A stretch of 64,000 bases of DNA from Cordylochernes scorpioides (taxonomy: Eukaryota > Arthropoda > Arachnida > Pseudoscorpiones > Chernetidae): the NCBI GenBank assembly GCA_030710605.1, contig CP092870.1, positions 97,616,592 through 97,680,591 of the forward strand. Direction: 5' to 3'. This document shows positions 1-64,000 of this stretch, in pieces (the first letter of the stretch is position 1; the number at the start of each line of letters is the position of its first letter). Both the position numbers and the translations under genes were made by a program. Below the pieces are notes generated by a model that worked only from the letters and a program-made list of their open reading frames with translations, had not been told where the DNA came from and made no database searches.

Positions 1-727
1 TCAAAATGTTAAAACAAAAATTTATAATAAGTTTCAGCATGCTGGAAGCAATAGTGTTAACCAAACGCCACACAAAGTTTACTTATTTGGCCGCGATTTT
101 ATTTTGACTTGAATCCCCTAGCACTTCTTTTGACGTGACAGAGTAAAAGGTAATAGAAATGTAGGCTGCAATGCTCTCTCTTTTAACGGGAGATTTCTAA
201 ACTCCTTTAGTTTCTCTGCCAAGTTTTGGTTTAATGCTACTCTATCTTGGACCCTTCGCTTTAATTCTTCCTAGTTTCTCCATCCAGGCCATATCAGTCT
301 AATTCTTCAGTTTCTCTACTCTTGAGCAGACGCTAGTTTGCAATGGCTTCGTACTTCTTTATCTTGAGCTCATTTAACTCTCTTCAGGTCTTCCCATCCA
401 GTCCATCAGTCCGATAATAATTTTTCCTGACGTTCTCTTTTCATTCATTTTATCCTTCAGAACTTTAATAACCGAGATAAAAAGCTATTTTAATCTATCT
501 CTTCATGTAGTACTGCCATCTCCGATATGGAGGTTGGCCATCACGGGAAACAACGTCATTTCATCCTGGTTCTGGACATCTTCTAATTCCAGACCATTCT
601 ACATGTATCAAATCAATCCTTTCTTGGTAGATCTCACTCCCGTCATTCTTCAATCCTCCAGTATGGTCAATTATACAGAATGATCCTTAGATAATACACG
701 TCCTGCTAACTGCCATTTCCTTTTGTG
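1..727. other. AT-rich stretch, no feature recognised
   Basis: No long reading frame, terminal repeat or RNA-like fold stands out on either strand. Weak internal similarity exists between about 280-300 and 395-415 (both contain a CATCCAG-CCAT-CAGTC pattern), too short to define a repeat. Confidence 0.4.
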
Positions 728-1005
728 ATTGCTTCATTTATAGAAAAATCTATACGACCATTAATTATTTACCAAAATTCACCCTATCTATCTGTTTGAG
801 AATTTTTGCGTAGCTCAATTAGCGCTCCTACACGGTGATATGTCCGGGTACAAATTGCGCGCTTCATTAATAGAAAAGTCTATATACTCTCTCCCTTAAA
901 TCTTCTCCAAACTTCTTTGTCCATCACACTAGCTGTCCATAATATTTGATGTTGAGAATTCTTGTGTAGCTCAAACAGCGGCGAGATATTCGGACACGTC
1001 ACTGG
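728..1005. repeat. Degenerate tandem duplication, about 130-bp unit
   Basis: Two diverged copies lie side by side. Each starts near GCTTCATTWATAGAAAA (about 730 and 858), continues to TTGAGAATT-TTG-GTAGCTCAA (about 797 and 952), and ends in a GATAT-C-GG block (about 835 and 985). The copies differ by many substitutions and small indels, so the duplication is old. Function unknown; no coding potential. Confidence 0.45.
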
Positions 1006-1379
1006 AGGGAGAGTCACCCGAGAGGTATTTAATTACAAGGCTGCTGCAGCCACCTTGGGTAACTAAGTGAGATGAGGAAATGTAAATTGGAGGTAGTGAA
1101 GTCAAGGCCACATCTTGCCACATCTGGGTGCAGGCAGTTCTACCGCTGGGTGGAACAATTGAACGTCTTCAGTGGGTGACTTACTGTCACATGTGAGACA
1201 TGTATTCACCTGGTCTCTCATTGGAGGTTAAGTTATATTAGATTGGTTTTCCTTTTGGGCTTTATACTTCAAATCCATATGAGACTGTCTTAATTAGGAT
1301 TTAGAGTATCTGTATTATTATTAGATTTAAATGGCTTTTACTTATATATACTATATATATATACACGCTCTTTGCTGAC

Positions 1380-1436
1380 TCCGTGTGAATCCATGTATGT
1401 CTTAATAAAGGGGTGTGTGCGCGTGCGTGCTATATC
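1380..1436 (+). repeat. LINE-like 3' tail fragment (AATAAAGG-GTGTG type)
   Basis: TCTTAATAAAGG followed by GTGTGTGCGCG resembles the 3' ends of LINE family H at 48.6 kb and of the 145-bp tandem units at 52-53 kb. Only the last tens of bases are recognisable here. Confidence 0.35.
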
Positions 1437-1659
1437 AAGTCAAACCGTCCACCTCCTCTCCCACTTTATTTTTATTTAACAAAGGTGGCTCTTGGTGAGA
1501 TGGTGTGTGTATTGGAACTTAACTATGATTCTGTGTGTGACGCTTTCCCCCTGCATCCTGATAGCGCTGATCCCTGGCCATCCCTTCACAGGGCTCGATG
1601 GCTTCTTGGGTAGTGGTGACTTGTGACTTTGGAGTTGCGACTGGTTTTCTTGGTTTCGA

Positions 1660-1705
1660 GCGAGGCTAGAAGGCCATCTCAATTTGGCCAATTCGCCTTA
1701 GTCAG
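1660..1705 (+). repeat. Dispersed repeat fragment
   Basis: The block GGCTAGAAGGCCATCT followed by -AATTT-G-CAATT recurs near 19738-19770. It is an unclassified interspersed repeat seen twice in the window. Confidence 0.35.
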
Positions 1706-1825
1706 TCAGTGTGTGACGCTTTTGTATTACGTTTACTATAGGGGAACAACATTAAATAAGGATCATATATATTTATATAATATATATAGGATCGAAATCA
1801 TAATAATATATCAAAAACAAAATAG

Positions 1826-1975
1826 GCATATCCTGACCGTTCACATGAGCTTTTTTAGATGGCAAAGCACCATCTAGTGGAACATAAATCAACTAAACGT
1901 TGATTTAACCTGTTCTCTGATATTTGGCCAACCCATTTTCTTAATAAACCAAGAAAATTCAACGCGTTTCACGGG
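1826..1975 (-). repeat. Hammerhead-family element, truncated copy
   Basis: Shares with the copy at 43.57-43.77 kb the order CATATCCTGA, AGATGGC-hairpin-GCCATCTAGTGG, AATCAAC/GTTGATT hairpin, ATTTGGCCAA, and the segment beside the hammerhead. On the minus strand it still has GAAACGCGTT, but the CUGANGA half is missing and TA-rich DNA follows at 1976. It is therefore a copy broken inside the ribozyme. Confidence 0.55.
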
Positions 1976-2612
1976 CTGTATATATATAATAATAGATCAA
2001 TAATCTGAACGACACGCGTTGATCCTCCTCGCAAAGTTTTACTACAGAGTTGACGAGATTGGGAAACGAGAGAAACCCAGCTGGATACAAACCATCGCTA
2101 CATCTGCTAAAGCTCCCAGCAATTTCACCAATTTTAAACAACCAAATCCCTAAAAATATTGATTTTATAAATATTAAGTTCACCTCTCCCGTCAAAATAG
2201 ACTTCAAAGCAATGGCAAAATTTCCAACTAATTTATTGTTTCGTTCTGCTTATATATTCTGCCTTTGAAGGTTTATTCTTTGTGTGATGATATTTAACGA
2301 AAAACTATGGAAGAAGGTAAATTAACATAAATGCATAGATTGTACATGAGTAGCCTGCCAATGTAGGCAGTCCCAAGTCCGAATGAAGAGGAAAGAGGGG
2401 AAGTAGATTCAATTATTGTAAGAATACACGATTATTGCTGCATTTTTTTTTCTTCTACGGGTTTATATAAATATATATAAATGAAACTGTATAGAGGGAG
2501 AGTAAATAAAGTAGAAGTTCCCAGCATCCTCTAAAGAAAAAAAAATGGTTTAAAAAAAAACAGGATTCATAAGGGAGTAATGTTGTTCAATCGATGTTTC
2601 TCTAATGGCATC
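1976..2612. other. AT-rich stretch with one relic of LINE family G
   Basis: No gene is seen; reading frames on both strands are short and AT-biased. At about 2361-2405 the sequence AGTCCCAAGTCCGAATGAA and a following purine-rich block look like a diverged start of LINE family G (compare 2691). Confidence 0.35.
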
Positions 2613-3046
2613 ACGAAGGCCATTGTTTTCTGAGAAAATTTAATAAATGGACGGACGGACGGGCTGGACTCCGCTTTAACTCCGCCTTTGCCGGTCCCAA
2701 GCCCGGATGAAAAAGGAGGAGGGGGAGCAGTAACAAGCTCGCTAAAAAACCTGGGCTCAGTTGGCCCGGCTGATAGTACCCTGTAAGGGCTTCTAATCCA
2801 GAGATACAGGATGAGCAGCGTTTGTACTCCCATGTTAGGAGCGGCTGCACATGGTGTCTGTTCCTCATGTCAGAGGCGGCCATTTCTTTTGGAGCTAAGT
2901 CGGCCTGCCACTGAGTAGTGCTCCCAGTCTTAATGACAAAGGCAGACGCATTCTACTTCACCCAGTCATGAATGATTGAGTGGAGATAAGAAAGAAGAAG
3001 ACGAAGTCCATTGTTTTCTCAGAAAATTTAATAAATGGACGGACGG
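2613..3046 (+). mobile_element. LINE family G 3' end with 46-bp flanking direct repeat
   Basis: The core is a 5'-truncated retroelement end also present at 11631, 16655 and (reversed) 25514: it starts near GCCGGTCCCAAGCCCGGAT and ends in AAGAAGAAGA. A 46-bp direct repeat at 2613-2658 and 3001-3046, with only two mismatches, brackets it. This is unusually long for a target-site duplication, but the other copies have clean 10-13 bp TSDs, so target-primed integration is likely. No intact protein is encoded; the clade is unknown. Confidence 0.7.
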
Positions 3047-3837
3047 ATTGGACTCAGCAGGGAAGTGAAAAAGGACTTTTTGTCTCTACATAATTAAAAA
3101 AAAAAGTTAATCTCTGAGAAAAAAAAAACTGCAGGAGTGAAATTGGATTCCGAGGCATTGCTGTCTGGTTGACTTATGAAAGACAGAAATAGAGACACAC
3201 TTTCTATAGCTGTGGAATTCGAAAACGCCAATTAACACTGCCCTCCATAACAAGAAAAAGAGGTAAAAAAAAAACCAACTAATTAGTAAAATTTACATAA
3301 GCATACATTAAATGAATTCTTAACACACTACTGCTTCCTTTTTTGTTATTTCATTTGTCCCAATATATGTGAGAGTCGTTAAACGACAAATAAAAGTTGA
3401 TAAAAAAAGACATCTGCTACTTTTAATGGACAGATAGGTGGATGTTTGAAGCAGTTAAAACGATGAGAATAAAACACTTCTTATTACGGTCTTCGTTAAG
3501 ATTATATACTTGCTGGGTAACCTTAATAAAGAGTTCGTTTTTTTGATAGATAAATAGAAAATCCCGAGGATCGGTAATTTGATACAGTGAACACAAGGTT
3601 TCGATAAATAGAAGAAAAAAAAGTGAGATCAAGAAAATGTATTTGCCACACAATGCTGATATCAATCGATCAATGGGTGAAAAACGCATATCTCTCGTCA
3701 AAAAAAAAAATCAAAAACCATGCATTTTATTCATTATCTTTACGAAAAAAAAAAAAACAGACAAATTCAGATTAATCCCAATTCGCCCTTTGTAGTTTTA
3801 ACCTAGAACCCACCCACAGCTATAAGGGGGGAAAAGG
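3047..3837. other. AT-rich stretch, no feature recognised
   Basis: Contains several A-runs and a spurious minus-strand frame of AT-rich composition (3423-3701). No repeat ends, splice-framed exon or conserved motif is evident. Confidence 0.4.
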
Positions 3838-4126
3838 TTTTTTTTTTTTAGTACACGTGGTATATAGGCCATGATAATCATGGTGGGTAGAAGGTGGCGA
3901 CTGTTTTTACTGTAAGTAGACTCTAGGTCATCTACACATACGACTTTTGCACTTACAATTGTGCCAGAGCCCCCGTTTGGTTATTTGCACTCGCTGGTCT
4001 TTTGCAAAATCGGGGGTAATTGAACTATTTTATTATCATTATAAAAAAGGTTCTCAATGCGGGATTCGATCCCGGGTCATAGTGGTCAAAAGTCAACGGT
4101 TTAGATTACTCGTCCACAGACCCTCC
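3838..4126 (-). mobile_element. tRNA-derived SINE family 1, reverse copy
   Basis: Read on the minus strand: a tRNA-like head with a box-B-like GGATCGAATCCC after GACCACTATGACCCG, a middle with the GCCAGAG and CATGATTATCATGG blocks, and a 3' poly(A) (the T-run at 3840-3851 on the plus strand). It is moderately diverged from the young copy at 9187-9493. Confidence 0.75.
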
Positions 4127-4326
4127 ATAAAAAGAATGAAATGTGAAACCTTAAAAACGAAATTCACAAGAGATGAATCATAAGAGATAAAAAAAAAGCA
4201 TCTACATATGGAAAATGTGTCTGGAGAAGGACAGAGATTCATCTCTTCTTAGAAAAAAAAAAGCCAAAAGTTGCATATTTGATGGAGAATTTCCACACAA
4301 TGCTACTTTGCATACCATCTACAACC

Positions 4327-4664
4327 ATCTAGAGCAGTGATTCTCAACCTTTTTTTTGTTGCGGCATTATTTTAAAGATTTGAAAATTTGGCGGCACAAT
4401 TTTAGAATTTCGCGGCACACTTTTGCTAACTTGAATGCAAGAAAATTCAAATTATGTATCAATATTTCTATGCAAAATATAAGTAATATACATCTCTAAC
4501 ATTCAATTTGCTAATTTCGTTATTTTAAAAAGTAAAAAAATGAAAAAGAAAAACCAATACAAACGTGAACATAATCATATGACTAAAATTCGGCGGCACA
4601 TTTTTAGAATTTCGCGGCACACAAAATTACCGCGGCACATTGGTTGAGAATCACTGATCTAGAG
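4327..4664. mobile_element. hAT-type MITE with perfect 8-bp TSD
   Basis: The element is 4335-4656 (322 bp). It has perfect 15-bp terminal inverted repeats, CAGTGATTCTCAACC and its complement. The flanks ATCTAGAG at 4327-4334 and 4657-4664 are identical, the 8-bp duplication typical of hAT transposases. Internal subterminal GCGGCAC blocks repeat near both ends. There is no transposase gene, so it would have been moved in trans. Confidence 0.93.
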
Positions 4665-5007
4665 AATGGGAAGCACATTGAAATTTCACCGTGTAAAATA
4701 TCTTTCTTAGTATATTATATTAATTGTAAAAAAGAGATTTAAATATGTGAATTGATATCTATGTGTTGTGCATGATTTTTGCAAGAGTTTTCAAGATTTG
4801 AAACTCAATTTTCGGGATGATTATATATGAAGTTAAGGAAAGGTGAAATACATAATTTCAGGTTTTTATCTCATACAGTCTTTGAGTCTTAAAAAATAAA
4901 TAAATTATGAAATTTAATATATAAATTTTTCTTGTCTTTCTTTTTAATAAATGAGAGAGAAATTCTAAAAAAGTAATCTTTACAACTACAATAAGTATTT
5001 ATATATG

Positions 5008-5200
5008 CAGTAGAACCATCACATGAAAGAGGACACTCTTACTAGAGGACATCTCACTACATATAAAAGTTTTCATTTTCCCAAAATTAAATATTGTTAC
5101 TAAATTATCGGCTTTCTCCATTTAGAGGCCACCTCTCTCTAAAGGGAACTTAAAATTCTGCAAGAAGGTGTTGTCCTTTTGAGAGAAGTAGGTTCTACTG
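5008..5200 (+). mobile_element. pogo/Tigger-like MITE, family A
   Basis: Terminal repeats CAGTAGAACC and GGTTCTACTG bound a 193-bp non-coding element with the internal blocks GAGGACACT, AGTTTTCATT and CCACCTCTCTCTAAAGG shared by all family A copies. The flanking dinucleotide is TG on both sides rather than the usual TA. Confidence 0.75.
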
Positions 5201-5805
5201 TGATTGTAGCACTAGAGAAAAGGAAGAAACACAAAGCAAGAAGTACAATGGAGAAGAGAGAGAGGAAAGTTGAGAAATTAACCATCACTATGACTTTTGC
5301 CATTGACCTCATAAAAGGAAACGTCTAAGGAACCATTACAAGGTCAAGTACATGGCCCAACATGGATCCTAGGAGGGTCAATGGCTTTCAAAATGGTCTG
5401 TTAATTGGCTCTTAGAATCACATTCACCTCACTATTGGGCCTCGCACTTTTACTGTAGACTACAGGTTTATTGTGTTTATACAGTGGGGGGGAGGGAGCT
5501 CCTTGTTGATACTGCTGTTAAAGCAGGTACGTCCCTCACTTTATAGTCCTGTAGAGGTCAGAGAAGTTTTTCCCTTCTCTCCTGGGAAAACATTGGGCAA
5601 GAAACTCTAAGTGCTATTAAGAGGTTGGGTCACTAAGTTCTTGTCATTAAGTACCATGTTGAGACTTCTAGTGTGGTTGTGCTTGGTCCTTTTCCAACTT
5701 TTTCCTCTTCTCCCAAAATATAATGGTCAGTCTGGTCTGAAATACTGTTGTAACATGAAGGATAGGTGATTCCTGTTGGTGTTGAATTATAGTTGGATAA
5801 ATTAA

Positions 5806-5809
<4 letters not shown>
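5201..5809. other. Unassigned stretch
   Basis: A little less AT-rich than its surroundings. There is no open frame of note and no recognisable repeat boundary; a GGGGGGAGGGAG run is at about 5486. Confidence 0.35.

Positions 5810-5882
<73 letters not shown>
5810..5882 (+). repeat. (GA)n microsatellite
   Basis: About 36 uninterrupted GA dinucleotides. Confidence 0.98.
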
Positions 5883-5885
<3 letters not shown>

Positions 5886-5994
5886 CTTTGGTGTGAAGAT
5901 TTTTGAAATAGGGTTGAATTTATAGTAAGTGCTTAATTATAGTGTTGGTTGAATTTAAAAGGTCATACTGATTTTAGGCATAACTTCTCTTTAA

Positions 5995-6139
5995 AGGTTG
6001 AAACCTATTTGCAGAGCCAAAGTGTCTATCCTCTTACTGGAGAGCGGCTAACTGATAAAGATGGTAATTTTGGCAATGAAAACTGTTATTTGTAGAGAGG
6101 TACCCCATTAGTGAATGTCCTATCATGGAGGTTCTACTG
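5995..6139 (-). mobile_element. Family A MITE, partial
   Basis: Matches the reverse of family A from the TTGCAGAGCCAAAGTGTC block to the terminal GGAGGTTCTACTG, followed by TA. The other terminus is missing. Confidence 0.65.
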
Positions 6140-6185
6140 TATCTATATATGTTTTGGATATAAAAAATTAATTTGATTATAAATA

Positions 6186-6470
6186 TATGATAAAGCACAA
6201 TTTGTATTATAGATTATAATAAAAGAAAATAAGACCTAATCTAAATAATTTATTATCTTTTGTATCGATAAGGCACAATTTGGATTATAGATTATAAACA
6301 CAAGGTAATAAGACCAAATTTATTTGGATTTGGTCTTATTACCTTGTGTTTATCTTTTGTATCTTTAGTATCTTTTGTCTGATGATGGTGACAATGTTGT
6401 TGCCGAAACGTCACACACTAATAAATTATTTGGATTAGGTCTTATTTTCTTTTATTATAAATATACTTTT
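6186..6470 (+). repeat. TTATC-family element with hammerhead-like hairpin
   Basis: A nested arrangement of GATAAGGCACAATTTGG, ATTATAGATTATAA, AAGACC-AAAT-CAAATAA and their reverse complements. At 6379-6408 the sequence reads CTGATGA, a 6-bp hairpin stem (GGTGAC/GTTGCC, using wobble pairs), then GAAAC GTC. The stem differs from other copies by changes that keep pairing. One extra T lies between CTGATGA and the stem. Confidence 0.6.
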
Positions 6471-6524
6471 ATATGAGATTATTGAAAACACTTTAAAAAT
6501 AAATATCTAATAGAAAATATAGTA

Positions 6525-6682
6525 CAGTAGAACCTCCCTTTAGCAGACACCCCGCTAGTGGACATCTCTCTACAATGGACAGTTTTCATTTGCAAAATTA
6601 TCACTTTTACTATTTAGCAACTCTCCGGTAAGAGGACACTTAGGCTCTGCAATTAGGTGTCCTTTACAGGGAGGTTCTACTG
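6525..6682 (+). mobile_element. Family A MITE, complete
   Basis: CAGTAGAACCTCC to GGAGGTTCTACTG, 158 bp, flanked by TA on both sides. Non-coding. Confidence 0.85.
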
Positions 6683-6689
6683 TATTAGA

Positions 6690-7020
6690 TTTCTAAAAAA
6701 AAATAGGTTTAATAAGATTATAAAAATCAAATAGTGAGCCATATCCAGTACCACACATGTCTGTCCAAAAACAAAAGAATAGACCAGCTGTGTTTAAGAG
6801 AATACAAAGAGAAAAGATGATGAAACAAAGGAGAGTGTGGGGGAGGTTAAACACATACAGCAAAAAACAATGGGTAAGTGAGGAGAAAAGAAATTGAGGA
6901 GATCTACATCTATACAGATGTTTAGCTCATCTACACCTGGTGTCTACACGTCACTATTCTCTAGAAGGAAATCCTGACAGATAAGATACGAGATAGAGAC
7001 ACTCTTAAAAACTCTTCAAA
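6690..7020. other. Unassigned stretch
   Basis: No repeat end or coding signal seen. Confidence 0.35.
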
Positions 7021-7029
7021 ACCATTCAA

Positions 7030-7310
7030 AGTACATTGAAACCTCGTTATAACAAACAACTCTCTTCTATATGTAGTAGAACCTCCACATAAACAGACAC
7101 TTCTGTTAGCAGACACCTCTATACATAGGTCAGTTTTCATTGCTAAAATTTATTTTCAAATCTTCCGCACGAATCTCTAGCAATTTGTGGTTCTCTGGTT
7201 AGAGGACACCTAAATACAAAAGTCATTTTTCATTTCCAAAATTACTATTTTTAACAATTAGCTCATATAAGAGGACATCTCTCTCTAAATGATACTTTGG
7301 CAACGAGGTC
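7030..7310 (+). mobile_element. Degenerate family A MITE, with a second pogo-like end before it
   Basis: 7036-7060 reads like another pogo end (CATTGAAACCTCGTTATAAC). From about 7075 a family A copy follows, with some internal blocks repeated and no clean 3' terminus. Confidence 0.5.
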
Positions 7311-7347
7311 TTTTTGATACTGAAACATCTCTCACACTATTTATTTA

Positions 7348-7517
7348 CAGTGAAACTCCGCTAAAACAAACCTGGGATATAGAAAACCTTTCTTTTATAT
7401 AATTTCTTTTAAATAATCCCCATTTTATAATACAGTGAACTATGGCTATAACAAACCATGGTTATAGTGAACTACAGGTTCAGTCCCATTGGGGTTCACT
7501 TTAGAGGGGTTTTATTG
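7348..7517 (+). mobile_element. pogo/Tigger-like MITE, family B
   Basis: 170 bp, TA on both sides. It starts CAGTGAAACTCCGC and ends GGGGTTTTATTG. Internal blocks are CCCCATTTTATAATACAGTG, GGCTATAACAAACCATGG and TCCCATTGGGGTTCACT. Family B members recur at 10.9, 12.0, 18.4 and 18.8 kb. Confidence 0.8.
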
Positions 7518-7596
7518 TATTTGAATTTGGTCTAATTACTTGTAAAAAAAATAGTACAAATGTGATATTGTACTGGGATAAGGTGCATAAATTATG

Positions 7597-7880
7597 ATAA
7601 GACACAATTTGGATTATAGATTATAATAAAAGAAAATAAGACCTAATCCAAATATTCCACACACTAATAAATTATTTGGATTAGGTCTTATTTTCTTTTA
7701 GTGCATAAATTATGAAAAAGGCATCTTCTTACCGTGCAACTGAAAGTTGCTGATGGCTTGCGCCATCTATCGGAATAAATATCAACTATTCTCGTTGATT
7801 TTTAATTATTCCAGAAGCCTTTTTCATAACTTATTACTTGTGTTTATTATCTATAATCCATAGTGTGCTTTATTATGTTT
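7597..7880. repeat. TTATC-family relic joined to hammerhead-family element
   Basis: 7597-7712 carries TTATC arms in both orientations. 7713-7835 is the reverse-oriented hammerhead-family body (GGCATCTTCTTACCGTGCAA, GATGGCTTGCGCCATC hairpin, AATATCAACTATTCTCGTTG) but lacks the ribozyme end. 7838-7880 resumes TTATC-like sequence, so one is probably inserted in the other. Confidence 0.55.
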
Positions 7881-8149
7881 ACTTCTGTTTAACCATTTGA
7901 GAGAATCCTGTAGGGAATGAGTGTACTTAATAAAGGGTTTATTGTTGTTTACCCTTGTCATAACAACATAGTAATATCAAGATAAAATGTAGATCCCCCA
8001 AGTGATATTGTAAAGTGAGGTTCCACTGTAAGCGCCAGTTGGTCCATAGTCAGTTTGTTGTTGATCACCCCTCTTGTTTATAAGAAAGAAACCTGGAGTA
8101 CATGTGTTGATGGACTTCAAGAGAATTCCATTATTTAGCTGTGTAAGGG

Positions 8150-8563
8150 GATTGAAACAAACAGAAAGGAGGGTAAACAAGACTAAATTCAAACAATTTA
8201 TATATGGGATGTTTCTGTGAACAGCATTGTTGTTACCATCTTCAGATATATACATATATATATAAACACTAAAAATCATTCTGTACTTCATTACTTCATA
8301 CATTCAGCACTTTCATCTGAACGATGTTAATAACGCCGTTACCAAAACATCATGCTTAATTTACAGAAAACTTTGTTATAGTGTAACCTCAGAGACTGAA
8401 CTTTTGGTTCACTATAAGCATGGTTCACTAGATTATAATAATAAAAATCAGATTATTTTTTTATAAGAAAAGTTTCACTATATCCCTGGTTCATTTTAGT
8501 GAGGGTTTAGAACTTGGTCTTGTGAACTTGTGTTTTCTATAATCCAAATTGTGCCATATCACA
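8150..8563. repeat. Degenerate TTATC element and family B relic
   Basis: 8165-8360 has the TTATC order (arm, GTTACCATCTTCAG, spacer, inverted partner) with many changes. 8395-8506 looks like a decayed family B MITE, and 8511-8563 is another TTATC arm. Confidence 0.45.
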
Positions 8564-8689
8564 AAGGTAGGACCAAATTGAGGTGTATGATTTTTTAAAA
8601 AATGTTTTCGCTCTCCACTTCTCCCACCCATATTTCCAATTTTTTTTTTCTCCAGATCCATATTCTTATTTTCCATAGGATTATTCAAA

Positions 8690-8850
8690 TAATAATCTGT
8701 ATATATTTACCATGTGTATATAATCTTTCTCCATTTTTACCCCTTTGTATATTTCCCACTTTCATGGGTTTCTCCGTCTTGTAACCCCAAGGAGAATCCT
8801 CTGTAAGACTTGTGTGTCTTAATAAAGGTTTTTGTGTGTGATTAAAAAAA
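8690..8850 (+). repeat. LINE-like 3' end with AATAAAGG-TTTGTGTGTG tail
   Basis: Ends GTCTTAATAAAGG then TTTTTGTGTGTG, as in LINE family H. Preceding GAGAATCCTCTGTAAGAC matches the same position of other copies. No coding tail is visible. Confidence 0.45.
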
Positions 8851-9174
8851 AAAGTAAAAATCTCTCCCAATATTGAACATGATGGATGGTCAAAGAGTGT
8901 CACTTTATGTCCTCTGGGAGTAATCTCCTTGACACAAGATGAAACTAAATGCCATCTGCACCTCTTGTTTGTGCAGATAAACTATGATGATGAGTCTATG
9001 ATAATCATGGGTAGTTAAGACTGCTCATTATTCTAAGTACAGAGCCAAAATTGCTATAACATTCACCTTAATTGCAATGATGTCTTATTTTATTGTCCCC
9101 CTCAATGACTCTCTTCTAATTTTGGCAGTATATGAAACATCACAAATAGAAGGTCTCTACTATTTGTGATTATT

Positions 9175-9505
9175 ATTATAAACAATGGGGGTCGGTGGAA
9201 GGCTGGGTAAACCGTTTGGTTTTCGACCACTAGGACCCGGGTTCGATTCCCGCATTGGGCACTTTTTTCTGTTTAAAAAAAAATGCTCCAATGGCCCCCG
9301 ATTCTTGCAAAAGTCCAACCCCACCAGCGAGTGCAAGTAACCAAACGGGGCTCTGGCATTTGTAAGTGCAAAGTCGAACTGCTTTTCACATGTGTAGACA
9401 TGTGGTGCGCTTACAGTAAAAGCAGTCGCTAACTACCCACCATGATTATCATGGCCTGTACCACGTGTACTAGGGATAAGCAAAAAAAAAAAAATTATAA
9501 ACAAT
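9175..9505 (+). mobile_element. tRNA-derived SINE family 1, young copy with 12-bp TSD
   Basis: The SINE spans 9187-9493. The tRNA-like head has a perfect RNA polymerase III box B, GGTTCGATTCC (9240-9250), preceded by TTTCGACCACTAGGACCC. The body holds CCCCCGATTCTTGCAAAAG and ACCATGATTATCATGGCC, and the 3' end is GGGATAAGC plus an A-tail. ATTATAAACAAT flanks it at 9175-9186 and 9494-9505, a perfect 12-bp TSD that shows LINE-machinery retroposition. Confidence 0.93.
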
Positions 9506-9561
9506 AGAATATTTATGTCCTAGAATTTAATTTTTTTCAAATGAAAAAAAATATATATATA

Positions 9562-9873
9562 CAGTAGAACCTCCGGTAAGAGGACACCTCTCCCTAAAGG
9601 ATACTTTAGCTCTGTAACTATGATAAGGCACAATTTGGATTATAGATTATAAACACAAGGTAATAAGACCAAATCCAAATAAATAAATAGTGTGTGATGT
9701 TTCGGTAACAACATTGTTACTATCTTCAGGCAAAAGTACTGAATGGTACTTTTGTCATTCAGTACTTTTGTCTGAAGATGGTAACAATGTTGTTACCGAA
9801 ACATCACACACTATTTATTTATTTGGATTTGGTCTTATTACCTTGAGCTCTGTAACTAGTAAAGGTTCTACTG
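9562..9873. mobile_element. Family A MITE interrupted by a TTATC element
   Basis: CAGTAGAACCTCC at 9562 and GGTTCTACTG ending at 9873 are the two ends of one family A MITE. Its middle is split by the palindromic insertion at 9621-9845, so the MITE is the older of the two. Confidence 0.8.
9608..9858. mobile_element. TTATC-family palindromic retroelement with 13-bp TSD
   Basis: The insertion is 9621-9845 (225 bp). AGCTCTGTAACTA at 9608-9620 and 9846-9858 is a perfect 13-bp TSD. Its two arms are inverted copies meeting near 9750; the right arm is cut short. The plus arm has CTGAAGA (9772-9778), a GGTAAC/GTTACC hairpin and GAAACATC; the left arm has the same on the minus strand. A TSD of this length fits target-primed retrotransposition rather than a cut-and-paste MITE. 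Confidence 0.75.
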
Positions 9874-9961
9874 TCATGTATATATATATAGGGAGGTAAA
9901 GATTTTTTTTAAATGGGAGGGGGAAGGGAATGTATAATTGTAAAGAAAACCATGATAAGTT

Positions 9962-10062
9962 ACCATTAGGAGATTAAAAACACAAGGTAAGAAGCCCAAA
10001 TCCAGATAAATAAATTATATGTGACATTTTGGTAACAACTCAGAAATGTCATCTATATAATT
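9962..10062. repeat. TTATC-family relic
   Basis: Carries AACACAAGGTAA-AAG, CCAAATCCA-ATAAATAAAT and ACATTTTGGTAACAAC, a diverged single arm. Confidence 0.45.
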
Positions 10063-10499
10063 TATTCATTTGATGTGCAATTGTATTGTGTGCAAGAACA
10101 CACCAAAATATACAGTTGTAGAAGGCTATATAAGAGAGCATAAAGTCAAAGATGAAGAAGAATGTGGCAAACTGATGACCTCAAGTATCTGAATAAAGTG
10201 AAGGGAGAAAGTGAAAAAGGAACATACCATGACTGGACAATCTCTATTTGAAGAAGGCTGGCACACAGTGAATAGAAGATGCTGTGAGAAGAAGTAGAGA
10301 CAAACTCACGAGATTTATCAGCTAGGGAGAGATGCTATTTCCACCATAGGTCAGCCTTGCCATTATGAAACGTCATTTCTTCCTGGCTTGGGTAACTCCA
10401 GATGACTTCCTTTGTTTTAATGGATGCATACATTTGGTTAATTCTTGTCTCTCCCACATGTAGAATTCTCTACATTTTTATTAAGACATCTATTTACAT
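10063..10499. other. Unassigned stretch
   Basis: No repeat boundary, splice-framed exon or motif recognised. Confidence 0.35.
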
Positions 10500-10800
10500 A
10501 TGTGCTGGTGGATGACTGTTGATTTCCAAATGCCACGATTCGGAATCTAATTCTGCATTGGGCACTTTTTTTTTTCTGAAAAAAAAAAAAATTGCTCCAT
10601 TGGCCCCTAATTTTTTAAAAAATCCAACCTCACCAGTGAATGCAAGTAACCAAATGGGGCTCTGACAGACTTGTAAGTGCAAAAGTCAAACTGCACTTTC
10701 TACATGTGTAGACATTTTGTACACTTAATGTAAAAGCAGTCCCCAACTACTACCTATCATGATTATCAGGGCCTGTACCACGTTTACTAGGTAAAATATT
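10500..10800 (+). mobile_element. SINE family 1, old copy
   Basis: Same order of blocks as 9187-9493 with numerous substitutions; box B is decayed. Ends in a T-rich rather than A-rich tract. Confidence 0.65.
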
Positions 10801-10878
10801 TTTTTTTTATAAGTTTTTTTTTTTTTTTTTATTTAAAGTTAAATCTTATTTAAAGATGCTCTTTGTGGGGATCTGTCA

Positions 10879-11035
10879 CAGCAAAACCCCTCTATAGCGA
10901 ATCCCAATGGGATTGAACCTGTGGCCATGGTTCATTATAGCCATAGTTCACTGCATTATAAAATGGAGATTATTCCAAACTTGTTATAAGGAAAGATTCG
11001 CTGTATCCCGAGTTCATTTTAGCAGGGTTTTACTG
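10879..11035 (-). mobile_element. Family B MITE
   Basis: CAGCAAAACCCCTCTATAGC to GCAGGGTTTTACTG, with the CCCAATGGGATTGAACC and TATAAAATGGAGATTATT blocks of the family in reverse order. Confidence 0.75.
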
Positions 11036-11617
11036 TGAGACATAGGGTCCCATAGTTACCTCGTACATGTACTCAAGGTATTCAGTCAATTTATCCCTTT
11101 ATTTGCTGCTGAAATCCCCTTATCTCTTTCTTTTTCTCTGGGTCCGGCAAAGGATTATTAAGTGGTTGAAGAGATCAACCATTCAATACTATTTAAAGCG
11201 GTAATATATAAATCAATAAAATATATTACCAATATTGAATTTATTTTCATTTTGTATTGAACTACTTTTTGTGCTCTTTAATATTTGTAAATAAACATTT
11301 AAAAGTTGTTGAATCGTTGCTATTTTCAACCACACACACTTGTGTGATAACTATAAATACACATGTATATTTTTATAATTCCAGCAATGGAATACTAACC
11401 AACAGAGTAGGCAAGCTGTTTGACCCCTGTTCTGAGAAGTGTTTGTTTCCTGCCACATGCCCCTGGATGTGAAAACCTGACTGACATCAGCCTACATCCC
11501 AAGGTAATCAAAACCACAGCAGTGGCTACCTTCTACAATTAACATCTTGGACTTGAGATGGGCAATAACAGCCTCCACATAGACCTGTCCACACTGTCAA
11601 AAGAACTCTTGTCGCTC
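11036..11617. other. Unassigned stretch
   Basis: AT-rich up to about 11380, then closer to balanced composition. A short frame at 11257-11472 has no recognisable domain. Confidence 0.35.
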
Positions 11618-12014
11618 ACCAATGGCATCTCCTCCTTTGCCGGTCCCAAGCCCGGATGAAAAAGGAGGAGGGGGAGCAGTAACAAGCTCACTAAAAAACC
11701 TGGGCTCAGCTGGCCCGGCTGATAGTACCTTGTAAGGGCTCCTGATCCAGGGATACAGGATGAGCAGCGTTTGTACTCCTTTTTAGGAGCGGCTGCACAT
11801 GGTGTCTGTTCCTCATGTCAGAGGCGGCCATTTCTTTTGGAGCTAAGTCGGCCTGCCACTGAGTAGTGCTCCCAGTCTTAATGACAAAGGCAGATGCATT
11901 CTACTTCACCCAGTCATGATGGTTGTCAAACAGACACCATCAAGGGTCACAACTTGATACCCTAATATGATTGAGCGGAGATAAGAAAGAAGAAGAAGAA
12001 GACCAATGGCATCT
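11618..12014 (+). mobile_element. LINE family G 3' end with 13-bp TSD
   Basis: The insertion is 11631-12001 (371 bp), flanked by ACCAATGGCATCT at 11618-11630 and 12002-12014. It runs from CCGGTCCCAAGCCCGGATGA to an AAGAAGAAGAAG tail. This copy keeps about 60 extra bases near the tail (CAAACAGACACCATCAAGGG) that other copies have lost. Confidence 0.85.
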
Positions 12015-12034
12015 TCAATGGTGGAAACAGGGTA

Positions 12035-12201
12035 CAATAAACCCTGCTAAAATGAACTGGAATATAGCGAACCTTCCCTTATAACGAACCTGAAATATAA
12101 TCCCCATTTTATAATACAGTAAACTATGGCTATAACAAACCATGGCTATAGTGAACCACAAGTTTAGTCCCATTGGGGTGCACTATAGAGGGGTTTTACT
12201 G
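12035..12201 (+). mobile_element. Family B MITE, complete
   Basis: 167 bp, TA at 12033-12034 and 12202-12203. Starts CAATAAACCCTGC, ends GGGGTTTTACTG, with the full internal family B order. It begins only 21 bp after the LINE family G TSD. Confidence 0.8.
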
Positions 12202-12328
12202 TATATTCGGTACATACAATCTAGAGTATAGAGTGGAATCTCATTATAGAAGAAGCCTCTCCTTTATAACAGGTGTTGTCCTTTAGAGAGTGGTTCTCTA
12301 CTGTATTATAACTTTTTATACCTGAGTC

Positions 12329-12480
12329 TATGGGGCTCTGGCACATTTGTAAGTGCAAAGTTGAACTGCTTTTCACATGTGTAGACATGTGGTGCACTTA
12401 CAGTAAAAGTAGTCACCTACTTATACCAACCATGATTATCATGGCCAGTACCACGTGTACTTGGGATAAGCAAAAAAAAA
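12329..12480 (+). mobile_element. SINE family 1, 3' half
   Basis: Starts inside the SINE at GGGGCTCTGGCACATTTG and runs to GGGATAAGC plus an A-tail. A typical 5'-truncated copy. Confidence 0.75.
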
Positions 12481-12984
12481 TTAGGTCTATATTGTTTTAG
12501 CAATGGTTATAACACATGAGAATGCTATAACAACATAAAAGATTGATACCAAGTGAGAATATTATAGAGAGATTTGACTGTTCGTTATTAGTGAACTTGT
12601 TGAGTTTTTATTAAAAAGTAATTAATGCACACTTCCAGCAATATTGATTATTTTAATGATGAGATTATAAAAATCCTACCTTAAACTTTAAAACAAATTT
12701 TAAGTTACTTGTTTATAATTGTTACCTCACAATAGAGTTCATGTTTGTTCTTTTTTTGTTTTGCTAATGGCACAGGATGGAAAGAAAATGGAGATCCATA
12801 ATGGCTGGCCATAGAGACCCTCCTCACTTAATGATGATAATTACCATCATTTTGTGTTATTGGCCTTAATAGGATGATGAGAGTATCAAAGTTTGAATAG
12901 AAACTGCTGCCAGGTCAAATCTCATCGTTGGGGAATATATTTGCATATAGCTGCAAAGGATATAGAAATATAGGTGACAATCAA
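12481..12984. other. Unassigned AT-rich stretch
   Basis: No repeat end or coding signal seen. Confidence 0.35.
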
Positions 12985-13247
12985 AATTTGAAACTATTTT
13001 AAACGCGTAAGATTATTTTTGAAATTAAAAAATTTCTACTGCCCTTACTGCAATGGGAAAATTAATGGGAAGCCCTGGCTCATCAGTGGTGAACCCTCCC
13101 AGCGGTTTTCGCCAGTTTAATCTACCATACCGCTGTTATATTGCATTTTTGGAACTTCCTTTTATAGTGATCCTGTTGCTAGACTCTTGGAATGGATATT
13201 TTAGAAGAACTATGGACATAAGCTTTGAGGACAGTAGAATTACATAG
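12985..13247 (+). repeat. Family M repeat
   Basis: Contains the family M signature: an ACGCGT-A-GATT end block, AATTTCTACTGCCCTTACTGC, AAAATTAATGGGA, CATCAGTGGTGAACCCTCC and TTTAATCTACCATACCGCTG. The short frame inside is a by-product of the repeat, since copies on both strands share the same DNA blocks rather than a protein. Confidence 0.65.
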
Positions 13248-13323
13248 GTGACAATATGCATATTTAGTGTGAAAATACGTATATAAATATACAATATTAT
13301 TCTTCTAATAAAAATATAATTAC

Positions 13324-13481
13324 AGTAGAATATATCATTATAATGGGTTCCTTTTATAAATATAACACATACACATTAAGTTATAAAATTATAATTCTAG
13401 ATTTCCAAGTTTTAAGCTTCAATTGTGTCAATTGTGGCAATAACAAAGAGTTTAAAGTTGTTATAACAAGGTGTGTCTGAC
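13324..13481. repeat. Possible pogo-like MITE relic
   Basis: CAGTAGAATATATC near 13324 and a GACTGTA end near 13482 bracket AT-rich DNA with ATTATAATGGG and GTTATAACAAGG. Weak case based only on ends. Confidence 0.3.
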
Positions 13482-13575
13482 TGTATTCTCATATACTTTT
13501 CTACAAATGCATTTCTATGAAAGCTTGTTCAACCCTGTGTAAACTTTCAATATTCACACAACTATTAGCATTACT

Positions 13576-13712
13576 TAGGAAAAAAGGCATCTCCTTATCG
13601 TGCAACTGAAAGTTGCTGATGGCTTGCGCCATCTATCGGAATAAATATCAACTATTCTCGTTGATTTTTAATTATTCCAGAATTGGCCAAATACCCATTC
13701 TTGATTAATCAT
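13576..13712 (-). repeat. Hammerhead-family element, truncated
   Basis: Same body as 38212-38345 (GGCATCTCCTTATCGTGCAA, GATGGCTTGCGCCATC, TCTCGTTGATTTTTAATTAT, GAATTGGCCAAATACCCA). It stops at CTTGATTAATCA, just before the hammerhead end present at 38.35 kb. Confidence 0.7.
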
Positions 13713-14049
13713 ATTAGCATTACTATTGTCATGTTTTCTACCTATTGGTTACCTCAAATTTCAGACACCATAAAATATTATTAGCTTTTATTTTTGACAA
13801 ATTCAACAAAACTTCAACACACACCAACACCTTAAATATCTCCTTTTATATTTACATATTTTCCTTTTCTCTATGTAAATATATACATACTGTATTTACT
13901 GCATTTTATTTATAAATTAAAAAAAAAGATAAGTAATCAGCATATGGAATCACTACAACTATCAACCCAGATTTTTTTTCAATTTAGCTCAATATGCAAT
14001 TATTCTTGATAAGGAGATATTTATATTCATGATAAAATTGTGAAAAAAG

Positions 14050-14168
14050 TTTTAAAATTACAAAATATTTTCTCACAATAAGCCCGTTGAAGAGCGATTA
14101 TTGCTTGAAAGCTAGCGTGTTGTAATAAAAAGAAACTCATTGTGAGAAAATATTTTGTAATTTTAAAA
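14050..14168. repeat. Palindrome enclosing a Penelope-type hairpin
   Basis: About 30-bp arms at 14050-14079 and 14138-14168 are perfectly complementary (core ATTTTCTCACAAT). The spacer holds CCCGTTGAAGAGC, a hairpin and TTGAAAGCTAGCGTG (14083-14117), followed by AAAAAGAAAC. The same order occurs at the end of the Penelope-like element at 46668-46720. Confidence 0.65.
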
Positions 14169-14169
14169 G

Positions 14170-14639
14170 GAGAGATATTTAACCATCACCTTTTAGAATG
14201 GAAAGAATATCTTGGAAATCTGGCAATATTTCAAAGCCTATCTTTACATCACATAGCATTGGTTGGGTTTATGCAAAACAGGAAAGGTGGTGCCAGCAAC
14301 CACTACAAGTATGAAAGAAGACTAGTTTTAATTTGCATATAAATACTGGTATTCAAATGACTAGGAAAAATATAAAATGAAGTTGTGAAAGACTTGAAGA
14401 GGAAAAACTTTTATAAATGTATAGAATTGTCAGAAAAAAAAAAGAATTGAATTTAACTATACAAAATTATTTTTTTCAACTAAATTATGCAGTTTCTGCA
14501 GACAATTCCTTCCCATTTTTTAATTGAATTTCTTTAAGAGGCTTTATTTTGAAGAGAACCATCTTCCTGTGTCTCAAGGACAAATTTAAATATGGCGATG
14601 AAGCAATTTAGATTTTAAATTTGAAATTATTTATATAAA
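14170..14639. other. Unassigned AT-rich stretch
   Basis: No recognisable element. Confidence 0.35.
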
Positions 14640-14744
14640 ATAGAACCCCTCCATATGAGAACACTCACGCTAGAGGATGTCTCTCCATAAGATTTGGTCT
14701 TGTTACCTTTTGTTTCTAATCCAAATTGTGGGCCTTATCATGGT
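14640..14744. repeat. Half family A MITE joined to TTATC arm
   Basis: TAGAACCCCTCCATATGAGA opens a family A copy. At about 14690 it switches to the TTATC arm (ATTTGGTCTTGTTACC, AATCCAAATTGTGG, CCTTATCATG). Confidence 0.5.
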
Positions 14745-15029
14745 TTAAGTAAGAAAACTCCCCGTGATGGGGGCTGATACTGTGTATAATGTCCCCTAGA
14801 ACCAAATACAGGTTTGTGATTAAATTTATCTCTTTGAGATGAATTGCCAATCAAGACAAAACTGCCCTTGTGGTTTAAATCAGTTTTCCTTCTTCAAATG
14901 CAGCCAGTTCTGACTGAAGAGCTCCATCTCCCTGACTTGGGATTAAGGCAATCAGAGATGTCATTGTATCATAGTCTTTGGGCATGTGTGGTGCTTATGG
15001 GGATAATGGTGCTGCACATTGTCACCTAG

Positions 15030-15208
15030 AGTAGAACTACCTCTCTGTAAAGGACAACACCTAATTGCAGAGCCAAAGTATCCTTTAGAGAGAGTTTTCC
15101 TCTTACCAGAGAGTTGCTAAATAGTAAAACTGGTAATTTACAGATGAAAACTGTCTTTTGTAGAGAGGTGCCTTCTAGCGAGAGTGTCCTCTCATGGAGG
15201 TTCTACTG
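15030..15208 (-). mobile_element. Family A MITE
   Basis: GTAGAACTACCTCTCTG to GGAGGTTCTACTG, with all internal family blocks in reverse order. Confidence 0.8.
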
Positions 15209-15447
15209 TGCTAATACTATTGGTCCATGACGGTTTATTCAAAGGATCTACAAAAGTGATGATTTGCTTATACTGGAGCTAGCCTCCATATCTGTTCCCC
15301 ATAACCCAGGGGACATGCCTAGTAACAGTGGCAGCTTTACCCCAAAGTTGTGATTTGAAAAACAGTTAAGTGTTGAATTATAGTCGAATGATTATATAGT
15401 AGAGACTCCATTGTAAGACTACTTTTAACTCTACATGAATAAACCTG

Positions 15448-15770
15448 ATAAGGCACAATTTGGATTATAGATTATAAAACAAGGTAATAAGACCAAATCC
15501 AAATAAATAAATAGCGTGTGACGTTTCGGTAATGTGGCACAATTTGGATTATAGATTATAAACACAAGGTATAATAAGACCAAATCTAAATAAATAAATA
15601 GTGTGTGATGTTTCAGTAACAGCATTGTTACCATCTGCAGACAAAAGTACTGAATCCCTGAAAAAGTACTGAATCATTCAGTACCTTTGTCTGAAGATGG
15701 TAACAACGCTGTTACCGAAACGTTACACATTATTTATTTATTTGGATTTGGTCTTATTACCTTGTGATTA
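15448..15770. mobile_element. TTATC-family element, nested
   Basis: A first arm (15448-15535) breaks off at GTTTCGGTAA. A second, nearly complete palindromic copy follows, with CTGAAGA at 15691-15697, the stem GGTAAC/GTTACC and GAAACG. It ends in TTATTACCTTGTG. Confidence 0.65.
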
Positions 15771-15806
15771 TAAAATATTTATTTATATAAATAAACCAAC
15801 TATAGT

Positions 15807-15998
15807 AGAACCTCTCTGTAAAGGACACCTAGTTGCAGGGTCTGTACAGTACTGAATGAGAACATGTTTTCATTCTCATTTTCTCATTTTCTCATCAGTT
15901 CTTAGTCAGTACTTTTGTCTGAAGATGGTATCAACGCTGTTACCGAAACGTCACACACTATTTATTTATTTGGATTTGGTCTTATTACCTTGTGTTTA
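15807..15998. repeat. Family A end and TTATC arm
   Basis: 15807-15843 is the outer 37 bp of a family A MITE. 15901-15998 is a single TTATC arm with CTGAAGA (15919-15925), hairpin, GAAACGTCACAC and the CTTATTACCTTGTGTTTAT end. Confidence 0.6.
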
Positions 15999-16544
15999 TG
16001 GATAAACCTGTTCTGTCCTCAAGATGATCTCATATCAAATACTCTGTCATGTCAGAGGCCATGTCATGAGGAGTCTCTCAACTGAGTCTCTGATAACAAC
16101 CCACTTCCAGGAGAGACCGAGTTTGGCATTGTGTTTCAATGGTCTCTCATGGAAGATTATGATTATATTATAGTTAAACTATGCATTCTCTAATGTTGGT
16201 ATGGCAGCATTCCAGTATCAGTTAGTACCATTATGCTAATAGCAGCTATGCAACTTGCCTGTTTGCATATGGTCTTGTGTACTTTTAAATGAATCTAAAG
16301 ATATGCCCTTAAGTGAGTAGAGCAAGCTACGTAGAGCAATCACTTCTATCATTAAGGAAACCAAGTCAACTGGTTGTGCTCTAAAGAAAGAGAAATTACA
16401 AACTTTAGTGAAAGAGTCACCTTTTCTTCCTTTCACTTTTTTTGCACTTCCTGGGGAACTGGTTTCAGATCATTAGATGACAGGAAGGTTACAACTGCCG
16501 TCACAACTGCTTACCTCAATGGTGGAAAGATTATATTTAGTTGT
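15999..16544. other. Unassigned stretch
   Basis: More balanced base composition than the flanks, but no frame or repeat could be assigned. The two opposing short frames at 16236-16697 are not convincing. Confidence 0.35.
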
Positions 16545-16549
16545 TTGCA

Positions 16550-17040
16550 CAATCGCAACCTCGATGAGAGGACACTCTTTCTAGAGGACACCTCTCTCTA
16601 CAATGGACAGTTTTCAGTACAGAAATTACCATTTTTACCAATTAGCTGTCTTCTCCGGTCCCAAGCCCGGATAAAAAATGAGGAGGGGGAGCAGTAATAA
16701 GCTCGCTAAAAAACCTGGGCTCAGCTGGCCCGGCTGATAGTACCCTGTAAGGGCTCCTAATCCAGGGATACAGGATGAGCAGCGCTTGTACTCCATGTTA
16801 GGAGCAGCTGTGCACATGGCGTCTGTTCCTCATGTCAGAGGCGGACATTTATTTTGTAGTTAAGTCGACCTGCCACTGAGTAGTGCTCCCAGTCTTAATG
16901 ACAAAGGCAGCCGCTTTCTACTTCACCCAGTGTGGAGATAAGGAAGAAGAAGAAGCTGCTGTCTTCTGGTAAGAGGAAACATCTCCCTTAAGGACATTTT
17001 GACTCTGCAACTAGGTGTCCTTTACAGAGAGGTTCTACTG
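16550..17040 (+). mobile_element. Family A MITE interrupted by LINE family G
   Basis: 5' half about 16550-16654 (GAGGACACTCTTTCTAGAGG), 3' half 16968-17040 ending GGTTCTACTG then TA. The halves join at the LINE target site. Confidence 0.75.
16645..16967 (+). mobile_element. LINE family G 3' end with 10-bp TSD
   Basis: Insertion 16655-16957 (303 bp), TSD GCTGTCTTCT at 16645-16654 and 16958-16967. Starts CCGGTCCCAAGCCCGGATAA, ends GAAGAAGAAGAA. Confidence 0.85.
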
Positions 17041-17074
17041 TAGGTTGTTTATTTATATAAATAAATATTTTATA

Positions 17075-17315
17075 ATCACAAGGTAATAAGACCAAATCCA
17101 AATAAATAAATAGTGTGTAACGTTTCGGTAACAGCGTTGTTACCATCTTCAGACAAAGGTACTGAATGATTCAGTACTTTTTCAGGGATTCAGTACTTTT
17201 GTCTGAAGATGGTAACAATGCTGTTACTGAAACATCACACACTATTTATTTATTTAGATTTGGTCTTATTACCTTGTGTTTATAATCTATAATCCAAATT
17301 GTGCCTTATCTATTT
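17075..17315. mobile_element. TTATC-family palindromic element
   Basis: Two inverted arms meet near 17180. The plus arm has CTGAAGA at 17203-17209; the minus arm has its complement TCTTCAG at 17146-17152. Each is followed by a 6-bp hairpin and GAAAC. The right arm ends in ATCCAAATTGTGCCTTATC. Confidence 0.7.
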
Positions 17316-17329
17316 TAAAATCAGTATAG

Positions 17330-17640
17330 CCTTCAATAAAGGACACTCCCACTAGCAGACAGCTCTATAAAAAGAACAATTATCATCACCAAAATTACCA
17401 TATTTACCAATGTGTAGACATATGCCAATTCAATAAAATGATCCCTTGTATCAAGGTGAAGATATCATCAAAGCCTTCATTCAAGGGATAGATTTCTTTT
17501 TAAGAGATTTGTGATTAAAATTTTTTTTTTTTAAACTATATATACCTGGAGAGGCTTGATATTTTCACCTTAATATGTAAAAGCAGTTGCTTACTACCCA
17601 CCATGATTATCATGGCATACTTGGGATAAGTGCCCCACAA
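17330..17640. repeat. Family A relic and SINE 1 tail relic
   Basis: 17335-17415 is a partial family A copy. 17577-17632 matches the SINE 1 end (AAAAGCAGTTGC, CACCATGATTATCATGG, GGGATAAG). Confidence 0.5.
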
Positions 17641-17904
17641 CCAACCCACAAACTGTATCTTATCCTAAAATATTTTGTCATAATTATGTATTCTGTTAGT
17701 TTTGTTCATATCCGCTACTTGGTTCTCTTCTGTGATTATCTTTTTACATTAAAGATACTTGTGTAAATAAGTTAGTATGTATTTTGGTTTAGGTTAGACA
17801 CCACATACACAACATTGTATTTATAATTTAAAGGTAATGCATTATATTTGTATTTCCATTTTTACAGGTGAGGTAGCCTCTCTTAAAGAATATGCAGTTA
17901 AATA

Positions 17905-18097
17905 CACTCATGGACAAAACTTAAGGAAGTTGTACTTTTTAGCATGTATATCAGGATTCAGACAATAACTCTGAAAGATATTACAGTGACCTTTATTGAA
18001 GACACACGAGATAATCAAGTGTGAACAAAATTGCCTGTCTCCTTCTAAAAAATAGATGACAGGTGACATCAAAGACCAAAAGTTTTGTACATGAGTG
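17905..18097. mobile_element. Tc1/mariner-type MITE, family T
   Basis: Starts CACTCATGGACAAAACTTAA and ends AGTTTTGTACATGAGTG. A second copy at 32559-32770 has TA on both sides. Internal blocks CAGTGACCTTTATTGAAGA and AGATAATCAAGTGT are conserved. Here only the left TA remains. Confidence 0.85.
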
Positions 18098-18155
18098 CAT
18101 AGTTTGAAATAGGAAAATATGTATATACAGTAGTATGTATATTAGATAGTATATA

Positions 18156-18319
18156 CAGTAGAGCTACCTCCCTGTAAAGGACAACACCTAATTGCAGAGC
18201 CAAAGTGTCCTTTAGGGAGAGGTGTCCTATTACCGGAGAGTTACTAAATAGCAAAAATGGCAATTTTGCAAATGAAAACTGTCTTTGTAGAGAGGTATCC
18301 TCTCATGGAGGTTCTACTG
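18156..18319 (-). mobile_element. Family A MITE, complete
   Basis: CAGTAGAGCTACC to GGAGGTTCTACTG, TA on both sides, 164 bp. Confidence 0.85.
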
Positions 18320-18366
18320 TATATACGTATGTTATAATAAGTATATAGATATGGGGAAAATAAGTA

Positions 18367-18533
18367 CAGAGAAACCCTGATAAACTTTAAAAGGGATATA
18401 ACGACCTCTCCCTTATAAACAACCTGAAATAGTCCCCATTTTATAATACAGTGAACTATGGGTATAATGAACTATGGCTATAGTGAACCATAGGTTCAAT
18501 CCTATTGAGGTTCGCTATAGAGGGGTTTTACTC
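18367..18533 (+). mobile_element. Family B MITE
   Basis: CAGAGAAACCCTG to GGGGTTTTACT, with the full internal family B order; one terminal base is changed. Confidence 0.75.
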
Positions 18534-18560
18534 TATATTGATGATGGACAAACCATGCGA

Positions 18561-18648
18561 AATCATAAGGTAACAAAACCATATAGAAACAAATTGTAGA
18601 GTTTTGTTATCTTATGATTATAATCCAAATTGCTGACCTTATCATGTG
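18561..18648. repeat. TTATC relic
   Basis: A small inverted pair around AATCATAAGGTAACAAAACC and GTTTTGTTATCTTATGATTA, ending in CAAATTGCTGACCTTATC. Confidence 0.45.
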
Positions 18649-18799
18649 AGAGTATGTTTTATTAAAATGGCATGAGACTATGTAATGCGTCAGAAAATGT
18701 GAAATTTGTATTCCCAGAATATCAGCCATTACTGGAGAATCATAATTTTATAAAAATTATTCTTGAAAATTGAAGTATTCACACAAACATCAAATACAG

Positions 18800-19297
18800 C
18801 CTCATTAAAATGAACCAGGGATATAGCGAACCCTCCTTTATAACAAACTAAAAAATAAACCCCAAAGTAATACTATATAGTGGTGTCTTGTCCATATAGA
18901 GTGAATACAGTAAAACCCCTCTCTATAGTGAACCCCAATGGAACTGAAATATAGACATGGTTCATTATAGTCATAGTTCACTACGGGGGGTCGGTGGGAG
19001 GTTGGTTAAACCATTTGGTTTTCGACCACTACGACCCAGGTTTGATTCCCGCATTGGACACTTTTTTCTGTTTAAAAAAAAATGCCCCAATGGCCCCCCG
19101 ATTCTTGCAAAAGTCCAACCTCACCAGCGAGTGCAAGTAACCAAACGGGTCTCTGACACATTTGTAAGTGCAAAGTCGAACTGCTTTTCACATGTGTAGA
19201 CATGTGGTGCGCTTACAGTAAAAGCAGTCGCTAACTACCCACCATGATTATCATGGCCTGTACCACGTGTACTAGGGATAATTAAAAAAAAAAAAAA
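18800..19297 (+). mobile_element. Family B MITE remnants carrying a SINE 1 insertion
   Basis: 18800-18984 carries two partial family B segments, the second starting CAGTAAAACCCCTCTC at about 18909. At 18985 it is cut by a SINE 1 copy (18985-19297) with the tRNA-like head GGTCGGTGGGAGG, box-B-like GGTTTGATTCCC and a 3' A-tail. No clean TSD is visible. Confidence 0.75.
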
Positions 19298-19311
19298 GCA
19301 TTTAGTTAATA

Positions 19312-19492
19312 CAATAGAACTACTTCCCTGTAAAGGACAACATCTGATTGCAGAGCTAAAGTGTCCTTTAGGGAGAAATCTCCTCTTACCAGAGAGTTAC
19401 TAAATAGTAAAAATGGTAATTTTGCAAAAGAAAACTGTCCTTTACAGAGAGGTGTCTTCTAGCGCAAGTGTCCTCTCATGGAGGTTCTACTG
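19312..19492 (-). mobile_element. Family A MITE
   Basis: CAATAGAACTACTTCCC to GGAGGTTCTACTG, 181 bp, followed at once by another pogo-like end (TACAGTCCCTCTATAACAAC). Confidence 0.8.
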
Positions 19493-19607
19493 TACAGTCC
19501 CTCTATAACAACATCATTTAGAACCAAGAAATGTCAACCACAAAAGTTTAAAGTACATTTCTCAATGATAATGAATACACATCTCTATTTAAGAGAATGC
19601 TAAAGTA

Positions 19608-20270
19608 CTCAATTTGGATTATAAATTTGAAACATAGGGTATTAAAAGATCATATCCAAGTTAATGGAACATCACAAACATTTCATTAATTTGAATGTGA
19701 TCTTGTTAACTTATGTTTTATCTCTATTTAAGAGTTCAGGCTAGAAGGCCATCTTGATTTAGTCAATTAGACTTTAGAAAGCTTAGCATCTCTGTTGTTG
19801 TTGTCGTGCCCAATGAAGAGTCTCATATGTCTCCATACATCTCTATCACAGCAGTCACAATGTCCACTATCTTGGGTTTGTAAAGCTGCTGCTCTGGGTC
19901 AATGTCAATTTTCTGCAAGGCCATTGCTGGACATGAGAATATGTAGGTAGGTGTTAGTTCCACACCATGACAATTGTGCATGTCCTATAGGTTATTTTAC
20001 CATCTGGATGTATTGTCATTCCTTTATAGTGTTTCATTCTGAGTCTTGTTATTGTTTTTGTAATTCTTCTCTTAAGAGTATATTTCGCATATTTGAACTT
20101 TCCTTATCTTTTGTTGAATTATCTTGTATTTTGCCAAAGCGTCAAATACCGAGTTATTTCCGTAGCATCTCTATTTACATAGGGACCAATTCTACTCTTG
20201 GTTATTAAATGGCCACATTTTTAATGATACTGACATCTTATTTAAGATGTTTTTTTCATTCTCCAATTTA
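19608..20270. other. TTATC relic (19608-19722), then unassigned DNA
   Basis: 19608-19722 is a decayed TTATC inverted pair. 19738-19770 repeats the block seen at 1660. The rest, including a cysteine-containing short frame at 19951-20208, shows no domain I can name. Confidence 0.35.
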
Positions 20271-20272
20271 TA

Positions 20273-20454
20273 CAGTATAAACCACCATGAGAGAACACTC
20301 CTGCTAGAAGATACCTCTCTACAATGGACAGTCTTCATCCCTAAAATTAACATTTTTACCAATTTTCTGCTCTCTAGTAAGAGAACACCTTTCCCTAAAA
20401 GACACTTTGGCTCTACAACTACGTATTGTCCTTTATAGAGAGGAATTCTACTAT
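20273..20454 (+). mobile_element. Family A MITE, decayed
   Basis: CAGTATAAACCACCATGAGA to GAATTCTACTATA, internal blocks intact. Confidence 0.65.
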
Positions 20455-20557
20455 AATCTGTTTTGCATAAAAAATAAATGGCATTCTTATTTTTAATCTA
20501 ATTTCTATGTTACTTATTATCAACTTTCAAGGGGAAAAAAATACATTTTTCACCTTT

Positions 20558-20900
20558 ACTGTCAAATATAGGGGGGTCAGTGGAAGGCTGGTTAAACCAT
20601 TTGGTTTTCGACCACTACGACCCGGGTTCGATTCCCACATTGGACACCTTTTTCTGTTTAAAAAAAAAAAAAAGCTCCAATGGCCCCCGATTCTTGCAAA
20701 AGTTCAACCCCACCAGCGAGTGCAAATAACCAAACGGGGCTCTGGCACATTTGTAAGTGCAAAGTCGAACTGATTTTCACATGTGTAGACATGTGGTGCA
20801 CTTACAGTAAAAGCAGTCGCTAACTAACCACCATGATTATCATGGCCTGTACCACGTGTACTAGGGATAAGCAAAAAAAAAAAACTGTCAAACATATAGG
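20558..20900 (+). mobile_element. SINE family 1 with imperfect TSD
   Basis: SINE 20571-20883 with head GGGGTCAGTGGAAGGCTGG, perfect box B GGTTCGATTCC and an A-tail. ACTGTCAAATATAGG upstream and ACTGTCAAACATATAGG downstream form a TSD with a 2-bp indel. Confidence 0.88.
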
Positions 20901-20923
20901 TACATTTAAATAAGTATAGGAAT

Positions 20924-20982
20924 GATAAGGCACAATTTGGGTTATATTTATTTGTATTTGGTCTTATTACCTTGTGTTTATA
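20924..20982. repeat. TTATC relic
   Basis: GATAAGGCACAATTTGG then a jump to TTATTTGTATTTGGTCTTAT and ACCTTGTGTTTAT. Confidence 0.5.
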
Positions 20983-21690
20983 ACTATAAGAACTAACTTC
21001 AATGTGTGCATGTGCGCAGGCTGCATGCACATGTATGTGTACAAATTGACATTTATGGATAAAAACACAGAGAGAAATATTCAGAGCTATTCAATTTCTC
21101 CTATTTAAAATTCTTTCATTATAGTTTATGCAAGTCATTTAACCTATCAACATACTTGTCAACAAAGAAAAAAGAATGAAAATCTTGTATAAAAGTCACT
21201 TGTTTCAGAGTGAAACCATTATTTTATATTCATTTTTTGTTAAATATTGGAATAAAATGTCCTTTCATATATCACTTGATATATTTTGACAATTAGAAAA
21301 AAATTTAGTTGGTTGTTAATGAAATTATAGAAAGATATATTCTTTGTTATTGTTGTACGATTTAATTCTAAACAATTGGCTAGTTTAAGCTTTTTAATGG
21401 TTGAATATATGCATGGTTTGTTTGTGATTATTTCTCGAAATATGAATAGTATAAACAAAAAAATATATATATAGTTTGCATCATGTATAATTTTATTGGT
21501 ACTAATGCACTAAGGTTGTTAACCTAAACTATAAATATATATAACGTCAAGTTTTGAAACATAAATTCAAACCAAACGATGACTAACCGTTCTATTGTTT
21601 ATCATGAGTGATGATTCATTCACTCCCGGTGTGGTAAAAATCTAAAATAAACTAACAAATTCTATATATAGGGTGATTTAAAAATAATAA
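20983..21690. other. Unassigned AT-rich stretch
   Basis: No repeat boundary or coding signal noticed. Confidence 0.35.
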
Positions 21691-21699
21691 AAAACTTAC

Positions 21700-21942
21700 C
21701 TAAATTGTATCCAACATGCGTAATGGTAAAAGTTCAACAATCCCGTAGAATAACCAATGTTGATAAATGTAAATACATGCCCGCACGTCAGCGAAAGCAA
21801 AGTAACCGTCTGCTTGGTTGGAGGGAGCCAGCCAATTGAAGAAGCAGTACGCCTGCTCAGTAGGTGGCCGCTCATTGGTCCAATCTGGGTCGACATCTTT
21901 CGTTTTTAAACATAGGGCATCAACACACTTTACTCCCTTCAT
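21700..21942 (-). other. Candidate exon with strong 5' splice donor
   Basis: On the minus strand an open frame of 80 codons starts ATGAAGGGAGTAAAGTG and ends TAG exactly where the sequence reads TTTAG|GTAAGTTTTTTATT, a near-ideal splice donor. Its composition is less AT-biased than the surroundings. The peptide (MKGVKCVDALCLKTKDVDPD...) fits no family I recognise. An alternative frame is also open. It may be an exon of a host gene, a transcribed non-coding RNA or an unclassified element. Confidence 0.25.
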
Positions 21943-22397
21943 TCTTTAATGTGAGTCTTTCACTGTTACGGGAAATCTTTTGTTACGCCTATTTAGATTT
22001 AAAATTAAATGGATTTTTAAATTGTGTTACTGTACAGCGCTTTGTATTTTTCTCGTTTCTTTATTTGTTTGTTTTTAAACTAATCCTTAATTTCTACCAA
22101 TTCTACACAATTCTATTTGGTATCTAATCTCATAATATTATTAGTAGAAGGAATATTTGTAAATAAATAAAAATGGACGCTGATAGCATTACTACATTTT
22201 GATATTTGATAGAAATACTATGTAAGAAACTGGTGTGTTGTGACTCCCATTCTTTATCTCTACTTTTACGTTTTGTGATAAACAAAATGTATTATTTGAA
22301 TGCATATTTAAAGAGAGAAATTCCTCTTTTGATAAATGAATACCATTCTCTTGCAAAAATTTTGTTATGTTAAAATATAAAAGATCACAAGGAAAAA

Positions 22398-22585
22398 TAT
22401 TGCCAGGTGGAAAATTAGGGAAGACAAAAACTTCAGGAGGAGACAACAATTTATTTCAGGTAACGAAAAACTATGAATCGTAAACAAAAGATAAGCCAAT
22501 TTACAGAGTAGCAAAATATAAACATAAATATGACCACAGTTAATAAAAATAATAAAATTAATAAATACTTTGTTACAATATATTT
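22398..22585. repeat. Dispersed repeat, copy 1 (partner at 51.17 kb)
   Basis: GTGGAAAATTAGGGAAGAC, AAAAACTTCAGGAGGA-ACAAC, AATTTATTTCAGG and AAATACTTTGTTACAATAT recur in the same order at 51165-51510, where extra DNA with CATAATACAAATAC repeats is present in the middle. Confidence 0.6.
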
Positions 22586-22724
22586 TAATTTTCACGTGTG
22601 CACACAAAAAAAGAAAAGAGCGCTAATTTTGAAGGCCAACAATAAAATGGAGAATCTTTATAAAATGATGATTGTTATTATATTTGAAGACAGTTCGATT
22701 TCAGTTTGTATATATACATTTACA

Positions 22725-22905
22725 GATCCTGCCCAGAAGGTCTCTTCTACATGGCGGGCGGGAGAAGCAGCACAAGTAAGGGACTGTCCTGTAGTACGGT
22801 GTCGTGAGCCCCGAGCCGCTACGGTAACAGTGAACAGGGAACTCTGAAATGTGGCTGACTAACGGGACAATGGCACTTTTCCCCTTTCCATGGAGCACAT
22901 TTACA
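22725..22905 (+). repeat. Dispersed repeat X, copy 1
   Basis: AGAAGCAGCACAAGTAAGGG, GTAGTACGGTGTCGTGAGCC, GAACAGGGAACTCTGAAATG and CCTTTCCATGGAGCA recur at 29060-29225 in the same orientation. GC-richer than its surroundings; unclassified. Confidence 0.7.
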
Positions 22906-23079
22906 GATTGAGCGACGCCCGTTGTATGTTGGTTTATGAATTTGTGTATCTACCTCTGATATAATGATCCAGGTGAAAGAGGAAAAAAACTGCTAGGTTC
23001 AATTGGAGACCGGAAGATTGTAATTGGCAGATTGCGAAAATTCGATTATATCCCTTATGATTCTCATGGACTTTATTCC

Positions 23080-23258
23080 AAGTACAGTGGTACTGTGCTA
23101 TAGACCAGGAAGGTAGTTTGTTCTCCGCGGCTACTACTGTACTCCATGTTAGAAGCCCCAGTCACACTGAGTGGTACTTCCAGGTACCCTCCTTTATCTC
23201 TCCGTGAAGTTTTCTTCTGTCTCAGCCTACGCTGCATTGTCCGTCACGTATGGTAACT
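23080..23258 (+). repeat. Dispersed repeat Y, left part
   Basis: Matches the reverse complement of 28073-28270 (GAAGGTAGTTTGTTCTCCGC, AGTCACACTGAGTGGTAC, CTCAGCCTACGCTGCATTG). In that copy the sequence continues directly into what is here 24775-24893, so a 1.5-kb insertion splits this copy. Confidence 0.7.
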
Positions 23259-23266
23259 AAAAAAAA

Positions 23267-24773
23267 AAAAAATTTTTTTGACGTGACAACGTCTTAAATT
23301 AGGTTGCGGCTGGGAGTCACTTATGAAAAAGTGTAACGCCCGGTAACGTTACGATGAGTCACCAAACGAGAGTGCTGCGCGCGCAGCGCTAGAGAATTAG
23401 GCGCATTGAATCGGCGCATGCTTGTCTCTGTCTTTGTCTTTCTCGAACGTTCTTGGCGTTGGAAAAACAAGAAAGCGTCATAATACGTGTGGTTAAAGTA
23501 TCGTCAGCTGTGTCTGTAGTGAAAATGTGGAGTGCTTAGATTCGTCATTTACAACAACTACAACAATAAAGGTAAATAATTGTACACTGATATTTCATTA
23601 TCGTAAACTATGATTGCTTGATTAATTGTTAGATTGACACAAAAGTTGAGAAACTGAGTTTATAGGGTATGTCATACTATTGATAAATGTTGATAGTGTT
23701 AAGTAAATTATTAGTTTAAAATTAAATAATTAATTAATTATTATTTTACAAATTTTAAATAGTTTCAAATTTATTTAGCAAAAATTTGAACCTTCGATCT
23801 GAATAAATGTTTTGATTTTCGAATTGATTCTTTAAAATTACAAATATTAAGAAAAAGTGGCAGATATAAGAAAACTTTATTTAAACTGTGTTGAGCAAGA
23901 ATTTTAACATCTAATTTAAGTAAATGTTTTAATTTTCAACTTCATCATTTACAATTACAAATTTAATTTAATTTCAAATTTATTTATCAAAAATTTGAAC
24001 TTTCGATCTGAATAAGTGTTTTGAATTTCAAATACCAACGCGGCTGGTGGAGTGGCGATCTATCGTAAATTATCATCGACATCTACGGCGGAAGTGTTCC
24101 AAGTTGCGATTACAGACGTAACTCGTGTCATTAAAACCAAGGGTGACATGTGCATGACTGAAGTTACTTGCTTCGCCGCTAATACTAGCTTCAAGTTTAT
24201 ACTCGGTGCTGTATATATTCATCCAGGAGCTAGTATGCAGGATATTGGAATGTTACTATGGCAAGGACTCGGTCCGTACATTCACAACAGCCAGTACGTG
24301 CCACCGTTCGTGCAAGTTGATTCTAGTATACCGATTCTTCTGTGTGGTGATTTTAACAAAAACGTAAAGCCTGACAACTCGTTTCTTAATTTCATGAAAA
24401 ATAGGTATAATCTTGATTGCGTATCAAACGTTTCTAAGTCAACTACGTTAAAAGGAACAACTATCGACTTGACTTTCGCAAGACACATTACAGCAGAAAC
24501 ACTTCCTTTCATTTCATATTTCTCCTATCATCGTCCTATCCTCAACAAAATCACTCAAATAGGAATTAGTTAAGTTTAAGTTTACATGCACAATGTTTTA
24601 GTAAACAAAATATATTTCTATAGTTAAAATTTGTGCAATTCTTATTTTCATTCAATTCCTTGTTCCTATTGTGCAATTTAAATATATTCATATCAATAAA
24701 TATTCTACCGTTGTCACGTAAAATCTTCGCCCGTAAAACCGACTTTACAGGCAACCATTTTTTTTTTTTTTTT
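23267..24773 (+). mobile_element. Helentron (Helitron-2 type) remnant, about 1.5 kb
   Basis: The insertion interrupts repeat Y. It carries short inverted subterminal repeats: TTTTGACGTGACAACG at about 23276-23291 and CGTTGTCACGTAAAAT at 24709-24724. Just before the 3' edge is a hairpin, GCCCGTAAAACC...TTTACAGGC (24729-24752, 9-bp stem with one mismatch). Subterminal inverted repeats, a 3' hairpin and insertion at a T-run without TSD are the known Helentron layout. It encodes the tail of an endonuclease but no Rep or helicase, so it could only move in trans. Confidence 0.7.
24031..24573 (+). pseudogene. Helentron endonuclease (EEP fold), C-terminal half
   Basis: The frame is open before the ATG at 24052 (AGGVAIYRK begins at about 24040), so the start is a truncation, not a true N terminus. 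Numbered from 24052 it has 173 residues. It shows the endonuclease/exonuclease/phosphatase signatures GDFN (99-102), TTLKGTTIDLTFAR (131-144) and SYFSYHRPIL (155-164). The first half of the domain and all Rep-helicase sequence are absent. The SYHRP ending is typical of endonuclease domains fused to Helentron helicases in arthropods. Upstream (23750-24030) is AT-rich DNA with a duplicated AATTTGAAC-TTCGATCTGAATAA block. Confidence 0.75.
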
Positions 24774-24774
24774 T

Positions 24775-24895
24775 TGTAGTAAAAAAATACGATTCGCGCC
24801 ACATAAGGAACTTTAGCCATCACAGAAAGAGATCCTCCTGGAATCATCCTGTTACTTCTATTTACATATTACGTTTGAAAGTATAAAACATGGTG
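24775..24895 (+). repeat. Dispersed repeat Y, right part
   Basis: Reverse complement of 27932-28045 (CGCGCCACATAA, CATCACAGAAA, ACTTCTATTTAC, TTTGAAAGTATAAAACATG). Confidence 0.7.
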
Positions 24896-25149
24896 GACGC
24901 TTTTCAGTTTGCCAAAGCTGATGTTGTGGCTTTATCACCGACACAAGGTCGCTAGTTTGTAGCGACGGTCAATAGATGGCGTCAAGCTTTGACGTCTATT
25001 TTGACGAGAGAGGCGACCTTTGTCTTTATAATTTTATGTATTTCTACTGTCCTCAGAGCTTATGTCCCCATAGTACGTTTAAAATACTTTTGCTAAGAGT
25101 CCATTGGCAGTACCGAATATAAAAGTAAAACAGTGTAATGCAATATAAT

Positions 25150-25245
25150 AACGGTAAGGTAAATTAAACTGGCGAAACTGCTGTAAAGGTTTACCACTAA
25201 CTGATGAGCCAGGCCCTTCCAATCATTTTATCATTCTCTCTCTTG
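25150..25245 (-). repeat. Family M fragment
   Basis: AAATTAAACTGGCGAAACTGC, TACCACTAACTGATGAGCCA and GGCCCTTCCAAT match the middle of family M on the minus strand. Confidence 0.55.
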
Positions 25246-25342
25246 ATGTAACCCTGACTTCTGGAGCTTACAAAACCTTCTTATCCCTATTTAGACGCGA
25301 TACTCCAGGTCAAAAACCTTCTATTTTGCATATACCATGGTA

Positions 25343-25996
25343 CAGTCGACTCTCGACAATTTAAAACTCGTTAATTTGAATCTCTCGATAATTTGAAAAT
25401 ATTTCCCGGTCCCTTGATACTCGATAAATAAAATCAATATTAATTGTTCCCCTCGGTAATTTGAAGTTGAAGGAATAGTATCTTACCACAAATGAACATT
25501 TGTGAATAACTGTCTTCTTCTTCTTTCTTATCTCCATACTGGGTGAAGTAGAATACGTCTGCCTTTGTCATTAAGACTGGGAGTACTACTCAGTGACAGG
25601 CCGACTTAACTCCAAAAGAAATGGCCGCCTCTGACAATGTGCAGCCGCTCCTAACATGGAGTACAAACGCTGCTCATCCTGTATCCCTGGATTAGGAGCC
25701 CTTACAGGGTACTATCAGCCGGGCCAGCTGAGCCCAGGTTTTTTAGTGAGCTTGTTACTGCTCCCCCTCTTTCTTTTTCATCCGGGCTTGGGACCGGCAA
25801 AGGCGGAGTTGTGAATAACTGTACAAATGTTTAAAATAATAAATCACGGATTTTGATATCAAACTCTTGTTTACTTGGGTTTTTTTTTTTTCTCTCTCCC
25901 TCCCTTTTGGTTGTTCAAACTCCTATTATTTTGAACTCTTGATAAATTGAAATATTTCTCTGATCCCTTGAGTTTCAAATTAACGAGAGTTGACTG
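25343..25996. mobile_element. pogo-like MITE, family D, split by LINE family G
   Basis: CAGTCGACTCTCG at 25343 and CGAGAGTTGACTG ending at 25996 are inverted termini with one mismatch, flanked by TA. Both halves carry a TCCCTTGA block. The LINE at 25514-25809 sits in the middle. Confidence 0.8.
25501..25822 (-). mobile_element. LINE family G 3' end, reverse, with 13-bp TSD
   Basis: Insertion 25514-25809 (296 bp), TSD TGTGAATAACTGT at 25501-25513 and 25810-25822. The AAG tail appears as CTTCTTCTTCTTTC at the left edge. Confidence 0.88.
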
Positions 25997-26032
25997 TATA
26001 TAATAAAGAGTTAGACACAAAATTCTATGATG

Positions 26033-26209
26033 CATTAGCACGCTATCTGTTATCAAAATTCGGAACTATTATAGACGCGTATGATTCCTTTTAAAAATGA
26101 ACAATTTCTACTGTCATTACTGCAATGGAAAAATTAATGGGATGGCCTGGCTCATCAGTGGTGAACCCTCCCAGCGGTTTCGCCAGTTTAATCTAACATA
26201 CAAAATTCT
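26033..26209 (+). repeat. Family M repeat
   Basis: GCATTAGCACGCTATCTGTT, ATTATAGACGCGTATGATT, TTTCTACTG-C-TTACTGC, then CATCAGTGGTGAACCCTCCC and CGCCAGTTTAATCTA. Interrupted at 26210 by a LINE. Confidence 0.7.
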
Positions 26210-26546
26210 ATAAGAGGTAGTATTCAAGTTGCTTTTGTGGTATTAAGGAACAAACATCAATACATCTACTGATCGATTGCCCAGCATTTCAAGATTATAG
26301 AATGAAGAATGAACTAGTTGTTTGTGAACTTAACGATTTGATTTCCGATAAAAAATCATATTTAAAGTTCAATTCACATTTTGTAAATACGTTCTAAACT
26401 TTCTACAAAATCTGGATCTCTAATGTTTTCATGCGTTGAATAATGTAAATAACTTATGTAAATAAACTTTTATCCTTGTTTGGCGCAAGTATCCCTTGCG
26501 GGATATAGCACTTTGGAAATAAAATAATAATAATAAGAGGTAGTAT
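26210..26546 (+). mobile_element. LINE family L3, 3' end with ORF2 tail and 14-bp TSD
   Basis: The insertion is 26224-26532. ATAAGAGGTAGTAT at 26210-26223 and 26533-26546 is a perfect TSD. The open frame 26224-26397 ends the ORF2 protein: CFCGIKEQTSIHLLIDCPAF is the C-X-C...H-X4-C zinc-binding motif found after the reverse transcriptase of many non-LTR elements. A short 3' UTR with GCAAGTATCCCTTGCGGGAT and a (TAA)n tail follows. The reverse transcriptase itself is missing through 5' truncation. Confidence 0.82.
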
Positions 26547-26639
26547 AGAAGAACTCATACAAGAAATATCCAGAAGGGAGAGGTAAAGGTATATAAGGCA
26601 ATGGGGCGCCCTCTACGTATAAGAAATACAACCACATTA

Positions 26640-26790
26640 AACACACGAATGTTCCTTCTTCAAATAAAAAAAAACTTCTACTGTTCCTTCTGCGATGGAA
26701 AAATATATTGGGAGGGCTTGGCTCATCAGTGAGAACCCCTCCTAAAGGTTTCGCCAATACTGTATTGAACGATTCTGCTTATATATAAGA
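26640..26790 (+). repeat. Family M repeat, partial
   Basis: AACACACGAATGTTCCTTCTT, ACTTCTACTGTTCCTTCTGC, AATATATTGGGAGG, CATCAGTGAGAACCCCTCC. Confidence 0.6.
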
Positions 26791-26961
26791 AAGTGAAGTA
26801 TGTGGAATCTTAATTATGGTTGTTGGGAATCTTTTTAGACGATGAAACAATAAATAATAAGTTTACTTACAGCTGTAATGGCTGAAATGGTTTTAAAGAA
26901 TAAAGCGATTTTACTTTTTAAGAAAGTATTTTAAATTTATAAAGGACTGCGGCGTATGATT

Positions 26962-27261
26962 ATAAAACAACACTTAAAGTTTCACCGCATAAGTTTCTTT
27001 TCTGTGAAAAATCAATATTTATTTCAAAGAGAAATATTTACTATTTCTAACTTTTTTGGATGAAGTATGAAAGGGTGAAAATATGGGTTCGATTCCCGCC
27101 CCTGGACACTTTTATTTTTCCGTTCGCCATTACTCTTCATATTTTCACCCTTTCATACTTCATCCAAAAAAGTTAGAAATAGTAAATATTTCTCTTTGAA
27201 ATAAATATTGATTTTTCACAGAAAAGAAACTTATGCGGTGAAACTTTAAGTGTTGTTTTAT
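26962..27261. repeat. Perfect 124-bp-arm palindrome with tRNA-like spacer
   Basis: Arms 26962-27085 and 27138-27261 are exact reverse complements over 124 bp. The 52-bp spacer begins GGTTCGATTCCCGCCCCTGG, a perfect box B like a SINE head. A diverged single arm occurs at 50765-50930, so the arm is a dispersed repeat. Perfect identity implies recent formation or gene conversion. Confidence 0.9.
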
Positions 27262-27274
27262 TTTAAATTTATTA

Positions 27275-27425
27275 TTTTCAAAGAGAGAGAGAGAGATTGA
27301 GATTGAAACTACTTTATTTCAAAGTCCATATAAGATTATATAAGGTTAAATACAGAATATATACAAATAGAGAGAGAGAGAGAGAGATTGAGATTGAAAC
27401 TGATTTATTTTAACGTCCATATAAG
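27275..27425. repeat. (GA)n-linked repeat, two tandem copies
   Basis: GA-runs at 27281-27294 and 27369-27386 are each followed by GATTGAGATTGAAACT, then TTTATTT-AA-GTCCATATAAGATTA. Further copies lie at about 31420 and 50135, so the GA-tract is the edge of a dispersed element. Confidence 0.65.
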
Positions 27426-27429
27426 ATTA

Positions 27430-27532
27430 AAAAAAAAACACCCACGCTGAGCCTCGAACCTAGGTTGCGGGGGTACGAAGCTGCGTGCCTAACCTATAGG
27501 CTAAGCTTGACTAAGCGAGAGAGAGAGAGAGA
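27430..27532 (-). repeat. tRNA-like (SINE head) segment
   Basis: On the minus strand CTTAGCCTATAGGTTAGGC (A-box-like) is followed about 30 bp later by AGGTTCGAGGCTC (B-box-like). It does not fold as a normal tRNA and lacks CCA-proximal pairing. A (GA)n run follows at 27519-27532. Confidence 0.5.
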
Positions 27533-27711
27533 AAAAAAAACATTTAACAATTACACTTATTAATTATATAAACAAAAATATCACTCGTTCTTTCTTCTTT
27601 TTATATTATAGTGTTGTCAGTCTAAAAGTATTTTAAGATCATTGATTTATTATTTTAAAACATTTTCCTTCTTTTTTTTTTCCAACAATGGTAACATCCT
27701 TCAGTGCCAAT

Positions 27712-27885
27712 TATATATAAGCAGAATGATCCAATACAGTATTAGAGCTCTAAGAAGCGGCCTGGTAGATTAAATTGGTGAAACCGCTGGGAGGGTTCAC
27801 CACTGATGAGCCAAGAGCCCTCCCAATATTTTCCCACCGTAATAAGGACAGTAGAAGTTTGTTTTATTTTAATAAAAATCATTTC
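27712..27885 (-). repeat. Family M repeat
   Basis: AATACAGTATTAGAGCTCTAA, GTAGATTAAATTGGTGAAAC, GGGAGGGTTCACCACTGATG, GGACAGTAGAAGTTTG. Confidence 0.7.
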
Positions 27886-27931
27886 TTCTCGATGATTATG
27901 TATAATATTTCTAAATGAAGCAGAACTAGAG

Positions 27932-28270
27932 AGCATGTTTTATACTTTCAAACGTAATACGTAAATAGAAGTAGCCGAGTGGTTCCAGGGGGGTCGTTTT
28001 CTGTGATGACTAAAAGTTCTTTATGTGGCGCGTCATTTTTTAACTATAGAAAATTTGGAAAAATTGCTAGTTACCATATGTGAATATGTGACGGACAATG
28101 CAGCGTAGGCTGAGACAGAAACCTTCATGGAGAGAGAAAGGAGGATACTGTAGGTCTGGGTACCTAGAAGTACCACTCAGTGTGACTGGGGCTCCTAACG
28201 TGGAGTACAGTAGTAGCCGCGGAGAACAAACTACCTTCCTGATGTATAGCACTGTACCACTGTACTACCT
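27932..28270 (-). repeat. Dispersed repeat Y, uninterrupted copy
   Basis: Reverse orientation of 23080-23258 plus 24775-24895 with only about 30 bp between the parts. It provides the empty site for the Helentron insertion. Confidence 0.7.
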
Positions 28271-29040
28271 GTTTCACTCTCCAGCCACGCTGTAGGATAG
28301 GATTTTGGGAGAGGTTAGTTACCATTTCTTCCTATAGATGGCAGTAATTATCTTACAATTCTCAGTTAAATGATCTTCATAATAAGAGTATTTTCTAGAT
28401 TCACTTTCCTCTCTTTTTTTTTTTTTTCATACCTCTAAACTTAAAATAGAACGTCTAAAACAAGAGATCTACAACAAATAATTGAAACAAATATATAAAT
28501 ATATGATGCATCTGTGATTGTACAAAATATTATTTATAAAAAAAAAATAGAATTTTTTAAAAACAGTTTAGTTAGATAAACGTTACTAAAAATGATTTTT
28601 TTAAAATCAAAATGAATGCTTTTTAAATTAGTGTTTTACTTATGTTTAATACCATTTCATTGGCGTAAAAAACAACAACTTAGATCACCTTGAGAAAACA
28701 TTTCGACATTCTGTCATGAAATATCTCACCATTGTTTACTTTTTTTTTTACGTACCAACAATTAGCTATTTCTTCTTTTCAGTATGGTCTTTTTTTGCAT
28801 AGCCAATTGTGGCGACATTGAATAAAAACGTATTCTATAAAACAATGGAATCAATCTTTCCCTTAATAACAATCAAAATGGTATCCTTTCTTATTAATTG
28901 GGAGACGTCACAATGTCTCTTTTAACCCCCCATTGTTAGATTCCTGTCTATAAATTTACTTACTGTTTGGGATAATCTCATTTTCCCACGATTTTATTTC
29001 ATTCACGGTTAAAACACTTGAGAGTTTATTGGCATTTTTA
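28271..29040. other. Unassigned AT-rich stretch
   Basis: No repeat boundary or coding signal seen. Confidence 0.35.
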
Positions 29041-29059
29041 TTGTTTTCTGTCCTACTCA

Positions 29060-29225
29060 GAAGTCCTCCTCCTCTACGTGGCGGGCCGGGAGAAGCAGCA
29101 CAAGTAAGGGACTGCTCTGTAGTACGGTGTCGTGAGCCGCTACGGTAACCGTGAACAGGGAACTCTGAAATGTGGCTGACTAACTGGGCAATGGTACCCC
29201 CCCCCCTTTCCATGGAGCAACAAAA
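29060..29225 (+). repeat. Dispersed repeat X, copy 2
   Basis: Same order as 22725-22905; a 10-C run interrupts it near 29200. Confidence 0.7.
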
Positions 29226-29636
29226 TCTGGACAAGACACCACCACCAATGTTTTCTGTATTCAAAGAGTCTTCTCAATTTTGGAGGTCTTCTACATCATT
29301 CATAAGCCACACGAGCTTAACAGCTTACCTTTCGGCAGAAATCTGAATAAAGATCATATTGCCATTGGAATATAATCGCCATGGAAACAACACCCAACTC
29401 ACTCCGGACCATATATACAGTTGCCTGGCCATCCTTGCAGCCCTCAATCCAGAAGAGGACATCCATACGGACAAGGTACCTCAGTTTGCCGGTATTGTGA
29501 TCAGGGTGCATGGACCCATCTGATCTGCTCCATGGACAAAACACCACCACCATCATATAATCGGCAAAAGCTAGTATCGACAAGTCCATAGTTTGCTACA
29601 ATAACAAAACTAAGATTCCATCTAAATTGAAAGGAT
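29226..29636. other. Unassigned, less AT-rich stretch
   Basis: Balanced composition with short frames on the minus strand; CCATGGA-CAA-ACACCACCACC occurs twice (about 29212 and 29530). No domain recognised. Confidence 0.3.
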
Positions 29637-29880
29637 TTAAAAACACGAATGTTTATTTTATACATAATACAAACTTCTACTGCTGTGCTGCGTATATAAA
29701 CAGAATCGTCCAATACAGTATTAGAGCTCTGAGAAGCAGCGGTCTGGTAGATTAAATTGGCGAAACCGCTGGGAGGGTTCACCACTGATGAGCCAAGTCC
29801 TCCCAATATATTTTTTCATCGCAGTAAGGACAGTAGAAGTTTGTATTATGTATAAAAGAAACATTCGCGCTTTTAAATCC
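29637..29880. repeat. Family M, complete copy with long TIRs
   Basis: Roughly 45-bp imperfect inverted ends (AATGTTTATTTTATACATAA / TTATGTATAAAAGAAACATT, each leading to CTTCTACTG) enclose the GATGAGCCA-ACCGCTGGGAGG core. This shows family M is a terminal-inverted-repeat element. Confidence 0.65.
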
Positions 29881-30394
29881 ATTCATTTTATATGTATAGA
29901 TGGCGCGTTATTGCTTTATGATAAGATTCCATCTGTTACGGTGCTTTTTGCGATGTTTACGTACAAGGTTTCTAAATACCAAGAAGGGTTCTATGTAGAT
30001 GCAGCTACGTACTGTATCACCAGTAGCGGGTAGTAGAGATTGGATGTCTCCAATGTCCGCCCCCAGAAGGATCTTCCACAGCCGTCCAGGTCGGGCAAGC
30101 TTCTCTAGTACCTTCTTCCAGGATCATCCACATGGCCATACTCCCGGAGACAACTTGCCGCTTCTTCTCGCCCCCCCCCCCCCCCCTGACTAGGAATCAA
30201 TAAAGATGCTTTAAATTTTCAAATTGTCTATCTTCAAGACTATGAACTGTCTATTGCTATATTTTGCTTCTAATTAAGACAACTGTCCTTACAATATTCT
30301 TGTAAAAAACTAACAATTTCAAATGAATTAATCGCTAATTCTTTCATTCTAAATTTTTATCTTTTTCAGGAGAAAGGGTACAAACTGTTGAATT
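29881..30394. other. Unassigned stretch with 16-C run
   Basis: 30000-30190 is GC-rich (CCGTCCAGGTCGGGCAAGC) and ends in 16 consecutive C (30171-30186). No frame or repeat recognised. Confidence 0.35.
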
Positions 30395-30655
30395 TTCGAT
30401 AAACACGACCCGGGAATCAAATTCCGCACTTAGGCATCTTTTTTTCTGAAGAACAAAAAATACTTCAATAGTCTCTTTTTCTTTCAAAATTCCAACCTCC
30501 ACCAATGAGTACAAGTAACCAAACATGGCTATGACATACGGTAGAAATAGAACTTAGTTTTGCATATGTAGATATGTAGTTTACTTAAAGCAGTCGCTAA
30601 CTACCTACCGTGATTATCATAGTCTCTACTATATACCACCTATATATTTAGAATT
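30395..30655 (+). mobile_element. SINE family 1, very old copy
   Basis: ACACGACCCGGGAATCAAAT, CAAGTAACCAAACATGGCT, AAGCAGTCGCTAACTACC and GTGATTATCATAG keep the SINE order with heavy divergence. Confidence 0.6.
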
Positions 30656-30701
30656 TGAAAAAAAAAAGCTTTCGATAAAACCTCTTTTTCATAAATATAC
30701 A

Positions 30702-30884
30702 TTAGGCATAAATCACACACACACACAAAGCCTTTATTAGGGACATGCCCCATACAGATTCTTCCAATTGGATAAGGTAACAATCATCTTGTGTTATTTA
30801 CATAGGTAGTAAGATGGAAATTTTTTGAACTGGCTTTACTCTTCGTCCTAAAGTCATTCAATTGTTGACTGTTAGACATAAATC
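30702..30884 (-). mobile_element. LINE family H 3' UTR with 13-bp TSD
   Basis: Insertion 30715-30871. Its plus strand starts CACACACACACAAAGCCTTT (the reversed AATAAAGGCTTTGTGTG tail). TTAG-CATAAATC at 30702-30714 and 30872-30884 matches at 12 of 13 positions. Confidence 0.75.
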
Positions 30885-31139
30885 TAATCTTTTATTTACA
30901 GTCTTCAGAATAACATAAGCTGGAAAATATCACCTGGAGCAGTTTGTTATCAAAAGTACAAAATCTGTGAGATGATGAGTTTCTTGTAGATCGCCTCAAC
31001 CATTGTGTACTTTCGAGATAACGGTCTTTAGAATGCTTAATAGAAATCTGTTCAAACAGGATGATTAACAGATAAGTTTTCCATGCGCTAATAAATCAAT
31101 AACTAATTAACAATTTTATTAATTATAAGGCGATAACGT

Positions 31140-31345
31140 GTCGTATATATAGAAGAAATGGAAACATTAAAGCTCGAATGTTTCTTTTAAACATAAAACA
31201 AACTTCTACTATCCTTACTTCAATGAAAAAATATATTGGGAGGTCTTGGCTTATCAGTGGTGAACACTCCCAGCGGTTTCACCAATTTAATCTACCAGAC
31301 CGCGCTTCTTAGAGCTCTAATACTGTATTGTACGATTCTGTTTAT
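31140..31345 (+). repeat. Family M repeat
   Basis: GCTCGAATGTTTCTTTTAAA, AACTTCTACTATCCTTAC, ATCAGTGGTGAACACTCCC, TTAGAGCTCTAATACTGTAT. Confidence 0.7.
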
Positions 31346-32558
31346 ATATGCTACATTGAAGGGTGGAATCTTAGAAATGGTTTTTAAGTAAACTATGGAC
31401 ATAAGCTTTTATAACAGCAGAGATTGAAACTGATTCATTAATCGTTCATATATGGTTATATAATATAGGTTAAATACAGAATAAATATAGATAAATAAGA
31501 TTAAATAAATATAGATAAATAAATGTAAATTATAAAGTTGATAGATATACATATAAATAAAATATATACAAGTCTTCATTGATGGCGGCTATTCTCAATT
31601 ATTGAATCAATTAGTCTACCCGATAAGATCCTCTCAAGAGAAATTTTCCCTAAACTCAGAATCTCTAGCAAAATATGAATAATATATATACTCGAATAGA
31701 ATTTATATTGAATAAATGAATCTCTGGAGAACACTTGGTTTACTATGATGTAGCCTACATCTTTATGTGATCAATATAAAATCAATTCATTTTCGGAAAA
31801 TTCTAACGATATAAATTCATATCTAGAAGAAGAAAATGAGTTTTCAACAAACTCAATCACCATGCTTGAATATTATAAAATAAATAAAGCTTCCAGGGCT
31901 AAAAAAAAAACAGAGAATTACATATTAGCATCGAGCATGCTCAAACATTTTATTAATATTATATAGTGATGGACACCGTTGTTCTTCAATAATATTGGAA
32001 CAGGTTATTTATTATTCTATGGAAAGATTTTTTTAATTTCGATATTTGTATTTTGATACACTGTAAAATATCCTCATTGCCTCTCTGCTATTTTATTAAT
32101 TTTAATTTGGTTTTACATTAAATAAATGTCATTCATGTCTTCCCTAATTTATCTATGTTACAATATCATTAAACCTGTTACAAACATTTTGGCTTCATGC
32201 CAGATTCCCATTTGTTTAACTGTTTGCAACGATTTCTCCAAGTTTTGAATGTGGACTTTGAAGTCATCTTAGCTTTTTTTTAATGGAAAATATAGTTTCG
32301 GCGTGAGTTTGACATTCTCCTCATTAGCACCTTTAATTAACCACTTAATTAATAAATGAACACCACGCCTTGCTCGTTAACAATAGTTTTGATAATTACT
32401 TTTCTATACTAATGGCCATAATTGTCCAAATTATATTAGCGTTCTGTGTACTGGAGTGATAAATGCATTGGTTGAATGTATATTTTTGAAGGGAGAGGTG
32501 CTTTTTTTTTTTTTTTTTGGTACATGAATACTATCCTTCCGCCATTTTATAATGCATA
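31346..32558. other. Unassigned AT-rich stretch
   Basis: 31420-31480 resembles the repeat next to the (GA)n tracts at 27.3 kb. The remainder shows no element or gene. Confidence 0.35.
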
Positions 32559-32770
32559 CACTCATGAACAAAACTTAAGGAAATTGTATCTTTTAGCATG
32601 TTTATTGTAATTTAGACAACAACTCTGAAATATATTTGATACACAGTGACCTTTATTGAAGATACACGAGATAACCAAGTGTTAATAAAATTGCTTCTGT
32701 CTTCTTAAAAAAAATAGACGATCGGCGACATTAAAGACTTTCTGCTTTCTTAAAGTTTTGTTCATGAGTG
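32559..32770. mobile_element. Tc1/mariner-type MITE, family T, complete
   Basis: 212 bp between TA at 32557-32558 and 32771-32772. CACTCATGAACAAAACTTAA and AAGTTTTGTTCATGAGTG are near-perfect inverted termini. Confidence 0.9.
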
Positions 32771-32785
32771 TAAATATGCAATTGT

Positions 32786-33230
32786 TCATGGTGAATAGCG
32801 AGCAGTCGAGGTGAAAGGTGGTAAGGACGCACACAAAAGTAAGAACCTGTGAGGAGTAGACCAGAGAGAAAGTCCGAGGTTCACCAAAGCGACAACCGGC
32901 GTGGAGACGGCGTTGAAGAGATCTACACCCAGATCATCAAAAAAACAGGGAATTTTACTTATAATCTTCCCCAAGTGGGACATGCAGTGATCTAAGAATT
33001 TAACGACCATTGTGTAAGAAGACAAGACACGACGTGGTGACTATCCCTAATCTTACAGAGAGAATATGGTTTTTTACGTGCTACTAACAAGAGTGTATGA
33101 TTTTCGAGCCCAAAACTGAATGTAGCAAGCAGACAAGCCACAATACACTTTAGCAAAGTACCAAGGTGCTGCACGTCACCAAGGTTGTTCAAAAAAGGTT
33201 AGATTCCCCAGACCAGGGAAGATAAAAGAA
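32786..33230. other. Unassigned, less AT-rich segment
   Basis: Two overlapping minus-strand frames (32786-33025 and 32992-33192) with balanced codons hint at an old coding fragment. Neither gives a motif I can name and no splice framing is clear. Confidence 0.25.
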
Positions 33231-33699
33231 AGACAGGTGTTGATTCGATATAAATATTATATAAAGCAGGAATAATTCAACAAGTTCTGGGAAAAGATGG
33301 ATTTTATTTTTGTAAAAATAAAAATCTTACAAACTTTCTCTATTTATAATTCCTCACAGATTTTACAGATTTTTTTTTATTATTACTTTTTTACACACAT
33401 ATATATCATATATAAAAATGCATGTTAAACTATGCAAATGAGTATAAGAAGTGAATAATAAAATAGAAATATACAAGTAGACAAGAGGTATACGTGTGTA
33501 CGCATGTACCGTGTTTTATACTTTTATATACCAACTTTGCATATGCGACAAGAGAAAGGAAAATATTTATAAGTTAAAAATTACTAAATAAACATATATC
33601 TTAACCACTCGAATTACACTATTTAGATGGCAAAATGATATCTATCTGAATAAATATTATATATATGATGAATTTAGGTTTATTCCAGGATATATAAAA
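33231..33699. other. Unassigned AT-rich stretch
   Basis: Nothing recognised. Confidence 0.35.
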
Positions 33700-33885
33700 G
33701 AGTCGGTGGATGAGTAGGTACCACCCTCGATTCCCGACAGCCATGAACCGGGATTGAATCCCACGTTAACATTTTGTTTAATATATGAATAACCTTTACA
33801 TATTATTCATTGTTTCAATTATCATGAACTAGGTTGCTCTTATTGAGCGGTACCTAATAAAGTGATTTTGGAACCGAATCCAGGA
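33700..33885 (+). mobile_element. tRNA-derived SINE family 2
   Basis: GTCGGTGGATGAGTAGGTA (A-box region), ATTCCCGACAGCCATGAACC, box-B-like GGGATTGAATCCC, ATTATTCATTGTTTCAATTA, ending GGTACCTAATAAAGTGATT. The same order, reversed and interrupted, is at 49445-49806. Confidence 0.7.
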
Positions 33886-34609
33886 TATAAACAGTATGCA
33901 AATACAATTAACTGGGAAGTCCATTCGCCAAAAGTTTTTTTTCCCTGCTTACTATTATTTCATATCTTTCGGTTACATAATTGAAATAAACGCGAGGAAG
34001 ATAGAGGTAAAAGAGAAATAAAAAGACAGTAAAAAGTCTGGCAACACGGAATGATCACAGAAATATGGAGAAAATGACCCAATTTTATCTCCAAAATTTT
34101 ACACAACTATCTACTAAGAGAGAGAGAGAGAAGGAAAATAAAAAGTTAACGGGAGTTGTGCAAATTAAATTATCAAATTATCTTAACCAATACCGCGAAA
34201 TGAAATTTAAATGAAACTTTGCGCATGATTTTTTTAACGGAGTTTTCTATCACGTTAGAGAGAATAGAAAACTTTAATTATATTACCGTAAACTAAATTA
34301 AGTTAATTGCAAGAGTCCTAATTGGAAAATGTCTTAATTAAACGACAAAAAAAAGATAGGTGAAACTTCAGGGGGGTAAAAAAGTGAGACGTTATTAATT
34401 TTTTATCCTTTAGTGAGACTTGAATGACTTTATGACACCTAATGTAAGACTGTCGCCTGTGGGACATTTACACTTATACCGATATGTTAAACTTGTGTGT
34501 GCAATTCTCATTTTAACTTTTTTTCTAAATGTAAAAATACTTATTTAAAAAAAAAATGTAAATTTATTCTGGAAGCAACTAAAATGGAATTCTATTTTTT
34601 TAAAGCCAA
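33886..34609. other. Unassigned AT-rich stretch
   Basis: A short (GA)n lies at about 34114-34132. Nothing else recognised. Confidence 0.35.
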
Positions 34610-34807
34610 CGTATAAAAAAATAAGGTATATATTATAATCACTATAAAAGGAAGTTCGAAAAAATGCAATATAACAGCAGTATGGTAGATTAAACTGGCG
34701 AAACCGCTGGGAGGGTTCACCACTGATAAGCCAGGCCTTCCCATTAATTTTCACATTGCAGTAAGGACAGTAGAAATTGTATATTTTTAAAAAAGAATCA
34801 CACGCGT
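34610..34807 (-). repeat. Family M repeat, split by the LTR element
   Basis: GTAGATTAAACTGGCGAAACC, GGGTTCACCACTGATAAGCC, CAGTAAGGACAGTAGAAATT and ATCACACGCGT lead up to the LTR insertion. The end continues at 37386 as CGCGTCTATAATAGTTTCGA, as in uninterrupted copies. Confidence 0.8.
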
Positions 34808-34980
34808 TGTGATGTAATTGTACATATTCAGATGTAAATATGTAAATATGGTTTTGCATATAGACGCTCGAGTTAGGTTATAAATAGAGATAATTGTAAG
34901 TTGTCAGTTAGTTAGTAAGTTCCGTTCTTAAATAAAGAAGTGTTCACCATCGTAGCACGATTCCTTGAAGAAACTAAACA
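34808..34980 (+). repeat. 5' LTR
   Basis: 173 bp, apparently identical to the 3' LTR by eye. TTATAAATA (about 34878) could be the TATA region, and TTAAATAAAG (about 34929) the poly(A) signal. Confidence 0.92.
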
Positions 34981-35073
34981 TGGTGGCAGCGTAAAAGCGG
35001 TATAAGCGTAAAAGCAATTTTCAAAATTATAAAGTTGAAATATAAGAATTTTTTTTTAAGAAAAGGAAAAAAA

Positions 35074-35946
35074 ATGGCTAATTATATACAAGTAGCTGCT
35101 CCAGAAGGATTCAATTTCGGCAAACCTAATGAATGGCCGATATGGTTCAAAAGATTTCAAAGATACAGAATCGCTTCAGAACTTTCAGAGAAAAGTGAAA
35201 GTGAGCAAGTAAATGCTCTGATTTACATAATGGGCGATAAAGCAGAAGAAATCTTGATCTTATTTAATTTAAGTGAAGCGCAAATTAATGACTATAAACT
35301 AGTGGTGTCCAAATTCCAGGACTATTTCATAGGAAAAAGAAATTTTATTTATGAAAGAGCAAAATTCAATAGAAGAAGCCAAGGGGAGATGGAACCTGTA
35401 GAGGAATTCATAACCAATCTCTATGTGCTGGCAGAAACCTGCAGCTATGGTATCTTAAAAGAAGAGATGATCAGGGATCGCTTGGTAGTTGGAGTGAAAA
35501 ACCTTAATCTTTCTGAGAAATTACAGTTGGAATCGGAACTTACCTTGGAGAAGGCAATCCAGATAGTGCGCCAATCAGAAAGTGTAAAAAATCAACAAAA
35601 AGAAATTAGGCAAGACACTGAAGATCGGAACGTAGATGCGATTGACAGGAAAGGAAGCCGAAATGGCACAAATGTTCGCAAAACAAGAATGAAAGGTACA
35701 AAAACGTACAATTCTAATTTTCCAAAGAATCCTCAAGGTTGTTCTTCTTATGAGAAACGTAAATGTTTCCGATGTGGATATTACCAAGGACATTCGAAAG
35801 AACAATGTCCTGCTAAGGATGCTATTTGCAACAAGTGCAGAAAGAAAGGTCATTTTGCCAAGGTTTGTCACACAAAAACCGTACAAGAAGTATCAAGCTC
35901 CCAAAATGATGTATTCATTGGAATAGTGGAAATAGTACAAAAGTAA
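35074..35946 (+). CDS. gag: Gypsy Gag polyprotein, complete
   Basis: 290 residues from the ATG at 35074. The frame is open a further 13 codons upstream, but MANYIQVAAPEG matches the usual N terminus of arthropod Gypsy Gags, so this start is chosen. Residues 10-170 form the capsid-like retrotransposon-gag region (WPIWFKRFQRYR near 22; ALIYIMGDKAEE near 48). Two zinc knuckles follow: CFRCG...H...C at 231-245 (one residue longer than CX2CX4HX4C) and CNKCRKKGHFAKVC at 252-265, which bind RNA for packaging. No frameshift or stop interrupts it. The stop lies inside the first unit of the tandem array, and the protease expected next is absent. Confidence 0.9.
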   Translation: MANYIQVAAPEGFNFGKPNEWPIWFKRFQRYRIASELSEKSESEQVNALIYIMGDKAEEILILFNLSEAQINDYKLVVSKFQDYFIGKRNFIYERAKFNRRSQGEMEPVEEFITNLYVLAETCSYGILKEEMIRDRLVVGVKNLNLSEKLQLESELTLEKAIQIVRQSESVKNQQKEIRQDTEDRNVDAIDRKGSRNGTNVRKTRMKGTKTYNSNFPKNPQGCSSYEKRKCFRCGYYQGHSKEQCPAKDAICNKCRKKGHFAKVCHTKTVQEVSSSQNDVFIGIVEIVQK

Positions 35947-36818
35947 AATTGTACAAAAGTAAAATTGTACAAAAGTGTAATTGTACAAAAGTGAAATAGT
36001 ACAAAAGTAAAATTGTACAAAAGTAAAATTGTACAAAAGTGAAATAGTACAAAAGTGTAATTGTACAAAAGTGTAATTGTACAAAAGTGTAATTGTACAA
36101 AAGTGTAATTGTACAAAAGTGAAATAGTACAAAAGTGGAAATTGTACAAAAGTGTAATTGTACAAAAGTGAAATAGTACAAAAGTAAAATTGTACAAAAG
36201 TAAAATTGTACAAAAGTAAAATTGTACAAAAGTGAAATAGTACAAAAGTAAAATTGTACAAAAGTGTAATTGTACAAAAGTGTAATTGTACAAAAGTGTA
36301 ATTGTACAAAAGTAAAATTGTACAAAAGTAAAATTGTACAAAAGTGTAATTGTACAAAAGTGTAATTGTACAAAAGTGTAATTGTACAAAAGTGTAATTG
36401 TACAAAAGTAAAATTGTACAAAAGTGTAATTGTACAAAAGTGTAATTGTACAAAAGTGAAATAGTACAAAAGTAAAATTGTACAAAAGTAAAATTGTACA
36501 AAAGTAAAATTGTACAAAAGTGAAATAGTACAAAAGTAAAATTGTACAAAAGTGTAATTGTACAAAAGTAAAAATTGTAACAAGTAAAAATTGTACAAAA
36601 GTGAAATAGTACAAAAGTAAAATAGTACAAAAGTAAAATTGTACAAAAGTAAAATTGTACAAAAGTAAAATTGTACAAAAGTGAAATAGTACAAAAGTAA
36701 AATTGTACAAAAATGTAATTGTACAAAAGTGTAATTGTACAAAAGTGTAATTGTACAAAAGTGTAATTGTACAAAAGTAAAATTGTACAAAAGTGAAATA
36801 GTACAAAAGTAAAATTGT
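35933..36818 (+). repeat. 16-bp minisatellite inside the LTR element, about 55 copies
   Basis: Three main unit types: GTACAAAAGTAAAATT (1), GTACAAAAGTGTAATT (2) and GTACAAAAGTGAAATA (3). Most junctions make the palindrome TTGTACAA. The order 1-1-1-3-1-2 recurs about three times, a higher-order structure. Two units near 36565-36595 carry 1-bp changes. Because 16 is not a multiple of 3, three units encode the same 16-residue repeat in every antisense frame, which explains the three long minus-strand frames; they are not genes. Confidence 0.97.
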
Positions 36819-36939
36819 GGTTCCTGTGGGATTCCTTTGAAGGTGCGGAGTGACAATTCGGATCACTATGGCAAATCAAGGGAAGCTTGTCCTGCTCCCT
36901 CTATAATAGGTGTTGTGAATGCTATTGATGAAAAGGAGT

Positions 36940-37190
36940 AAAGGATTCTGAAGCGAAGCCAAAGGGCGACGGATTAAAGGATTCTGATGCGAAGCCTAAG
37001 GGCGCAGGAGTACGAGAACTGCCTCCATTGGAAGTAAATGATCGAGTTTGGCTGACGGACCTTAACGGGGAGCCATATGTAAATTACCCAGAGGCCAACC
37101 CACACTTCGGATGCTGCTGCGGATGTGGCCGATTCATCAACATCTCCTGGAAGAACAGTTCGTCCGCCCAGACGTTTTGGAGAGGACTAG
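36940..37190 (+). pseudogene. Pol remnant: C-terminal tail of Gypsy integrase
   Basis: LPPLEVNDRVWLTDLNGEP (from about 37020) matches the region after the integrase core. After a frame change the next frame ends SPGRTVRPPRRFGED and a stop at 37188-37190, the usual end of arthropod Gypsy Pol. Protease, reverse transcriptase, RNase H and the integrase core are all missing. 36940-37010 has two similar blocks around AAAGGATTCTGA-GCGAAGCC, a local duplication. Confidence 0.75.
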
Positions 37191-37212
37191 AGCTAATCTC
37201 TAAGAGGGGAGA

Positions 37213-37385
37213 TGTGATGTAATTGTACATATTCAGATGTAAATATGTAAATATGGTTTTGCATATAGACGCTCGAGTTAGGTTATAAATAGAGATAATT
37301 GTAAGTTGTCAGTTAGTTAGTAAGTTCCGTTCTTAAATAAAGAAGTGTTCACCATCGTAGCACGATTCCTTGAAGAAACTAAACA
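37213..37385 (+). repeat. 3' LTR
   Basis: 173 bp, TGTGATG...AAACA; matches the 5' LTR and is followed by the TSD CGCGT. Confidence 0.92.
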
Positions 37386-37539
37386 CGCGTCTATAATAGT
37401 TTCGAATTTTGATAATGATATATATTGGAAAATGATTTTAAAGTTTTGGAAAATATATCTATGATTTTTTTATTTATTTTTGACCGCTGACTATAGAGTT
37501 TTTGTTTGTCAAGCAACCATGATATATAACTTTCCTTCT

Positions 37540-37709
37540 TCCTATATAAAATTTTTGGCCTAACCTGCCTCTTCCCTAACGGAGATCCTGTTCCTATCCT
37601 CTCCACCCTGGTCATAGTGGTTTTATATATTCCGCTTTACGTGGCCATTGGGGCTCAAAAATCATTTATTTTGGTTACCAGCCCCGTAAATAAAGATATT
37701 TTCTCTCTA
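37540..37709 (+). mobile_element. 3' end of the ORF1-only LINE family
   Basis: From about 37645, GGGGCTCAAAAATCAT, TTTTGGTTACCAGCCCC and AATAAAGATATTTTCTCTCT match the end of the element at 55458-56976. GGGGCT/AGCCCC forms a hairpin whose loop sequence is conserved between the two copies, probably the structure recognised during integration. Confidence 0.65.
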
Positions 37710-37814
37710 TTTAAAATTTTTTTATATACCTAAAGTAAATTGTAATTGTATTCAATAAGCTATGTTTACAAAAAAAAACTTTGCATAATTCTAACACAAT
37801 ATGTAAATATTATT

Positions 37815-38043
37815 GACTAAGTCAGAGTTCGGTAAACTGCGGCTAGCGAGCCACATGCGTCTCTTTTGGATGTGAAGCTGATGCTCTTTATATACATAGT
37901 TCCATATGTAAATATTATTTATGCGAGTACTATATTGATTGTTGGCAAGAAAAAAAATTGTGGCTCTTTAAAAACTTTGAAATTTTGTAAATTGTAAATT
38001 TTGACTCTTCCGACTCAAAAGTTTGCCGACCCCTGAACTAGGT
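37815..38043. mobile_element. hAT-type MITE 2
   Basis: 37823-38035 (213 bp). CAGAGTTCGGTAAACT and AGTTTGCCGACCCCTG are imperfect inverted termini. The flanks GACTAAGT and AACTAGGT agree at 6 of 8 positions, an eroded 8-bp TSD. Subterminal GCGGCTAGCGAGCCACATGC and TGGCTCTTTAAAAACTTTGA are typical of GGGGTCGGCAAACT-type hAT repeats. Confidence 0.8.
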
Positions 38044-38205
38044 GGGTGTTTCAAACTTATCCAAACACAGCGTGTACGTAGTACTGGATGATCTAGATAT
38101 GAATCAATACCTTAAGACACACACACTAGAGATACAAGAGTGGGAAAAAAGAAAGAAATTCGAATTTACAAAGTTATATGGTTCTCTGTTGTAATTAACT
38201 AATTG

Positions 38206-38420
38206 ATAATTTATGAAAAAGGGCATCTCCTTATCGTGCAACTGAAAGTTGCTGATGGCTTGCGTCATCTATCGGAATAAATATCAACTATTCTCGTTGA
38301 TTTTTAATTATTCCAGAATTGGCCAAATACCCATTCTTGATTAATCAAGAAAACTACGGAAGCGTTTCGGGCTGTTGGCCCTCATCAGCGTGGTGCAAGC
38401 TGTACCTCAACGACCAAAAA
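38206..38420 (-). repeat. Hammerhead-family element with hammerhead motif
   Basis: On the minus strand the motif occupies 38393-38354: CCACG, CUGAUGA, stem GGGC/GCCC with loop CAACA, GAAA, ACGCUUC, CGUAG. Every catalytic-core base is present. Stem III has a mismatch and stem I one A-C mismatch, so activity is uncertain. The body then runs through CTTGATTAATCAAG and the GATGG-hairpin to GGCATCTCC. Confidence 0.7.
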
Positions 38421-38696
38421 AACTAGTCATTCAGGCATCCTGAAAAATCATGAAACGGGTAGTTAAGGCCAGAATTGTGTAAGACCGCGATTTTAATTGA
38501 TAATTGTCCTACTGACATCATTAATTAAATCTTCTACATCTTTAGATATCTCTCTACGGTATAAATAAATAATTTATAGTGAATTGTAGGTGAAATGTCG
38601 GTACACAAAAGGAAATCATTGACGTTTCAGTGAGTATCAGTAACCTTCCTTACAACACATACATAAAGCCGAGGGATATATGCAACTAGTGTATAT

Positions 38697-38908
38697 AATC
38701 TTTAATTAAAAGGCATATATTGGATCAAAATATCATTTATTTTACCAATATTTCAGTTGGCTGAACGCCAACCTTTATCAAGGTGTTATAACATTTTAAA
38801 GTGTTTAAAATGTTATAACACCTTGATAAAGGTTGGCATTCAGCCAACTGAAATATTGGTAAAATAAATGATATTTTGATCCAATATATGCCTTTTTAAT
38901 TAAAGATT
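38697..38908. repeat. Palindrome with about 100-bp arms (family P)
   Basis: Arms differ by one mismatch and one indel around a 3-bp centre. Each arm holds TTGATAAAGGTTGGC, a GCCAAC partner and TGAAAT, a hairpin-plus-GAAA order like the hammerhead families. A single reversed arm lies at 40651-40782 and a relic at 54600-54665. Confidence 0.88.
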
Positions 38909-38939
38909 TATTTATAGATTGCTCTATTTTCAAAGTGTA

Positions 38940-40189
38940 TATTTAATAAAGATCTATATATTAATCACATATCTTTAATAATTGAATATCAGAAGATAGG
39001 GAAAAAAATTTATAATCAAACGTTAAATTGAAGAAATTAATCGTTATATAGAGAGAGGTTTATGGGGACTAATGAAAGTTTATTGTTATATTGAAGAAAA
39101 TCGATAATTAAGGGTTCGTTAAATCGAAGTTTTCATCGTAATTATTTCTGTGAAAAGATATTGTGGATGATGATAAATCTTTTCTCGCGCTATCTCCGAT
39201 TTATTATTTTTTTTACTTCTCCAATTTCTCTCCGCGCTATTTCAGGACAATAAAATAAAAAATAAGAGACAAAATCGAGTAATGACAAATTTATTGTCGA
39301 AACTGTGGTACAATATTTGTCCTTTCACCTGGCTGTTGTATTTCAGTAACGTTGATATTTGTCACTTTTTTTAAAACTGTCAATATAATTGTGTGGGTGT
39401 AGGTAGATACAGTTTCTCAGTATAGCTCAGGATTAAAAAAACTTTATAGAAATTTCCGCACATGTGTTTTTTAAACATTTTAAAAATCTTGTACAATTAT
39501 ATAGTTATCACTAGTAAAAGTGTTGAATAGATCCAATCAAAATTTTGCATAGTTACATTTAATTTTTTAGTAATTCATTTTTTTATTTGTCTAAAATATA
39601 CCTTGTAGTATCACTCAACAAATTATTAAAGTTTCAGTTTTTTTATAAAAATAGCCTCGTCTTATTGATAATGAACCGTTTGCATGTAACGAAATCCGTT
39701 TTTACAAAATAATAAAATCAAATATTTATTAGGTTTAACAAACAAAAGCTCTAATTCTATAAAATCTCCATCAATATTTATTGAATATAAGAAAATTACG
39801 ATATACTATTATAAAGAGATAAAAAAAACTTCCGAAATAATTTTGTTTATATTATTACTAATATACAATTAATTTGCATAATTCAGACAGATTATAGGAC
39901 CTTATATACATATTGGACAGTCTTCCAATGCAGTGAAATGTTTAAATTTGACCTAGAGAGAGGACTAAGAGTTCTGGAGGAAAACGCCGAAGGTAGATGT
40001 ACAATTATGCAAATTGATTATTTATAAGTGGCATTATTAATTACATTGTTTAATGTTTTAATGAATAGGGAAGTGCTATATATATGGCACACTTTTTTTT
40101 ACTTAGCACACGTGGCACAGATCATGATAACCATGGTTAGAGTTGGTACTGTTTCTATACTAAACATAACGTTTTATCTATATTTAAGA
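38940..40189. other. Unassigned AT-rich stretch
   Basis: No element or gene recognised; A+T is very high. Confidence 0.4.
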
Positions 40190-40480
40190 CCATTAAACAC
40201 GAATTTTTATTTTCAAAAATAAAACAAACTTTCTCTACTGTCCTTACTGCGACGAAAATAAAGGTATATGTAATTCTCCTCTAAACTTATGTGCATAGTT
40301 GGTTTAAATATCAACATTCCATCCTACAGTGTCGGGTATAGAAGCAGAATATAACAATACAGTTTCAGAGCTCTAAAAAGCGCAGTATATTTTTATTTAT
40401 TTATTTATTTATCAAATCAGACGCGATATCCCTACAAGGGATGCTTGCGTCAATAACAACACTAAATTCAGATACTATAT
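40190..40480. repeat. Family M pieces and LINE L3 3' tail
   Basis: 40190-40260 and 40340-40385 carry family M blocks (ACTGTCCTTACTGCGACG; TTTCAGAGCTCTAAAAAGC). 40390-40480 is a reversed L3 tail: TTTATTTATTTATT then CGCGATATCCCTACAAGGG. Confidence 0.5.
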
Positions 40481-40650
40481 TACAAAAAAAAAAAATTAAA
40501 TAATTACAAGATTTGAAAAGATAAGAAAGAGGACATTAAAATCATTCTTGATTTTACATCACAACCAACAAAATAAACAAACCAAAAATATACAGATAGG
40601 TAGTAATTAAGGTTTTTTTAACCAAGAGAGATAATCATATATATTGAAAA

Positions 40651-40782
40651 TAGAGCAATCCATAAATAAATCTTTAATTAAAAAGGCCTATATTGGATCA
40701 AAATATCATTTATTTTACCAATATTTCAGTTGGCTAAACGCCAACCTTTTTCGAGGTATTATAACATATTAATGTGTGTCAA
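40651..40782 (-). repeat. Family P single arm
   Basis: AAAATAGAGCAATCCATAAA, TTTAATTAAAAAGGCCTATA, CAGTTGGCTAAACGCCAACC match 38697-38940 reversed. Confidence 0.7.
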
Positions 40783-41030
40783 CAACAAACTCAGCGCCAT
40801 ATAACGTCAATAGAATTAAGTTTAAAAAATATTTTTGCTTATATTCAATGGGGAGAATTTTATAAATGTCATAATTTGTATATAATTGTATGCACCCCCG
40901 ACCCACTATACATGTACAATGTATGATTTTCAAAGATTTAATAAAGAATAAGGTAACTGGAGGACAGAAAGTAGCAACAAGACATAGGAAGTAGGCTTAA
41001 AGCGGGCACAATTATAAATAACTTGTACAG

Positions 41031-41210
41031 TCAATACTTCCTGACCGAGGCCGGACGTATCTGGTGACCGCAGAAGTTATAAAAGTGAGAGACGCCCAAT
41101 ATTTCCGGAGCAGGACCGGTGGTATCTGATAACCGCGGAAGTTATAAGAGTCGAACTAACACCCAATACTTCCTGACAAGATCGGGCGTGTCTTCCGACA
41201 AAGACCTCAG
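41031..41210. repeat. Tandem repeat, three units of about 65 bp
   Basis: Each unit starts CAATA-TTCC-GA and contains GG-CGG-CGTATCTG-TGACCGC-GAAGTTATAA; the third is partial. GC-rich relative to its surroundings. Confidence 0.7.
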
Positions 41211-41336
41211 TAAGGACCAATTAGAAAGTATCGCCTAAATAGGTCAACCAATAGAAAAAGGTCATGTGACATCTCTCGACCAATAGGAAAGAAACTAAGT
41301 CTTGGTGTTAAATCGAGAAGCAAGAATTGTCAGTAA

Positions 41337-41437
41337 CGCTTTCGCTCCCATAGGAATAACACCTACAGTTGTGCCTTCGCTCCCAGAGGAACAACACCTA
41401 CAGTGGCTCCTTCGCTCCCAACAAGGTAACATCTGCT
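41337..41437. repeat. Tandem repeat, three units of 35 bp
   Basis: TTCGCTCCCA-AGGAA-AACACC starts at about 41340, 41375 and 41410. Together with 41031-41210 and the GC-rich DNA to 41690 it may belong to one unidentified element, perhaps a solo LTR. Confidence 0.7.
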
Positions 41438-41798
41438 CTCGAGACCTCCCCGCTCATCCCATAGCTAAGTCAATCACCGCCATGTGACCAGATAATTAAC
41501 AATCAAAACCCGCTCCGCTCTTCTCAAGCTTTCTTTCCTCCAACCCAGTTGCCTTTTATTTTCAAACCCCATCACGTGTCCTGATTATTCCTAACTGTAT
41601 GCTTCAACTTCCACTCAAACGACTGCGTTTCAACCAATCCTCACCATTCAAATCGAATAACAAGAAATTCCGCAACGATATTGTCACATAAATATATATA
41701 TTTTTATTTATTTATTTATATTATGGACAAAATAAATTTTGTAAGATAAGGGTGTGAATAATTTGAATATTAACAATAACGACTATTTTATATGCCTT

Positions 41799-41841
41799 TT
41801 ATCGGCTTTTACCCGTCTAAATGACGGGTAAAAGCCGATAA
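41799..41841. repeat. Perfect 19-bp hairpin
   Basis: TTATCGGCTTTTACCCGTC and its complement with loop TAAAT. No following T-run or obvious host transcript; it may be the end of a foldback repeat. Confidence 0.75.
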
Positions 41842-42112
41842 TAAAAGACGTTACGTTGTTAAATTTTCTTTTCTTGTTAAATTTTCTTTTTATTATCAAA
41901 ATTTCCTTTTTTTTCTATTTAAAATAAAAACATATCATTCTAACATATAATTACTTTTATTACATTTTTCTATCCTTAATAAGATATAAATATAATACAT
42001 ATAAACAACTATTTAATCATCTAACTTAAACACAAAAAAATTATCAACTTTTATCTTATATAAATATAAGCAATAGTTACCCAGAAATTATTTGAAAAAG
42101 GAAAAATTAAAA

Positions 42113-42265
42113 TCAGGTAAAAAGTTTCTTTTAATTTTGAATTTGCAAGCTTTCGAGCAAATATACTGTTCTTCGGTATTATCAGAGTATCAGCCCGTTG
42201 AAGAGCAGTATATTTTCTCGAAAGCTTACAGATTCAAAATTAAAAGATACTTTTTACCTTATTTT
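42113..42265. repeat. Imperfect palindrome with Penelope-type hairpin
   Basis: Arms GTAAAAAGTTTCTTTTAATT and TTAAAAGATACTTTTTAC, each leading to AAGCTTTCGAG-type sequence. 42193-42224 reads CCCGTTGAAGAGC...TCTCGAAAGC, homologous to 14083 and 46668. Confidence 0.6.
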
Positions 42266-43559
42266 TATTTTTAATTTTCAAATATATATATGTGGTGACT
42301 TCATCATCACATTTACATATTGTACTGTAGCGATAAACCAAATTCATTGTTTTTTATATATATTTCTATCCTTCTATCCAGCTGTCGAAATGTTCTTTCA
42401 AATATAAATCTATTTTATAATTCAAATGTGTATTACTTCAACTAAATGAACTGTAACAGTTTGAAATCTGAGTTCCACAGTGTTATAACCTTAAATCGAA
42501 TGGATTTTTTAATGACCTATAAAAATTAGATAAATATCATTAAACACCAATTTTTAATTATCACATTTATTTTTATATCCTTTTTTAATATGTTTAAATT
42601 AGGTGTGAGCACTAAAACAATACGATTTATAGGCCATAATCGTAAAAAAATGTAATCATTATTTCTCTCTCTCCTTAAAAAAAATATTAACATTATAGAT
42701 CCACTATAATCAGTGAGGGTTATCAAAATTATTTGTAATAAATAAATAAAGCTAAAAATGATTATAAAGAAAGTAATGTTTCGCTACTTTGTTTTATGGT
42801 CAAATTTTAAATTTTTATTGTCACGCTTTTTTAATTCCGAGTAAACTTTTTTTTACGAAGGTTATTTGACTCCCTCTTTTTTTTATAGACTTTATTATTT
42901 CCACATTTATTTTTATTTAAAAGCATCTTTTTCCCCTTACGGCTCATTAAAAAAGACACACACACAAAAAAAAGTCTTTTGCCGAATTTATTTCTTTATT
43001 TCGTGATTTTCCTTTGGGAAATTCGATCTTAAATAAATGTAAGATCTATTTCATTTAAGAAGTTTTTTTTACTACTATTTTTTATATATATATTAGAAGA
43101 ATTTTTATATTAGATAAAAATGGGTCATTGGAGAATTCTGCCATGGCTTGAGCTAATTCTTCTCTTCTCCAGTATCATACAAATATTTTGTATTCAAAAC
43201 ACAATGTCGCAATGAATATGTAAAAAGGAAACCGATATTTACATATATTTATTATACCAAAAAAGGGGCACACTTCTTTATTTAAAAAATACATTAAATC
43301 TATTTATAAAAAAGAGAGATGTGCTTCTTTTTTGTTACATGGATACCATTCGTCTACAACTTTGTTATATGTATATTTTATTTGTTAACAATTTGAATAA
43401 TGTGATATAGTATTTAACCCTTTATTCTATTTGTGTATTAATATATTTACATATAGTATCAAATTATATATATGTTATATTTATGTAGTATATATGTGTG
43501 TGATTTACACATTTCTTGGTTTCTCAAGAAGCCTCTGGGACCAAAACATTTTTGGTCAC
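42266..43559. other. Unassigned AT-rich stretch
   Basis: No gene or element boundary recognised. Confidence 0.4.
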
Positions 43560-43565
43560 AGTGGT

Positions 43566-43780
43566 AAAGCATGCTCCACGCTGACGAGGGCCAACAGCTC
43601 GAAACGCGTTCGTGGATGGCTTTTCTTGATTTATCAAGAAAATGGATTGGCCAAATATCAGGGAACAGGCTAAATCAACGCTTAGTTGATTTCTGTTCCA
43701 CTAGATGGCGCTCTGCCATCTAAAAAGCTCATGTGCTCCTGATCAGGATATGTCTTCTTTATACATATATATATATGTAT
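43566..43780 (+). repeat. Hammerhead-family element, most complete copy
   Basis: From the ribozyme motif (43575-43616) it continues GATGGCTTTTCTTGATTTAT, TTGGCCAAATATCAGGGAAC, AAATCAACG-TAGTTGATTT, the GATGGCGC-GCCATC hairpin and CAGGATATGTCTTC. Other copies (1826, 7713, 13576, 38206, 49552) lack or have damaged ribozyme ends. No protein is encoded. Confidence 0.75.
43575..43616 (+). ncRNA. Hammerhead ribozyme, type I
   Basis: Stem I UCCACG (43575-43580) pairs perfectly with CGUGGA (43611-43616). CUGACGA (43581-43587) fits the CUGANGA core. Stem II is GGGC/GCUC with loop CAACA and a G-C first pair, then GAAA (43601-43604). Stem III is the minimal ACGCGU: two pairs and a 2-nt loop, or a self-complementary six-mer allowing dimers. 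U at 43610 is the cleavage-site base (GUU). All conserved nucleotides are present. Tiny stem III is typical of hammerheads in Penelope-like and retrozyme repeats. Confidence 0.8.
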
Positions 43781-44534
43781 ATATATATATATGTAGTATA
43801 TGTATATATGGTAATTTTATGATGGATATATATTCCTATGTAGAGAGAAAAAGTATCTTACCCTTTTAAAAATGCATCATGTTGAGGAAAGGTCGCGCCT
43901 CTGTTTCAAAAATTCGCCAGAACAATGGATTTAGCTGATCATCTCTGCAACTGACCACTGCAAAGAATAAACCAACTTTAGTAAATTCATACAACCATAG
44001 ATGTTGGTTTATTTGTCTCAATTTGTCAAACAGGTATTGTAGCTCACTGCGACATTGCCACAATGACAAAGGTTATTTTTAAGGGTATACTCACAGAAGT
44101 AAAAGGTAGAATTTTTTCTGACTAACATACCAACATGAATACACACAAAAAAGTAACAAAAAATAATAAAACGTAGATAAAAAATACGATAAGTTATATC
44201 AAAGGTAGTACTTATCTTTTATTCCAGTGTTGTAGGGATTGAACCAGGTTCCAAAGGAATGATCGGGGAAAGTAACAAGTCAAGAAGACCAGGAAAGGAA
44301 TAACGCTATAGGCGTCTCATTCGACACTAGGAGCTACAGATTCAGCCGCGGTTAGGCTACCAATGAACACCTTGTATACATTTTAAATTAGAGAGGAATG
44401 AACTTCAGGAATTGGTTTAACCATGGAGATAAGCACCACCACCACCATATATAGGTATATTTATTAATTTAACATTTATTTATATATTTATCTTTATTTA
44501 ATTGTGTGTGTGTGTGAATATACCATATATAATC
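43781..44534. other. TA/TATG-rich run then unassigned DNA
   Basis: 43760-43815 is ATATATGT-rich microsatellite. The frame at 43866-44069 on the minus strand shows no recognisable domain. Confidence 0.35.
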
Positions 44535-45013
44535 TTTTATGAAAGAGGTACAATATAAGGTCGTCTCGAAAGTTCGTGTTTTTCATAAAACGTTGTTTTT
44601 TTTTCTTATTACTTGGCGAATAATATTATTACGGCGAATATACATAATAATACATAATGCAATTACTTTATACATAATACAAATACATTATTTAAACAAG
44701 GTAAAATCCTCTGGAGTAACTTGGTAAAGAGAGAACATTCAAAGACAAAGAGGATAAGTTTCTTTTTATGAACATGCGTTCGAGCTTTCGGGCACAATGT
44801 CGCCCTTCAACAGGAATAAAACTACACAAAGAATCAAGATACGTCTATATATATACAGGTGATTAGCATAAACAAGAAAACTATTATTTTTTAGAGAGAT
44901 AAAATTTAAGTTTTATGTGTGATATACAAATCAGGTAATAGGAGAAATGTGATTATGCTAATATATGGTTTAATCTGCTAGTTAAAGAATCTATAGGTTG
45001 TTGTGTGAACAGC

Positions 45014-45730
45014 TTATGTAAATATTTCATTATAAAGTTCCGGAATCTCAATGTGCCTATTGATGCTATTATATTTCAGAGATAGCAGCGCCTCGACAAC
45101 CAATCTTTTATATTTATGTTGAATGTTAGAAAAATGCGAACGGGGTTCTATTGTATTAAAAGTATGTCCTGTGTTTGAAATGTGTTGGGCTATGAGGGAT
45201 CTAGGGTCATTATTTCTGATATTTCGGATATGTTCATCAATTCTGTCTTTTATGTGTCTACCAGTTTCTCCTATGTATAGGCTAGAGCAATTATTACATT
45301 TTAATGAGTAGACTGCATTATTGAAGTGTATGGGTTTTAGGGGGAAACTGTTTTTGGTGATAGGGTTTCTAAGTAATGTGCCTAAATTAGGAGTATTGGA
45401 GTAGAAGGTGCGGATACCAAAGTTTTTTAGATAATTGGATATGTTGAGGCTCTGAGGGGAAAAAGGAATAGTGCAAATAGATTTATAACTATGATTAACG
45501 GCTGTTTGTAAAGGGTTATGAAAGTGTCTCAAAATAAAGTTTTTTGGGTAGCCCAATGATAATAAATGTGATAATATGGTATTTGTTTCCTGCTGTTTTG
45601 ATGTTTCTGTGGTACAATGAGTGAATATGCGTTTAGTTAATGTTTTGACTGTATTAATTTTATGGCTAAGTGGGCAGTACGAAGAAAATGTATGTATGAT
45701 GGAAAAAATGACGGTTTGTAATAAACGCTT
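45014..45730 (-). pseudogene. Penelope-like RT tail plus GIY-YIG endonuclease, left arm
   Basis: The 180-codon frame 45556-45014 is the C terminus. Upstream the same frame stays open through TLTKRIFTHCTTETSKQ into the reverse-transcriptase thumb, then shifts near the palindrome centre. Endonuclease motifs: VYSLKC (82-87), CNNC (87-90), LYIGETGR (93-100), IKDRIDEH (102-109), H125/H131, and E155 in VVEALL. The N-terminal reverse transcriptase is missing, so this copy cannot act alone, but the endonuclease domain is unbroken. Confidence 0.85.
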
Positions 45731-45749
45731 GTGGTGTATAATAGATACA

Positions 45750-46467
45750 CCACAAGCGTTTATTACAAACCGTCATTTTTTCCATCATACATTTTTCTTC
45801 GTACTGCCCACTTAGCCATAAAATTAATACAGTCAAAACATTAACTAAACGCATATTCACTCATTGTACCACAGAAACATCAAAACAGCAGGAAACAAAT
45901 ACCATATTATCACATTTATTATCATTGGGCTACCCAAAAAAATTTATTTTGAGACACTTTCATAACCCTTTACAAACATCCGTTAATCATAGTTATAAAT
46001 CTATTTGCACTATTCCTTTTTCCCCTCAGAGCCTCAACATATCCAATTATCTAAAAAACTTTGGTATCCGCACCTTCTACTCCAATACTCCTAATTTAGG
46101 CACATTACTTAGAAACCCTATCACCAAAAACAGTTTCCCCCTAAAACCCATACACTTCAATAATGCAGTCTACTCATTAAAATGTAATAATTGCTCTAGC
46201 CTATACATAGGAGAAACTGGTAGACACATAAAAGACAGAATTGATGAACATATCCGAAATATCAGAAATAATGACCCTAGATCCCTCATAGCCCAACACA
46301 TTTCAAACACAGGACATACTTTTAATACAATAGAACCCCGTTCGCATTTTTCTAACATTCAGCATAAATATAAAAGATTGGTTGTCGAGGCGCTGCTATC
46401 TCTGAAATATAATGGCATCAATAGGCACATTGAGATTCCGGAACTTTATAATGAAATATTTACATAA
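45750..46467 (+). pseudogene. Penelope-like RT tail plus GIY-YIG endonuclease, right arm
   Basis: Mirror copy. Its 180-codon frame 45925-46467 differs from the left arm at only three residues (6, 19 and 164). All endonuclease motifs are kept. The 3' UTR continues to 46757 and contains the Penelope-type hairpin at 46668-46697. Confidence 0.85.
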
Positions 46468-47004
46468 GCTGTTCACACAACAACCTATAGATTCTTTAAC
46501 TAGCAGATTAAACCATATATTAGCATAATCACATTTCTCCTATTACCTGATTTGTATATCACACATAAAACTTAAATTTTATCTCTCTAAAAAATAATAG
46601 TTTTCTTGTTTATGCTAATCACCTGTATATATATAGACGTATCTTGATTCTTTGTGTAGTTTTATTCCTGTTGAAGGGCGACATTGTGCCCGAAAGCTCG
46701 AACGCATGTTCATAAAAAGAAACTTATCCTCTTTGTCTTTGAATGTTCTCTCTTTACAAATACATTATACATAACGGCAAATAATATTGGTATTTCAATT
46801 TTTTTGGAAGTGTTTACGAAATTTTGAAGGAGAACCTTGTAAAATGAGAGTTTCAATCTCAACTTCTCTGCGCAGATGGGGACCCTCTGGCGATCTTCCA
46901 CCAAGTTCTGCAGCGGTGGCTGCGGCCGCATGTACATTGTACATAGTATACTTTTTATGTCTATTTTTCGTTTTTATTATCATTTTCATTATTATGGTGC
47001 ATTA

Positions 47005-47195
47005 GCGCGCCATCTGTTATCAAAATTCGAAACTATTATAGACGCGTATGATTGTTTTAAAAATAAAACAATTTCTACTGCCCTTACTGCAATGGAGGCC
47101 CTCCCATTAATTTTTCATGCAGTAAGGACAGTAGAAATTGTTTTATTTTAAAAACAATCATACGCGTCTATAATAGTTTCGAATTTCGATATTTT
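47005..47195. repeat. Family M, short palindromic form
   Basis: GCGCCATCTGTTATCAAAAT, ACTATTATAGACGCGTATGA and TTCTACTGCCCTTACTGCA are followed almost at once by their complements. It consists of TIRs with little core. Confidence 0.8.
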
Positions 47196-47199
47196 CATT

Positions 47200-47560
47200 A
47201 TTGTTAATTTCTCATATTTAGTGCGGACTGTGTACTTTCCTGTATTGACAAGATGTCAATAAAAATATGTTAATTGTCATTGTCTCTGCGCAGATAATTT
47301 TTAAATTGAGAAGAGAGGGAGAGAGATATATAGGCTTTTCCCCCTCACGTATATTCGTAGATATCTCTTTATTTATCTCGGGTACTTGGTGACTTCAGTA
47401 CATGGTTACAGCAGTCCGGGGGTTACCTACAGTTATTTACATTCTACACAGAGAAGTAGTTCACAATTAGTTACAGTTAGTGTCATTCGAACGTTTAACT
47501 CCCATCAATGCCATCTTTGATTACCCATTGTTACATTCACTTTTCTTTCTTATTTTCCGC
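47200..47560. other. Unassigned stretch
   Basis: No feature recognised. Confidence 0.35.
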
Positions 47561-47561
47561 C

Positions 47562-47970
47562 CCCCTCTCTGAGAATGCACACACACAAAAGCCTTTATTA
47601 GACACTTGCCCCATACAGATTCTCCCAATTGGGTAAGGTAATAATCATCTTGTGTTATTTACATAGGTAGTGAAATATAAATTGAACTGGCTTTACTCTT
47701 CGTCTCAAAGTTATTCACTTGTTGACTGGTCCTTACATAATGATGATCTAAAAAAAAATTATAATAAGCTATTGCCTTAGATTTGTTTGCTGATATTTTT
47801 GAAAGCAATACGTAGGGTGAAATGTTAGTACATTTAATTTGTTTATATAGGGCCTTCCTCTCTGCATCAAGGACTGTACAATTAAGCAGGTAATGGGGGA
47901 GTGCTTCAGTAATTTCCTTGTCACACATTGTACATATTAGGTTTTTGGCCTCAAACCCCTCTCTGAGAAT
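47562..47970 (-). mobile_element. LINE family H, 3' end with ORF2 tail and 15-bp TSD
   Basis: Insertion 47577-47955, TSD CCCCTCTCTGAGAAT at 47562-47576 and 47956-47970. The minus-strand frame (stop near 47659) encodes LICTMCDKEITEALPHYLLN then C, the C-X2-C...H-X4-C motif of non-LTR ORF2 C termini. A short UTR and an AATAAAGGCTTTTGTGTGTG tail follow. Codons before the TSD join belong to flanking DNA. Confidence 0.85.
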
Positions 47971-48032
47971 AGGATTCTTTCTAAAGTGATTAGTCATTCA
48001 CTATTTAATTGTTATGTAACAACTTTATACGA

Positions 48033-48250
48033 TTGCATTAGCGCGCCATATGTTATAAAAAAATTGAACTATTTATGACGCGTATCATTCTTTTTAAAAA
48101 TAAATCAATTTTCTACTGCCCTTACTGCAATTGAAAAAAATTAATGGGAGGGCCTGGCTCATCAGTGGTGAACCCTCTTAGCGATTTCAGTATGTTTAAT
48201 CTCCAGATCGTTCTATTATTGTATTGGACTGAATATCTTATATATAGTCA
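48033..48250 (+). repeat. Family M repeat
   Basis: GCATTAGCGCGCCATATGTT, TTTATGACGCGTATCATTC, TTTCTACTGCCCTTACTGCA, CATCAGTGGTGAACCCTC. Confidence 0.7.
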
Positions 48251-48307
48251 GTCTGAATTTGTGTTATAGAATACAATGAATGGGTATTTAAGAGAACTAT
48301 TTACATA

Positions 48308-48670
48308 TATGCTTCTATGAAGGAAATTACTGAAGAACTCCCCCATTACCTGCTTGATTGTACAGCCCTTGATGCAGAGAGGAAGGCCCTATATCAACAA
48401 ATTAAATGTACCAACACTTCACCCTACGTATTGCTTTCAAAAATATCAGCAAACAAATCTAAGGCAATAGCTTACTATAATTTTTTAGATCATCATTATG
48501 TAAGGACCAGTCAACAAGTGAATGACTTTGAGACGAAGAGTAAAGCCAGTTCAATTTCTATTTCACTACCTATGTAAAATAACATAAGATAATTATTACC
48601 TTACCCAATTGGGAGAATCTGTATGGGACAAGTCCCTAATAAAGGCTTTTGTGTGTGTATGCTTCTATGA
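48308..48670 (+). mobile_element. LINE family H, second copy with 13-bp TSD
   Basis: Insertion 48321-48657, TSD TATGCTTCTATGA at 48308-48320 and 48658-48670. The frame 48317-48577 borrows its ATG from the TSD, so it is not a real start. It encodes the same ORF2 tail as 47.6-48.0 kb (HYLLDCTALDAERKAL...), but the first two cysteines of the zinc motif are lost to truncation. Ends CCCTAATAAAGGC then TTTTGTGTGTG. Confidence 0.88.
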
Positions 48671-48879
48671 CTGTAGGAATATATATATACTTAAATATAT
48701 TAAAGATTTAATGCATCGAGCAATGGTATTCCGTAGAATCACAAAGGAGCCTGTTAGACAACTTGCCAAAGTATATCATCATCAAATTAGCGCCGTCGTT
48801 AAATTAAATTTGGTACCAATTAGCATTTAAATAGTACCAATTTCATCGATAGATGACATTTTGTTGATAATGATAATAC

Positions 48880-49206
48880 TTGAAGTGTAGATATGCAGTA
48901 TGCACTTACAGCATAGAGTGTTGCATACTCCTACACGCTATGATTATCACGACCCCTGCCACGTCTATATTAATGTTTTATTGGCATGCATACTCTGTCG
49001 ATACTCTTGGACAATCCTTAAGTAGAAAGTTTTTGATGTTGCCAATCCTCTGTTTTTTTTTTAAGGAGACAGAGGTAATTTTGTTTATACTTTGTTATCT
49101 TGTGTTTTCGATAAAGGTCACTGTGTATCAAATATCTTTCAGAGTTATTGTCTGAATTCCGAAATACATTCTAAAAGGTACCACTTCTTTAAATTTTGTT
49201 CATGAG
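48880..49206. repeat. SINE 1 relic and family T MITE relic
   Basis: 48880-48970 keeps CACTTACAG and GATTATCACG-CCC-GCCACGT. 49040-49206 is a reversed family T MITE (GATAAAGGTCACTGTGTATC, TTTTGTTCATGAGTG) lacking one end. Confidence 0.55.
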
Positions 49207-49207
49207 T

Positions 49208-49450
49208 GGATTTTCGACAAACACGACCCGGAATCGAACCTGCATTGAGCTTTTTTGTTCACTTTTTTTTCATGTAAGAATCAGGGAACCTAGAGCACTT
49301 TTTACTAAAAAATTACTTCAACATTCCTAATTTTTACACCAATATATCCCCAGAAGTAATTATAAATAACCAAATGAGGCTTTGGCATCTTGTAATTGCA
49401 ATATAGGGGTACTTACAGTATGAGAAATTTAAACCAACTACCCATCAGTA
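49208..49450 (+). mobile_element. SINE family 1, old copy
   Basis: TTTTCGACAAACACGACCC, GGAATCGAACC (box-B-like), AAATAACCAAATGAGGCTTT and CTTACAGTATG in order. Confidence 0.6.
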
Positions 49451-49806
49451 TAATACTTGTTCCAAAATCACTTTATTAGGTATCGCTCAACAAGAGCAAC
49501 CTAGTTTATGATAATTGAAACAATGAATAATATAAAAATAAAGAAGGCATTTCCTGACCACGAGCACATGTGATTTTTCAGATGACAGAGCGCCATCTAG
49601 TGGAGCAAAAATAAACTAAAAGTTTATTTAACTTGTTCCCTGATATTTGGCCAACCCAATTTCTTGACAATTTTTTATTGTTTTTTTTTTTTTTCAATGA
49701 ATAATATGTGAAGGTTATTCACATAAGAAACAAAATGTTAAGGCGCGATCCCAGTTCATGGCTGTCGGGAATCGAGGGTTTTACCCACTCGTCCATCGAC
49801 TCTCAT
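49445..49806 (-). mobile_element. SINE family 2, interrupted by hammerhead-family element
   Basis: 49458-49535 and 49696-49806 together match 33700-33885 reversed; both halves share CAATGAATAATAT at the break (49523 and 49696), a 13-bp TSD. The insertion between them (about 49540-49695) is a reversed hammerhead-family copy ending at CTTGACAA. Confidence 0.7.
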
Positions 49807-49959
49807 CAGTATAATTATGACTTAGATTATTTGTGTACTTTGAATAAATAGAGAAAAAACTGTACTCTGGATGAAGTACAATTTTACCATTCTCTATTAT
49901 TATATGTTTTAAAATATTTCGATTGCTTTGAATTATTATTATTATTATTATTTTAATAT

Positions 49960-50002
49960 AAAGGCATATCCTGACCTCTTACATGAGATTTTTTAGATGG
50001 CT
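49960..50002 (-). repeat. Hammerhead-family end fragment
   Basis: AAAGGCATATCCTGACC, CTTACATGAGATTTTTTAGA then GGC only. Confidence 0.5.
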
Positions 50003-50124
50003 TTATTTTTTCTAGATTAATATCCTTCCAACAAAAATCCATCAATCATATATAAATCATATTTATAATAGATTGTGTGGAATGTAGGTTTTTCTCAATG
50101 CCACATTCTATCAGAGCATGCCGA

Positions 50125-50760
50125 CCTTCCAGATTGGGGGAGAGAAAGAGATTGAAACTACTTTATTTCAATGTCCATATAAGATTATATAAGGTTAAAT
50201 ACAGTTAAAAGATGAAAGAGAGATAGAGAAACAATTTGAAAGTCATCAGAAAAAGATAAGAAGATGTGGAAAGACAAAGTTGGGACGATTGAAAGTTTCT
50301 TTTCATTGTGAGACCGTATTAGGAGTTTTCTATAGCTCACGATCTGCCAATAAAATACACTTTTAGCATTTTTTCCTCGTAATCTATATTTTCGGCGATT
50401 ATTCCAAGCAACAAAAGAGGAAGACATGGGACAATTATTAGGAGGTATTAGGAAGAAAATTCTGGAAGGGAAATAGAAAGAGGAATTGTGGACTGGTGGA
50501 TTAGATGAGAATCTATGAAGAAATAAATAGAAGACCTTAATATTGAGGAGTCACTGGGAACTGAAGAAACTGACAAAGAAGACTTTTATGTTGATTGTTA
50601 ATATAAACACGAGCGTTTTGTGAATTGTATAATTAGACATTGATATTTCGATATTATTATGTTTTATTCAAGAGAGAACAAAAATACTACACAAATAACG
50701 TATTCACGATGTCATTGCAATAGAGAAGTATATTTCCAATAAAAAAAAAACTTTTTTTTT
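50125..50760. other. (GA)-linked repeat edge, then unassigned
   Basis: 50135-50210 repeats the 27.3-kb block GAGATTGAAACTACTTTATT. 50211-50760 shows nothing recognisable. Confidence 0.4.
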
Positions 50761-50764
50761 CATT

Positions 50765-50930
50765 TTTCCGTTTTTCATTACTCTCTACAATTCATCTTTT
50801 CATACTTCATCCCTAAGGTTAGAAATAATCGTTATTTCTCCTTTAAAATAAATTTCGATTTTTTTCGTTCAAAAGAAACACATGCGGGATAATTTTCAAA
50901 TGTCGTTCTACAATCATAAGCCGCATTATA
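50765..50930. repeat. Diverged single arm of the 27-kb palindrome
   Basis: TTTTCATACTTCATCC, GTTAGAAATA-T, AAAGAAAC-CATGCGG and CAATCATAAGCCGCA match 26950-27085 reversed with many differences. Confidence 0.6.
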
Positions 50931-51164
50931 TTGTATTATAAACAAATGGTCGCCATGTAAAAAAATAGAGTGCTGTCAAGTTAAAAATACAGAACAGAGT
51001 TGTCGAGGTAAAAATACATAAAGTTTCTGTAGTAAAATACATTACAAAGACATCCAGGAACCTAGTTTATAAATCTCTCTCACTCATTCATCATGTATAT
51101 ATTCATCCTTAGTTTTAATATTTATTTATTATTATTATATATTATTTAGCACACTATATATATT

Positions 51165-51510
51165 GCCACGTGGAAAATTAGGGAAGACAAAAACTTCAGG
51201 AGGAAACAACAATTTATTTCAGGCAAGAACAAACTATGAATGGTAAACAAAAAAATAAGCCACGAGGGAAATTTACAGAGTAGCAAAATATAAAAATCAA
51301 AAATGATACTCTACTAAAAAAATGATGAATACTTTGCTACAATATTATTACGGCGAATATATAATAATACATAATACAAATACTTTGTACATAATACAAA
51401 GACATTATACATAACGTTTACAGAGTAGCAAGATATAAACATAAAAATGACCACTCTGTTAATAAAAATAATAAAATTAATAAATACTTTGTTACAATAT
51501 AATATTGTAT
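51165..51510. repeat. Dispersed repeat, copy 2 (partner at 22.4 kb); includes Penelope empty site
   Basis: Shares the 22398-22585 blocks. The internal ATAATACAAAGACATTATAC (about 51394) corresponds to the undisturbed target of the Penelope insertion at 44680. Confidence 0.6.
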
Positions 51511-51521
51511 TAAAAATAAAA

Positions 51522-51582
51522 AAGCATATCCTGACCAAGAGCACGTGTTATTTTCCTGGTCAGGATATGCCTTTTTATATTT
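51522..51582. repeat. Hammerhead-family inverted ends
   Basis: AAAAAGCATATCCTGACCA and TGGTCAGGATATGCCTTTTT face each other across about 26 bp. Confidence 0.65.
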
Positions 51583-52110
51583 TTAATATTAACTCCTGAC
51601 CTTTTTATTTATTTTATTTTTTTCTATCGTTTTTTTCATAATATTGTATGAACGATGTAATAAAAGTAGATCCAATCTCAATCTCTCTCTCTCTCTCTCT
51701 TTCAATACAAAGACACACAACCTGACAAAGCCAATATAATAATAAAAGAATAATATAATACACGGTTATTAACAATAATCTAACGCCTATAATCCACAGC
51801 TAATACAGTAGAATTTATGAGACCTCTTGGATAGTGAACACTCAATAGAGTGGAAACACCAAGGTAAATCACAACTCCCAACATTTCTAAATGTAGAGAC
51901 ATTAAGAGAGCTGCTGTACAACTACGGTAGATAAAAGCTACAGTAACGACTGGAATGTCCAATAAAAGTTTGCCAACAATGGATCCACCACATTGAGAAC
52001 CGTAAATACTAAACGACACAATACGACCTCAACACGATTGTAACTGGATACACGTCGTTATTTCATTCCTTTCACGTAAATACATTGATATTTATACAAC
52101 AGATATTGAT
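51583..52110. other. Unassigned stretch
   Basis: A (CT)n run is at 51681-51701. A hydrophobic minus-strand frame (51780-52019) has no known motif. Low coding confidence. Confidence 0.3.
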
Positions 52111-52114
52111 TTGG

Positions 52115-53440
52115 TTTTTCCTTAACACACTGAACATGCGTCGGACCTGTAGGCTGCTGTTGGGTTCTTCGCTGCCTGGTGTATAGGAGCTCCATTTATG
52201 CTTTCTTTCTCCCTGTGGTGAATCTATATAAGACCGGGGTTCTTAATAAAGCTGTGTGTTTTCCTTTAACACTGGACATGTGTCGGACCTCTAGGCTGCT
52301 GTTGGGTTCTTCGCTGCCTGGTGTATAGGAACTCTATTTATGTTCTCTTTCTCCCTGTGGTGAATCTATATAAGACCGGGGTTCTTAATAAAGCTGTGTG
52401 TTTTCCTTTAACACTGGACATGTGTCGGACCTGTAGGCTGCTGTTGGGTTCTTCGCTGCCTGGTGTATAGGAACTCCATTTATGTTCTCTTTCTCCCTGT
52501 GGTGAATCTATATAAGACCGGGGTTCTTAATAAAGCTGTGTGTGTTTTCCTTTAATACACTGGACATGGCGTCAGACCTGTAGGCTGCTGTTGGGTTCTT
52601 CGCTGCCTGGTGTATAGGAACTCTATCTGTGCTTCCTTTCTCCCTGTGGTGAATCTATATAAGACAGGTGGTCCTAATAAAGCTGTGTGTGTTTTTCCTT
52701 TAACACTGGACATGCGTCGGACCTGTAGGCTGCTGTTGGGTTCTTCGCTGCCTGGTGTATAGGAGCTCCATTTATGTTTTCTTTCTCCCTGTGGTGAATC
52801 TATATAAGACCGGGGTTCTTAATAAAGCTGTGTGTGTTTTTCCTTTAACAGACTGAACATGCGTCGAACTTGTAGGCTGCTGTTGGGTTCTTCGCTGCCT
52901 GGAGTATAGGAGCTCCATTTATGCTTCCTTTCTCCCTGTGGTGAATCTGTATAATACCGGGGTTCTTAATAAAGCTGTGTGTATTTTTCCTTTAACAGAC
53001 TGAACATGCGTCGAACTTGTAGGCTGCTGTTGGGTTCTTCGCTGCCTGGAGTATAGGAGCTCCATTTATGCTTCCTTTCTCCCTGTGGTGAATCTGTATA
53101 AGACCGGGGTTCTTAATAAAGCTGTGTGTATTTTTCCTTTAACACACTGAACATGCGTCGAACTTGTAGGCTGCTGTTGGGTTCTTCGCTGCCTGGAGTA
53201 TAGGAGCTCCATTTATGCTTCCTTTCTCCCTGTGGTGAATCTGTATAAGACCGGGGTTCTTAATAAAGCTGTGTGTATTTTTCCTTTAACACACTGAACA
53301 TGCGTCGAACTTGTAGGCTGCTGTTGGGTTCTTCGCTGCCTGGAGTATAGGAGCTCCATTTATGCTTCCTTTCTCCCTGTGGTGAATCTGTATAAGACCG
53401 GGGTTCTTAATAAAGCTGTGTGTGTGTTTTTTCTTTAACA
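52115..53440 (+). repeat. Nine tandem copies of a 141-147 bp unit with AATAAA
   Basis: Anchor TAGGCTGCTGTTGGGTTCTT occurs nine times at intervals of 141, 143, 146, 146, 146, 147, 147 and 147 bp. Each unit ends CCGGGGTTCTTAATAAAGC then TGTGTG, like a LINE 3' tail. Units 1-5 mostly read CGGACCTG and units 6-9 read CGAACTTG at the same site, so the array grew in at least two steps. Confidence 0.97.
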
Positions 53441-53453
53441 TTTTATTTCAATA

Positions 53454-53630
53454 TACAGTCGAACTTGGATAATTCGAACCCCAAGGGACTGTAAAAAAAT
53501 TCGAATTATCCAAAAATTCGAATTAAAGATGTTTTGAATAAAGGCTTAAGGCTTCTAGGGACCAAGATAAATATTCGAATTAAAGAGGTTTTCGAATTAA
53601 AGAAGTTCGAATTATCCAAGTTCTACTGTA
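53454..53630 (+). mobile_element. pogo/Tigger-like MITE, family C, complete
   Basis: 53456-53628 (173 bp) with TA on each side. CAGTCGAACTTGGATAATTC and GAATTATCCAAGTTCTACTG are near-perfect termini. It lies 16 bp after the tandem array. Confidence 0.92.
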
Positions 53631-53720
53631 TCTATAGGATATGAAGTGCTTACCACACAGGGGTCATTCGTAAGGAACAAACAGTTTTAGAAGTATAAGA
53701 AAGATACATTTTCTTTTATG

Positions 53721-53935
53721 ATGCATTAGCGCGCCATCTGTTATCAAAATACGAAACTATTTTAGACGCGTATGATTATTTTAAAAATAAAACAATTTCT
53801 ACTGCCCTTACTGCAATGGAAAATTATGAGCTAGGTCCTCCCATTAATTTTTCCATTGCAGTAAGGGCAGTAGAAATTGTTTTATTTTTAAAAGAATCAT
53901 ACGCGTTTAAAATAGTTTCGTATTTTGATACCTTT
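53721..53935. repeat. Family M, short palindromic form
   Basis: GCATTAGCGCGCCATCTGTT, TTTTAGACGCGTATGATT and TTTCTACTGCCCTTACTGCA, then inverted. Almost the same structure as 47005-47195. Confidence 0.8.
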
Positions 53936-54535
53936 TTCATTCTTTTTAAAGACTTTTTTTTTACTCCTGGTCAAATATCTAGAAATAGTTTAGCTATGAA
54001 ATTACTCCAGCCGCTCCAATATAAAAACGCCTCTTTTACAGATTCCTCATTTTAGTAAGATTCTTACTGGACTTGATGATATCGAAGTAGGTCGGGCAAA
54101 AAGCGGCCATCCCTGAGCCGTGTACTTAAGGTGGACTTTCTAGGTTTGTCGAGAGAAAGTGAAGTTGTGGAAATTTGACCGGTTCCAATCTGTGTATATG
54201 AAAATTTAAATTTGTTATAGATGCATAGTTCTTTGCATTGATTACAACGGGCGAGAGATATTTGAATATTTCCTGTTAAAATTGATTTCATAAATATATA
54301 GCGTCATTTTATATTTATTTTGCTTCTTAAAAACAGTATTTATAATTTTCTTTCTCTTTATTTTTGTTTCCTCCGCATGCATCACTCTCTTCCGTGAGAA
54401 CTTTACAAACCAAAACTACCATTTTTGTCCACCATGATTTATCTCGCTATCTATAATCAAGAATTTTGAAATTATTTTAACAATATTTTTCACCAATAAT
54501 TTCTCTAAATGCTGGGGCTAAGTAAACAGAACAGC
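53936..54535. other. Unassigned stretch
   Basis: No element recognised. The minus-strand frame 54064-54291 lacks a known motif. Confidence 0.3.
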
Positions 54536-54665
54536 CCAATAAGCTAGTAGAGCAGTCTGGTAGTTTAAACTGACGAAACCGCTGGTAGGATTGACCACTG
54601 GGTTTATTTTTCGATCCAAAATGTGCCTTTTTTAATATTGAATTTTATGGATTGCGTTATTTTAT
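54536..54665. repeat. Family M and family P relics
   Basis: 54540-54600: GTAGTTTAAACTGACGAAACC, GCTGGTAGGATTGACCACTG. 54600-54665: TTTCGATCCAAAATGTGCC to ATGGATTGCG, a family P end. Confidence 0.45.
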
Positions 54666-55445
54666 AAATTTTATTATTTTTTAATCATTTGGTCTATGCC
54701 AAGTTTTATGATATTCCACCAGTTCCTTCTGAGTTTAGTATTTTCTTTGTGAACTACTGGATATGTATTTGTAGAAAACATCTCTGAAATAGTTACGGGT
54801 TTTCGATAATCTCGAGGCAAAAGCATGTGTAGATTCCGAAATATATATAAAGTAGGTACATATGTGGACTGAACATACAGGGGCAGGTAGAAATAAAATA
54901 AAGAAAGAAATCCAGTAGACAGTTGGTGACATGTGGCCACGTCACTTGGCGACGTACCGCTGGGACAGTAATCTCATCAGACACTAATTGGGCGGGAGGA
55001 AAACAATGCTAATTAGCTACACTGAAAGATTAATTGGAATTGGGAGGAATTAGTTAGCAATTAGCAGGAGATTTGGCTAGTGTTGGGGAGGGTGTACAAG
55101 CTGGTAGGCTTACAACATTCGACGCGACCTACCACGGTCTTGCTATGGGGAGAGAGAGCTTTGTGCGTTGATACCTTGTATTCTCGGGAGAATAGCGCAC
55201 TCATTTGCATAACCAGCGCGTGGGATGACACCATATGTAAAAACAGCTCTTTTTTTTAAAGATGTACGGTGTCGCTTAAGACCTACTTGATGAGGTCATT
55301 AGTGTTTAGGAAGACGTCTAATATATACACATATATATGTTATTTTAAAATATTATTTTATTTAAAATTATATTTCATAGATTCAAATACTCTGTTAAAT
55401 CGCCGCCAGAGGTCACGCTTCCCCTATAAAAACTATTGTTGTTGT
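54666..55445. other. Unassigned stretch
   Basis: Three overlapping minus-strand frames (54674-54984) are chance. 55080-55210 is GC-richer without a motif. Confidence 0.35.
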
Positions 55446-56988
55446 TTCCCGATGGACATTACACGGTTCGCTCTTGACATGAATCCTGCCAAGAAGAAAA
55501 AGAAGGCCTACAAGCCTACAACCCGCATCGTGAACGTCGCCGACCTGGAGAGGGAAGATGAGATGGTGATCTCACGCAACTGCAGCATCCTGAGCTCCAT
55601 TGGCCATCCTGCCCTGAAATCCCTGCATGAGGACCTGATCCGCTACATCGCCTCGCGGACTGAAATGATCAAGGCCCTCGCTACCAATGTAGAGAACCTC
55701 ACTGACACCCTCGAGTCCTTCGCAGAGTTGGACGAAATTGAGGAGGCCAACAAGCCCAAGACTGCTTGCCGCGGCACTCAAACCTGCCCTGCTCCTTCCT
55801 GCAATGAAACCAGCTCCCAGACTGACCCAATCAAGCCCGCCACTCCTGCTCCTGCTGCTCTCCCTGCCAAGAAGCCTGCCTCCTCCCTGCCTGCTCCTGC
55901 TCCAACCAAAAGGAAGCAGTCTGAAGCTCCCAACCCGCCTGCAAAGAGGACAAACCTGAATGGTCCTTCAAAACCTGTGCCTTCCCACGTCTCCAAGCCT
56001 GCGGCCGCCCAAGTGATCCTTCATGGAGAAAAATCGGCGGCCCACACAGTGGTCATCTCAGATGACCCACAGGCTGACCCAAGGGAGATGCTGAAAACAG
56101 TCCGCGCTGCTCACACTCTCCCCCAAGGCGTTTGGGCCTCCCTGCGCACCAAGGGGAAGCTGGTCCTCCATTCCAGCAATCCTGACACCATCCCTGAGGT
56201 TACAACCTCCCTGGCCAGCAAGTTGAATGGAATGAAGGTCCGCCAGCAGAAGGAGATCCTGCCACGGATCTGCCTCTTCAAAGTGGATGAGGAGACATCC
56301 AACTCCACAATTGAGGAGACCTTCCTGGAAACCGCTGCTGTTAGAAAACTTCCTGGGGACAAGGTGGTGCGCGTGGCGCACCGTTCTGCACCCAGAAACG
56401 GGACCTGCACCGCCTTCATCGAGGTGGACCTCAAGACCTTTAGAGCCCTGGGCGTTCGCGGGAGGATCGTGGTGGATGGAGTAATCCTCAACTTCGAGGA
56501 GTCCATCCGCGCCCGCGTCTGCTTCCGCTGTTGTGGCTTCGGCCACAACTCTGCCCAATGCACCAGAGCTCCTAAGTGCTTCCACTGCGGTGAAGACGGC
56601 CATGAAGGCCGAACCTGCCCATTCATTGCTGACCAGCGCACCTCCAAATGTGCCAACTGCTGCTCCCAGGGCCTTCCTGACAAGCACGAGGCGAGAGCCT
56701 CAAGCTGCCCCATCCTGAAGTCTAGGGCCCTCAAGTTCTAGGCTTCAAGGACCTTCTGCCTCCATTTCCATCTGCCACTTCTCCTGGATTCCTGGCCTAT
56801 TCAACGCACCCGCCTCACTGCACCCTGGCGCTATTCCCCTGCTTGCCCAACGTTTCCACCACCCCTGCGAGACATCTCCTGCTTCCACATCCTAGGGTCC
56901 CTTGCCACCTGACATCGATTTTGGGCTCAAAAATCATAACTTTTGGTTAGTAGCCCGTAAATAAAGATATTTTCTCTTCCCGATGGAC
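55446..56988 (+). mobile_element. ORF1-only LINE with 12-bp TSD
   Basis: The element is 55458-56976 (1,519 bp). TTCCCGATGGAC at 55446-55457 and 56977-56988 is a perfect 12-bp duplication. It holds a 21-bp leader, one intact ORF1, a 235-bp 3' UTR with the GGGCT/AGCCC hairpin and AATAAAGATATTTTCTCT, and no ORF2. It is GC-rich in AT-rich flanks. Confidence 0.82.
55479..56741 (+). CDS. Non-LTR retrotransposon ORF1 (Gag-like nucleic-acid-binding protein)
   Basis: 420 residues from the ATG at 55479. The frame is open upstream to 55269, and an ATG at 55452 exists, but both lie in flanking DNA or the TSD, so 55479 is the element's own start. Layout: basic N terminus (MNPAKKKKKAYKP), helical segment about 45-105, Pro/Ala-rich linker about 115-190, a globular middle about 210-345 as in R1/Jockey/I ORF1, and zinc knuckles CFRCCGFGHNSAQC (348-361), CFHCGEDGHEGRTC (367-380) and a longer CANCC...H...C (391-410). 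The protein coats element RNA. No stop or frameshift; G/C-ending codons dominate. Confidence 0.85.
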   Translation: MNPAKKKKKAYKPTTRIVNVADLEREDEMVISRNCSILSSIGHPALKSLHEDLIRYIASRTEMIKALATNVENLTDTLESFAELDEIEEANKPKTACRGTQTCPAPSCNETSSQTDPIKPATPAPAALPAKKPASSLPAPAPTKRKQSEAPNPPAKRTNLNGPSKPVPSHVSKPAAAQVILHGEKSAAHTVVISDDPQADPREMLKTVRAAHTLPQGVWASLRTKGKLVLHSSNPDTIPEVTTSLASKLNGMKVRQQKEILPRICLFKVDEETSNSTIEETFLETAAVRKLPGDKVVRVAHRSAPRNGTCTAFIEVDLKTFRALGVRGRIVVDGVILNFEESIRARVCFRCCGFGHNSAQCTRAPKCFHCGEDGHEGRTCPFIADQRTSKCANCCSQGLPDKHEARASSCPILKSRALKF

Positions 56989-57235
56989 GGCTAAAACATT
57001 TATAATTATGTAAATAATCTTTTGTTTTTCTTGTTCTACTCGCCTTAAAGACAGGCAGTACTTTTATCAAATTATGTTTTTTTTTATGTATATTCCTTTA
57101 GTTCAATTAAAGTTATTTTTGATAACTATTTTTATTAATATTATTTAACTAGCCGAATGACCCGGGCAACGCCCGTGTTTTACCCGATTGTGTGAATGTT
57201 TTGATTCAAATACTATTTGTTACAATTATAAATTG
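56989..57235. other. AT-rich DNA with a GC hairpin fragment
   Basis: 57150-57185 reads TAGCCGAATGACCCGGGCAA then CGCCCG, a short CGGGC/GCCCG hairpin motif common at the ends of unclassified animal repeats. Confidence 0.35.
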
Positions 57236-57391
57236 GCGCCTTAAATAAATGCATATGTTAGTTAATAACTATAGCCTATGTGCTTTATCTGTCTATGTAC
57301 TGTTGGCTTCCGTAGGCGTCTCTTACTGGGAAAGAGAAAGAGAGGATTCCATTTGGTTATTAACTTATATATGCATTTATTTAAGGAGCGA
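57236..57391. repeat. Inverted-repeat element, about 155 bp
   Basis: CTTAAATAAATGCATAT and TTAGTTAATAAC near 57240-57270 are mirrored by GTTATTAACTTA and ATATGCATTTATTTAAG at 57355-57388. No clear TSD. Confidence 0.6.
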
Positions 57392-58285
57392 CCCGCTCCA
57401 ACACAATAGTTACAAAAACGAAAAAGCGAGTGGGGGCAAAGGTGGCGTGATCGTAGCCAACCGTGAGGAGGGCGCCATTCCAAAAAAAAAAAAAAAAAGC
57501 AAACGGTGACAGAGACGAAAACTGATTAAGAGATGAAGAATGGCGCGCGCGCGCGTAACTGTATATAGAATTATTACCACGACTGCAGAAAAATATCACT
57601 TTCTCATGGATTTCAAGATCAAGCAAATGCTCAACAATATTCTCTATTCTCAAAATAATTAGCATCAAGTAATAATTCTATATAACTCTAATATTCAAAA
57701 ACCAAACAGAATTTTTTTTAAATTTATAATATACATATATGTATATATTTATAATCTTTCTATATATATTTAATCATCATAACTATTATTATCATCATAT
57801 TATTTTATTAATCAATCCTCTCTTATTAAAGAGAGAGAGAGAGAGAATTCAATTTAAAATAAATATATTATATATCTATTTTTTGTAGACTAATTGAAAA
57901 TAATTGTTTGAAATCTCTGTCATTTTCAAAATATAGGTGCGAATCTATATTAAAATTTCAGCAAATATTTTGGTAAAGGTGTATATAAATATTGTAATAT
58001 GATAATGGATAGGGAGGTCAAATTGAAATATATATATATTATAGATTAGAAATTTTTTGTGTGTTTGATTGTTGAAAAGAGGTGCAGTCGTGGAAAAGTG
58101 AAGATAATTATTTACCTTTCAAGCAGATTTTTATTTTGAATCTCTTGAAGTAAAAATATACATAAAATTATTTATATCACAGGAATATAGAATTTATACA
58201 ATGAATTCTATAATCGTGAATAAAAGATAGGTAGGGTTAAATATACATATTTACAACAATAATAATTAAAAGTGATATTTTTTTA
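57392..58285. other. Unassigned AT-rich stretch
   Basis: Includes a 17-A run near 57482 and a (CG)n patch near 57545. No gene recognised. Confidence 0.35.
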
Positions 58286-58287
58286 AA

Positions 58288-58464
58288 TACAGTAGAACTT
58301 GGATAATTCGAACTTCTTTAATTCGAAAACCTCTTTAATTCGAATATTTATCTTGGTCCCTAGAAGCCTTAAGCCTTTATTCAAAACATCTTTAATTCGA
58401 ATTTTTGGATAATTCGAATTTTTTTACAGTCCCTTGGGGTTCGAATTATCCAAGTTCGACTGTA
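58288..58464 (-). mobile_element. Family C MITE, complete, reverse
   Basis: 58290-58462, 173 bp, TA on both sides; nearly the exact reverse complement of 53456-53628. Confidence 0.92.
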
Positions 58465-58546
58465 TATGGTCAAAAATGCAGAACAGTCAATGAATGAAAA
58501 AATAAAATATATGTTTTTAAAAAAATAAAATATTTGTATTTTAGAT

Positions 58547-58550
<4 letters not shown>

Positions 58551-58583
<33 letters not shown>
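58551..58583. repeat. (TA)n microsatellite
   Basis: About 16 TA units; it is the target into which the next MITE inserted. Confidence 0.95.
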
Positions 58584-58586
<3 letters not shown>

Positions 58587-58741
58587 TCGAACTTGGATAA
58601 TTCGAACCCCAAGGGACCGTAAAAAAATTCGAATTATCCAAAAATTCGAATTAAAGATGTTTTGAATAAAGGCTTAAGGCTTCTAGGGACCAAGATAAAT
58701 ATTCGAATTAAAGAAGTTCGAATTATCCAAGTTCTACTGTA
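58582..58741 (+). mobile_element. Family C MITE with 17-bp deletion
   Basis: 58584-58739, 156 bp, TA on both sides. It lacks one copy of a short internal direct repeat (GAATTAAAGAGGTTTTC region) that the 173-bp copies have. Confidence 0.9.
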
Positions 58742-59189
58742 TATATATATATATGCTATTTATAAAAATAGTTATTTCTTTTGTCAACAGATGGCGCTGT
58801 ATGCAGTAAATGTTTATGCAGTTTTATGTTTAATTATAGAAGGTCAAACACACAATAACCGCTGGGACTGGAATCTCTATATAAGTAGCAGAGACATACC
58901 TTGGAATTAAAACTCGTCAGTGAAGATTAAATTGTTAAAACTGCTGGAAGAATTCACCAACAACACAACCCGAGATGAGTAGAAACTAGCATTATTTGCA
59001 CTATTTATTTTTTAATTTAATTTTCTAAACACCGGGATACTCTCTGAAATGTATAAAAGTTATTTTAATTTCAAGCTATCTCTTAATTAATTTTTGCAAC
59101 AAATTGGAGAGATCAAACACCAGATCGCATTAATTTTAAGTTTTCAAAATTATGTAAAAATGGATTATATATTTAAAATATTAAATATA
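58742..59189. other. Unassigned AT-rich stretch
   Basis: No element recognised. Confidence 0.35.
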
Positions 59190-60269
59190 TGTAATGATTT
59201 GTTGAGTTGCTGTTGACTCTTGTAGAATCCTGTCGACTACTGAAATAATGTTTAAGTCCTGGTAGCTCTTGTTGTACTGTGTTGACCAAGAGGAACAGTC
59301 AGGATGTAGAGTTTTCCAGTACCTCTCTGCACCTTGGAAGACTTTTAAAAGTTCTCACAAAATACAGGCAGTCGTGGTCGAGGCAGAGTGGAAAAGCTTG
59401 GGGATATCCATACACAAAAAACGAAGACACAGTTGCACTAAGAAATTTCCGTTAACAGATAAAAGCTGAGCTAGGAGCGAAAAGATGGAGATAGAAACGT
59501 TCTGACTCGTCTACATGATGGATAAGATCGACATGACATACGACCGACGCGGCTTGCACTAAGGGTGAACTAAACTCAACTGAACTGAACTGTACTGAAC
59601 TGTCAAGAGACTTTAAGGTGATCTATTTATAGGTTAAAGACGGCGGGGACCTTATGTGACAGGGGCGTTTCCTGAGAAAAAGGGGGCCTTGCATGTCCAG
59701 GTGTGACCAAGAGGGGTCTCTGCATTCCACCACATGTGAACCGTGTGGGTGGTCTGGTCCCTTTTTAGACTTGTTGTTTTGGCAATACTATGCTCGATCT
59801 CTGCTTCAGCTCAACTCTTAAATCCATTACAGAGTTTATTTATTTATCCACTTTGTACAAAGTACATTACATATGGCGATGCAATGACACAGATTAATCA
59901 TGCGCATAATTATTTATAGATGTGTTTCTATATACAACATGACAATCTTATTATAAGTTATATACACAGTATGGGGTTGTTGGTTTAAATTACCATAGAT
60001 GGGCCCCGGGAGTGAAAGGGTTTATCCGGGTTTAGGCGGGTAAAGCCTCTCTAACACAGGTAAGTAATTAAAATTTCTTTTAATTAATTTAAACTGTGAG
60101 GGTTAAAAAGGGCTATAACAAGATGATATTTGTTGGATATATAAAAGTGAAATAAAAATGACATTTTGTTTGATTAACAAAAAAGATGATTAAAATAAAA
60201 TGATGACATAAAAATTCACATTCTAAGAGAATATTGGTGGGCGTTGGACAGGGTTAGTAGTTAAAGAAT

Positions 60270-60620
60270 AAGCAATTGTGAGATTTACACATGCAATCAA
60301 ATACTTAGGTCCAGGTGCAAAGCGAGGATATGGACTTGAGCGTCTTCCTAGGCAATGTTTCACCTGTGATCCTGTATAGGGTAACAGTGCTTTGTCACAA
60401 TTGTAGTGTTATTGGGTTGAAAAGTTGTTTAAGAATATGTAATTGTTAAAAGTGTCCATGTAAACCAAATACTCAGATCCAGGTGCAAAGCGAGGATATA
60501 GACTTGAGCTGTCTTCCTTGGCAATGTTTCACTTGCGATCCTATATAAGGGTTACAGTGTTTTGTCACAATTTTAGGATTATTGGGTTAAAAGTTGTTGA
60601 AGAAAAGTTGCTTATTAATA
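60270..60620. repeat. Tandem duplication inside the LTR element, 169-bp offset
   Basis: CCAGGTGCAAAGCGAGGATA, CAATGTTTCAC, TTTGTCACAATT and TTATTGGGTT occur at about 60311-60420 and again at 60480-60590. Moderately diverged. Confidence 0.8.
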
Positions 60621-63339
60621 TGATTGAGAAAGGAGTGAAATAGAGCCATGCGATAAGTAGAATTGTAGCGACAGTAGGTGATCTGACTTGACTCGAAATC
60701 AAAGGTTGAATGTGGTCCGCTAGAGCTGAAAAAAAAAAGTTGAAAGTTGAAAAAAGTGAACGCTTTGTGTATGCGTTGGTGATTTGCTCTGCGGATGAAA
60801 TGAAATAAACTCTTGAAGCGTGTTCAGACCAGAAGTTTGGATTTGTAAGTCTGGGGAACTGTGTTCTCAAAGAGTTTGTTGAATTACGAAATCAAAAAAT
60901 AAATTGTCAAGCAGTGCTGTCGTTTTTCTACGTTGATGTGACGCAATGACTGAAAAGATAGTGATGAAAAATATAGGGAATTGGTTAAAGAATATGATTG
61001 TTGAAAACGATTGTTGTAGATGCCCGATAGTGGATGATAAACTTTGTCAGATAATAAAGGTATTTAAACAAGTAAAATATAGTGAATAGAAATATAGAAA
61101 TATGATTGCGGGTACAAAAAGTGTAAGTGGACAAAATTAAACCTGTAATATATAAAATATATAATAAATAATAAAATAAAAATAATTTTGAAACAATTAG
61201 ATGTTTTACAATACTAAAATAATATCATGAAAAATAAAAGTAAATTTGATTAAAGGTTTTTTTTTTTTAATGTTGGATTAAAAAATTTGTTTATATAATT
61301 GAAAGGTAAGAATAAGAATAATTATTCAAAATTTTATACAAAATTTATAATATAATTGAAGGTTATTAATGATTGGATAAATTTTAAGTAGTGTAAAATT
61401 GAACAAAAATTGTCTCTTTTGACGAAAAGTTACAGTTGTGGTGTGTGACTAGATTATATCCCTTTGGTAACATCGGTGTTTCTATGACTCTGAAACTGGG
61501 AATACGTGAAATGATCTTTTCGTTTGTCCTCAATGCTGGTATGTAGAGAATGATTTCTCTTTCGCGTTAAAAAGTCTATATAAGACTTAACCAAATTGTT
61601 TTAATTGGTGTTATCAATTAACATGTAAAATGTTTAATGTATGTTGTGTTGTGATATCTCGTTGGTGAGATTTGTGAGATTCTCGAGGAAATCTAAATGG
61701 TTGGTTTGAAACATTTGTTTAAAATGGCGATCATGAAGTTAGCGGTCAAGATGACTGCTTGAGGGGGGAGAGAAGATATTCTCAAAAGATAACAGTGACC
61801 AGGGCAGTGACGTCATAAAGAGCGTCCACTTCCTTTTTTTTCACGGAAATTCTATTTGTGGGGTGGTCACACGTGCAGGGTGTTTATTTTCTGTCTTACT
61901 TGAAACTGACTTTCTCCTTTTGTTGAGTTGGCAATTTACTGTTATAATTGAAAGATATTATTTTCTCGGTGTTCGTAGTTGTTGTGTTTCGAAGTTAGTT
62001 TAGAAAAAATGTTATTAGGTGATGTCAGGTTTAGATGTGTGGTGAAAGTGCGACTTTCGACGTGGACACGCTTTGGGGTGAATTGTGGTGTCACAGGCGT
62101 GAAGGGCGTCTTTGGCCTGAAAAGTGAAAAAGTTTTGTGGTGTGGCACTGTGACACGAAGTGAGAAATGTGAATAAAAAGGTGTAACGTGAAGTCTTAGT
62201 TTGGTACAAATCTAACCTGTTTCACCATGAATAACAAATTTAATAAAGTCATGGGTGGTTGTTGTATGAAACACATCGAGAGAATATTTGACTGTTAGTG
62301 GATGTGGCACGCTTAATGTGAAATTATTTTATTGTGGCGACGATATAGAGCTAAGTGGCGCTTGTGTGACTCGAAATTTGGATTTGTGTGTTAAGTCGCG
62401 CACTACAAATTGTTTCCAATTGGAGAAAGTGATGTGAAAGTGTTGTAACGTTTGTCGAGAGAGATGTATGATGATTGAATATGCATGTAAAAGGGAAAGA
62501 CGAGGGAGTGTATTTATCCTCGAATATTAACGATTGTAATCGTTTTGGAAGGCTGTGATTAATTTATATTTAAAATTTGAATATACTTTTTAAATCGTTG
62601 ATTATGGTAGTTAAAATGATTCTTATAAAAGGGCAATGTCGCGAGAGTTACAAATAATTTGAATTGGACGCTTACTTAAAATGGTGAACATTACCAAATT
62701 TTAAGAATTGATAAGGATATTGGTCTTTTGGTATAAAGATAACTAATAAGTAAAACAAAAATAAGTTGAGAATTATGATGAATGAGATTTTTTTTTTTTA
62801 AATAATAATAATGATTTTTTTTTTCAAGTTGTAGATTTGGATAGTACCATTTTAGATAAATTTAAGAACGACATGTAAGATTAGTAAAAATGGTAAAAAA
62901 AGCGTGATGGGCGAAAAAAAAATTTTTTTTTTAAAGTAGAATTGAGAGTAATAACTTGAAATTTATAATCTGATTAAAAATTAAAGTAAATTTGATCAAT
63001 GAAAATGTGAAAGTTTTAAAAATTGAATTAAAAAATTGTATAAAAAAGGTAAAAATTGATTTTAAAATGCTTAAAGTGAAAATATAAATACAAAATTTAT
63101 AGGGAATCAAGTTTTGAACTTGAGGATAAAGTTAAGGTAGGTTTTTTAAAAACTTACAATTTGGATGAAAGTTCAGTCAGGAGACGTGTTCTTTGGTTGT
63201 TTTCCTGCTGACGTGGAAGTCGCTCCATGTTGGACTTGTAGAAGCTTGTAGATTCTGGAAAGTTGTTTGTCGCTTGTTGCCTTGATCATTGTTTCGACGA
63301 TGTCAAGTCGAAGATGAAGAACTTCTCACAGGGTTTGGG

Positions 63340-63585
63340 TCACATCGCAGCTCGGTTTCCATGACTTGCGGGAATATCGGGGCTGTCGTTAGCGCGGTCA
63401 GCTTGCTCCCGACGTTGGCGATCGGTTAGCGGGTATGCGGAAGTCCGTTGGGGCGGCGTTTCTTCCGTAAATATCTTGGGGAGAGATTGCTTGGACGTTT
63501 CGTTGGAATGGTCGGGCTTGTTCCTCCATCTTCGCTCTTTCTCGCTTCCTATCTGAACAGTCTTCTTACCTCTTCGTTGTGTCAT
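63340..63585 (-). pseudogene. Broken Gag N terminus
   Basis: 81 codons from an ATG 28 bases inside the presumed 5' LTR. The peptide begins MTQRRGKKTVQIGSEKERRW, a basic start like many Gypsy Gags, and stays polar throughout. It stops before any capsid or zinc-knuckle region, and no continuation was found in other frames. Confidence 0.4.
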
Positions 63586-63613
63586 CCTTCGTTTTGGTCA
63601 TCCTGTCGGCTCA

Positions 63614-64000
63614 TGTAATGATTTGTTGAGTTGCTGTTGACTCTTGTAGAATCCTGTCGACTACTGAAATAATGTTTAAGTCCTGGTAGCTCTTGTTGTA
63701 CTGTGTTGACCAAGAGGAACAGTCAGGATGTAGAGTTTTCCAGTACCTCTCTGCACCTTGGAAGACCTTTAAAAGTTCTCACAAAATACAGGCAGTCGTG
63801 GTCGAGGCAGAGTGGAAAAGCTTGGGGATATCCATACACAAAAAACGAAGACACAGTTGCACTAAGAAATTTCCGTTAACAGATAAAAGCTGAGCTAGGA
63901 GCGAAAAGATGGAGATAGAAACGTTCTGACTCGTCTACATGATGGATAAGATCGACATGACATACGACCGACGCGGCTTGCACTAAGGGTGAACTAAACT
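63614..64000 (-). repeat. Right-hand (5') LTR, partial
   Basis: Matches 59190-59576 except for one C/T at about 63769. Truncated by the window. Confidence 0.8.

Follow-up and report, generated by a model that had tools for sequence, protein, structure and literature searches.

Structure of the Element

The window analyzed here, a stretch of 64,000 nucleotides from the pseudoscorpion Cordylochernes scorpioides, contains a retrotransposon lying on the + strand, which spans positions 34808–37385 and, together with its unstranded target-site duplication, positions 34803–37390. The two LTRs (34808–34980 and 37213–37385) are 173 bp each, have TG..CA ends and are identical, and the bases CGCGT are found directly outside both of them (34803–34807 and 37386–37390). 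A primer-binding-site-like stretch beginning with TGGTGGCAGCG (34981–34999) directly follows the 5′ LTR (a pol-bearing sibling, L086, has it behind its LTR as well), and the polypurine tract AAGAGGGGAGA (37202–37212) abuts the 3′ LTR. The terminal repeats, priming sites and target duplication of an LTR retrotransposon are thus all in place, as the original prediction held.

The gag gene, which had been described as intact, is an open reading frame (ORF) of 290 aa from its ATG (35074–35946), the last codons of which lie inside a tandem array. Its two CCHC zinc knuckles (35761–35871, residues 230–266) have a nucleocapsid protein as their best PDB match (E 0.0066), and no gag model was matched in a Pfam search. 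An AlphaFold2 model built on the single sequence had a mean pLDDT of 37.5 and was not used.

The array (35929–36818) is a minisatellite of period 16 with core TTGTACAAAAGT, comprising 55.5 units (91% matches, score 1340); a two-unit pattern with at most three mismatches is matched 51 times in the window, vs. 0.01 expected in shuffles. It does stand in the place of pol, of which only small remnants remain beside it. These remnants had been taken for an integrase tail, and integrase pieces as well as the pol end are indeed present, but they form a mosaic rather than one tail. An integrase-core remnant of 30 bp (GIPL-VRSDN, 36828–36857) is 87–90% identical to four pol-bearing siblings, and an integrase C-terminal remnant (37006–37065), in a frame that differs from that of its neighbors, is 95–98% identical to four such siblings. 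The stretch between them (36858–37005), which contains most of a 36-bp duplication (36935–37006), has no clear match and no source among the pol pieces of the family that were compared. The 3′ end of pol, which in the siblings terminates as RPPRRFG(D/N)(D/N), follows with a 29-bp deletion and includes the purine tract (37070–37212). Taken together with the copies described below, the element is best read as a young member of a non-autonomous LTR retrotransposon family of the Ty3/Gypsy type that exists in many copies.

Array-Bearing Copies and Pol-Bearing Siblings

The family was searched for in the 2.62-Gb assembly, and 40 first-look candidates were scored per query (out of 1134 for the whole element, 685 for its tail, 191 for the integrase start as DNA, 171 for the array only, and 704, 122 and 260 for the other queries). 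The whole-element query gave at least 81 matches from its 40 scored candidates. The array was present in all 50 loci fetched from the whole-element and tail queries, which represent 46 distinct copies, and in the 12 of 40 array-selected copies whose 3′ side was read, it always continued into the family tail, whole or cut, and an LTR. The point of joining varies: five of these 12 copies enter the tail at about base 229, and one has a deleted tail. Array length is equally variable, from 14 to 64 exact cores in other loci, and in one copy (L016) the array is split in two runs. The array-bearing copies are distributed over many contigs and have their own target duplications; perfect 5-bp duplications flank 24/24 and 13/13 copies in two sets, i.e., all 35 distinct testable copies, chimeras included.

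Array-bearing elements measure 1.8–3.0 kb and come in several forms, in which gag, gag with protease, a RING/IBR ORF or an in-frame gag::RING/IBR fusion precedes the array. The idea of a gag-encoding, non-autonomous lineage in which an array replaces pol is therefore borne out by the many array copies and their pol-bearing siblings, except that gag-array is only one form among several. Among array-bearing copies with both LTRs, gag is present in 24 of 25 and open up to the array in 17 of those 24; some gag-less copies are devoid of any long ORF (L040, L049). Across 26 copies gag has a pN/pS of 0.27, a low value owed to the initial 630 nt, a part that is also low in siblings; the last 219 nt give 0.92, on few changes, vs. 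1.11 in siblings, and this split does not demonstrate selection within the array lineage. All four gametes occur at 219 of 435 site pairs of gag, in line with exchange between copies.

Candidates for the partner that the original prediction called for are array-less siblings, about 4.4 kb in size, of which four were read at each end. All four 3′ ends read carry integrase, no array, and LTRs 93.7–94.3% identical to those of the window copy, and an element of the Ogre/Retand type, with an array between a complete coding region and the 3′ LTR, was rejected on these ends. The protease-RT-RNase H-integrase order of Ty3/Gypsy (Metaviridae) pol, absent from the window copy, is found in these siblings, with RT and integrase core in different copies: one (L071/L075/L076) matches RVT_1 (5.4e-31), RT_RNaseH_2 (1.6e-32) and Integrase_H2C2 (1.2e-10), another (L079) matches rve (2.7e-11), and a protease DTGA motif was recognized by eye. 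The window copy, by comparison, has gag as its only intact element ORF. Judging from sequence, the pol products of the siblings could be supplied in trans to the array copies, which would presumably be packaged.

A Probably Captured RING/IBR Reading Frame

In many array copies, a truncated RING/IBR (RBR) ORF replaces gag or is fused to it in frame. It shares 92–93% nucleotide identity over 417 bp, and 79% amino acid identity over 158 aa, with a host RBR-type ORF (L089), whose IBR domain is recognized by Pfam with an E-value of 2.9e-9. For the element ORF, a 63-residue C-terminal piece matches Pfam IBR just under the cut-off (E 9.3e-5), RING1-like cysteines were recognized by eye, the whole ORF and its last 128 residues gave no Pfam match, and PDB searches retrieved no RBR protein. 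The captured ORF stops at the array before RING2 and does not qualify as a full RBR E3 ligase. The host ORF corresponds only to the RING1-IBR part, and no donor for the first 260 residues was found in the 8 of 47 IBR places read. With a pN/pS of 1.52 (18 copies), the ORF displays no purifying selection. At least four distinct in-frame gag::RBR fusions exist, each in more than one copy. Host-gene sequence thus lies between the LTRs of sibling copies, the window copy excepted. Judging from these identities, the RBR ORF probably stems from a gene of the host, or else from a close paralogue, by a putative transfer from host to element.

Module Exchange and the Role of the Array

Identical tail haplotypes and the same 3′ units are found behind gag, protease and RBR forms, which implies that modules were exchanged before integration. 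Chimeric junctions also recur at different places (L026/L030/L047/L066 and L035/L044/L065/L070/L072) and, given their perfect duplications, the elements moved as chimeras. We therefore consider it probable that this is a trans-mobilized Ty3/Gypsy family, a recombining swarm shuffled by template switching and carrying a captured host-gene fragment. According to this scenario, the array copies would have retained what RNA copying and integration need, namely LTRs, primer site and purine tract, and in the window copy also gag, and would have lost protease, RT, RNase H and integrase, provided in trans by the array-less siblings. Co-packaged RNAs would switch templates before integration, a mechanism suggested by its products, thereby placing various 5′ modules ahead of the array (gag alone or with protease, the truncated RBR ORF and the in-frame gag::RBR fusions). 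The array itself would have been born in this deleted lineage, its length shifting from copy to copy, and been inherited by the several forms.

A single-locus rearrangement or an assembly artefact is practically ruled out: no point in its support was found, and it is refuted by the numerous copies, which lie on many contigs and differ in array and duplication, as is the possibility that all other copies carry a normal pol. It is also very improbable that already inserted copies gave rise to the chimeras at the DNA level, through gene conversion or ectopic recombination; copies are many and similar enough for it, and inverted element pieces lie inside two loci (L063, by eye, and L065), but intact duplications around chimeras and identical chimeric junctions at different places speak against such an origin.

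As for the array, chances seem roughly even that it is mainly a shared-sequence tract in or around which modules swap, rather than a coding part. That it is pure filler, inflated from a short seed by reverse-transcription slippage in a deleted copy and then hitch-hiking while exchange occurs anywhere, is plausible, if somewhat less than probable. Its freely varying length and the unconserved palindrome of its units (see below) agree with this, as do the gag::RBR junctions, which fall outside the array, and the five array breakpoints: compared with all positions of the same ORFs, these are no more similar to the array than random placements (7274 of 20,000 score as high, and a match as good as that of the best breakpoint, in L032, occurs at 13% of positions), so that nothing indicates that the array sequence attracts switching. 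Against filler, all fetched forms with the tail have the array, and the sharing of 3′ units and tails by different ORFs indicates that ORF-tail exchange, across the span that contains it, has been common. A seed sought in gag, pol pieces and the RBR ORF yielded exact matches no longer than 10 bases and, without gaps, near-matches of 11–12. A functional cis element, i.e., a string of hairpins promoting dimerization, co-packaging and switching through RNA-RNA pairing, is unlikely. Most units contain the self-complementary TTGTACAA, the array accompanies the tail in every fetched locus, and its RNA folds more favorably than shuffled versions do (z = -5.3 over 301 nt; 5/5 stretches, one from the window and four from other copies, z -3.45 to -5.69), but such folding is expected of any repeat with a palindromic unit, and array-less, pol-bearing siblings move too. 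Nor is the palindrome conserved, since distinct one-step variants are similarly numerous in palindrome (30) and spacer (27), and the unit beginning with TAGTACAA, a broken palindrome, is common (218 of 1883 units). The bolder extension of this idea, in which the palindromic array is a dimerization, co-packaging and strand-transfer tract of a cassette system with swappable upstream modules, in-frame gag::host fusions are selected, and the whole operates as a germ-line machine for gene capture and exon shuffling, is quite unlikely.

Arguments that LTR elements capture host genes, or that co-packaged retrotransposon RNAs recombine, have usually been built on individual cases. The present family combines capture, gag fusion, module re-exchange and spread in many datable insertions beside pol-bearing siblings, so that a single genome could be enough to work out in which order and how fast these steps took place, as a natural record of mobile DNA acquiring and reshuffling genes. 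It also raises a question that extends to other elements with such arrays, namely whether a minisatellite inside an element is ballast or serves recombination or packaging.

Comparison with Known Systems

TR-GAG elements of plants consist of LTRs and a single gag ORF, a similar element encoding the full protein set (PMC8704663); the present family likewise combines a gag-only element with a fully coding relative, but is a Ty3/Gypsy family of an animal in which a minisatellite fills the site of pol, and in which a host-derived ORF may stand instead of gag or be joined to it. Internal minisatellites varying between copies are shared with Retand (PMC11963269) and with Gmr9/GmOgre of soybean, an element of more than 21 kb with the array between coding region and 3′ LTR (PMC3305785); unlike in Gmr9, the array replaces pol here and is absent from pol-bearing siblings. 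Host-gene sequence between LTRs, explained by template switching to cellular mRNA, is also known from maize Bs1 and from LTR-mediated retroposition (PMC7264820, PMC5408686), whereas here the captured piece was reshuffled with gag in the in-frame fusions. ONSEN of Arabidopsis is described as a family that behaves as a recombining population during transposition (PMC5668417); here, such behavior is deduced from insertions only, and whole coding modules are exchanged. Bdelloid LTR elements similarly acquired extra ORFs in a modular way, as captured ORF3s added to gag-pol elements (PMC5408684); in the present family, which is non-autonomous, the ORF takes the place of gag or is joined to it. Among animals, another non-autonomous LTR element is PbTRIM of the red harvester ant (PMC3532108), yet TRIMs are small, whereas the elements described here measure 1.8–3.0 kb and hold both an ORF and an array. 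Titles and abstract openings in one open library offered no recognized description of the family or of any LTR retrotransposon with an RBR ORF. The ingredients are known singly, as gag-only TR-GAG elements, Ogre minisatellites, Bs1 capture and ONSEN recombination; combined, they make a new variation on these themes.

Structure of the Window Copy

The window copy, a Ty3/Gypsy-type LTR retrotransposon (34808-37385), carries CGCGT on either flank and two LTRs of 173 bp each that show no differences; a primer-site-like TGGTGGCAGCG lies directly 3′ of the 5′ LTR and AAGAGGGGAGA directly 5′ of the 3′ LTR. Its open gag ORF of 290 aa (35074-35946) includes two CCHC knuckles, for which the top PDB match is a nucleocapsid protein (E 0.0066), and a Pfam search of this gag matched no gag model. 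Indeed, the identical LTRs, intact gag, perfect target-site duplication and priming sites of the original prediction are all seen. The 16-bp array (35929-36818) comprises 55.5 units, with 53 exact cores GTACAAAAGT and three unit types making up 48 of 52 spacings. Between array and 3′ LTR, integrase pieces are present as predicted, but not as a single integrase tail: compared with four pol-bearing siblings (array-less family copies with nearly the same LTRs), this segment, hereafter the tail, is a mosaic: 30 bp left from the integrase core are followed by 148 bp for which no clear source was found, 60 bp of the integrase C-terminus and lastly the end of pol, with a 29-bp gap relative to the siblings.

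Elsewhere in the window, a possible satellite (52116-53425) consists of nine tandem copies of a 147-bp unit (94% matches), and a perfect (GA)37 microsatellite lies at 5810-5883. An inverted repeat (44721-46760) has 968-nt arms, 99% complementary, around a 104-nt spacer; each arm contains an open frame of 240-252 aa, and the + frame matches GIY-YIG (E 7.5e-5), as in Penelope-like elements. A 493-aa open frame (55260-56741), with three CCHC-type knuckles by eye and no Pfam match, has a sequence resembling ORF1 of a non-LTR retrotransposon.

A Family of Array-Bearing Copies and Its Pol-Bearing Siblings

A whole-element query of the assembly gave 81 matches from 40 scored of 1134 first-look candidates, and for a tail query 40 of 685 were scored, such candidates being a loose count and no measure of copy number. 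The array was present in 50/50 loci fetched through these two queries, with 14-64 exact cores per array; they represent 46 distinct copies (L021, L029, L037, and L048 duplicate L001, L008, L011, and L012), selected for likeness to the window element. In the 25 copies with both LTRs, the LTR pairs differ at 0-10 of ~173 sites, and all 24 with both flanks have perfect 5-bp duplications. Gag is present in 24 of these 25, open as far as the array in 17, broken in four (L003, L013, L016, and L020) and cut after ~residue 135, directly followed by the array, in L022; L004 and L027 were left out of frame scoring because the start-codon rule was unsuited to them. The predicted non-autonomous, gag-encoding lineage with an array is therefore borne out by many copies with their own duplications, and array length does vary among them.

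For an array-only query, 40 of 171 candidates were scored, and on the 3′ side of 12 of these 40, all absent from the results of every other search, the sequence continued into the family tail and LTR in 12/12. As far as looked, the array is restricted to the family within the places examined. The array/tail junction is nearly constant in the tail-selected set, which was picked by that junction itself; in the array-selected set, 5/12 enter the tail at ~base 229 and 1/12 has a deleted tail.

With a query of LTR plus 5′ leader (40 scored of 704 candidates), the 1.3 kb downstream of 12 matches was examined. The array was reached in seven (L064, L066, L069, L070, L072, L073, and L074). The L068 piece ends still within a gag::RBR ORF (see below), rearrangement has left inverted element pieces inside L063 and L065, and in L067 gag and protease, their frame broken, give way to other sequence. 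In L071 gag and protease (DTGA motif, by eye) lie in a single open frame; this copy continues through RVT_1, RNase H and the zinc domain of integrase before jumping to the pol end, and measures 3.4 kb, without the integrase core. An integrase-start DNA query (40 scored of 191 candidates) gave 98-100% identity, and a match of this kind lies, by coordinates, ~3 kb from nine of the 40 LTR matches besides L071. Four of those nine, ~4.38 kb by coordinates, were examined over their first 1.15 kb, which holds gag and no array, and at their 3′ ends, where integrase core and C-terminus were found in 4/4 and the array in 0/4. Their 3′ LTRs are 93.7-94.3% identical to the window LTR, and the 3′ frame runs on without a stop in 3/4, L079 (rve E 2.7e-11) being the one that has a stop in it. 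Array-less siblings with gag at one end and integrase at the other are the candidate autonomous partner sought, and the alternative that all other copies have normal pol is contradicted by the many array copies found besides them.

An RBR-Like ORF in Place of, or Fused to, gag

In many array copies gag is missing or partial, and an ORF of up to ~420 aa is present, the C-terminus of which resembles, in sequence, the RING1 and IBR parts of RBR-type ubiquitin ligases. Neither the complete ORF nor its final 128 residues matched any Pfam model; a 63-residue piece matched IBR (E 9.3e-5) at 22.9 bits, below the 24.3 cut-off. Searching the assembly for IBR yielded, from 106 candidates, 47 matches above cut-off; open frames of at least 480 aa hold 30 of these, and 20 fall in the interval 77.23-77.66 Mb on contig C14. 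Host RBR-type ORFs, many of ~500 aa in one open frame, are clustered in this interval and scattered elsewhere (contigs C10, C7, C4, and others); judged from sequence, they are an expanded gene family.

Among eight IBR places examined, the sole good match was L089 (contig C7; 594-aa frame, IBR E 2.9e-9), 79% identical to the element ORF over 158 residues. At the nucleotide level, the copies reaching that far (L073, L035, and L026) are 92-93% identical to L089 over 417 bp, and two shorter copies 89-90%; the other seven places gave at best ≤27% identity to the element ORF, two of them without any match. Because of this 79% amino acid and 92-93% nucleotide match, the RBR ORF is taken to come from the L089 gene or a close paralogue. 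No donor for its first 260 residues was found among the eight places, and the ORF would not be expected to yield a functional RBR ligase, since the array begins before RING2.

In-frame gag::RBR fusions have four distinct join points: after ~residue 105 (L026, L030, L047, and L066), at a common EWP (L035, L044, L065, L070, and L072), where both sources share GAATGGCC, at ILKE (L042 and L068) and at DVI (L034 and L074). Other copies have gag and protease (L043 and L064) or gag with an RBR scrap (L032) before the array. Perfect 5-bp duplications in 13/13 gag-less, chimeric or cut copies tested, and in 35/35 distinct copies overall (two common to both sets), indicate that the chimeras predate integration; those with common junctions multiplied as chimeras. 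L063 and L065 also contain an inverted LTR, and L065 an inverted tail (L063 by eye), which suggests self-integration or switching between strands.

Selection and Exchange Among Copies

Array-type gag (26 copies) has a pN/pS of 0.27 overall and 0.92, with few changes, in its last 219 nt. Sibling gag is similar (0.25 and 1.11, respectively), so the helper pool may be the source of this constraint. The RBR middle part (18 copies) has a pN/pS of 1.52 and no stop codon, an outcome expected of 51 random changes with P = 0.08. RBR-ORF indels of at least 3 bp, with adjacent alignment gaps summed by hand into single events, are multiples of three apart from short ones in L045, L032 (at the array junction) and L040, a pattern weakened by several in-frame indels within a repetitive stretch. 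In contrast to the in-frame fusions, L040 and L049 are without a long ORF, and L045 stops early. Synonymous diversity is four times lower in the RBR middle part (0.013) than in gag (0.051), suggesting that the RBR module is younger.

Tails were typed in 48 copies at 18 shared sites, with left ends automatically classed as 26 gag (including L032, despite its RBR scrap 3′ of gag), 14 RBR short, 5 RBR long, 2 protease and 1 cut gag. The same tail haplotypes stand behind gag, protease, RBR short and RBR long forms, and of the 435 pairs formed by shared two-state sites, 219 have all four gametes in the 26 array-type gags. Over the first 630 nt, these differ by 0.016-0.043 per site, five sibling gags by a similar 0.016-0.035, and the two sets from each other by 0.020-0.055, slightly above the within-set range; the last 219 nt of array-type gag hardly vary (0.009 among copies, against 0.047 to the siblings). 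We read this as exchange of the gag 5′ part with the pol-bearing pool, the 3′ part being tied more closely to the array.

Proposed Mechanism and Comparison with Known Elements

Alongside the intact LTR ends, duplications, pol-bearing siblings, pre-integration chimeras and ORF-tail exchange established here, we propose that gag would package array-bearing RNA, pol would act in trans from the siblings, and co-packaged RNAs would undergo template switching. In LTR elements, minus-strand synthesis reaches the tail and array earlier than the ORF. A switch within or upstream of the array would join a new ORF to an old 3′ module, and old 3′ modules with new ORFs fit this order; the 3′ side also changes, as the second right-hand junction of the array-selected set indicates. 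In favor of a special role of the array itself, its RNA folds as serial hairpins (z -3.45 to -5.69), although such folding is expected for any repeat containing a palindrome. Against it, the sequences at breakpoints into the array resemble it no more than by chance, and palindrome and spacer of its units are equally variable.

In one open library, we recognized no report combining all these features in one family and no RBR ORF in an LTR element. In published work, plant TR-GAG are gag-only LTR elements that move (PMC8704663), minisatellites occur in Ty3/Gypsy elements (PMC3305785), LTR elements capture genes via template switching (PMC5408686; PMC7264820), and recombination can extend across a whole element family (PMC5668417). 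Each ingredient is thus known, and their combination in one family is, as far as recognized in that library, new.
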